Source: a virus
Length of the DNA: 38,577 nucleotides
Virus record (IMG/VR): IMGVR_UViG_3300017963_000466
Coordinates: 1 to 38,577 of that record
Strand: one strand, 5' to 3'
The notes under the pieces are model-generated. The model did no database searches. It was not told the origin of the DNA and saw only the letters and a list, made by a program, of their open reading frames with translations. This document shows positions 1 to 38,577 of the stretch, in pieces. Each line of letters opens with the position of its first letter. Position 1 is the stretch's first letter. The position numbers were made by a program, and so were the translations under genes.

Positions 1-2
1 AC

Positions 3-1403
3 CATAAGAAGGACGGTCGTTTGATCCTTGAGGTTAAACGCGAATCTTCCGACAACGGCGGCGAGATGCAGGGCTGGCGAGAAGACAAGGGCTGGTGGAA
101 GCGTATCTTCAGCGCCCGCGTTACGCCCGTGACGGAACCGGAAACCGGAAACTACGACGACCTCGTTCGCCACTTGATTACCGACGGTGGCGACGACTAC
201 GGTTGGGTAGTGAACGCCGGACGCGGGTGGCAGACCGAGCCGCTCACGCATGTCAAGCTGAGTTTGAAATCATTGAACTTCGCCGACCGGGAGATCAACA
301 CGATCCTCGGCAACTGCATCATGCGTGGGTGGACACTCGTGAACCGTCCGTTCGAGGACGAGTTCCCTGGCGACCGCCAGTGGAATCGCGGAGCCGCACA
401 GCTTAAGTACAAGCCTAAGCTGGACGAGCCCTTCAACTGCGAAACCTGGTACTCGATCCTCAATCATGTAGGCGCTGGTCTGGACGAAGCCGTCGCGGAC
501 AACTCGTGGTGCCAGGCTAACGGGATCATGACCGGCGGCGACTACCTCAAGGTATGGGTCGCCTTCATGTTCCAGAAGCCCTCAGACCAGCTACCGTATC
601 TCTTTCTCTACTCAGAGGAAGAAGGTACGGGTAAGTCTATCTTCCACGAGTCGCTGTCAATGCTAATGACTCGCGGGTATCAGGAGGCTAACAACGCGCT
701 GCTGAGTCAAGGCAACTTCAACGGCGAGCTGGAGAATTCTGTTCTGTGCTACATCGAGGAGGTTGACCTCAGCAAGCATAAGGAAGCGCGTAACAAGATG
801 AAGAACTGGGTCACGGCCCAACGGCTCCAGATCCACCACAAGAATGTTACGCCCTACCACGTCACCAATTGCTGTCACTGGGTTCAGACCGCGAACGCGA
901 TGACGCATTGCCCGATATTCCCCGGTGATACTAGAATCACTATGGTCGAAGTTCCGGCCCTCAAGAACAAGATTCCGAAGGGTCGGATGCTGCAATTGCT
1001 GGAGAAAGAAGCTGCGGACTTCCTCGGTGCGATCATGGCCGTCGAGCTACCACCGGCTGAGGATAGACTCAGTGTTCCAGTCATAGAGACTCAGGCGAAG
1101 AAGCAGACGGCCAAGGCCAACATGACGGCCCTGGAGCTGTTCATCGAGGAGTCGTGCGTACAGAAGCCGGGAACCCTGGTGCCCTACTCGCTGTTCTACG
1201 AAAAGTTCATTGCGTGGCTGGACCCGGAGGAGTGCGGTAACTGGTCAAAGATACGTGTCGGTCGTGAGCTTCCCAGGCGGTTCCCGAAGGGCCGCAACAC
1301 GGCGGACAACAGCAAGTTTTACGTGGGCAACCTGTCATTCGACAAGACGCCGCCGAAGAACGAGTGTGAGTGGAGACTCAATGGAGATAAGCTGATACAA
1401 TGA
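3..1403 (+). CDS. Primase-helicase C-terminal part (SF3/D5-like ATPase), 5' truncated
   Basis: The reading frame is open to the left edge of the window, so the N-terminus, probably with the primase domain, is missing. Counting from the TTG at 21, a degenerate Walker A (SEEEGTGKS) lies near residues 198-206, a Walker B (CYIEEVDL) near 243-250, and an SF3-style sensor stretch (VQTANAM, then PGDTRI with a possible arginine finger) near 288-306. This order matches phage and plasmid D5/DUF5906-type replicative helicases, which unwind DNA at the fork beside their own primase. The first glycine of the usual P-loop is replaced by Ser/Glu. It heads a plus-strand block with a kinase and an exonuclease, consistent with replication. 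Two copies of the 14-bp palindrome (259-272, 926-939) lie inside the gene. Confidence 0.8.
   Translation, partial: HKKDGRLILEVKRESSDNGGEMQGWREDKGWWKRIFSARVTPVTEPETGNYDDLVRHLITDGGDDYGWVVNAGRGWQTEPLTHVKLSLKSLNFADREINTILGNCIMRGWTLVNRPFEDEFPGDRQWNRGAAQLKYKPKLDEPFNCETWYSILNHVGAGLDEAVADNSWCQANGIMTGGDYLKVWVAFMFQKPSDQLPYLFLYSEEEGTGKSIFHESLSMLMTRGYQEANNALLSQGNFNGELENSVLCYIEEVDLSKHKEARNKMKNWVTAQRLQIHHKNVTPYHVTNCCHWVQTANAMTHCPIFPGDTRITMVEVPALKNKIPKGRMLQLLEKEAADFLGAIMAVELPPAEDRLSVPVIETQAKKQTAKANMTALELFIEESCVQKPGTLVPYSLFYEKFIAWLDPEECGNWSKIRVGRELPRRFPKGRNTADNSKFYVGNLSFDKTPPKNECEWRLNGDKLIQ
259..272. repeat. 14-bp palindrome, perfect match (TGAGTTTGAAATCA)
   Basis: Perfect match to TGAKTYYRRAMTCA inside the helicase gene. 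The family is described under the first finding. Confidence 0.7.
926..939. repeat. 14-bp palindrome, one mismatch (TGATACTAGAATCA)
   Basis: Helicase gene; position 5 is A instead of T, and the right half is perfect. Confidence 0.55.
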
Positions 1404-1543
1404 CGATAGCACTACTTTTCATCGTGCCGCTGTTGGCTCTGTGTTTCTACTTCAAGTTTCGCTGCCCGTACTGTCTGCTGCTCGGCGGGTCCGAGGAGCT
1501 GGGCGGCATGAAGTGGTGCAAGCAATGCGGTAAGCGCTTTTAA
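1400..1543 (+). CDS. Small membrane-anchored zinc-ribbon protein (47 aa)
   Basis: The ATG at 1400 overlaps the TGA of the helicase gene (ATGA), a typical translational-coupling junction. The 47-residue product starts with a hydrophobic segment (about residues 2-18, TIALLFIVPLLALCFYF) followed by two cysteine pairs (CPYC and CKQC) spaced about 18 residues apart and a basic tail, KRF. This is the pattern of a membrane-tethered zinc ribbon. I recognise no family. Its position between helicase and kinase hints at a membrane-linked role in replication or takeover, which is inference. Confidence 0.55.
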   Translation: MTIALLFIVPLLALCFYFKFRCPYCLLLGGSEELGGMKWCKQCGKRF

Positions 1544-1565
1544 CAAGGCTCCAAATCAAGTACAG

Positions 1566-1579
1566 TGAGTTTGAACTCA
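1566..1579. promoter_or_regulatory. 14-bp palindrome in leader of dNMP kinase (TGAGTTTGAACTCA)
   Basis: Perfect match with fully paired 6-bp arms around TG, ending 13 bases before the kinase ATG, in the only gap of the plus-strand block. It is well placed to act as an operator. Confidence 0.7.
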
Positions 1580-1592
1580 AACGGGAGATGCC

Positions 1593-2144
1593 ATGAGAAT
1601 CGTAGGGATCGGGTATAAGAAAGGTCGCGGCAAGGACACGCTCGCCAACTTCATGCTGAACCACTTGCAGCTCAACTGCGACTGTAGCGTGAAGAAGATT
1701 GGTTTTGCGGATAAACTCAAGGACGTGGCGTTCCAGCTCTACGGCTGGGCCGGGCTGCAACGCGGCGTGTACTACGAGACGCACTACACGGAAAAGGAAG
1801 TGGTGCTGCCCAAGATCGGCAGGACACCCCGAGACATCTGGATCGAGACAGGCAACAAGTTACGGGAAGTACACCTTGGGACGTGGATTGATTATGTAAT
1901 CAATACGAACCATCGGTGCGAGTACCTGCTAGTGAAAGACATGGGCTTCACCAACGAAGCGCGTGCTCTGCGTGAAGCTGGCGGTGTGACCATAAAAATA
2001 GACCGTCCAGGCGAAATGGCCACGGACGGTCGTGAGACGGAACTTGACAGTTGGACGGATTGGGATGTCGTCGTGGAAAACACTGGCGATCTCGAAGACC
2101 TCTACAAAAAGGCGGTCGAAATCTGTGACCGACATCTACTATGA
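1593..2144 (+). CDS. Deoxynucleoside monophosphate kinase
   Basis: The 183-residue product begins with a P-loop-like motif GYKKGRGKDT (residues 7-16), resembling the GKDT P-loop of phage T4 gp1-type dNMP kinases. A mid-protein stretch TPRDIWIETGNKLR matches the family's conserved 'TPR...G' substrate-binding segment. Such enzymes phosphorylate dNMPs to dNDPs to feed phage DNA synthesis in the cytoplasm. The start ATG follows GGGAGATGCC, giving a usable ribosome-binding site. A perfect 14-bp palindrome sits 13 bases before the ATG, in the only real gap of the plus-strand block, and could control this gene. The stop overlaps the next gene as ATGA. Confidence 0.8.
   Translation: MRIVGIGYKKGRGKDTLANFMLNHLQLNCDCSVKKIGFADKLKDVAFQLYGWAGLQRGVYYETHYTEKEVVLPKIGRTPRDIWIETGNKLREVHLGTWIDYVINTNHRCEYLLVKDMGFTNEARALREAGGVTIKIDRPGEMATDGRETELDSWTDWDVVVENTGDLEDLYKKAVEICDRHLL
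1887..1904. repeat. 18-bp palindrome related to the family
   Basis: ATTGATTATGTAATCAAT has perfect 8-bp arms around a TG centre. The core TGATTATGTAATCA departs from the consensus at positions 6 and 9 but shares the TGATT...AATCA ends. Confidence 0.45.
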
Positions 2145-2782
2145 TTCACCTGAACGGTAACTTGATCGCGTCTGTGGACGTGGAGACGACCGGGTTTGTG
2201 CCCGGCTATCACGACGTCATACAGATAAGCGTATTGATTTTAGACTCAGACCTCAAACCTCAGCGAGGCTGCGTCCCCTTCTACATCGACATGAAGCCGA
2301 AGCGCCCTGAGAATGTGGAGCCGGAGGCCCTGAAAGTCAGCCGGATCAATTTCGCCCGGCTGATGAAGCGGGCTCACGACCCGTGGGACGCGGCGGATAT
2401 GTTCGACGACTGGTTCGAGAATCTGAAGAAGGACACTCCGAAGCGCCGTGCCTTACTCCCGCAAGGGAAGAAGCTGATCCCGCTCGCCCAGAACTGGGTG
2501 TTTGATCGCGGGTTCATCATCGACTGGCTTGGCGATCAGAGTTTCAACTCATTCTTCCACCCGTGGTACCGGGACACGCTCCCTGTGGCCCAGTACCTAA
2601 ATGATCGCTACGCGAAAGACAACTCGACGGTGTTCGAACACAAGGTTCCGTTCCCCAAGTCGAACCTGGCCTATCTGTGTAGCCAACTCAAGGTCAAGAA
2701 TCAGCAACACCACGATGCCCTTGCGGACACCGTGGCGACGGCTGAAGTCTATCGTAAAATGGTCTTAGGTCTGATCCCGTAG
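2141..2782 (+). CDS. DEDDh 3'-5' exonuclease (DnaQ-like)
   Basis: The 213-residue protein carries Exo I as VDVETTG (D13, E15), an Exo II-like segment around D122 (NWVFDRGF) and Exo III as HDALADT (H191, D196). These are the four acidic residues and the histidine of a DEDDh exonuclease such as the epsilon proofreading subunit or RNase T. It may proofread or trim DNA ends for a polymerase lying outside this window. The ATG overlaps the kinase stop (ATGA). Its last 18 bases overlap, tail to tail, the last gene of the minus-strand block, and no terminator hairpin is visible between them. One palindrome copy lies at 2235-2248. Confidence 0.85.
   Translation: MIHLNGNLIASVDVETTGFVPGYHDVIQISVLILDSDLKPQRGCVPFYIDMKPKRPENVEPEALKVSRINFARLMKRAHDPWDAADMFDDWFENLKKDTPKRRALLPQGKKLIPLAQNWVFDRGFIIDWLGDQSFNSFFHPWYRDTLPVAQYLNDRYAKDNSTVFEHKVPFPKSNLAYLCSQLKVKNQQHHDALADTVATAEVYRKMVLGLIP
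2235..2248. repeat. 14-bp palindrome, perfect match (TGATTTTAGACTCA)
   Basis: In the exonuclease gene; identical in sequence to the copy at 29261-29274. Confidence 0.7.
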
Positions 2783-3103
2783 GACGCACACGCGGCAGTC
2801 CTTCGGCGTGACCCTCGTGCCCCGCTTCTCGTGCCCTGGGTGATTACAGTCGTTCATGACGCTGTAGTTGCCCTTGGCATCCAGAAGCGGGGCGTTAATC
2901 CGATACAGACACGGCGACTCGTTTGGAATCAAACGACGAGCGTTCACCGGGTCGTGTATGTATCCTTCTTTCGAAGGCGCAATTCCCGTGTAGAGCAAGC
3001 TACCGTCCGGCCTCACGACCGGATCGGTAGGTTTGTTCTCAGGGATCTCTTTCTTAAGCGCTCGTGGCTCGCGATTCTTCTCTTTGCAGCCGTTACAGCC
3101 CAT
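2765..3103 (-). CDS. Cysteine-rich protein of unknown function (112 aa)
   Basis: The product starts MGCNGCKEK, giving a CxxC pair, and ends with DCRVCVLRDQ, another CxxC. Two more cysteines and a histidine lie between (SPCLY, NDCNHPGH), suggesting a zinc-binding mini-protein. It starts two bases after the stop of the large tail-tip gene, so it is the last gene of the late transcript. Its 3' end overlaps the exonuclease gene by 18 bases on the opposite strand. No family is recognised. Confidence 0.6.
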   Translation of the reverse strand: MGCNGCKEKNREPRALKKEIPENKPTDPVVRPDGSLLYTGIAPSKEGYIHDPVNARRLIPNESPCLYRINAPLLDAKGNYSVMNDCNHPGHEKRGTRVTPKDCRVCVLRDQT

Positions 3104-3105
3104 GA

Positions 3106-6093
3106 CTATAGCCCATTAAGAACGTCTTTGGCGGCTTCCCATGCGCTAGCATCTCCGGCGGCATCCTTACCAATAGCAGACTGGTCTTCAGGATCAGGCT
3201 CCTCGCAATCCGGTCCCCACTTCGAGGCGGAGTTGATGAAGCCGGTCAATCCGGAATTGATTCCCCAATCACCGACGCAACCGTTCAAGCCTTGAGCGTC
3301 TAGGTCGTCGCCCATCTGCTTAGCGGCGTCGATTGAGTTCAGGTAAATCCACGAGCACGATGCGTCGATGTCGGTGACGCCCCACTGAGGTTCGCCGCAG
3401 ACGCCGGGCGTCGTCGAGTAACCGGAGCCTGTCCAGACGCGATCAATCACGCCCATACACAAGCGCACCGCACCGTAGCAATCTTCAGGTGGACCATCTT
3501 CCAGGTCTTCCCACGGGTCAACGTCCGCATCACCACCGCCGCCATCGCCCGAGTTCGGGTTATTGTTGTCGGTGGACTCGTTGTTTCGGGCCTCGGCCTC
3601 CGTCTTATCCGTGAACTGATTGCTAATCCATTCCGGCGCTTTCCCGATTGGGTTCTTTGCCGTACCGATGTTGCCCTCGCCTTCGCCAGGGTTATCGTCG
3701 GTTGGCTTCTGGTCGTCAATATCTGACGGCTGCGAATCGCCGTGGTCGGTTCGGCATCCCGTATGGTCGGATACCTGACCTGCTATGCGCCCGCAGTTCG
3801 TTCGCTCTTTGAACGTAGCGGTGAAACCCTGCGGTGCCGCCAACGGATGTGACGACGGCGGAGTTACGTCCACGTTCGGCCCGGTACCGCCCGCCTTGCC
3901 CTGCTCAACGTCGGACACTGACGGATAGATATTCGTAACCTCAATGTTCGCGGGCCACGCAAACACGTAGGGTTCTGTCTCTCCGGAGCGGATAGGCGTC
4001 CAGAGTTCAAAATCAATTTCGCTCGTGTCGGAGTTGTAGGTCGCTCCCTCGACGAAGCACTTGATTTGGCTACTCGACAAGTCGGGCAGCGTGACGCCAG
4101 CAATGTCGAACACTTCCGCTTGCAGCTTCGTGATCGGCGTCCGGCATCTTATTTTCCGCCACGTGTTCGACATCCGGATCAGCCAGAACGTAGCGCTCTT
4201 CTCGACCAGGATTGGGTACTTGAACGCGAAGAAGTCGAACGTCTGCTCCTGCGTCCCGTACCTCGGGATGTTGTAGCGATAGATCGCCTTGTTCGGTTCG
4301 TCGAAGAAGTGGTCGTCTTTCCACTCCGCTACGAACTTCGTCACCAGTTCCTCCGTCTCCGTGTGAGTCAGGATAAAGGAACCGGGCAGCACGTCGTCCT
4401 CAGTGATCGTAAAATCAACTGTGGGTTCGTCTGCTAGGTAGATCAGGTAGAACGTATTGTTGCGGAGGATCAAGGCACATCGCTGCTGGAACGCAATATC
4501 CCGGAGCAGTTTGATGATGTTGCCCCGCTTCAGCAACGGGAAGTCCATAGGGTATATGTCGGACAACTGCGCCTTAACCGCGTTGAATGTGGTCGCGTCG
4601 ATGTTGAACGACGTGTACTTATTGATCAGCCACTCCAGAATGTCAACCGTGTTCGGGCCGACACTGGATCGGAGCGTCACGTAGATGTCATCCTCGTAGC
4701 CTTCCCCTCGGTAGCTCAGCGGCTTATTGAGTACAACCTCGGTGATCGTGTACGTCCCGAAGTTGGACAAGCGCGTGCTGTAGTACGCGTTCGGCACCGT
4801 CACCAGTTGCCTGATGCCAGAGCCTTCAAACGTCCGCATGGCCGCCACTCGCAGGACCGTGCTCGGCAGGATGTTGCAGATGTACGCAATATCCTGCGTC
4901 CCTTCCAGCAGCACTTCGCAGCCGGGCTCGGCCCAGAAGAAGTTGGCCGTCGGGAACGTGGCGAGGTAGTCCCAACCGTGGTTGGCTTGGTCGGCGTTCT
5001 CGTCGCCGCATTTCGTAATGTGGAACAACACCTGATCGCGGGAGTTGTAGCTACCGCCGGTGTTTTCGGGTTCAGGCAAAAAGTTTTCAGATCGGGCACC
5101 GCAGGAGCTGATCTCCAGCACGGGCGGAACTGTCAGCTCGCCGCGTTGTGGGTGTTGAAACTGGTGGATCGTGAACGTATCGCCGGTGAACTTACCGTAT
5201 AGTCTCGCATCACCACACACCGAGATCCACAGGAACTTATTCTGAGGAAACTCGCGTCCGTTGATTATGCTGACGGTACTGCCGATCTTGATTGAGTGCT
5301 GCTTCTGTAGAGCCAGCTCCTCTTCCCAGGCGGTGATCTGTGCCTGCCGTCGGCAGTAACAGCCCGGCTCCTGGGCAAAGACCGGGATCGCCTCCTGACC
5401 CGCGAGCGTTAGCCGGATGTACCAACCTCGGAACACCGTCGGGCAGCAGACGTTGCGTAGCTGTTCGAGTTTGGCCTCAAGCGTCCAGTCGTAGATACCG
5501 AACCCGGTCTTCAGGATGCCTTGGTACGGCGACCGCGTCTGGAGAGCCGGAACGTTGCGAGGCGTGCCGAAGCACAGCGGCCAAGCCTTGCCGATCATCC
5601 GAGGATCGACGTAATCGAAGTCGCCCTCCTCAATCGAGAATCCGTACTCGACGTCTTCAATCTGTTGGATCACGTCGAAGCGTACCGTCCGGTCGCTTTC
5701 GTGCCACTCTATCGGACTGGACACCTGCCCGTTGAAAAGCAGGAAGCGCTCGCTGAAGTCCAGTCCACGGTGAAGCAAGTATACTTCCACCGGCTGCTTG
5801 TGGACATCTGTGCTATCGAGTATGTCTTTGATTGTACCATCAACGTCGGCCAGCACAACGCTGAGCTGCTGCGAGTCGCCGGACGTACCTTGCGAAACGC
5901 CCGAGATCGTGATGACGTTGTCGAGGCCGCTGACCTCCTGGATGGTGCCGCTGACTCGGTGGGCCGGGATGGCGATGTCGCCGTACCGCTTCACGTTGCC
6001 GTCGTCGGACCATTGTATGTCCAGAATGACCGTCGGCTCCGTACCTTGGTTCTTAGCGAGTTCAGCTAGGCTGGTGGCGGAGATAGTTCTCAT
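3106..6093 (-). CDS. Tail tip / baseplate hub-like protein (995 aa)
   Basis: Its size, and its place after the tape measure and several minor tail genes, point to the distal tail hub or tip. The N-terminal ~200 residues (with NGQVSSPIEW near residue 120) resemble the start of phage tail-tip proteins of the DUF2163/gpJ-like group that enter mixed-strand complexes; this is fold-level recognition only. A long beta-rich middle follows, then a glycine/aspartate-rich linker (around residues 780-850) and a cysteine-containing C-terminal domain (CYGAVRLC, VCGEPQW, DASCSWIY, NGCVGDW) that may bind a receptor. The ATG overlaps the upstream stop (ATGA). Near matches to the palindrome lie at 3258-3271, 4002-4015 and 4404-4417. 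Confidence 0.6.
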   Translation of the reverse strand: MRTISATSLAELAKNQGTEPTVILDIQWSDDGNVKRYGDIAIPAHRVSGTIQEVSGLDNVITISGVSQGTSGDSQQLSVVLADVDGTIKDILDSTDVHKQPVEVYLLHRGLDFSERFLLFNGQVSSPIEWHESDRTVRFDVIQQIEDVEYGFSIEEGDFDYVDPRMIGKAWPLCFGTPRNVPALQTRSPYQGILKTGFGIYDWTLEAKLEQLRNVCCPTVFRGWYIRLTLAGQEAIPVFAQEPGCYCRRQAQITAWEEELALQKQHSIKIGSTVSIINGREFPQNKFLWISVCGDARLYGKFTGDTFTIHQFQHPQRGELTVPPVLEISSCGARSENFLPEPENTGGSYNSRDQVLFHITKCGDENADQANHGWDYLATFPTANFFWAEPGCEVLLEGTQDIAYICNILPSTVLRVAAMRTFEGSGIRQLVTVPNAYYSTRLSNFGTYTITEVVLNKPLSYRGEGYEDDIYVTLRSSVGPNTVDILEWLINKYTSFNIDATTFNAVKAQLSDIYPMDFPLLKRGNIIKLLRDIAFQQRCALILRNNTFYLIYLADEPTVDFTITEDDVLPGSFILTHTETEELVTKFVAEWKDDHFFDEPNKAIYRYNIPRYGTQEQTFDFFAFKYPILVEKSATFWLIRMSNTWRKIRCRTPITKLQAEVFDIAGVTLPDLSSSQIKCFVEGATYNSDTSEIDFELWTPIRSGETEPYVFAWPANIEVTNIYPSVSDVEQGKAGGTGPNVDVTPPSSHPLAAPQGFTATFKERTNCGRIAGQVSDHTGCRTDHGDSQPSDIDDQKPTDDNPGEGEGNIGTAKNPIGKAPEWISNQFTDKTEAEARNNESTDNNNPNSGDGGGGDADVDPWEDLEDGPPEDCYGAVRLCMGVIDRVWTGSGYSTTPGVCGEPQWGVTDIDASCSWIYLNSIDAAKQMGDDLDAQGLNGCVGDWGINSGLTGFINSASKWGPDCEEPDPEDQSAIGKDAAGDASAWEAAKDVLNGL
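4002..4015. repeat. 14-bp palindrome, one mismatch (AGAGTTCAAAATCA)
   Basis: In the tail-tip gene; only the first base departs from the consensus. Confidence 0.5.
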
Positions 6094-6485
6094 TGCTTCA
6101 TGCCCTCAAATTCGATCTGGATAGTCGCCAGTGATCGTCCACCGGCGCTGCCGCCAGTTACGGCTGTGGCGTACTCGAACTCATTGGGATTCGTCGTGAT
6201 CCATCCGAGCCACCGCTGACCCTCGTGGTCAAGGAGTTCGATCTCCGTTCGGTAGTAGGCACGGATAAAAGCCCTGAGTTCCAGGGCCTTCATCCGAGTG
6301 AGTCGAAAGCGCATCAGGAGCCGCTTGCGGCCATCCTTCTGCTTGACGTACGAGTACAGCGTATTGTTCATGCTACGCTTAACGACGACGTCCGCCGTGA
6401 AGCCTTCGGTGTCGCCAAACTCAGGATTTGGCAGAAACGTGTAGGTCGAGATTAGTGGGACAGGTGCGGCCAGTCTTACTGCCAT
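6090..6485 (-). CDS. Minor tail protein (131 aa)
   Basis: This short beta-rich product lies between the repeat protein and the tail-tip protein. The stretch LRAFIRAYYRTEIELLDHEGQRWLGWITTNPNEF resembles the C-terminus of the gene just upstream (RDWDGRTWHGIVINPDEP), so the two are probably diverged relatives with the same tail fold. It begins at an ATG overlapping the upstream stop (TAATG) and ends overlapping the next ATG (ATGA). A role in the distal tail is inferred from position and similarity. Confidence 0.5.
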   Translation of the reverse strand: MAVRLAAPVPLISTYTFLPNPEFGDTEGFTADVVVKRSMNNTLYSYVKQKDGRKRLLMRFRLTRMKALELRAFIRAYYRTEIELLDHEGQRWLGWITTNPNEFEYATAVTGGSAGGRSLATIQIEFEGMKQ

Positions 6486-7789
6486 TACTGTAGCTCCCCG
6501 TCGAATTCGAACGACATATCGACGATGCCTCTCCGTGACCGGATCAGCGGTTCGTCTGGGTTAATGACGATGCCATGCCAAGTTCGACCATCCCAATCTC
6601 GTAAGCCTACCGTAAGTCCCAATGTGCTCAGGAAAAACGATTGTACCGACTGAGCCTGTGTTTCGGACAGACCAGTGAAGCTCAGAACCAGACTCTGAAT
6701 CTTCGGCCACGACGGATCGGCAAACACCTGCAAGGTGCCGCCTCGCGACTCGCGATTGATTCTAGTATTAGTCAGCCGATCCCGGTCACCCATGCGAGGA
6801 GCCCGGATCTCAACGGCCATCGTCGGCGTCGTCAACGGATAATACAGTCGGACGTTGTCGTAAGGCACCAGCGTCGGGCCGACCAGCGAAGGCGGCGTCG
6901 GAGCGTCTGGGTCCGAGCTGTATCCGAGGATCGGATCGTACTGACAGGTACTGCCTTCAATGTTCTCGAACATGAACGCGTGCTGGAAGAAAAGGTTGTC
7001 GCTCGCGGAGAGCACCCTTTCAAACTCCGTGCCCACAGACTGTTCGAAGATCAGGTCGTGCTCGAACAGGTAAGTCAACTCCTCCACGATGACGTGTGAG
7101 AAGATGATGCCGTCCGTGAACGTATACTCTTGTGGGAAGCCCGCGAACTGTCCGAAGACGAGTCCGCTGCTCGCTGACAGATCCTGAGCCGTAGCCAGGA
7201 TGTGAACCGCCCAGCCGTTGTCCGTGAAGACGAGGCCGCTACTCGCGGATCGCTCCAAACCGCCAGGAATGATTTTAACCCCAACGGCAGTATCGTTAAA
7301 GGTGACCGTCTGCGTGAAGCCAATGGAGTCTGCCCACGCTTGGTGGGTGAAGATCACCGTGTCGGGCTCTGCCGCCAAGTCCGTCGGCAAACCAGCCGAC
7401 TGGCTAAAGATCAAGTTGCTAGAAGCACTAAGCGCGACCGGCGTGTAGCCAACGCTTTGGCTGAAGATCAGGCTACTGCTACCGGACACACTACGGATGC
7501 CGCTCACGCCGACCGTCTGGCCGAAGATCAAGCTGTCCGCTTCGCTGAAGTTCAGCGGCCCGGTCCCTACCGCAGTCTGGCTGAAGATCAGCGACTGCGA
7601 CACGGTCTCTTTCTTCAGGCCGCTGGTCGCGGAGTCACTGAAAATCAGGGAACTCGAAGCACTCTCATTATGCGTAGTCGAGGCCGAGCCGTTTGTGAGG
7701 ACGGCGACCATCTGACGCGTAACGCGAATCTTGGTGTCGGCTCCTGTAGAGGCGACGTCAACCTGTTGTCGTGTAACGCGTAGCGCCAT
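6485..7789 (-). CDS. Tail protein with tandem 'SLIFSQS' beta repeats (434 aa)
   Basis: After a short basic N-terminus (MALRVTRQQVDV), about ten imperfect repeats of roughly 20-25 residues follow, built on the motif SASSxLIFSQSxG (variants SLIFGQT, GLVFTDN, DLIFEQS). They run to about residue 270 and probably form a beta-solenoid or bead-like stalk. The last ~120 residues form a globular domain like the next gene's product. The ATG at 7789 is chosen over an upstream TTG because AGGG sits at a good distance and the upstream gene stops at 7794. The repeats also create recurring DNA words such as AAGATCA. Probably a tail fibre or side-tail component. Confidence 0.6.
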   Translation of the reverse strand: MALRVTRQQVDVASTGADTKIRVTRQMVAVLTNGSASTTHNESASSSLIFSDSATSGLKKETVSQSLIFSQTAVGTGPLNFSEADSLIFGQTVGVSGIRSVSGSSSLIFSQSVGYTPVALSASSNLIFSQSAGLPTDLAAEPDTVIFTHQAWADSIGFTQTVTFNDTAVGVKIIPGGLERSASSGLVFTDNGWAVHILATAQDLSASSGLVFGQFAGFPQEYTFTDGIIFSHVIVEELTYLFEHDLIFEQSVGTEFERVLSASDNLFFQHAFMFENIEGSTCQYDPILGYSSDPDAPTPPSLVGPTLVPYDNVRLYYPLTTPTMAVEIRAPRMGDRDRLTNTRINRESRGGTLQVFADPSWPKIQSLVLSFTGLSETQAQSVQSFFLSTLGLTVGLRDWDGRTWHGIVINPDEPLIRSRRGIVDMSFEFDGELQ

Positions 7790-7793
7790 GGTA

Positions 7794-8792
7794 TTACCCT
7801 GCTTCAACGCCGAACTGTGCGGCGTTCACGCCGCTCTCAGTCCAGGCAGATGCTGTGTCGGGATCGGTTTCGCTGATCCGATATTGCCAGTCGTATGACG
7901 TGTCGCTGGTGGACTCACCGGCGTCGGCGTCCGTCGTCGTGCCGGTCTTGATCACAGTCTTGAAAGTCTCGGTCCCGGCGGTCACGCGACGCTGGGTGTT
8001 GATTTGTAACCCCTTGACGGTGTCAACCTCCGATGGGAGGCTTTCGTAGTTGTAGAGGTCGCGATCCGTAGACGTCGAGGTTTCGACGTAACTCGTATCA
8101 TCATCCGGCGGGTTCTCGTCCACCCGCTCGTAATTGTTTCCAGAATCCGGCGTCCAATCCGTGTCGTCACCGGCGGAGTCTGGCAGGATGCCGTCGATTC
8201 TAATATCATCGAGGTATCCGGAGTCGCTGACGTAGAAATCGTCGTACCACGGGCCTCCATTATGGCCTCGGAGAATGACCTGTTCGAGATACTGGCCGCT
8301 CGTCCTGGTATCAACATTTGTCGCGCTGCCAAGTGACTCCCCATCCAAGCGCACTTCCCACGCGCCCACCGAGTTGTCGATTGTGACTTTGAACTCAAGG
8401 TAGTACCAAATCTCGGCCCGAATGGAACAGTAGACGTTCGCCAGTCGGGTCGTCCCTCTGTAGACCTTGATATAGCCTGCCGGGTCCAACTTGCGATTCA
8501 TGCCGAACCACGAGCCCGTCTCCCAAAAGCCCATGATGACGCGGGGCTGGATCGAATTGAACTTGACCGCCATCCCGACGTATAATGTCGAGTTGCTGCC
8601 TAAGTTGTTCGTAGACGCGTTTCGGTCGAACGACGTAGGCCACTCAAGGGACGAACCGGCATATCGACCTGACTCAACGTCCATGATTCCGAAATCATTA
8701 GGGACGGCATACCGATCTTGGAACGAGGAATCGACAGCGCCACCGGGCGTACTGCCGTAACCTTCGAATCCGTCTAGCCAAAGGATTGCCAT
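7794..8792 (-). CDS. Concanavalin-like (LamG-type) virion protein, copy 1
   Basis: The 332-residue protein opens MAILWLDGFEGYG and contains beta-strand patterns of a LamG/concanavalin jelly roll (WYYLEFKVTIDNSVGAWEV, then LDDIRIDG), a carbohydrate-binding fold common in phage fibres. A C-terminal domain (DTDWTPDSGNNYERV ... SAWTESGVNAAQFGVE) is shared almost motif for motif with the adjacent upstream gene, so the two arose by duplication. It starts on the TAATG junction with that gene. Palindrome copies lie at 8384-8397 and 8694-8707. Sugar binding at the host surface is inference. Confidence 0.65.
   Translation of the reverse strand: MAILWLDGFEGYGSTPGGAVDSSFQDRYAVPNDFGIMDVESGRYAGSSLEWPTSFDRNASTNNLGSNSTLYVGMAVKFNSIQPRVIMGFWETGSWFGMNRKLDPAGYIKVYRGTTRLANVYCSIRAEIWYYLEFKVTIDNSVGAWEVRLDGESLGSATNVDTRTSGQYLEQVILRGHNGGPWYDDFYVSDSGYLDDIRIDGILPDSAGDDTDWTPDSGNNYERVDENPPDDDTSYVETSTSTDRDLYNYESLPSEVDTVKGLQINTQRRVTAGTETFKTVIKTGTTTDADAGESTSDTSYDWQYRISETDPDTASAWTESGVNAAQFGVEAG
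8384..8397. repeat. 14-bp palindrome, one mismatch (TGACTTTGAACTCA)
   Basis: In lectin-like copy 1; only position 4 departs. Confidence 0.5.
8694..8707. repeat. 14-bp palindrome, perfect match (TGATTCCGAAATCA)
   Basis: In lectin-like copy 1, 85 bases inside the gene start. Confidence 0.65.
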
Positions 8793-9832
8793 TACCCTAC
8801 CTCCATCCCGAACTGGGCGCTATTCAAACCGGACGACGTCCAGGCAGTAGCGGTGTCGGGATCTTGCTCCATGATTCGGTAACAATGCCGCCAGTTAACA
8901 CCGGACAGTGGTGTACCTGCGTCATTGCTTTCGGTCGTACCACTCTTACAAACAGTCTCCAGCGTCTGGAAACCTGCGTTGGTGGTGCGGGCGTCAGTAT
9001 TGATTTGGATACCGACTACGTCGCTAAGTACGCCTGTCGGAAGTGAGTCGTAGTTATAGAGGTCAGTATCAAGCGAGGTACCGGACTCGACGTAACTGGT
9101 GTCCTCGTCAATGCCGTCCGTCTCATTGACGCGGTCGTAGTTGTTTCCTGAGTCGGGCGTCCAATCCGTATCGTCACCGGCGGCATCCGGATAGATCGCA
9201 TGGACGCGAGCCTCACCGTGGTTGGTGGCGTTGTCGATCCACCAATCGTCCCACGTCACGTTGACGTTGTTGTTAGCCCACAGCCGCACCCACCGAAACT
9301 CTTGCGTACTCCCGCTCTGGGTATCCATAGAGGAACCTGAGAGAACCGTAGATCCGTCGATCTTAAGCTCATAAGCACCGTTCGGGGAATTGCCGAGCGT
9401 AACATCAAACGTCAGGTGGTACCACGTGCTGCCTGTCAGGCCCAGGCCGGAAGTCGTAGCGATGTTTGTGCCGCCACGATACACGCTCAGCTCACCGGAG
9501 TTCTCCAGGCGAACGTTCATGCCGTCAACCGAGTCATTACCGCCGACTTCTACGAAGACCAGCAGAGTCCGCTGAATCGTCGGGCCGCCAGAGAGCTGAA
9601 AGTTGAACCCGGTTATCATCCGAGTCTGAGCACCGAGATCTGGTGTCGTCATACTACGGTTGAAAGATACCGGCCACTTCAAAGCTTTGCTATTTGTGTA
9701 GCGACCGGCCGCCATGTCCATTACGTCTTCATCGGCACTGATGATGTAACGGTTAAGGATCATCGTCGGATCGGGCGGATCGGGTGTCGAGTCCTCGTAG
9801 CCTTCGAATCCTTCTATCCATAACAATGTCAT
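8792..9832 (-). CDS. Concanavalin-like (LamG-type) virion protein, copy 2
   Basis: This 346-residue paralogue of its downstream neighbour has the same N-terminal signature (LLWIEGFEGYE), central jelly-roll segment (WYHLTFDVTLGNSPNGAYEL) and C-terminal module (DTDWTPDSGNNYDRV ... AWTSSGLNSAQFGMEVG). The N-terminal halves have diverged more than the C-terminal third. It is the first gene after an 80-base gap that holds a palindrome and a hairpin, so it may begin a separately regulated tail segment. Confidence 0.65.
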   Translation of the reverse strand: MTLLWIEGFEGYEDSTPDPPDPTMILNRYIISADEDVMDMAAGRYTNSKALKWPVSFNRSMTTPDLGAQTRMITGFNFQLSGGPTIQRTLLVFVEVGGNDSVDGMNVRLENSGELSVYRGGTNIATTSGLGLTGSTWYHLTFDVTLGNSPNGAYELKIDGSTVLSGSSMDTQSGSTQEFRWVRLWANNNVNVTWDDWWIDNATNHGEARVHAIYPDAAGDDTDWTPDSGNNYDRVNETDGIDEDTSYVESGTSLDTDLYNYDSLPTGVLSDVVGIQINTDARTTNAGFQTLETVCKSGTTESNDAGTPLSGVNWRHCYRIMEQDPDTATAWTSSGLNSAQFGMEVG

Positions 9833-9868
9833 GACACTCTCCGTTTTACGTCGTTGGAGGAAAAGCAG

Positions 9869-9895
9869 CCGGAGTAGGGGACGAGCCTACCCCGG
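9869..9895 (-). terminator. Hairpin after the 9913-10644 gene
   Basis: CCGGAGTAGG pairs with CCTACCCCGG (one mismatch) around a 7-base loop, in the minus-strand message just after the palindrome. There is no long U tract, so it may end or process the transcript only partly. Confidence 0.55.
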
Positions 9896-9897
9896 CT

Positions 9898-9911
9898 TGA
9901 TTTCAAACTCA
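9898..9911. promoter_or_regulatory. Palindrome directly after a stop codon (TGATTTCAAACTCA)
   Basis: Perfect match beginning one base after the TGA (9913-9915) of the virion gene and followed by a hairpin at 9869-9895. Identical to the copy after the coat gene. Confidence 0.75.
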
Positions 9912-9912
9912 A

Positions 9913-10644
9913 TCAGCTTGTCGAAGCGTTGACCGTGTAGGTCACCTTCAGCTGATCGCCGTTGGAGACTGCAACGTCGCCGCCGGAGAACAATGCGGTT
10001 GACCAAAGAACATTACCGGCGGCCGTGTGGTCGCCCTTCGTCTGGGCGTTCGTCCCGCCACAGATGAAGATACCCTTGACAGTACCGCCAGCGGTAATGT
10101 CGAAGATCGCCTTGGTCGTGGTATTGGTGATCGACTGGCCGGAAGCTGCGTCGGGCGGCCACTCCGGACGAGTCGTCGCAGAGTCGGTGTTGTTCGCGTC
10201 CGTGTAGGACTGGAACGTATCCCAACCGTTACCGGCTTGGTCGATGTCGTCGTAGGTGTCCGTCGGGTCCAACGCCGAGTAGCCCGTCAGGTTAATCAGG
10301 CCACAGTACCATGCTGTGATCTGAGTGCCGCTGTCGAAGTACACGTTGAGGTTGTTATTCAACCCCTCGTTGGTAATCCCGTTCGGGACTTCGTAAATGC
10401 CGATCAGTTCACCGTGTTTGTTACGGTGCTCCACGTTGATCGTACCGGCTTGACTGAACATGCCAGTGACGGTCTTGTGGTGCTGATTCCGGCTCGCGTC
10501 CCCGCCCCACGGTCCACGCGGCGTCTTACCGACGACAACGTCGGCTTGATGCATGTGGCTATCAGCCTTGGATTGCGCTTGGCGCTCCTGGCGTGCCCGC
10601 ATGGCGGCGAAGCGACGTCGTCGTTCACGCTGCCTTTCGTTCAT
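9913..10644 (-). CDS. Virion protein with basic N-terminal helix (243 aa)
   Basis: The first ~35 residues are a highly charged helix rich in Arg, Gln and Ala (NERQRERRRRFAAMRARQER). A glycine-rich beta domain of the type seen in many phage minor structural proteins follows (GLNNNLNVYFDSGTQ, then TVKGIFICGGTN). The ATG at 10644 overlaps the stop of the tape-measure gene (TGATG) and is preferred to a TTG one codon earlier. The stop is followed one base later by a perfect palindrome and then a hairpin. It may sit at the tail tip or on the tail shaft. Confidence 0.55.
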   Translation of the reverse strand: MNERQRERRRRFAAMRARQERQAQSKADSHMHQADVVVGKTPRGPWGGDASRNQHHKTVTGMFSQAGTINVEHRNKHGELIGIYEVPNGITNEGLNNNLNVYFDSGTQITAWYCGLINLTGYSALDPTDTYDDIDQAGNGWDTFQSYTDANNTDSATTRPEWPPDAASGQSITNTTTKAIFDITAGGTVKGIFICGGTNAQTKGDHTAAGNVLWSTALFSGGDVAVSNGDQLKVTYTVNASTS

Positions 10645-13600
10645 CAATTTCTCCTCAGATTGAAAGTGTTGCGACGGGTCTCGCGTTTGATCTGTTTCAT
10701 CACTTCGCGAGCCGTATCTCGCGCACTGGTGGCCTCGGTGACATTGATATTAACATCACCGAAGTTGAATGCTTCCCCGCCGCTCTCGCGTGATACCGGA
10801 GCGATACCGGCATTCATCGCCTGGATCTGCGGGAAGAATCTCCGTGTTGCGTCCACCGTGTTGACCGACTCACCTGGGGTAAGTGCTGTCAGCACACTGT
10901 CCGAACCGAGCTGTCCACCTAACGCGCGATAGTCAATTTTCGGAATTAGCCCGCCAAACATCTTGTAAATCAGACCGCCGTGTTGACGGCCCTCACCGGA
11001 ATCCGCCGCAGCTTTCGCTGCTTGGGCTTGTCGGCGTAGAGCCTCGGTAGTCTGATCCGTGGCGGTTTTCTGGGCACGCTGGGCGTCCGCTGCCTGGTTA
11101 GAGGCCGTCACCGCATCCTGTCCGGCGTCCGACGCCTCGACCCCTTGTTCACCGAATGCGTCGTTCAATCCGTCAATCGCCTGACCGAGTGGGTTCAACG
11201 TTTCCGCCGTCGGTGCGGCTCGCACTCCTTCAGCCGTGCTGTCGTACAAATCCTTTAGAGAAGTGGTGAGGTTCTCGATGTCCGAGGCAACACTCGCGTA
11301 GCCTGCGTTCCTCAAAGCTTCAGCGCCTCGCGACAACCTAACCAAAGCATCGTTCAATGCTAATGGGTCGAGGTCTTCCGGGTTCAACGCGTCCTTCGCT
11401 TGTCGAGCCGCCTCACCAATCACTCTCGCCAGATTGAGAACGCCGGTCTGGCTATTCTCGGATCGGAGCCCGATGTCCTCAAGTAGTTCACCGGCGATCT
11501 GTACCGGAGCCAAGTTGGCCCCGATGTCTAACAGTCTGGCTGTAAAACCCTCCGTGCTCTTGTTAAGGGTGTTCAGACCACCACGGTCCTGCAACTGTGC
11601 CAGCTTCTCCGTAAGTGATGCGGTCGCTTCCTGCGTCCGAATCAAGGCGTCGTTGTAGTTCTTGGTAGAGGTCTGTACCTTCAGAGTCGCCTTCTCGGCG
11701 TTCTCCAAATCCTTAGGTATCTTCGCAATCTCGTTCTGTGCGTCACCGAAGCCTCGGAACAGTTCGTCCGTAGCAACTAGTTTCGAGAGGGCGACCTTCT
11801 TACTGGCAGGTATCGACTCAGCTTGGCGATTCAGGAGTTCCAGAATCCGATCAATGCTGACCGTGAACGCGTCACTGATGTCAACCTCTTGGCCGGTGAG
11901 TGGATCGCGTAGAGCCGCCTCAAACTTCTGGCGGATAACCGCGATGTCCGGATCATAACGCTCAAGGATCTTGGCGTTCGCACCGGCTCTCGCCAGCTCT
12001 TGCTCAATCGTATCAGTTATGGCCTTAAGCTCGGCCTTGGTCTTAGCCGGGTCAAACTCTGGGTTGACTTCACCATCGCTGATGATGTCAGTCAGACGTT
12101 TGGCCTCCTCGTTCAACGCCTTCAACCGGACGGAGCGAGCTTCTTCCTCGGCACGAATACTATTCGCTGCCGCGATCTCCCCACGCTCCAGGGCGATTCT
12201 GCGTTGGACGAGTTCCTCCTGCTGACCTAAGACTCTCCGTACTTGCTCCTCCGCTCGGAAGATATTAGCCGCATTCTTCGACTGATCGGCAGACGATACA
12301 GCTTGCTTGGCGATGGCCGCCGACTGCTTAAGCAGTTGTTGAGCACGTGCCGTGTCTCCATCGGAGAGTACCCTGTTGGCGTCCCGAGCCAGCTCTTGCG
12401 AGCGTCGAATCTGAGCCCAGACCTTCTGCGTCTCGTCCAGCCCACGCAAACTTCGTGAGAAGTTGAAGCTGTCGAGTGTGTCGCCAATGCCGATCAACTC
12501 GTTCTGTAGGTCGTTGATCGCTTGGCTTGCCTGCTGCGACGTGTCGCGGATCGCTCCGACGAATCGCTCATACTCACTGAGTCTAGAATCAACCTGGGAA
12601 GCGAGGCTGCCGAAGGTCAGATTCTGAACTTGCTCAGCCAGCTTGGCATCTTCGAGGAACAGCTTTTGTTTCTCGGTCAGATACCGCTGCGTCGCGGACA
12701 GGACTTCATTCTCAGTACGGCGGGCGGCATCGCGTTGCAGCTCGAAGCTTCGCTGTGCCGACCTTGCGTTTGCCTCGTTACTCTCCTGTAGGAACTCGGC
12801 AACCTCACGGGCCGTGACCCGCAATCCGTTGAACGCCAGCCCAAGACCGACTACCGCTGACCCGGCCAGGATGGCCCAGCCAATCGGGTTGGTCAACAGG
12901 AAGGCTTTGATCGCTGCCGTGCTCGCCACAATGGCGGCAGTTAGCGATGTCTGTGCTGCAATCCACGTCGTTGTCGCACCAATGATTCCGGTTACGCTGA
13001 CGACGTAAGCGGCAGCGGCGGCACCGATGGCGACACCGAACGTCACCAAAGCGGCTCGGGCACTACCGAAGGCGTCACTGACGAGATTCATTCCTTTAAC
13101 GGCGACTTGACCGAACTCGATAAAGTCGTTCTTCAGGGAGTTCAACTCCTTCTGGAACTGCTTGGCGTCCGTGTTGAAGACCTCGTCGAAAGCATCCTGC
13201 AGGTCGCCAGCACCGGCGGCCTCGATCTCCTTCAAGTTGTCAGCGAATCGTTCCGCATCACTACCGGTCAAGCCCAAGACACCACGGATGGCTCGGACGC
13301 GGTTGAACAGCCCACCGATTTCCGTCGCCGTCTCGCCCGTCGTGTTGGCGAGTTCTGACAGGAATCCCTGGAAGCCGAATGCTTGGATACCAGCTTCAGC
13401 TGATGCTACACCCAGTTCCTTATACGTCTGCTTCAAGTTCTCCGTCGGGCGGATCAACTTCAAAGTCGTATTGTTGATCAGGGTGAACGCTTCGTTGTAT
13501 TTCAAACCCGTAACGGTCAGTGTGGCGATGGACGACAACACTTCGTCGAGCGAGATGCCGAGCTGTGCAGCCAGCACCGTAACACGACCGAAGGTGTTAG

Positions 13601-14522
13601 CGAACTCTTCACCACGGATACGACCCAACTCAATCGTCTTGAACAGCTTACCGGCGACGTTCTCGGCTTCAGAAGCCGCGATGCCGTAAGAGTTCAAGGT
13701 CGATGACAGCAGGTTCACAGCGGAAGCGGAGTCGGTAACAGCAGCGACGGCGAACTTGTTAGCCGCCGCGAGAAACTCGAAGTTCTCCGCACCTTCAGCA
13801 ACCTGGTTCGACAAAGTCTGATACAAACCTTCCGCAACCACGTCAACTGGTTGTGCGAAGGCGTCCGACAGGCTTCTGATTTTAGAAGCAATCTGCTCGG
13901 TCGTCAGCTCAAGCTGTTGACCGATCGTTTGGATTTCTCCAAGGGCAACTCCGTACTCAACCGAGTTCTGGATGCCGTCGGCAAAGGCGTTCGTGATCAG
14001 CGTGATCGCACGGTGGATAGTCTGGATCGCAAAGATCCGCACCACCGACTTCCATGAGAGCAGAACAGCTTCGCCGGATTGTTTACCTTTCTTTCCGAGG
14101 TTATCAAGATCGACGCCAGCGGCCTTGGCTTGTTCGCGAAGCTGCTGGAATGCAACCTCCGTGTCCGTGCCGATATTCTTAAGGCTCGATCCAACCTTCT
14201 CGGTACTCTGTGCGGCCTTACCGGAGGCGTCACTGACACCAGTAAGCCCCGCACTGATCTGCGTGTATCCCTGTTGGATTTGTCCGAGGTTAGTGTTAGA
14301 CTGCTTGAAGCCTAGCGTGGCTGCGGACAGCTCACGCATAGCCGCAGCCGACTTTGCGAGGTTTGCAGCGAACCGACCGCCTGAACGGTTGAAGCTCCGC
14401 GTCCCCTCCGCCGCCTCTCGGACAGCAGCGTTGTATCGCTCCATCTCTTTGGTCAACTCGGCCAGGGAGCGTATCGCTCCATCGGCCTCGAAACCTAGAG
14501 AGGTAGTGATTTCGTCTGCCAT
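10644..14522 (-). CDS. Tail tape-measure protein
   Basis: At 1292 residues this is the longest gene. It has long amphipathic helices throughout and a TP901-1-like core near residues 190-430 (VAEGLYQTLSNQVAEG, RGEEFANTFGRVTVLAAQLG). Hydrophobic segments lie around residues 490-580 (GVAIGAAAAAYVVSVTGIIG, then NPIGWAILAGSAVVGLGLAF). Such proteins set tail length and may help deliver DNA across membranes. At the usual ~1.5 angstrom per residue, the length predicts a tail of about 190 nm, hence a long-tailed siphovirus. It starts on a TGATG overlap. Palindrome copies lie at 12578-12591 (perfect) and 13877-13890. Confidence 0.9.
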   Translation of the reverse strand: MADEITTSLGFEADGAIRSLAELTKEMERYNAAVREAAEGTRSFNRSGGRFAANLAKSAAAMRELSAATLGFKQSNTNLGQIQQGYTQISAGLTGVSDASGKAAQSTEKVGSSLKNIGTDTEVAFQQLREQAKAAGVDLDNLGKKGKQSGEAVLLSWKSVVRIFAIQTIHRAITLITNAFADGIQNSVEYGVALGEIQTIGQQLELTTEQIASKIRSLSDAFAQPVDVVAEGLYQTLSNQVAEGAENFEFLAAANKFAVAAVTDSASAVNLLSSTLNSYGIAASEAENVAGKLFKTIELGRIRGEEFANTFGRVTVLAAQLGISLDEVLSSIATLTVTGLKYNEAFTLINNTTLKLIRPTENLKQTYKELGVASAEAGIQAFGFQGFLSELANTTGETATEIGGLFNRVRAIRGVLGLTGSDAERFADNLKEIEAAGAGDLQDAFDEVFNTDAKQFQKELNSLKNDFIEFGQVAVKGMNLVSDAFGSARAALVTFGVAIGAAAAAYVVSVTGIIGATTTWIAAQTSLTAAIVASTAAIKAFLLTNPIGWAILAGSAVVGLGLAFNGLRVTAREVAEFLQESNEANARSAQRSFELQRDAARRTENEVLSATQRYLTEKQKLFLEDAKLAEQVQNLTFGSLASQVDSRLSEYERFVGAIRDTSQQASQAINDLQNELIGIGDTLDSFNFSRSLRGLDETQKVWAQIRRSQELARDANRVLSDGDTARAQQLLKQSAAIAKQAVSSADQSKNAANIFRAEEQVRRVLGQQEELVQRRIALERGEIAAANSIRAEEEARSVRLKALNEEAKRLTDIISDGEVNPEFDPAKTKAELKAITDTIEQELARAGANAKILERYDPDIAVIRQKFEAALRDPLTGQEVDISDAFTVSIDRILELLNRQAESIPASKKVALSKLVATDELFRGFGDAQNEIAKIPKDLENAEKATLKVQTSTKNYNDALIRTQEATASLTEKLAQLQDRGGLNTLNKSTEGFTARLLDIGANLAPVQIAGELLEDIGLRSENSQTGVLNLARVIGEAARQAKDALNPEDLDPLALNDALVRLSRGAEALRNAGYASVASDIENLTTSLKDLYDSTAEGVRAAPTAETLNPLGQAIDGLNDAFGEQGVEASDAGQDAVTASNQAADAQRAQKTATDQTTEALRRQAQAAKAAADSGEGRQHGGLIYKMFGGLIPKIDYRALGGQLGSDSVLTALTPGESVNTVDATRRFFPQIQAMNAGIAPVSRESGGEAFNFGDVNINVTEATSARDTAREVMKQIKRETRRNTFNLRRN
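12578..12591. repeat. 14-bp palindrome, perfect match (TGAGTCTAGAATCA)
   Basis: In the middle of the tape-measure gene. Confidence 0.65.
13877..13890. repeat. 14-bp palindrome, one mismatch (TGATTTTAGAAGCA)
   Basis: In the tape-measure gene; same T-to-G change at position 12 as the copy at 35280-35293. Confidence 0.5.
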
Positions 14523-14986
14523 CAGTTTACCCTCTTGATGATTCGACCCCTAATAACGGGCCTGGGCAGGCGGATAGTTTTAGCGAATGCACGGAACGCT
14601 TCAGCACCGGCGGGCAAAGACTGCCACGGTGAAGACTTACCGACACCTTCTTCGGTTTCACCTTGCACGTAGTGAGGGACCGAAGTGGAGAACTTGAATC
14701 GAAACTCTGGTAACGCGACGATGAACTCCCCGGTGCCCAACGCTTCACCCTTGGGAATTCGACTCTTGGCCTTCAACGGCCCGATAAAGATTTTAGCATC
14801 GCCCGCCTTCGTCAGTCGCAGCAAAGACCCTTGGGCCATACCGGACCAGACTGGGACGGCGTTGGTGACGACATCCAACCAAATCTCAAGAGCGGTGTGT
14901 AGGTCCCTCTCAAGAGATGCTTCCAACTTAGCCTTATATTTATCGAGGTCAAGAAACAAGCCTCGGAATCGGCCTTTGAATTTCAT
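14522..14986 (-). CDS. HK97 gp10-like tail/connector protein (154 aa)
   Basis: The motif VPVWSGMAQGSLLRL followed by FSTSVPHYVQGETEEG matches the 'vxtGxlrxs...vxYaxxvexG' pattern of the HK97-gp10/tail-component family, small proteins at the head-tail junction or in tail assembly. It sits just upstream of the tape measure, after the chaperone genes, which is somewhat downstream of the usual connector position. The ATG lies a few bases past the stop of the frameshift reading frame. Identification rests on the motif and gene order. Confidence 0.5.
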   Translation of the reverse strand: MKFKGRFRGLFLDLDKYKAKLEASLERDLHTALEIWLDVVTNAVPVWSGMAQGSLLRLTKAGDAKIFIGPLKAKSRIPKGEALGTGEFIVALPEFRFKFSTSVPHYVQGETEEGVGKSSPWQSLPAGAEAFRAFAKTIRLPRPVIRGRIIKRVN

Positions 14987-14988
14987 GA

Positions 14989-15168
14989 CTACCTCGCAAA
15001 GATTTTGGCTAGTTGGTTGAGATCGTCTACGCGTTCCTTGCGATCTTCCATCATCCGTATTTGATCGTAAGCCAACAGGTCTGCCTGTACGTCAACGGGC
15101 AGGTCGTCCCACTCGGACCACGGGCAGATGTTAAAGCGTTCGCAGGCACGCCATATGGCGAAATCCAT
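14989..15168 (-). CDS. Tail-assembly chaperone, frameshift (T) part
   Basis: From the ATG at 15168 this frame gives a 59-residue acidic product (MDFAIWRACERFN ... NQLAKIFAR). More importantly, the frame is open upstream into the previous gene, and a TTTTTTA slippery heptamer at 15225-15219 would join the two by a -1 shift into a fusion of about 224 residues. This is the gpG/gpGT arrangement of lambdoid tail chaperones, which prevent tape-measure aggregation before tail-tube assembly. Its position directly before the tape-measure region fits. It could also be translated alone, although no strong ribosome-binding site is seen. Confidence 0.7.
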   Translation of the reverse strand: MDFAIWRACERFNICPWSEWDDLPVDVQADLLAYDQIRMMEDRKERVDDLNQLAKIFAR

Positions 15169-15188
15169 TGTGCGACTCGGCGCTAGGA

Positions 15189-15662
15189 TTACTCGCTTGG
15201 AGGAGCCTGCTTCCCAGCTAAAAAACGTTTCCTTGCCTCATCGAGGGCGGCCTCGCTCAGGCAGTTGGCCCGCATGACACCGGCCACAACTCGGTTCACT
15301 TCGACGTCGCTCAGGCCGGATTCGATCAATTCTTTCCGGAAGTTAGGCCACGTTAAGTGATCATCCAGCTTGACTTCTTCCCATTCCAAATCTTCGGTGC
15401 CGTCGGCAAGTCCCTTGATGACCATGTAAGCGACGCGCTTCTGGCCGAATGCCTCGACGGCTTTCTTGTAGTTTGAGTCTTCAACGTTTGTGATTTCGGT
15501 GCCGTCGGCCATGCGCCTTCGCGGAGGCTGCGGTGGCGGGCAGAGTTTGTCAAAGTTGTCGAAGTCACCGATGGCACGAGCCATCATGACGATGTCCCCA
15601 TCGGGACGCGGGAGTACGATGGGTTCGACATGGATACCGGGTCGTTTGCCGTTCAACTTCAT
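15189..15662 (-). CDS. Tail-assembly chaperone (G part)
   Basis: This 157-residue, mostly helical, acidic protein lies between the major tail protein and the tape measure, the standard place for a gpG-like chaperone. AGGAG lies before the ATG (AGGAGTATCCCTATG). Codons 147-148 are TTT TTA preceded by a T, forming the XXXYYYZ slippery site. The 0-frame ends nine codons later at TAA 15189, while the -1 frame stays open to 14989. Most ribosomes would make the short form and a minority the fusion. Confidence 0.75.
   Translation of the reverse strand: MKLNGKRPGIHVEPIVLPRPDGDIVMMARAIGDFDNFDKLCPPPQPPRRRMADGTEITNVEDSNYKKAVEAFGQKRVAYMVIKGLADGTEDLEWEEVKLDDHLTWPNFRKELIESGLSDVEVNRVVAGVMRANCLSEAALDEARKRFLAGKQAPPSE
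15219..15225 (-). promoter_or_regulatory. Programmed -1 ribosomal frameshift site (TTTTTTA)
   Basis: On the minus strand the sequence reads CG T-TTT-TTA in the chaperone frame, a canonical XXXYYYZ heptamer. The -1 frame is then read TTT TTT AGC TGG and continues without a stop into the 59-codon downstream frame. Both reading and location are textbook for tail chaperones. I did not resolve a downstream stimulatory structure. Confidence 0.75.
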
Positions 15663-15691
15663 AGGGATACTCCTGGTTGTGAAAGATACCC

Positions 15692-15713
15692 AGGGCGGGG
15701 ACGGCCCCGCCCT
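15692..15713 (-). terminator. Strong GC hairpin after the major tail protein gene
   Basis: AGGGCGGGG and CCCCGCCCT form a perfect 9-bp stem around a 4-base loop in the gap between the tail protein and the chaperone. The following U content is modest. Likely a partial terminator or 3'-end stabiliser. Confidence 0.65.
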
Positions 15714-15726
15714 GAGTATAGAATCA
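15713..15726. promoter_or_regulatory. Palindrome after the major tail protein stop (TGAGTATAGAATCA)
   Basis: One mismatch (position 6). It lies six bases after the TAG at 15733-15735, and its last base in the transcript direction joins the hairpin at 15692-15713. Confidence 0.65.
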
Positions 15727-15732
15727 ATTGGC

Positions 15733-23430: not shown

Positions 23431-25217
23431 TCTACTTCCCTTTGACCTTTATCCTTGCCTCTCACCAGTTTCTTGCCGTCGGGGTTCTTCTCAGGATCTT
23501 GGGAGGCGGCCTTCTCATCTTTAGCTGCCTGCGGGTCCGTTGTATCCAACCCACGAGCCGCCAAATTCTCAGCCGTCTTCGCTGCTTGAGCTTCTGCCCG
23601 CCTGATTTCAAGATCAAGTTTCTCCTCGTGGGCTTTCTTCGCCTCGCCCTCGGGATAACCCCGAGCTTTCGAAGCGAACTCACGAGAGACCAAACCAATC
23701 TCGACGTCCGTTCGGATCTGATCCGCGTCCGCCGTGGGGAAGTCAGATTTATCAACTTCTGCCAGCATCTTATCGAGAGTCGAATCAGCCACTTTTCCAG
23801 CCAAGAGAATCTCAACGATTTCCTTGTGTACTTCTCGGCGAAACGTGTGGGAACTGACATCGACGGCGGTTTTCGCGAGTTGCTCCGCGTCTTTCCGCCT
23901 GTCCTCGTCAGAGCGAAGCGAGTATCGCTCTGGGTAGCCGACTGTGCTTTCTTCTCTGAAGCCTTCGTAATCACTCCAGATCTCCACGATCCGTCGCTCG
24001 GCGTGCTCAAGCACCATACCGATAGCGGACAAACCTGATTCCAGGCCGCGTTCATCCATCTGCTTAGACTCAGCAGACGCGAACCGTGATCGCGTGTTGG
24101 CAACCGACAGGTTGGAGAGCGAGCGAATGTCGTTCTTCAACTGTGTCTGCTTCTCCATCGACGCGTGCAGCGGCTCGGTGGGAGGCGAAATGTATCCGGG
24201 ACGCTCAGCACCCATCGGGTACCGCACGCCATCTGTGGAGCCAATCTTACGCGTGACTTTGTTGTCGTCGTAAATGATATTACCATCAGAGTCCGTGGTC
24301 GTCAGCGAGTCGGATTCGCTCCAGTTCGCCGCCGCTTCGAATCTCTGATCGTACTGCTCCGTGTAGTTGGGCACGTTCGACCGCAGGATGTAACCGGCGT
24401 CGGCCGATTCCATGTTCGTCAATGCGATCTGATGATTCGCGGTGTCCGCCAGGAGCGAGGCTTGCAGCTCCATAATGACGAACGGAATCTCTTTCGTATC
24501 CAACTCCGTCGGGGCGAACTCCGACGGCTCGTAGTTCTCATCCACGGGATCGCCGGTGTCGTTGTACTGCTGAAGCAGCACGGCGTTGTCCTCGATCCAG
24601 TACAGACGGAAGTATTCGTTGTAATCCGTCACCAAGTCGAAGTCGTGGTCGCGGTCCTCGTCGTACACACGCAGCAAGAGGCGTTGAAGTTTGACCTCGT
24701 CGCCCTTGATGAAGTAGTCCCAGTTACGGATGTCTTCGGTGCGGTACGTGTACAGGTAGGGGTGTTCCATACCCCGCTGGTTCCGCGTGCGTCGGCCCTC
24801 GAACTTGAAGTTATCGACGTAGACGCCGACCTTCCCCATTGAGAGCAATTCTAGCAAAGCCTCGTTCCCAAGGAAGTGGTTCATGGTGGACCCGCACAGG
24901 TCAACCCCACCCCTCTGTCCGCGTATGGCGTCTTGCCAGCTTTCTGGACCACCGTTGCGTCTGATTGCAGGCATTCGCTGGAATATGGCATTTTGCACGT
25001 CTTTGACGGCAGCCTTAGCGAAACCTGCTACTGGCGTGATGGATTTTCGATTGATGAAATCCGTCTCATCTTCAGCGGACGAGAATTGCTTCACGTACTT
25101 CTGGATGAAGGTGTCTCCGCCATCCATAACATATCGGTATTTTTCCCAATCGGTGAACGAACGAGCGTACTCGTAGTGCACCGACGTGGCGATATTAAAC
25201 TCTTTCTTTTTGGCCAT
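23427..25217 (-). CDS. Portal protein (DUF4055-like)
   Basis: This 596-residue protein is directly downstream of TerL. It has a conserved N-terminal segment with a 'SITPVAGFAKAAVKDVQNAIFQR' style helix, a central acidic beta region (IEDNAVLLQQYNDTGD) and the long C-terminal helices typical of portals (QTQLKNDIRSLSNLSVANTR ... AIGMVLEHAERRIVEIW). The twelve-subunit portal is the DNA gate and terminase docking site. The C-terminal 60 residues are charged and low complexity. It starts at TAATG, coupled to TerL. A palindrome lies at 23603-23616. Confidence 0.8.
   Translation of the reverse strand: MAKKKEFNIATSVHYEYARSFTDWEKYRYVMDGGDTFIQKYVKQFSSAEDETDFINRKSITPVAGFAKAAVKDVQNAIFQRMPAIRRNGGPESWQDAIRGQRGGVDLCGSTMNHFLGNEALLELLSMGKVGVYVDNFKFEGRRTRNQRGMEHPYLYTYRTEDIRNWDYFIKGDEVKLQRLLLRVYDEDRDHDFDLVTDYNEYFRLYWIEDNAVLLQQYNDTGDPVDENYEPSEFAPTELDTKEIPFVIMELQASLLADTANHQIALTNMESADAGYILRSNVPNYTEQYDQRFEAAANWSESDSLTTTDSDGNIIYDDNKVTRKIGSTDGVRYPMGAERPGYISPPTEPLHASMEKQTQLKNDIRSLSNLSVANTRSRFASAESKQMDERGLESGLSAIGMVLEHAERRIVEIWSDYEGFREESTVGYPERYSLRSDEDRRKDAEQLAKTAVDVSSHTFRREVHKEIVEILLAGKVADSTLDKMLAEVDKSDFPTADADQIRTDVEIGLVSREFASKARGYPEGEAKKAHEEKLDLEIRRAEAQAAKTAENLAARGLDTTDPQAAKDEKAASQDPEKNPDGKKLVRGKDKGQREVE
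23603..23616. repeat. 14-bp palindrome variant (TGATTTCAAGATCA)
   Basis: Near the end of the portal gene; position 10 is G. Confidence 0.5.
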
Positions 25218-26860
25218 TACAGGAAACTCCGAATATTCTGGTTCGTGGCGGCGGATGCTGCCAGCGGGAGGGCCATCTCGCTGTAGTTCCTCGCATGTGC
25301 GAAGTGGTCCGCTTCCTTCTTTACGTATTTGGAAATGTCGTCGCCCGATGCGTCTTCAACATATCTCTTAACCAGCGCTTTGATATTAGACCGATACTCC
25401 TTCGGCAGATCCTTCGGGAACTTGATGCGTCCCGACCGGATACGTCCGAGGGCGGTATCGAGCCAATACGTGCGGCTGACACTGACCAAATGATCTTCGT
25501 CATTCGGTGCCACGACCATCTTACGGGAGCCAACGCCCCTCGAATAGTGACAACGCTTGGCCCTTCCCCAGGCGCGCATGCACAACTCGTGTACCGAGCG
25601 TTCTTCGGGCTGCTTGTCAATCACCAGGAAGTTGACGTTGTATTCCCGCATCAGTTGGTAAATCTCGTCGAATCGTTCGACCTTGCCCACCTGCAGAACC
25701 TCGCATTCCGCACCCATGTTCAGGTCCGGTCCCATCCGTCCGATACGCCAGCCGTCGATCTCGTAGTGTAACCACTTTCCGACGTCAACGCCCATCGTCC
25801 TGATCTTGTACCCAGGGATCGGATCGCCCATCTTGCGAGTGCCGTAGCACGCGTCGAGTTGCTCGTCATTGATCTGAGCACCTTTGACGACGTGCGGTAG
25901 TCCCGCGATGGAGTTCCAGAGTTCCTGTTCCGCAGAGGGCTTGTCCTCAGCTTCGAGAGCCGTAATCGCGATCTTCCACGGCTCCTTCATGCAACTGGCG
26001 AGCTGGTTGATGTAGAAGCCACGACGTTCAGGATTGATGTCGGGCGACTTCGGTATCCACCGACCAGTTTCAACTTGTGATTTGATCTTGTCCTTGTGCT
26101 CCATTTTCTTCTTGCACAGCGGACAAATGATGTGTGACTCTTTGATTCTAGGATCAATTAGCGACTCCCCGACGACAACGAGACACTCCGGAAACGTCAG
26201 AGTGATCTCCTTCCAACAGTTCGGGCACTGGAAGTACCACGACTCCTGGGTCGTCGTTAGAAACATCTCATGGATGCCGGTGCCTGGTATTGTCGGCGTG
26301 GAAATGCCCCATATCTCGGACACTTCCTGGCCGTCAGTACGTCGCATCGCCAACTGGATGCCGTCCTCGTCCATTTCATCGACTTCGTCCAGTGCAACGA
26401 ACGACGGGTCGATTGATTTCAGGCCGATGCGGCTTCGCGATCCTCTGATCCACAGGTTGGCGGCTCCCGCCCGCTTGTGGCCGACGTTCTTCACATCAGA
26501 GAACATCTGTCGGATGTGTTCGGACTCCTCTAGTGCAGGATCAAAGCGGGACGCGGAGAAGTCGGACGCGTCAGGGTTCTTGTTCGGAAAGACATACAAG
26601 CAGTTGACGCCTGTGATGTCCATTTTGAAGAAGGTTCGGTTAAGAAGCGTCTCCGTGTAGGCCATCTGGGCGGCCTTCATACCCATGTTGAACGGAGCGG
26701 TGGAGTCATGCATCGCTTTGGACCAAGGATGCATACCAAAGGACCATTTGCGGCCTTGGCGCACACGGTATGCCTGTGCCCATTGCGAACATAGCTTGAT
26801 GCTCTTTCGCTTTAGGCCGCCGGTCACGATTTCTGCAAATACTTGCTCCAAAGCGTGCAT
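25217..26860 (-). CDS. Terminase large subunit (lambda GpA-type)
   Basis: Of 547 residues. A degenerate Walker A lies in the N-terminal part (GMKAAQMAYTET, without the usual GK[ST]), and Walker B is FVALDEVDEM near residue 155. The coupling motif is GISTPT. A four-cysteine zinc knuckle (CPNC ... CPLC) and a nuclease domain opening with GVDVGKWLHYEIDG follow. Together these are diagnostic of GpA-family terminases, which cut concatemers and drive DNA into the prohead, often making cohesive ends. A palindrome copy (TGATTCTAGGATCA) lies at 26153-26166. Confidence 0.9.
   Translation of the reverse strand: MHALEQVFAEIVTGGLKRKSIKLCSQWAQAYRVRQGRKWSFGMHPWSKAMHDSTAPFNMGMKAAQMAYTETLLNRTFFKMDITGVNCLYVFPNKNPDASDFSASRFDPALEESEHIRQMFSDVKNVGHKRAGAANLWIRGSRSRIGLKSIDPSFVALDEVDEMDEDGIQLAMRRTDGQEVSEIWGISTPTIPGTGIHEMFLTTTQESWYFQCPNCWKEITLTFPECLVVVGESLIDPRIKESHIICPLCKKKMEHKDKIKSQVETGRWIPKSPDINPERRGFYINQLASCMKEPWKIAITALEAEDKPSAEQELWNSIAGLPHVVKGAQINDEQLDACYGTRKMGDPIPGYKIRTMGVDVGKWLHYEIDGWRIGRMGPDLNMGAECEVLQVGKVERFDEIYQLMREYNVNFLVIDKQPEERSVHELCMRAWGRAKRCHYSRGVGSRKMVVAPNDEDHLVSVSRTYWLDTALGRIRSGRIKFPKDLPKEYRSNIKALVKRYVEDASGDDISKYVKKEADHFAHARNYSEMALPLAASAATNQNIRSFL
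26153..26166. repeat. 14-bp palindrome variant (TGATTCTAGGATCA)
   Basis: In the terminase gene near the zinc-knuckle codons; position 10 is G. Confidence 0.5.
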
Positions 26861-26872
26861 GATATGACTCCG

Positions 26873-27199
26873 TTACTCGCCTCGCGGCACTGGAGAGTCG
26901 TTCCGTGGAACGTAGCTGCCAGGTCGCCGCACTTCGACTGACGCTTTCTGCGTCACTTCAGCGGACTTGACTGTCCGTTTGGGCTTAAAATCAATGAGTT
27001 CTCCGTCAACGATTTCAGCACCGATGCCGACTCGCGGGTCCATCGGTTCCGTGTCACACTTGTAGTCGCCTGTCAGATGGAAGTAGACGTGTCCGAGGGC
27101 ACCGTTGTGTCCCGTTCGGACCTTCTTATCGTCCAGGTAAACATCCACCAAGCCCTCGGTGGGCGTAAAATCAAATCGTTTCTTTGGCACTTTAGCCAT
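26873..27199 (-). CDS. Unknown small protein upstream of terminase (108 aa)
   Basis: A compact beta-rich core (GLVDVYLDDKKVRTG, ALGHVYFHLTGDYK, then GIGAEIVDGELI) is followed by a basic, proline-containing tail (EVRRPGSYVPRNDS). No family is recognised. Placed between the exported-protein cassette and TerL and overlapping the former by eight bases, it might be a packaging accessory or a cytosolic factor. Near-palindromes lie at 26980-26993 and 27170-27183. Confidence 0.5.
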   Translation of the reverse strand: MAKVPKKRFDFTPTEGLVDVYLDDKKVRTGHNGALGHVYFHLTGDYKCDTEPMDPRVGIGAEIVDGELIDFKPKRTVKSAEVTQKASVEVRRPGSYVPRNDSPVPRGE

Positions 27200-27539
27200 A
27201 TCGAGGCTCCAAGATAACTAAGGAAAGGATAGTGAGTAGGACCTTGAGGATTGTGTCCCAATTCTCTCGAATCCACTCGCACAATGTGTCCATGATGAGG
27301 ACATACCAGGGTGGTTCCACGTCGTCGAAGACGAAATCCGCCACCGTGGCGGCTCTACCCTGCCGGACAACACGCTGGTTCAGCGAAGTCACGGGGATTT
27401 TCACTTCCCCGGCGCGGACTTTCTCGCTCAGCACTACTTCCAGAGCGGTCGCGAATCTACTTCGCCGAAACGGCCCCGCGAAAGGCATGTTGAGGGCTGG
27501 GAGAGCCGCCACGCCTGCTACGAATTCACGTCTTTTCAT
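27192..27539 (-). CDS. Tat-leader protein with C-terminal membrane helix (115 aa)
   Basis: The N-terminus MKRREFVAGVAALPAL carries the twin-arginine pattern RRxF followed by a hydrophobic stretch, and the C-terminus ends in a second hydrophobic helix (ILKVLLTILSLVILEP). The protein would be exported, or span the membrane twice. It follows the thioredoxin-like gene (14-base overlap) and may be a holin-like or membrane partner of the exported cassette. The ATG at 27539 is chosen because the earlier in-frame start gives an Arg/Pro-rich extension lying inside the previous gene. Confidence 0.55.
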   Translation of the reverse strand: MKRREFVAGVAALPALNMPFAGPFRRSRFATALEVVLSEKVRAGEVKIPVTSLNQRVVRQGRAATVADFVFDDVEPPWYVLIMDTLCEWIRENWDTILKVLLTILSLVILEPRYG

Positions 27540-27963
27540 TGATTTTACACTCCTTGGCGGCCTTCTCGATCTTGGCCGCACTGGTGATACCTACAAACTT
27601 CTTGACCACCACTCCCTTAACGAAGATGACCGTCAAAGGGAGCCCGGTGGTCTTTCCTTTGAGGTGTTGGTAGAGTTTCGGGTTTTTATCTGCATCAAAC
27701 GTCGCCGTTCGATAGCCCGCTTTCTCAAGCGAGCCAATAATTTTCTTCTGACGGGGACAGAAGACGCACCATTGGGCTCCAAAGAGGACGATTGTGGGCT
27801 CGTCCCAGAGTTCCTGGTAGTCTTCGAGGCCTTCTGGTGCCGTCGGTCGAGCCAGGAGATCAACAAGCGTACTCTGGTCTTGAACTTCGCCATATCCTTG
27901 TCCACCACCGAGCGATAGACAAAATAGAGCACAAGCAATGGAAAGGCATACTTTAACATACAT
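27526..27963 (-). CDS. Exported thioredoxin-fold protein
   Basis: A Sec-type leader spans about residues 1-24 (basic start, then CLSIACALFCLSLGG). The thioredoxin core has the active site WCVFC (C66/C69) and a cis-proline at about P109 (TGLPLTVIF). At 145 residues it is a compact TlpA/DsbE-style thioredoxin acting outside the cytoplasm. It sits between the papain-like peptidase and the Tat-leader protein, so it may reduce or isomerise disulfides in these partners, which is inference. It is unusual in a phage late region. Confidence 0.7.
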   Translation of the reverse strand: MYVKVCLSIACALFCLSLGGGQGYGEVQDQSTLVDLLARPTAPEGLEDYQELWDEPTIVLFGAQWCVFCPRQKKIIGSLEKAGYRTATFDADKNPKLYQHLKGKTTGLPLTVIFVKGVVVKKFVGITSAAKIEKAAKECKINEKT

Positions 27964-27972
27964 CCGACACTC

Positions 27973-28971
27973 CTAGTAGAGTTGGTGGTTATCGAATTTT
28001 TGTCGGGGATGGCCGACGTAGTTGGATAGGGCGTGGGAGTCATCCCACGGACCGAGCATAAGATCAACCGTGCTGGCGTCAGCCCAGAAGGAACCGACGG
28101 GTTGCCCCATGACCAGCGGGCCGCTATTCCAGTCGAGCCACGAACTGATGATACACGCGCCGGGTCGGCGGCCGTCGTTGAAGCCGACGGCCAGCCAGGC
28201 ATGGTACCACTTCTCACGCCAACGTCCAGTGATCGGCTTCGCAAAGCCTTCACTATCTCGGACGTCGTCAATTGCGTAGTTTGAGCAGATGACCACGGGC
28301 TGTCCCAGATAGATAGCATCGCAGACGTCCCGGTAGTCTCTGACCTTTGCGAAATCTTTGATTGGATGCTTCTTCGCGATGGGCTCCAGCCAGTCTGGCA
28401 CGCCAGCATCGCGATAGCGTCGTGATCGGGCGGGGTGGTAGCCGGTCAAGTTGATGAAGTTGTCACCCTCTTGATACATAGTGCGATGTAAGACACCGTA
28501 TTGCTGCACGTATTGTGCTGCCCACTCGCCTATGCTACCGGCACCGCCTTCAAGTTGCCCTTTGCCGATCTCTACACGAGAACCGGCGTAGATCATCTCA
28601 ACGCTGGCCTTCGCGACCCAGCGTTCTTTATCGTACTTCATGTAGATGTCGGTCGCTGTCAGCAAGTCAGCCCCGAGGGCTGTTGCATGACCGACACAAT
28701 CACCTTCGCCCGGCGACCCGTCTGGGTGTCGGCTCTGGCTGTGTGGGTGGAGTTCCTCGCCGGTGGCGAGTTCGTAGTATTTCCACAGCAGAGTTCGCTT
28801 ACCCCGACTGATTCCTTTGAAGTCGCCGTAGGCACGGTGGAAGTGCCTGCGGGAAGAAAGGTGCGGTATCGCTCCGAAGTGCGTTACGCGTGGCCTTTTA
28901 GGAGGGCTCGCGTACACCAAGTGTGCGAACGGCAATGCCGCTAGTGACTTCAGAGCGTCCCGACGTTTCAT
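27973..28971 (-). CDS. Exported papain-fold cysteine peptidase-like protein
   Basis: The leader MKRRDALKSLAALPFAHLVYA has paired arginines and a hydrophobic core ending in an AxA-like site, a Tat-like form. In the mature part GEGDCVGHATALG (C92), KWYHAWLAVGF (H257) and SSWLDWNSG (N282 or D280) appear in the Cys-His-Asn order of papain-type (C1) enzymes; the usual oxyanion Gln is replaced, perhaps by E89. At 332 residues it is near family length. It may cleave host envelope protein or peptidoglycan at lysis. No other endolysin was seen, making it the best lysin candidate here. Confidence 0.6.
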   Translation of the reverse strand: MKRRDALKSLAALPFAHLVYASPPKRPRVTHFGAIPHLSSRRHFHRAYGDFKGISRGKRTLLWKYYELATGEELHPHSQSRHPDGSPGEGDCVGHATALGADLLTATDIYMKYDKERWVAKASVEMIYAGSRVEIGKGQLEGGAGSIGEWAAQYVQQYGVLHRTMYQEGDNFINLTGYHPARSRRYRDAGVPDWLEPIAKKHPIKDFAKVRDYRDVCDAIYLGQPVVICSNYAIDDVRDSEGFAKPITGRWREKWYHAWLAVGFNDGRRPGACIISSWLDWNSGPLVMGQPVGSFWADASTVDLMLGPWDDSHALSNYVGHPRQKFDNHQLY

Positions 28972-29633
28972 TTGAAAGCCCTTTCAATTCCATCTGCGAT
29001 GGCGTTCCATGTTCTTTGGTAATCGTCTCTCGTGCTGAGTCCATCGTTTGCGGCTAATTCGTCGAGATGCGTTCCAAGCTTGTCGAGGAATGGCATCCAG
29101 GCTTGTAGAGAAGTTCCGAGGGCCTGCTTATTCGCGAGGGCAGTTGCTTCAAGTACCTTGTCAACTGGGAGTTCTGCACCTGCGAGGGCTCGAAAGGATT
29201 GCGCCAACTTAATGGCTTCCTCCCGTGTGTTATCGGACTCTACGAGTCGTGACCACTGTTTGATTTTAGACTCAATGGACGGTCCAGGACCCGGTCCCGG
29301 CACGCCGCCATCCACGGTAATCGAATGCGTCATCATTATGGGCTGGTTGTCTGGACCGACGCCGGACACAATCACCAGCCACATGCTCGCCTCGCGAGCT
29401 GAAAAGCACGCAACCTTGCCAAAGGCTTTGAAGTCCATACACTCTTCGAGAGTGGCATCGACGCGGACGACCTTCCAAGTGACTTCGGGAGAGGCCGACG
29501 CGGAGGCGTCGAGCGTTACGAGTTCGCCAATTTCACAGACGTCCGGTGCTTGCAGCACGAGGGCTTCGGACGTGATACCTGCGGCTCCGAGGGGAGTCGC
29601 AATGAGGGCGAGGAGGATAGCAAAATACTTCAC
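28968..29633 (-). CDS. Exported protein with PKD/Ig-like N-terminal domain (221 aa)
   Basis: A signal peptide (KYFAILLALIATPLGAAG) is followed by a PKD-like beta domain (CEIGELVTLDASAS ... VTWKVV), a Pro/Gly linker (PGPGPGP) and a helical C-terminal half. The stop overlaps the start of the peptidase gene (ATGA), so the two are translationally coupled. Its role is unknown; it could tether or position the peptidase in the periplasm. A perfect palindrome lies at 29261-29274. Confidence 0.55.
   Translation of the reverse strand: MKYFAILLALIATPLGAAGITSEALVLQAPDVCEIGELVTLDASASASPEVTWKVVRVDATLEECMDFKAFGKVACFSAREASMWLVIVSGVGPDNQPIMMTHSITVDGGVPGPGPGPSIESKIKQWSRLVESDNTREEAIKLAQSFRALAGAELPVDKVLEATALANKQALGTSLQAWMPFLDKLGTHLDELAANDGLSTRDDYQRTWNAIADGIERAFK
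29261..29274. repeat. 14-bp palindrome, perfect match (TGATTTTAGACTCA)
   Basis: In the exported PKD-like gene; same sequence as the copy at 2235 on the other arm. Confidence 0.65.
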
Positions 29634-29634
29634 G

Positions 29635-29982
29635 TTACGTACTCCTGTTAAGTTCGTACCAAGTTGCCCCTGTGTAATACAGGATTATCGACCTTCCAAC
29701 TGACAGATTCATGTTACCGCTAAGGTTCAGATTACCGCCCGGTCGGAGGCGGATGTCGTCGCCTGCCAGAATCAGCAGGTCACCGACGGCACCGCCCGTT
29801 ATGGTCCGGACAATCTGACCAGCACCAATCGCGAATGTCACGGTCTTCGCATAAGCGAAGCTGTCCGTGAACGTTATTACAGTGGCGGGCGGACCAAGAT
29901 TCAGCCTGTGAATCTCGGTACGACGCCCACCCACCTGTTCCAACATGCCGGCGATAGCAACCAACGGTTGAAAGCCGGTCAT
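29635..29982 (-). CDS. Small beta-rich virion protein (115 aa)
   Basis: The C-terminal half (LLILAGDDIRLRPGGNLNLS ... SIILYYTGATWYELNR) resembles the interlocked tip domain seen at the ends of phage decoration and fibre proteins. It overlaps the preceding gene by four bases (ATGA) and abuts the exported PKD gene. Probably a fibre tip or head decoration; no specific family is recognised. Confidence 0.5.
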   Translation of the reverse strand: MTGFQPLVAIAGMLEQVGGRRTEIHRLNLGPPATVITFTDSFAYAKTVTFAIGAGQIVRTITGGAVGDLLILAGDDIRLRPGGNLNLSGNMNLSVGRSIILYYTGATWYELNRST

Positions 29983-30440
29983 AGCTTAATCGGTTGTTGT
30001 ACCTCGATTTCGAACTCCGTGTCCGAGAGGGCGTGACCGACACGTACGACAAACTCGCCGGCGGTTGTCGGTGCCGTCTGAGTCATCATCCCGGCGGTGC
30101 CCGCATCGAGGAAGTAGTCTGCTCCGGGCGTCAATCCGCCCGTCTCCCCTGTGACGGCATCCCACTCACCCGTGGTCGCGGTCATGATACCGTCTACTAG
30201 AATCTCACCCGACGCCGCCGCTGCGATAGCTTCCGCAGCAAGGCCTTTGATTCGAATGGTGCCCTGAGCGTCGGCCTGGGCCAAGTCTACGTTACTCGCG
30301 GAGCTGGCGTAGACTGGTTGGCCGACGGCCAAAGCGGCGTCGGCGGTGCGGCCAACGCGGTTCCCCACGTCAATCCGATCACCTGGTTGCAGCTGTTCGA
30401 GTTGCCCGTTCGTTATAACGAGCGGCTTCTTTGTTGCCAT
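29979..30440 (-). CDS. Decoration-like virion protein, paralogue of next gene (153 aa)
   Basis: The ATG at 30440 overlaps the previous stop (TGATG). The C-terminal ~110 residues (VGQPVYA ... LTPGADYFLDAGTAG ... VVRVGHALSDTEFEIE) align with the same part of the protein encoded just upstream (VGQVVRL ... LDVGLDYFLVQSG ... VHKLGQALSPQEFAF). The fold resembles capsid-decorating or fibre-head beta barrels. It lacks the WDGT module of its partner. Confidence 0.55.
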   Translation of the reverse strand: MATKKPLVITNGQLEQLQPGDRIDVGNRVGRTADAALAVGQPVYASSASNVDLAQADAQGTIRIKGLAAEAIAAAASGEILVDGIMTATTGEWDAVTGETGGLTPGADYFLDAGTAGMMTQTAPTTAGEFVVRVGHALSDTEFEIEVQQPIKL

Positions 30441-30892
30441 CACAACCTCACAGAATGGTGTCGCAGGAATGCAAACTCCTGCGGCGAAAGTGCCTGACCT
30501 AGTTTGTGCACCCACCCCGTCGAGGGCGGTGACGTCGATAACCTACCGCTTTGGACTAGAAAGTAATCGAGGCCCACGTCAAGCTTTTTCGCTCCGGTTG
30601 CGACCGTCCAATCGTACTGCTTAATCAAGCCTTCAAGCTTCACCACCACTTTCTGTCCAGAGACTCCACCACGGCAGACAATCCCGACAATGGAATTAAC
30701 CGACGGGGTGGCCAAAACGATTCTAGAATCAAGGAGCCGTACGACTTGGCCCACGTCTACACGTTCGCCGGCGACCGCCTCGAACGTCATCTGGGCAAGC
30801 TGAAGCTCGGCAACGCTGCGTTGCCAGTCGTGTCCGTCCGGAGCCCGCAAGGCTTCGGATTGGCGTGTCAAACTGCTGCCATCCCAAACCAT
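30440..30892 (-). CDS. WDGT-module virion protein with decoration domain (150 aa)
   Basis: It begins MVWDGSSLTRQSEALRAPDG, a shortened form of the N-terminal module found in the three proteins near the portal. It continues into the DYFL decoration-like domain shared with the following gene. The ATG at 30892 lies at the edge of a palindrome whose other half supplies the GAGG ribosome-binding site, so binding there could block translation initiation or transcription entry. A second near-perfect palindrome lies inside, at 30718-30731. Confidence 0.6.
   Translation of the reverse strand: MVWDGSSLTRQSEALRAPDGHDWQRSVAELQLAQMTFEAVAGERVDVGQVVRLLDSRIVLATPSVNSIVGIVCRGGVSGQKVVVKLEGLIKQYDWTVATGAKKLDVGLDYFLVQSGRLSTSPPSTGWVHKLGQALSPQEFAFLRHHSVRL
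30718..30731. repeat. 14-bp palindrome, one mismatch (CGATTCTAGAATCA)
   Basis: Inside the WDGT/decoration gene, about 160 bases from the copy at its start. Confidence 0.55.
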
Positions 30893-30905
30893 GATTCTAA
30901 CCTCA
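30892..30905. promoter_or_regulatory. Palindrome overlapping a ribosome-binding site (TGATTCTAACCTCA)
   Basis: On the minus strand it reads TGAGGTTAGAATCA, with the last A being the A of the ATG. The GAGG within it is the likely Shine-Dalgarno sequence, so protein bound here would cover the gene start. Confidence 0.65.
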
Positions 30906-30910
30906 AAAGG

Positions 30911-30937
30911 GCCGCAGGGGCCGAAGCCCCTTGCGGC
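30911..30937 (-). terminator. Hairpin with cUUCGg loop between 30948 and 30892
   Basis: GCCGCAGGGGC pairs with GCCCCTTGCGGC (one bulge). The minus-strand loop is UUCG closed by C-G. It follows the 98-residue gene and precedes the palindrome. Confidence 0.65.
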
Positions 30938-30947
30938 GAGAGTCGAA

Positions 30948-31244
30948 TTAAATCGACACCTGCTGGCCCTGCTCCATGACGTATTTGAACTCGTCAAGGA
31001 TGTCATCGTAGATGACAATATCGGGTTCGATCGCTGGCGTCGCGGTACTGTCAAAGTACCAGCTCTTGTCATCGGCGGGTGCCCACAACATGACCTTTTC
31101 GTGACCCACCACGCCGTCTACCTTGACGCGAAACGCAACATACTCTTGGTTGTTGGCGTTGTCGTGAACCGTGTACAGTCTATGAAACTGCACGGTTGCT
31201 TGCGTGACGACGGCTCGTGGAGAGTCTTCGGTCGAGTAAATCAT
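30948..31244 (-). CDS. Unknown small protein (98 aa)
   Basis: This beta-rich product has an acidic C-terminus (DIVIYDDILDEFKYVMEQ). No motif is recognised. A hairpin with a cUUCGg loop lies just after its stop, and a gap precedes it, so it may be the end of a short transcription segment. Probably a minor virion protein given its neighbours. Confidence 0.5.
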   Translation of the reverse strand: MIYSTEDSPRAVVTQATVQFHRLYTVHDNANNQEYVAFRVKVDGVVGHEKVMLWAPADDKSWYFDSTATPAIEPDIVIYDDILDEFKYVMEQGQQVSI

Positions 31245-31298
31245 TCATTGCCCCTCGTGCCAGGCCTTTCTCACCAGAAGATGAGCGACCCTGGCTCG

Positions 31299-32318
31299 TC
31301 ACTCATCCTCTTCGTCGCAATCGAACGGCGGATTGTAATTGTCGTCCGCCTCCTTGAATGCGTCTTCTGCGGTCGCTCGTTGTCCGTCGAGCGTGTTCCA
31401 GACCGCCGCAGCGGTATTGTAGACCGTGATGGCCTGGCCGTAGTTCGGAACGCCGATGGTGCTCGTCGGAGATGTGTACTTGACACAGCTCGCGTGCGTC
31501 CCGTTAGCCCATGAGTCGGCAGTCGTCTGGATCGCGGTCATCTGAGCCAACGCACCGTTGCATTGCGTTACGAATAGCTCAAGTGCCGTCTTGGCGGCTT
31601 CCCACGCGTCTTTAGCGTCGGAGTTACCATCGTCGTCGATGCACTCATCGCTGAGAGCCTCGTCAACTTGCTGGTCCAAACAGTTCTGCGCCTCTTCCAG
31701 CCACTCCTCCATGTCGGCTTTCTTCTCTTCGAACGTGTTGCAGTTGGTGTCCCAATCCTCGAAGCAGGTGTCCCCGATGGCTTTCTTCGCATTGAACTCC
31801 GCAAGCGCGTCGCTCTTGGCATTTAATGCCGCGTTGATGTAGCCCCAGTGCAGCGTATGCTTGCCCTGGATGTAGGTCCACTCCGAGAAGTCGATCTTGT
31901 TAGCCGCCGGCATCTGGCTCGGCAACGACTGGAACATCGGCTTGAAGCCGGACGTGCCAACCATCATGAGCTTTTTATCGCCAACTGCCAAGTTGATCGA
32001 ATTCCAGACAATCGAGTACTTGGAATCGTACGCTGTCTTCTTCGTGGAGAGCACCGTGGCGGTTAAGCCGGTCGTTGTCTCCGTGAAGCACGTGCCTTGC
32101 AGGTCGAAAGTAGTCTTCCACGCCGGAATCTTCGAGATCGCGTCGTTCAAGAACGCGACAAATGACAAATGCCTGAGCATAAAATCATCTTCGGCCATCG
32201 CGTAGATGCCGGTGGTGTGGTTGTGCCAATTGTCGTACAACGCTTTATAGTCAGGCATATCCTCGTGCTGTGACCATCCGATAGCGGTGCCGTCCCAATT
32301 GTAAGGTCCTACTGGCAT
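31299..32318 (-). CDS. Unknown virion-associated protein, helical, cysteine-containing (339 aa)
   Basis: The N-terminus (VGPYNWDGTAIGWSQHEDM) includes a WDGT element, but its surroundings differ from the WDGT module and homology is uncertain. The middle and end are mostly charged helices with several cysteines (DTCFEDWDTNCNTFEEK, DECIDDDGNS). The length and place among fibre-like genes suggest an adsorption-apparatus component. No family is recognised. A 14-base site at 32174-32187 is the exact reverse complement of the one at 38352-38365. Confidence 0.5.
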   Translation of the reverse strand: MPVGPYNWDGTAIGWSQHEDMPDYKALYDNWHNHTTGIYAMAEDDFMLRHLSFVAFLNDAISKIPAWKTTFDLQGTCFTETTTGLTATVLSTKKTAYDSKYSIVWNSINLAVGDKKLMMVGTSGFKPMFQSLPSQMPAANKIDFSEWTYIQGKHTLHWGYINAALNAKSDALAEFNAKKAIGDTCFEDWDTNCNTFEEKKADMEEWLEEAQNCLDQQVDEALSDECIDDDGNSDAKDAWEAAKTALELFVTQCNGALAQMTAIQTTADSWANGTHASCVKYTSPTSTIGVPNYGQAITVYNTAAAVWNTLDGQRATAEDAFKEADDNYNPPFDCDEEDE

Positions 32319-32336
32319 GCGTTCTCCCTCGTGTTG

Positions 32337-32552
32337 TTATTCGTCCCACTCTTTCTTCCAATCTGGCCCTTTCTTCGGATTGCTTTTCTTCCTACCACTC
32401 ATCAAGTCCTCGAAAGTCGCGGCTTGACGCACGTAATACTTCGAATTGTCGTATTCGACTTCCGCTTCACCATCCATCGGCAAAAGATGGAACAACTCGT
32501 CGGTTGCTTTGTGGAAAACACCGGCGTATGATTTGTTTTTCTTCGTTTTCAT
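32337..32552 (-). CDS. Small charged protein of unknown function (71 aa)
   Basis: The ATG at 32552 overlaps the stop of the LRR gene (ATGA). The product has a basic N-terminus (KTKKNKSYAGVFHK), an acidic centre and a basic C-terminus (GRKKSNPKKGPDWKKEW), with no membrane segment. It might be a chaperone for the preceding fibre-like proteins, judged only by coupling and size. Confidence 0.45.
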   Translation of the reverse strand: MKTKKNKSYAGVFHKATDELFHLLPMDGEAEVEYDNSKYYVRQAATFEDLMSGRKKSNPKKGPDWKKEWDE

Positions 32553-33598
32553 GCCGTTACCGTCCATCCTTTCCCTACCAGGTTGGCTTTCGCCGTTGTT
32601 GCGGCCCCGCTCCGGAGCCCGTCAGCCGATCCTGGGTTACTGGAATACACCAGAAGGCCGTTTGAGGCCCCTGCGGTGTCCAAATTGACCAAAATATCGT
32701 CGATTTCCGCCGCTTCGAGGTCGTTACCGTTCGCGTACAGCGTGGTGAGGGCGACCAAGGTGCTCGGAACCGTTAACGTCGTCAAACTGCACTGATTGAC
32801 GAATGCCGTGTCCATTTTCGTCCAAGTTGACGGGAAAACGACGCTTGTGATGCCTGAATTCAGGTTACAAGCGAAGTCCGTAATCTCCGTCCACTCGCTG
32901 TGGAGCGTCAAACTGCTCAAATCATTCGAATTCGCGAACAATCTATACAGTTCGGTCCACTCAGCGTGCGTTTCGAGGCTCGTCAGGTCATTGTTGTTGA
33001 CGTCGAGGCGTTCGAGCAGCGTCCACTCGGCATGAGTGTCCAGTGACGTCAGGTCGTTACCATTGATTCTAAAATCACGCAGCTTGGTCCATTGCTTGTG
33101 CGTGTCAAACGACGTCAAATTGTTGCTGTACGGCCAAAGTTCGTCGATTTCCGTCCAAGTCGGGTAAGTTTTGAGTTCCGTGAGGCCACAAGCCTGGCAC
33201 CGGAGCGTTGCGAGGTCCGTCCACGTCGCAAAAGTGGTGACCGTCGCGAGCAGCGGGTTGCCGTCGATGACCAAACCCACTAGGTTTGACCATTTTCCGT
33301 CCATGACGAGGCCAGTGATGTTCTGATTACGGCACGTTAACGCGGTTAGCGTGTCTTCGAGCACGGCTGTCGCGATGTTGGGCGGCGAATCCGGGCTGAA
33401 AGTGTGGTTGAAGCTGAATCCGGTGGACGACTGACCATCACTGAAGGTCCAGGTAGTCTGGCCGCCTCCAGCGAGCGTCGTCGCTGCGGAGTAGCTCGTC
33501 TCGTTTGCCGTTATGACAATCGAACCGAACGGGTTTCGGCCGTTAATAAACGGCTTTTTCCGCTTCAACTTGTGTTTTGGTGTGCCGTTGCTGAACAT
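32549..33598 (-). CDS. Leucine-rich-repeat adsorption protein, copy 2
   Basis: The 349-residue protein has a basic N-terminus (KHKLKRKKPF), a short PKD-like domain (TTWTFSDGQSS), then about eight repeats of roughly 23 residues of the form LTSLETHAEWTELxxLxxxxN. The cap EAAEIDDILVNLDTAG and the C-terminus NPGSADGLRSGAATTAK are shared with copy 1. Such LRR proteins are often receptor-binding or fibre tips. The ATG at 33598 overlaps the paralogue's stop (TAATG). A perfect palindrome lies at 33064-33077. Confidence 0.7.
   Translation of the reverse strand: MFSNGTPKHKLKRKKPFINGRNPFGSIVITANETSYSAATTLAGGGQTTWTFSDGQSSTGFSFNHTFSPDSPPNIATAVLEDTLTALTCRNQNITGLVMDGKWSNLVGLVIDGNPLLATVTTFATWTDLATLRCQACGLTELKTYPTWTEIDELWPYSNNLTSFDTHKQWTKLRDFRINGNDLTSLDTHAEWTLLERLDVNNNDLTSLETHAEWTELYRLFANSNDLSSLTLHSEWTEITDFACNLNSGITSVVFPSTWTKMDTAFVNQCSLTTLTVPSTLVALTTLYANGNDLEAAEIDDILVNLDTAGASNGLLVYSSNPGSADGLRSGAATTAKANLVGKGWTVTA
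33064..33077. repeat. 14-bp palindrome, perfect match (TGATTCTAAAATCA)
   Basis: In LRR copy 2; identical copies at 35470 and 38297. Confidence 0.65.
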
Positions 33599-34662
33599 TA
33601 TGCTGTCACAGTCCAACCCTTAGTGATCAGATTAGCCTTCGCTGTGGCGGCAGCACCGCTCCGGAGGCCGTCGGCCGATCCTGGGTTCCCATTGTAGATT
33701 AACGAACCGTTGGTATTGCCTGCCGTGTCCAGATTGATAAGCAGGTTATCAATCTCCGTGGCGTCCAAGTTGTTGATGTGGACCCAAACAACATCTACGT
33801 TTGTCAACGCAGAAGGAACCGTGAGCGTATGCAACGCTGTCGTCTTCATCGTCTGGGCATAAAGCTCGCGGAGTGCCGTCCATTGAGACGGAATGTTCAA
33901 GGTGCCGTCGCCCCAACGCGTGCTGGCCACTACGAACTCTTCAATGGACGTCCACGTGGTCGGCAGGTCCGTTTCGAGAAGGCCGGTGTTACTGTTGACC
34001 CAGAACTCTCGAAGCTTGGTCCACTCACTGTGAACCTCAAGGGACGTGAGCGAGTTGTTATTCGCCCGAATCACTTCGATCTCGGTCCACTCAGGGTGCG
34101 TCTCGACGGTCGTGAGGGCGTTGTAATCGACCCACAACTGTTCGAGCTGAGTCCATTGCGGCCACGTCTCAAGAGCCGTCAGATTGACGTTCGAGGATGC
34201 CACGAACTCCCGAACCTTAGTCCATGTCGGGTACGTTTTGTATGTTCCGGTGTGTCGGCAGTTGTGGAACTTGATGATCTCTAGCGACGTCCAGGTTGAA
34301 AAGGACGGCACATTCGTGATCAACGGATTCACGTCCATGATCAACGTTTCGAGGTTGCTCCACTTGCCGTCCAGAATGATCGCGTCGAGGTTATTGACAC
34401 GACAATTCAGGCTGGTCATGATTGATTTTAACACCACTGATGCGGTGTTCGGCGGGTTGCTCGGCGTGAACGTGTGGATCAGCTGCTGGGCCGTTACCGT
34501 GTTCCCGTCGCTCAAGATCCATTCAGACGGCTCGCCACTCGCCAGACCTACGGTGGCGTTAATGTCGCCGTCTTGGGTCGATAGCACGAAGCTACCGAAT
34601 TTGGACTTGCCGTTCTGGAACGGCTTTTTCTTCTTCAATTTGTGGTCTGGATGTGTTTTCAT
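33598..34662 (-). CDS. Leucine-rich-repeat adsorption protein, copy 1
   Basis: This 354-residue tandem paralogue of the next gene has the same basic start (DHKLKKKKPF), the PKD-like domain (EWILSDGNTV), Trp-containing 23-residue LRRs (LTSLEVHSEWTKLREF) and C-terminus (NPGSADGLRSGAAATAK). The ends are nearly identical, while the repeat faces differ, as expected if the two recognise different ligands. A weaker palindrome (TGATTTTAACACCA) lies at 34433-34446. Confidence 0.7.
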   Translation of the reverse strand: MKTHPDHKLKKKKPFQNGKSKFGSFVLSTQDGDINATVGLASGEPSEWILSDGNTVTAQQLIHTFTPSNPPNTASVVLKSIMTSLNCRVNNLDAIILDGKWSNLETLIMDVNPLITNVPSFSTWTSLEIIKFHNCRHTGTYKTYPTWTKVREFVASSNVNLTALETWPQWTQLEQLWVDYNALTTVETHPEWTEIEVIRANNNSLTSLEVHSEWTKLREFWVNSNTGLLETDLPTTWTSIEEFVVASTRWGDGTLNIPSQWTALRELYAQTMKTTALHTLTVPSALTNVDVVWVHINNLDATEIDNLLINLDTAGNTNGSLIYNGNPGSADGLRSGAAATAKANLITKGWTVTA

Positions 34663-34666
34663 GGTG

Positions 34667-34975
34667 CTACTTCGGCCTGTAGTAGGACACGTTCACCGTG
34701 GTTGTTCCGGAGGAGCCGGAGTCACGGATGAACTGAATCTTTTGGATGTCCCCGTTGTACCAGAAAGTTTCGTCTTCGAGAAGTTTGTGGCCGACCGTGG
34801 AGGTCGGAGCCGTGCCGTCGTCACGCCAGCGTACATCACCGCCGTTCGCCTGTACGAAGGCGTAGTCGGCGTTCTTAGGCTTCGAAGGCAGACCGCTAAC
34901 CGTGGAATCCACGGCTGCGGTCTGCTGGAAGCCTAGAGGCACTAGCTGGCGATCAGCAGTGATCGCGCCGTGCAT
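34667..34975 (-). CDS. Conserved phage virion protein (102 aa)
   Basis: The pattern of an N-terminal beta domain, then ADYAFVQANGGDVRWRDDG + APTSTVGHKLLEDETFWYNG and a final TTVNVSYYRPK is one I recognise from many small phage structural proteins near head-tail genes, of unknown exact role. It is two bases downstream of a membrane-protein gene and directly precedes the LRR pair. Confidence 0.6.
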   Translation of the reverse strand: MHGAITADRQLVPLGFQQTAAVDSTVSGLPSKPKNADYAFVQANGGDVRWRDDGTAPTSTVGHKLLEDETFWYNGDIQKIQFIRDSGSSGTTTVNVSYYRPK

Positions 34976-34976
34976 G

Positions 34977-35189
34977 TTATCGTTCCTCTAAGGGTTTCTT
35001 CGTCTTCATTCGGAGCACCATGTTAACGATGGCCATGACGCCCGCCGCGATGGCTGTGTACTCGGGGTTCGAGGACACGAAGTCGGATTCCATGAGCACA
35101 GTCAGGAACCAGACGACTGCCGCAGCCGTGTTGAACTGCATGGTGTTGGACCGGAGCATTCCGCCCAACAGGTCGGTGAGTCTACTCAT
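34977..35189 (-). CDS. Holin-like small membrane protein (70 aa)
   Basis: Two hydrophobic segments (AAAVVWFLTVLM and AAGVMAIVNMVL) and a basic tail (RMKTKKPLEER) give the size and layout of phage holins or related inner-membrane proteins. It overlaps the upstream gene by eight bases. No lytic enzyme is adjacent, so it might instead be a general membrane factor; the exported cassette lies about 5 kb downstream in the same transcript direction. Confidence 0.5.
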   Translation of the reverse strand: MSRLTDLLGGMLRSNTMQFNTAAAVVWFLTVLMESDFVSSNPEYTAIAAGVMAIVNMVLRMKTKKPLEER

Positions 35190-35742
35190 TCTTTAATACC
35201 TCCAGGAAGGAATCGGCAATTGCGTTCAGAAGACCAGTGACTTCTTCAGGGGCCACATCATTGGCCTCTGCATACTCGTTGATTTTGGAAGCAACGACGT
35301 TCATGAGCCCCGATGCCAAGTTCTGGACCTTCTGACGGTCGAGCAGCGATCCGCTCTTCGTTTCGAGCTTGTCGCAGGACTCGACGAGCTTCTGCACCTT
35401 CATCACCATCTCGGTGACAGGGCCGCTCATGATCAATAGATCCGTCGTGTCGGTGGCGGCGTTGACCTTTGATTCTAAAATCATCCGGAGCAACGCGACC
35501 TCCTCACGGAGAGTCTTGATCTTATCGTGGTCAGCGAATTCGTTGATTCTACTTTGCCACTTGGCAAGCCGGTACATGCGCATGGATTTTTGCTCCTGGG
35601 CTGCCAGTTGCCTGTTAGCGCCGTGGAGCGGACAGCGGGTTACGCCGGGTTCGGCTTTATTCGAGCACTGAGTACCGTCGGACTTAAGGGCGTCACAACG
35701 GCAAGCAGGGTCGTCATTTCGGGTCCACTTGATTACTTCCAT
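35182..35742 (-). CDS. Zinc-motif coiled-coil protein, possible small terminase
   Basis: The 186-residue product begins with a Cys/His cluster (CRCDALKSDGTQC, then CPLHG) of the type found at the start of phage proteins near terminases. A helical body follows (KTLREEVALLRMILESK) with heptad-like spacing. As the first gene of the late block it might be the small terminase subunit that recognises the packaging site, but TerL is 9 kb away and no helix-turn-helix is obvious. The ATG at 35742 is preferred to a TTG six codons earlier. A near-perfect palindrome lies 18 bases upstream and two lie within the gene. Confidence 0.45.
   Translation of the reverse strand: MEVIKWTRNDDPACRCDALKSDGTQCSNKAEPGVTRCPLHGANRQLAAQEQKSMRMYRLAKWQSRINEFADHDKIKTLREEVALLRMILESKVNAATDTTDLLIMSGPVTEMVMKVQKLVESCDKLETKSGSLLDRQKVQNLASGLMNVVASKINEYAEANDVAPEEVTGLLNAIADSFLEVLKNE
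35280..35293. repeat. 14-bp palindrome, one mismatch (TGATTTTGGAAGCA)
   Basis: In the Zn-motif gene; position 12 is G. Confidence 0.45.
35470..35483. repeat. 14-bp palindrome, perfect match (TGATTCTAAAATCA)
   Basis: In the Zn-motif gene, read in a different codon phase from the identical copy at 33064. Confidence 0.65.
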
Positions 35743-35773
35743 GATACCACTTCTTGTCAAGATTCTAGAATCA
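35741..35773 (-). promoter_or_regulatory. Palindrome plus TTGACA/TGGTATCAT element at start of the late block
   Basis: On the minus strand the order is palindrome TGATTCTAGAATCT (35773-35760, one mismatch), then TTGACAA, then TGGTATCAT overlapping the ATG at 35742. TGGTATCAT resembles an extended -10, but the spacing to TTGACA (8 bases) is wrong for a standard promoter. A close copy of the whole arrangement lies at 38535-38567. Likely a control site; its mode is unknown. Confidence 0.45.
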
Positions 35774-35933
35774 ATGAAGACACGTCTTACACCCTATACT
35801 AGCCGTATTCTAGCCGATTGTTGCGCGAGAAAATAAAAAAGTGATATGCACTCTTGCGACATTTTGGAATCACGTGGGATCGTGCATCCCGAGAATCAGG
35901 CTCCGCCAATAGGAATCGTGCATCCTCGGAAAT

Positions 35934-35947
35934 TGAGTCTAAAATCA
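35934..35947. repeat. 14-bp palindrome, perfect match, intergenic (TGAGTCTAAAATCA)
   Basis: In the control region, about 190 bases upstream of the late block. Confidence 0.65.
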
Positions 35948-36238
35948 GTAAACATGGGATCGGGAATCTGGAACCTTGAGGCTATGCTCCAAATAACCCC
36001 TCGCCCAAATTTTCGAAAATTTTGTTTCTACGATTCCTGACTCCCGGTTCCCGGTTCCCGAGTCCCCGGAAACGGCTCACGAATAACCCTCCCACCCTAT
36101 AGAAAATTGCGGCGTACGTCACAGTCGATAGAGAAACCGAATAATCGGAAATACGGGTATACTTGGTCGATCCGGAAAAACCCCTCCCTCGTTGTCTCAT
36201 TATGAGAAACTCGTTTGATAGCCTAGACTTAGGACGAG

Positions 36239-36251
36239 GGATCGTGAGTCT
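36239..36251 (-). repeat. AGACTCACGATCC repeat, copy 1 (inverted)
   Basis: First of six exact 13-bp copies; the others are at 36291-36303, 36406-36418, 36766-36778 (inverted), 36816-36828 and 38279-38291. All lie in non-coding sequence around the ParB-like gene. Confidence 0.7.
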
Positions 36252-36290
36252 AGAGTCTAGACAACGAGGGACGAGGGAAACGACGCGGCA

Positions 36291-36303
36291 AGACTCACGA
36301 TCC
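36291..36303 (+). repeat. AGACTCACGATCC repeat, copy 2
   Basis: Right arm of the first 20-bp inverted repeat. Confidence 0.7.
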
Positions 36304-36366
36304 CTCGTCCAACGCTACGCGTCCCTCGTCCCTCGTCCCTCGTCCCTCGTTGTCTGCGCATAAAGA

Positions 36367-36394
36367 AAGGGCAGACGAATATTCGTCTGCCCTT
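36367..36394 (-). terminator. Perfect 28-bp palindromic terminator
   Basis: AAGGGCAGACGAAT is followed by its exact reverse complement. In the minus direction it is followed by TCTTTATGCGC, a short U-rich tail, and lies 32 bases after the stop of the 61-residue gene. It has a sister copy after the ParB-like gene. Confidence 0.75.
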
Positions 36395-36405
36395 ATCTTG
36401 CGGCA

Positions 36406-36418
36406 AGACTCACGATCC
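36406..36418 (+). repeat. AGACTCACGATCC repeat, copy 3
   Basis: Just after the terminator and before the stop of the 61-residue gene; continues CTCGTTG like the inverted-repeat arms. Confidence 0.65.
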
Positions 36419-36425
36419 CTCGTTG

Positions 36426-36611
36426 CTAGACTTTGTTCCATCCATTCGGGCAGGGATAGACTAAGGCGCGGATGCGGATGATACGCCATCCCAACGCGGA
36501 AACGCGATTGAGAAACTCAGCAAGCGCGTCGTGAGTCTCGGCAAGAGGGACGGACTTGATATAGGATCGTTTGCCAGAATCACGATCTTGCACTATTAGT
36601 TCGTAACGCAT
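36426..36611 (-). CDS. Small conserved-looking protein (61 aa)
   Basis: The 61-residue product (MRYELIVQDRDSGKRSYIKS ... LGWRIIRIRALVYPC) has an alternating beta-alpha pattern. It starts after AGAAAGGTTTTCCC, giving an AAAGG ribosome-binding site. It follows the 26-residue membrane peptide gene by 12 bases and is followed by a perfect palindromic terminator, so the two form a small operon inside the repeat region. Function unknown. Confidence 0.6.
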   Translation of the reverse strand: MRYELIVQDRDSGKRSYIKSVPLAETHDALAEFLNRVSALGWRIIRIRALVYPCPNGWNKV

Positions 36612-36623
36612 GGGAAAACCTTT

Positions 36624-36704
36624 CTACATTCGCGGGCAAAGGAACCAAGTATTTGCGGCACACAAGACGATAACGCCGATGGCGAAAGCAAGCAAAACGT
36701 CCAT
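36624..36704 (-). CDS. 26-residue membrane peptide
   Basis: The frame reads MDVLLAFAIGVIVLCAANTW... and ends CPRM before TAG. It is a single hydrophobic helix with an acidic start and a basic end. AAAGG lies eight bases before the ATG, like its downstream neighbour, and a candidate promoter (TTGAAT, 16 bases, GATAGT) lies just upstream. Such peptides can be toxins, holin inhibitors or membrane regulators; no specific assignment is possible. Confidence 0.45.
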   Translation of the reverse strand: MDVLLAFAIGVIVLCAANTWFLCPRM

Positions 36705-36729
36705 TTGTTAACCTTTCATGTTAAGCGGA

Positions 36730-36757
36730 ACTATCTGAATCCTAGCTTACGATTCAA
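36730..36757 (-). promoter_or_regulatory. Candidate promoter of the small two-gene operon
   Basis: On the minus strand TTGAAT (36757-36752), a 16-base spacer and GATAGT (36735-36730) lie 26 bases before the ATG of the 26-residue peptide. The -10 is part of TTCAGATAGT, a word also found at 38141-38150 and 38233-38242. Confidence 0.45.
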
Positions 36758-36765
36758 CGGACGAG

Positions 36766-36828
36766 GGATCGTGAGTCTTGAATCTTGAGAAAATATTCTC
36801 TAGAGTATAAACTCAAGACTCACGATCC
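36766..36828. repeat. 16-bp inverted repeat with AT-rich loop
   Basis: GGATCGTGAGTCTTGA (36766-36781) and TCAAGACTCACGATCC (36813-36828) are perfect arms. Each holds one 13-bp repeat copy. The loop contains GAGAA/TTCTC, able to form a small inner hairpin. Confidence 0.7.
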
Positions 36829-36942
36829 GGTAAACCTGTAAAATCGGTATTTTGCCCTACCTTGGGCAGACGCGGCGCAGACGCGTAGGGACGAGAGACG
36901 GACGAGGGACGGACGAGGGACGCGTAGGGACGCGCATAAAGA

Positions 36943-36977
36943 AAGGGCAGACGATCAACAGTAAATCGTCTGCCCTT
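36943..36977 (-). terminator. Terminator after the ParB-like gene
   Basis: AAGGGCAGACGAT and ATCGTCTGCCCTT form a 13-bp stem with a 9-base loop, followed in the minus direction by TCTTTATGCGC. Stem base and tail match the 36367-36394 terminator, so one is a copy of the other. Confidence 0.75.
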
Positions 36978-37002
36978 GGCGTAGGGACGCGTAGGGACGC
37001 GT

Positions 37003-38034
37003 TTAGGACGCGTTAACAGTTTCCGCGTCCGCCTCTTGCGTTTCCGCCTCTTGCGCTTCGCGGGCAAGACGGGCGTTTCTCGCGTTGGCGACTAGTTCGC
37101 CATATTCGCCATCGGGCAGAAAGGCGCGGATGTCTGCCAAGATTTCCGCGTCAATCTCGAATTGTGACGCCTGCGCGTCCAACTCCCCCAACGATCCGCC
37201 TTGCCGAGTTGCGGCAAGCAAAACGCGTTTCAGAAACGCGCTGGACGCGTTTTGTGCCGCGTTTTTGGCGTCTTGCGGTTTCAAGGACTTTGGATCGTCC
37301 TTGGCGGTTTCCTCGTCCGCGTCTTGCGGTTCCGGATTGACGATAGCATCCCATGCAGCAGTGAACTTAGGACCGTCCGCGTTGGGAAACGCAACGAATT
37401 CCTCGTTGTAGATCGTCTTAAGCGTTTTGATGTCCGCGATTCGGACGGGCGTTTCGTCCTTGCCAGAAACCATAAGTTTCTGGAATTCGTCTTGCACGTA
37501 TTCGGGCAGACGGGCAAGATCAACGCGAGTCTGCACGTAGCTACGATTCGGCTTGCCCGCGTTTTTGCCCTTAGTGTAGAAAATGCCGAGTTTCTCGGCA
37601 ATTTTCTCTTGTGATTCGGACGTAAAGGCGCGGACGAGTTGCTTGATAGCAAGGAAAATCGACCACTCGTCCAACGCTACGCGATCCTCGTCCTTGCTAT
37701 GGTCAATCCGCAAGAGAATTTCTTCCTCTTCCGTCAATCCTTTGTGGATGATTGCGGGAATCTTGCCCGTAGGAACGATCCGGTTGTACTCGTCCGCGTC
37801 GTTTTCCTGCAACCAAAGCAAAGCCTTGGTGCGCCGGTTTCCGCAAAGGACGAGGAAACGCGGTTTCCCGTCCGCGTCATTGTCGCGTTGGGACAAGACA
37901 ACGGGATGATTCGGCTTGAAACCGTTGCGGCGCAGGGATGCTACCATTTCCGGAATCTTCTCACAAGCCGTTGTCCGGACGTTATCGGCCAGAAACAAGT
38001 AGGAAACCGCAATCATCTTAGTGACGTTAGCCAT
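37003..38034 (-). CDS. ParB-like DNA-binding/nuclease-fold protein
   Basis: Of 343 residues. The N-terminal domain holds HPVVLSQRDNDADGKPRFLV followed by CGNRRTKALLWL, the GxRR box of ParB/Sulfiredoxin-fold proteins (here GNRR instead of GERR). A helix-turn-helix-like segment follows (SQEKIAEKLGIF ... SYVQTRVDLARLP), then an acidic, Gln/Glu/Ala-rich C-terminus. The ATG at 38034 with GGAG upstream is preferred; the longer frame begins in promoter-like sequence. Codon choice differs from the late genes (Ala mostly GCG near the 3' end), hinting at a separate origin. Flanking repeats and dispersed palindromes make a centromere-binding or global regulator role plausible, but unproven. Confidence 0.7.
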   Translation of the reverse strand: MANVTKMIAVSYLFLADNVRTTACEKIPEMVASLRRNGFKPNHPVVLSQRDNDADGKPRFLVLCGNRRTKALLWLQENDADEYNRIVPTGKIPAIIHKGLTEEEEILLRIDHSKDEDRVALDEWSIFLAIKQLVRAFTSESQEKIAEKLGIFYTKGKNAGKPNRSYVQTRVDLARLPEYVQDEFQKLMVSGKDETPVRIADIKTLKTIYNEEFVAFPNADGPKFTAAWDAIVNPEPQDADEETAKDDPKSLKPQDAKNAAQNASSAFLKRVLLAATRQGGSLGELDAQASQFEIDAEILADIRAFLPDGEYGELVANARNARLAREAQEAETQEADAETVNAS

Positions 38035-38278
38035 AATCTCGAAACTCCAAAACAAAGGAAAACAGGGTAAAGAAACGTGATTCGGTCTAGTTGCCCGTCC
38101 TTTCATCGGGCAGGGATCGTTTGCCCGTCCGCGTCCTTGGACTATCTGAAACTTAATCCAAGATTCGGGAAAGTCTAGAAAGTATTTTGCGGATTGAGTT
38201 GTAACTCGCTGCCAGATAAGGACTTAATTATTTTCAGATAGTTTCAGACGGGATAGCATACTATATATCCCTCTTGCA

Positions 38279-38291
38279 AGACTCACGATCC
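38279..38291 (+). repeat. AGACTCACGATCC repeat, copy 6
   Basis: Lies five bases before the palindrome at 38297-38310, linking the two repeat families. Confidence 0.65.
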
Positions 38292-38296
38292 CAAGA

Positions 38297-38310
38297 TGAT
38301 TCTAAAATCA
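38297..38310. repeat. 14-bp palindrome, perfect match, intergenic (TGATTCTAAAATCA)
   Basis: About 260 bases upstream of the ParB-like start; same sequence as at 33064 and 35470. Confidence 0.7.
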
Positions 38311-38351
38311 GACATAAAATCCTCACAATCGGTTGTAGGGATTGTAGGGGT

Positions 38352-38365
38352 TGATTTTATGCTCA
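38352..38365. repeat. 14-bp palindrome variant (TGATTTTATGCTCA)
   Basis: Two mismatches to the consensus, but the exact reverse complement of the site at 32174-32187. Its end overlaps the start of the 38363 direct repeat. Confidence 0.5.
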
Positions 38366-38493
38366 ATGATGCCAAACTCCAACATCGGCAATCTCGCCCG
38401 CCCTCACTCTACGCGCGTGCGCGTAACAATGTCTCGTAAATAAGTACAGTAGAAAATTTTCTGTTCACTGAGGCCAAACTCAGCGTCGGCCAA
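38363..38493 (+). repeat. Imperfect direct repeat pair, period 102
   Basis: TCAATGATGCCAAACTC (38363-38379) and TCACTGAGGCCAAACTC (38465-38481) match at 15 of 17 bases, and each is followed by CARCRTCGGC. The second copy opens a TTCACTGA...TCAGTGAA inverted repeat (38464-38471 with 38522-38529). It could be paired binding sites or a structured RNA. Confidence 0.5.
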
Positions 38494-38534
38494 GAGCCAG
38501 GACCGTGGCCGGATGGCCGCTTCAGTGAATAAAT

Positions 38535-38567
38535 ATGATACCAAATGTTGTCAAGAATATGATCTCA
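38535..38567 (-). promoter_or_regulatory. Second copy of the TGGTATCAT/TTGACA element
   Basis: ATGATACCA, four variable bases, TTGTCAAGA and a degenerate palindrome ending TCA reproduce the layout at 35741-35773 base for base in spacing. It may drive minus-strand transcription toward the ParB-like gene. Confidence 0.4.
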
Positions 38568-38577
38568 CTCTCCGAGT

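Follow-up and report, generated by a model that had tools for sequence, protein, structure and literature searches.

A string of four genes for exported proteins lies in the late operon of a virus record from IMG/VR, the whole of which (38,577 bases, possibly a fragment of a larger genome) is called the window below. The genes encode a PKD-like protein, a papain-fold cysteine peptidase, a thioredoxin-like protein and a small protein with a C-terminal hydrophobic helix. We propose that their products probably breach the host envelope at the end of infection. The position of the genes, the export of their products and the missing standard lysins suggest a role in lysis. That the string is a late exported envelope-degradation (lysis) module, with the full division of labour set out below, is close to an even call, slightly on the doubtful side. 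Within the searches made the composition of this putative lysis module is new.

The module lies between the TerS-like and TerL genes

All four genes are encoded on the minus strand (Table 1). The interval 27192-29633 agrees with an earlier reading made from the sequence alone, which had described four adjacent genes for exported proteins. Indeed, the string is real and conserved, and it belongs to a late operon in which a holin-like gene precedes it. The genes are tightly packed. The PKD-like and peptidase genes overlap by 4 nt, the peptidase and thioredoxin genes are separated by 9 nt, and the fourth gene overlaps the thioredoxin gene by 11 nt and the small gene that follows by 8 nt. The latter gene is 12 nt away from the gene for the terminase large subunit (TerL). 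On the minus strand the late operon reads: small-terminase-like (TerS-like) gene, holin-like gene, fibre or repeat proteins, the four genes, the small conserved gene, TerL and portal. This slot is the usual location of cell-bursting genes in phages. Two tandem leucine-rich-repeat paralogues of near equal length (32549-33616 and 33598-34662; Pfam LRR_4/LRR_5) are also found in the window and are probably fibre or receptor-binding proteins.

Table 1. Genes of the module and its borders in the window.
Feature	Position	Strand	Remarks
Small-terminase-like gene	35182-35760	-	Upstream border; assigned by its location and conservation, matches no named family
Holin-like protein	34977-35189	-	70 aa; two hydrophobic segments plus a charged tail; weak PHROG holin match (E 0.025)
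Exported PKD-like protein	28968-29633	-	221 aa; Sec leader, PKD/Ig-like beta domain, C-terminal helical domain
Papain-fold cysteine peptidase with Tat-type leader (MKRRDALKS)	27973-28971	-	332 aa; Gln79, Cys92, His257; Ser276 at the usual Asn position
Exported thioredoxin-like protein	27526-27963	-	145 aa; WCVFC (Cys66, Cys69); conserved Pro109
Tat-type leader protein (MKRREFV) with C-terminal hydrophobic helix	27192-27536	-	114 aa with the ATG of MKRREFV as start, 129 aa with an upstream GTG
Small soluble protein	26873-27199	-	No known family; between module and TerL; conserved in L010, L011 and L013
Terminase large subunit (GpA type)	25217-26860	-	phrog_675, E 7e-76; downstream border

The peptidase is predicted to adopt a papain fold

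In a single-sequence search the window peptidase matched no Pfam or PHROG family, PF00112 included. An AlphaFold model (pLDDT 84, pTM 0.83) had xylellain (PDB 3ois) as its best structural match (Foldseek E 2.5e-11), followed by papain and cathepsins. The model aligned with 3ois over 245 residues (Z 22.4, rmsd 3.3, 17% identity). A profile built from 18 relatives also matched 3ois (E 3.4e-15) and, more weakly, cathepsins; the alignment includes L036, by sequence its most C1-like member, which aids this match. The papain fold, which the sequence-only reading had assigned, is thus well supported by the model. Since the single sequence has no Pfam match and only the profile of 18 relatives reaches 3ois, the protein is termed papain-like and not a member of PF00112. 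A weak PDB match to a cellulase (E 0.03) was attributed to chance, given the clear papain fold.

Only nine columns are invariant in the 18-sequence alignment, and Gln79, Cys92 and His257 are among them. From the fold and these catalytic residues, peptidase activity is predicted. The Asn of the NSWG motif is present in 15 of the 18 relatives and is replaced by Ser276 in the window; in papain-type catalysis this Asn is helpful, not absolutely required. The window peptidase has three further cysteines (217, 229 and 273); among the 18 relatives they lack conservation.

The slot and the thioredoxin are conserved while the protease type changes

Direct searches gave no relatives of the peptidase: neither a single-protein search of viral contigs, nor a tblastn search of 50,697 phage records with three peptidases of the family, nor a DNA search yielded a match. 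Relatives were therefore reached by way of TerL, for which a profile scan returned 80 viral loci; profile searches inside these detected peptidase relatives upstream of TerL. The order PKD-like protein, peptidase, thioredoxin, TerL was found in the window and in L006, L008, L010, L011/L012, L015, L019, L021 and L028; together with L097, a short contig with the first three genes in order and without TerL, these are about ten distinct contigs. In the window and in L006, L010, L011, L015, L019 and L021, TerS-like and holin-like genes precede the module. In L015, L019, L021 and L028 a relative of the window's holin-like gene immediately precedes the PKD gene; that of L015 matched Phage_holin_3_3 below the cut-off (E 0.015). 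Relatives of the PKD-like protein occur in about 20 loci. For the fourth gene relatives were found in L010 and L011/L012, with shorter, weak matches elsewhere.

In other loci the slot is filled differently. L029 encodes between a holin-like gene and TerL a lipoprotein-type trypsin-like protease fused to a thioredoxin (1568-2473; Trypsin_2 E 3e-16, thioredoxin 0.005). In L050, L053 and L090 the slot contains a protein that reads as NlpC/P60-like (no Pfam hit), a C39-like enzyme and a thioredoxin, and in L018 and L025 exported trypsin-like proteases are encoded upstream of TerL. Slot and thioredoxin stay constant and the type of protease changes. Outside the late operon, the L011 phage also encodes a protein that by eye resembles a C39-like cysteine peptidase (L134:10997-11608; no Pfam hit).

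The window thioredoxin scored 23.4 bits with PF00085 (E 6e-5), 0.1 short of the Pfam cut-off of 23.5, and has both the CXXC motif and the conserved proline. The residues between the two cysteines vary widely among relatives (CGPC, CKPC, CANC, CPYC and others), a pattern that suggests redox activity rather than one tuned role. The PKD-like protein had no Pfam match by sequence. Its model (pLDDT 85, pTM 0.50) consists of a beta domain and a separate helical domain; the best PDB match of the former is the PKD domain of ColG collagenase (Foldseek E 9e-5, TM by target 0.66). Pfam searches recognised no cell-wall-binding domain in the module proteins. Downstream of the peptidase several loci encode cysteine-dense exported proteins of CxCxxCxC types (L016:1446-2243, L017:1961-2647, L018:5764-6327, L006:5256-6251, L123:8722-9423), which in L006 and L123 are fused to a thioredoxin-like domain.

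Export signals accompany the thioredoxin

Tat-like leaders, which the sequence-only reading had pointed out as rare on phage proteins, were scored with a simple rule (RRx[FLAVMI][LIVMF] plus a hydrophobic stretch at the N-terminus). Of 23 family peptidases 12 have such a leader, whereas among the 1225 remaining genes of these loci only 2 satisfied the rule, and both are relatives of the fourth gene. By this sequence rule the Tat leader of the family peptidases is far above chance. The L008 peptidase starts with a textbook motif (MFTRRDFLK); Pfam TAT_signal matched 1 of 18 peptidases. PKD-like proteins have Sec-type leaders wherever the N-terminus is complete, as do most thioredoxins (that of L097 has none). 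The planctomycete-borne peptidases of L118-L120 have a leader resembling an N-terminal membrane anchor, and nine distinct peptidase relatives without thioredoxin have no leader at all. The same variety of export leader, membrane anchor or none is seen in endolysins. A thioredoxin was present with 10 of 11 Tat-bearing peptidases and with 0 of 9 leaderless ones (Fisher p 1e-4, uncorrected for shared ancestry); L024 has a Tat peptidase and no detected thioredoxin.

Five standard lysin families are missing across the TerL clade

The sequence-only reading had seen no classical endolysin, and in the window, possibly a fragment, no Pfam lysis family and no recognised peptidoglycan-hydrolase domain was detected. 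Among the best 25 of 29 Pfam families no lysis family was found in a nearly complete 60-kb relative or in a 38-kb relative. Amidase_2, Peptidase_M15_4, Phage_lysozyme, Peptidase_M23 and SLT were absent from all 26 related phage records, while control bacterial genomes matched as expected. We also asked whether a classical lysin is present where the cassette is absent. This comparison did not discriminate: the five families are missing with or without the cassette. Their absence marks the TerL clade and perhaps its hosts, not the cassette itself, and since cassette-less phages of the clade lack them too, it does not point to the cassette alone. In the literature, of which coverage was incomplete, nothing on point was found for planctomycete phages with endolysins, for Tat-exported endolysins or for protease-based lysis.

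Relatives of the peptidase in Planctomycetota

Matches to the peptidase at E below 1e-30, counted as strong relatives, were present in 12 of 392 Planctomycetota genomes, compared to 0 of 300 Chloroflexota (leaving out one genome for which a phage contig was known beforehand) and 0 of 289 Verrucomicrobiota genomes (Fisher p 1.5e-5). One Chloroflexota metagenome bin, G002, holds a close relative on a contig of 3 kb, perhaps mis-binned, which was not used as evidence on the host. Several of the relatives in planctomycetes (L120, L123, L128) sit in phage-like regions that also contain TerL or portal genes. A contig of 444 kb from a Planctomycetota MAG contains L090, a relative of TerL accompanied by the NlpC/C39/thioredoxin variant. 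Compared with the window sequence, the relatives in planctomycetes are distant. Judged from these genomes, the carriers of the module, taken as a family and apart from the window's own host, likely infect planctomycetes.

Two Planctomycetota genomes have a collinear phage-like block at the same chromosomal site (L119, G126:C4:1499700-1519600; L120, G344:C1:3672200-3692100). The two copies share host flanks (a U32 peptidase and a VTT-type membrane protein), and their identity is 85% for TerL, 87% for the portal and about 92% for a head maturation protease-like gene. The element has diverged about as much as its flanks (dS 0.7-2.2); the peptidase has a pN/pS of 0.21, the thioredoxin one of 0.40. 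These comparisons indicate a vertically inherited element in which purifying selection keeps the peptidase and thioredoxin genes. The block with its peptidase-thioredoxin module is a candidate for a domesticated phage or a gene-transfer-agent-like element.

A proposed role in opening the envelope

Late in infection, four or five proteins would be made from one overlapping gene string. The peptidase would be exported in its folded state via Tat, and the PKD-like partner and the thioredoxin via Sec. In the periplasm the PKD-like protein may help to attach the peptidase to its target or to keep it there. The thioredoxin would open disulfide bonds of a protein-rich envelope layer of the host, and may keep Cys92 reduced, the peptidase would cut the loosened envelope proteins, and the holin-like gene product and the tail-anchored fourth protein may disturb the inner membrane. 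We infer timing, target, lysis and this division of labour. Descriptions of planctomycete envelopes as exceptionally rich in disulfide-linked protein go back a long time (1986; also PMC2754498), and later work found that planctomycetes also possess peptidoglycan (PMC4432595, PMC7717043). An exported protease together with an exported thioredoxin fits the description of a disulfide- and protein-rich envelope, which would be reduced and then cut. For a target that is mainly protein rather than peptidoglycan the scales are level, and we give equal weight to the thioredoxin acting on substrate disulfides and to its not doing so. We regard as rather unlikely a phage lysis system of Planctomycetota phages, or of inherited phage-like elements, in which exported protease and thioredoxin destroy a disulfide-stabilised protein envelope instead of peptidoglycan. 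Against a lysis module count the Ser in place of the catalytic Asn, the weak holin matches (E 0.015-0.025) and the Tat peptidase of L024 without its thioredoxin.

Within the papain superfamily, NlpC/P60 and CHAP enzymes cut cross-bridges or stem peptides of peptidoglycan, and the peptidase may be an ordinary, unrecognised endolysin of this kind. NlpC/P60-like proteins occupy the same slot in three loci, and a similar fold is present in predicted phage proteins named N-acetylmuramidase and peptidoglycan-binding. Because planctomycetes have peptidoglycan (PMC4432595), a protein target is not required. However, the structures nearest to the model are genuine C1 proteases (xylellain, papain, cathepsins) and not NlpC/P60, the trypsin-type protease in the L029 slot points to a protein substrate, and the module proteins have no recognised cell-wall-binding domain. 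We consider an ordinary endolysin unlikely.

According to the sequence-only reading the exported thioredoxin switches the peptidase on; by reducing or reshuffling a disulfide of the enzyme it would activate it and time lysis. Thioredoxins indeed accompany most of the Tat-exported peptidases and none of the nine leaderless ones, the NlpC/P60 and C39 replacements are likewise cysteine enzymes, and the window peptidase carries three extra cysteines. Against the switch, the split between Tat-bearing and leaderless peptidases may be one evolutionary event, so that the cases behind the association are not independent, the extra cysteines lack conservation, there is no signal-anchor helix as in P1 Lyz, and in L029 the thioredoxin is fused to a serine protease. 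Since such an enzyme needs no free catalytic thiol, reduction of the substrate explains the fusion at least as well as a thiol switch, and the association of Tat peptidase and thioredoxin fits either. A switch of this kind appears quite unlikely, and we read the thioredoxin as working on the substrate, either instead of switching on the peptidase or in addition to it.

A role outside lysis is of similarly low probability: the proteins could reshape the surface of the infected cell (superinfection exclusion, removal of a receptor or of the S-layer, defence against host factors) or be a virion entry enzyme, for which export signals equally suited to surface work, leaderless relatives as expected of a virion protein, and a clade whose members without the cassette lack the five lysin families too can be cited, but the module is located beside the TerS-like and TerL genes and a holin-like gene, and signal peptides speak against assembly into virions.

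To our knowledge, little is known about how viruses leave planctomycete cells. If a conserved module of protease and thioredoxin takes the place of standard lysins, this would offer a testable answer: its carriers may burst cells in an unusual way, without the usual wall-cutting enzymes among the families searched. If true, enzymes to open planctomycete envelopes could become available, and phage lysis need not mean cutting of peptidoglycan.

Comparison with known systems

The module resembles the classical holin-endolysin cassette in that it is late, near the terminase genes and accompanied by a weakly matching holin-like gene, with exported or leaderless variants of the enzyme. It differs in having no recognised peptidoglycan hydrolase, and its partners are a PKD-like protein and a thioredoxin, not known spanins.

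P1 Lyz is a secreted phage endolysin of the SAR type that is activated by disulfide exchange, and the sequence-only reading had drawn a parallel to it. The parallel is not close. Common to both are a phage enzyme exported by the host and redox chemistry nearby, and some relatives (L118-L120) have an N-terminal membrane anchor. In contrast to P1 Lyz and other SAR endolysins, the window peptidase has a protease fold and not that of a lysozyme, a Tat leader and a separate thioredoxin gene, and it contains no 19-residue stretch above 1.2 on the Kyte-Doolittle scale, i.e. no N-terminal signal-anchor helix.

With the C1 family of xylellain and papain (PDB 3ois; PF00112) the window peptidase shares the fold and the Gln/Cys/His active site, and most relatives also have an NSWG-like motif. 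The low identity, the lack of a Pfam hit, the Ser at the Asn position, the Tat leader and the phage late-operon context set it apart. While the PKD-like partner is a separate protein with an extra helical domain and no detectable sequence match to the PKD domain of ColG collagenase (PDB 4jrw, 2y72), its N-terminal domain has the same predicted beta-sandwich fold, and in both cases a protease is adjacent.
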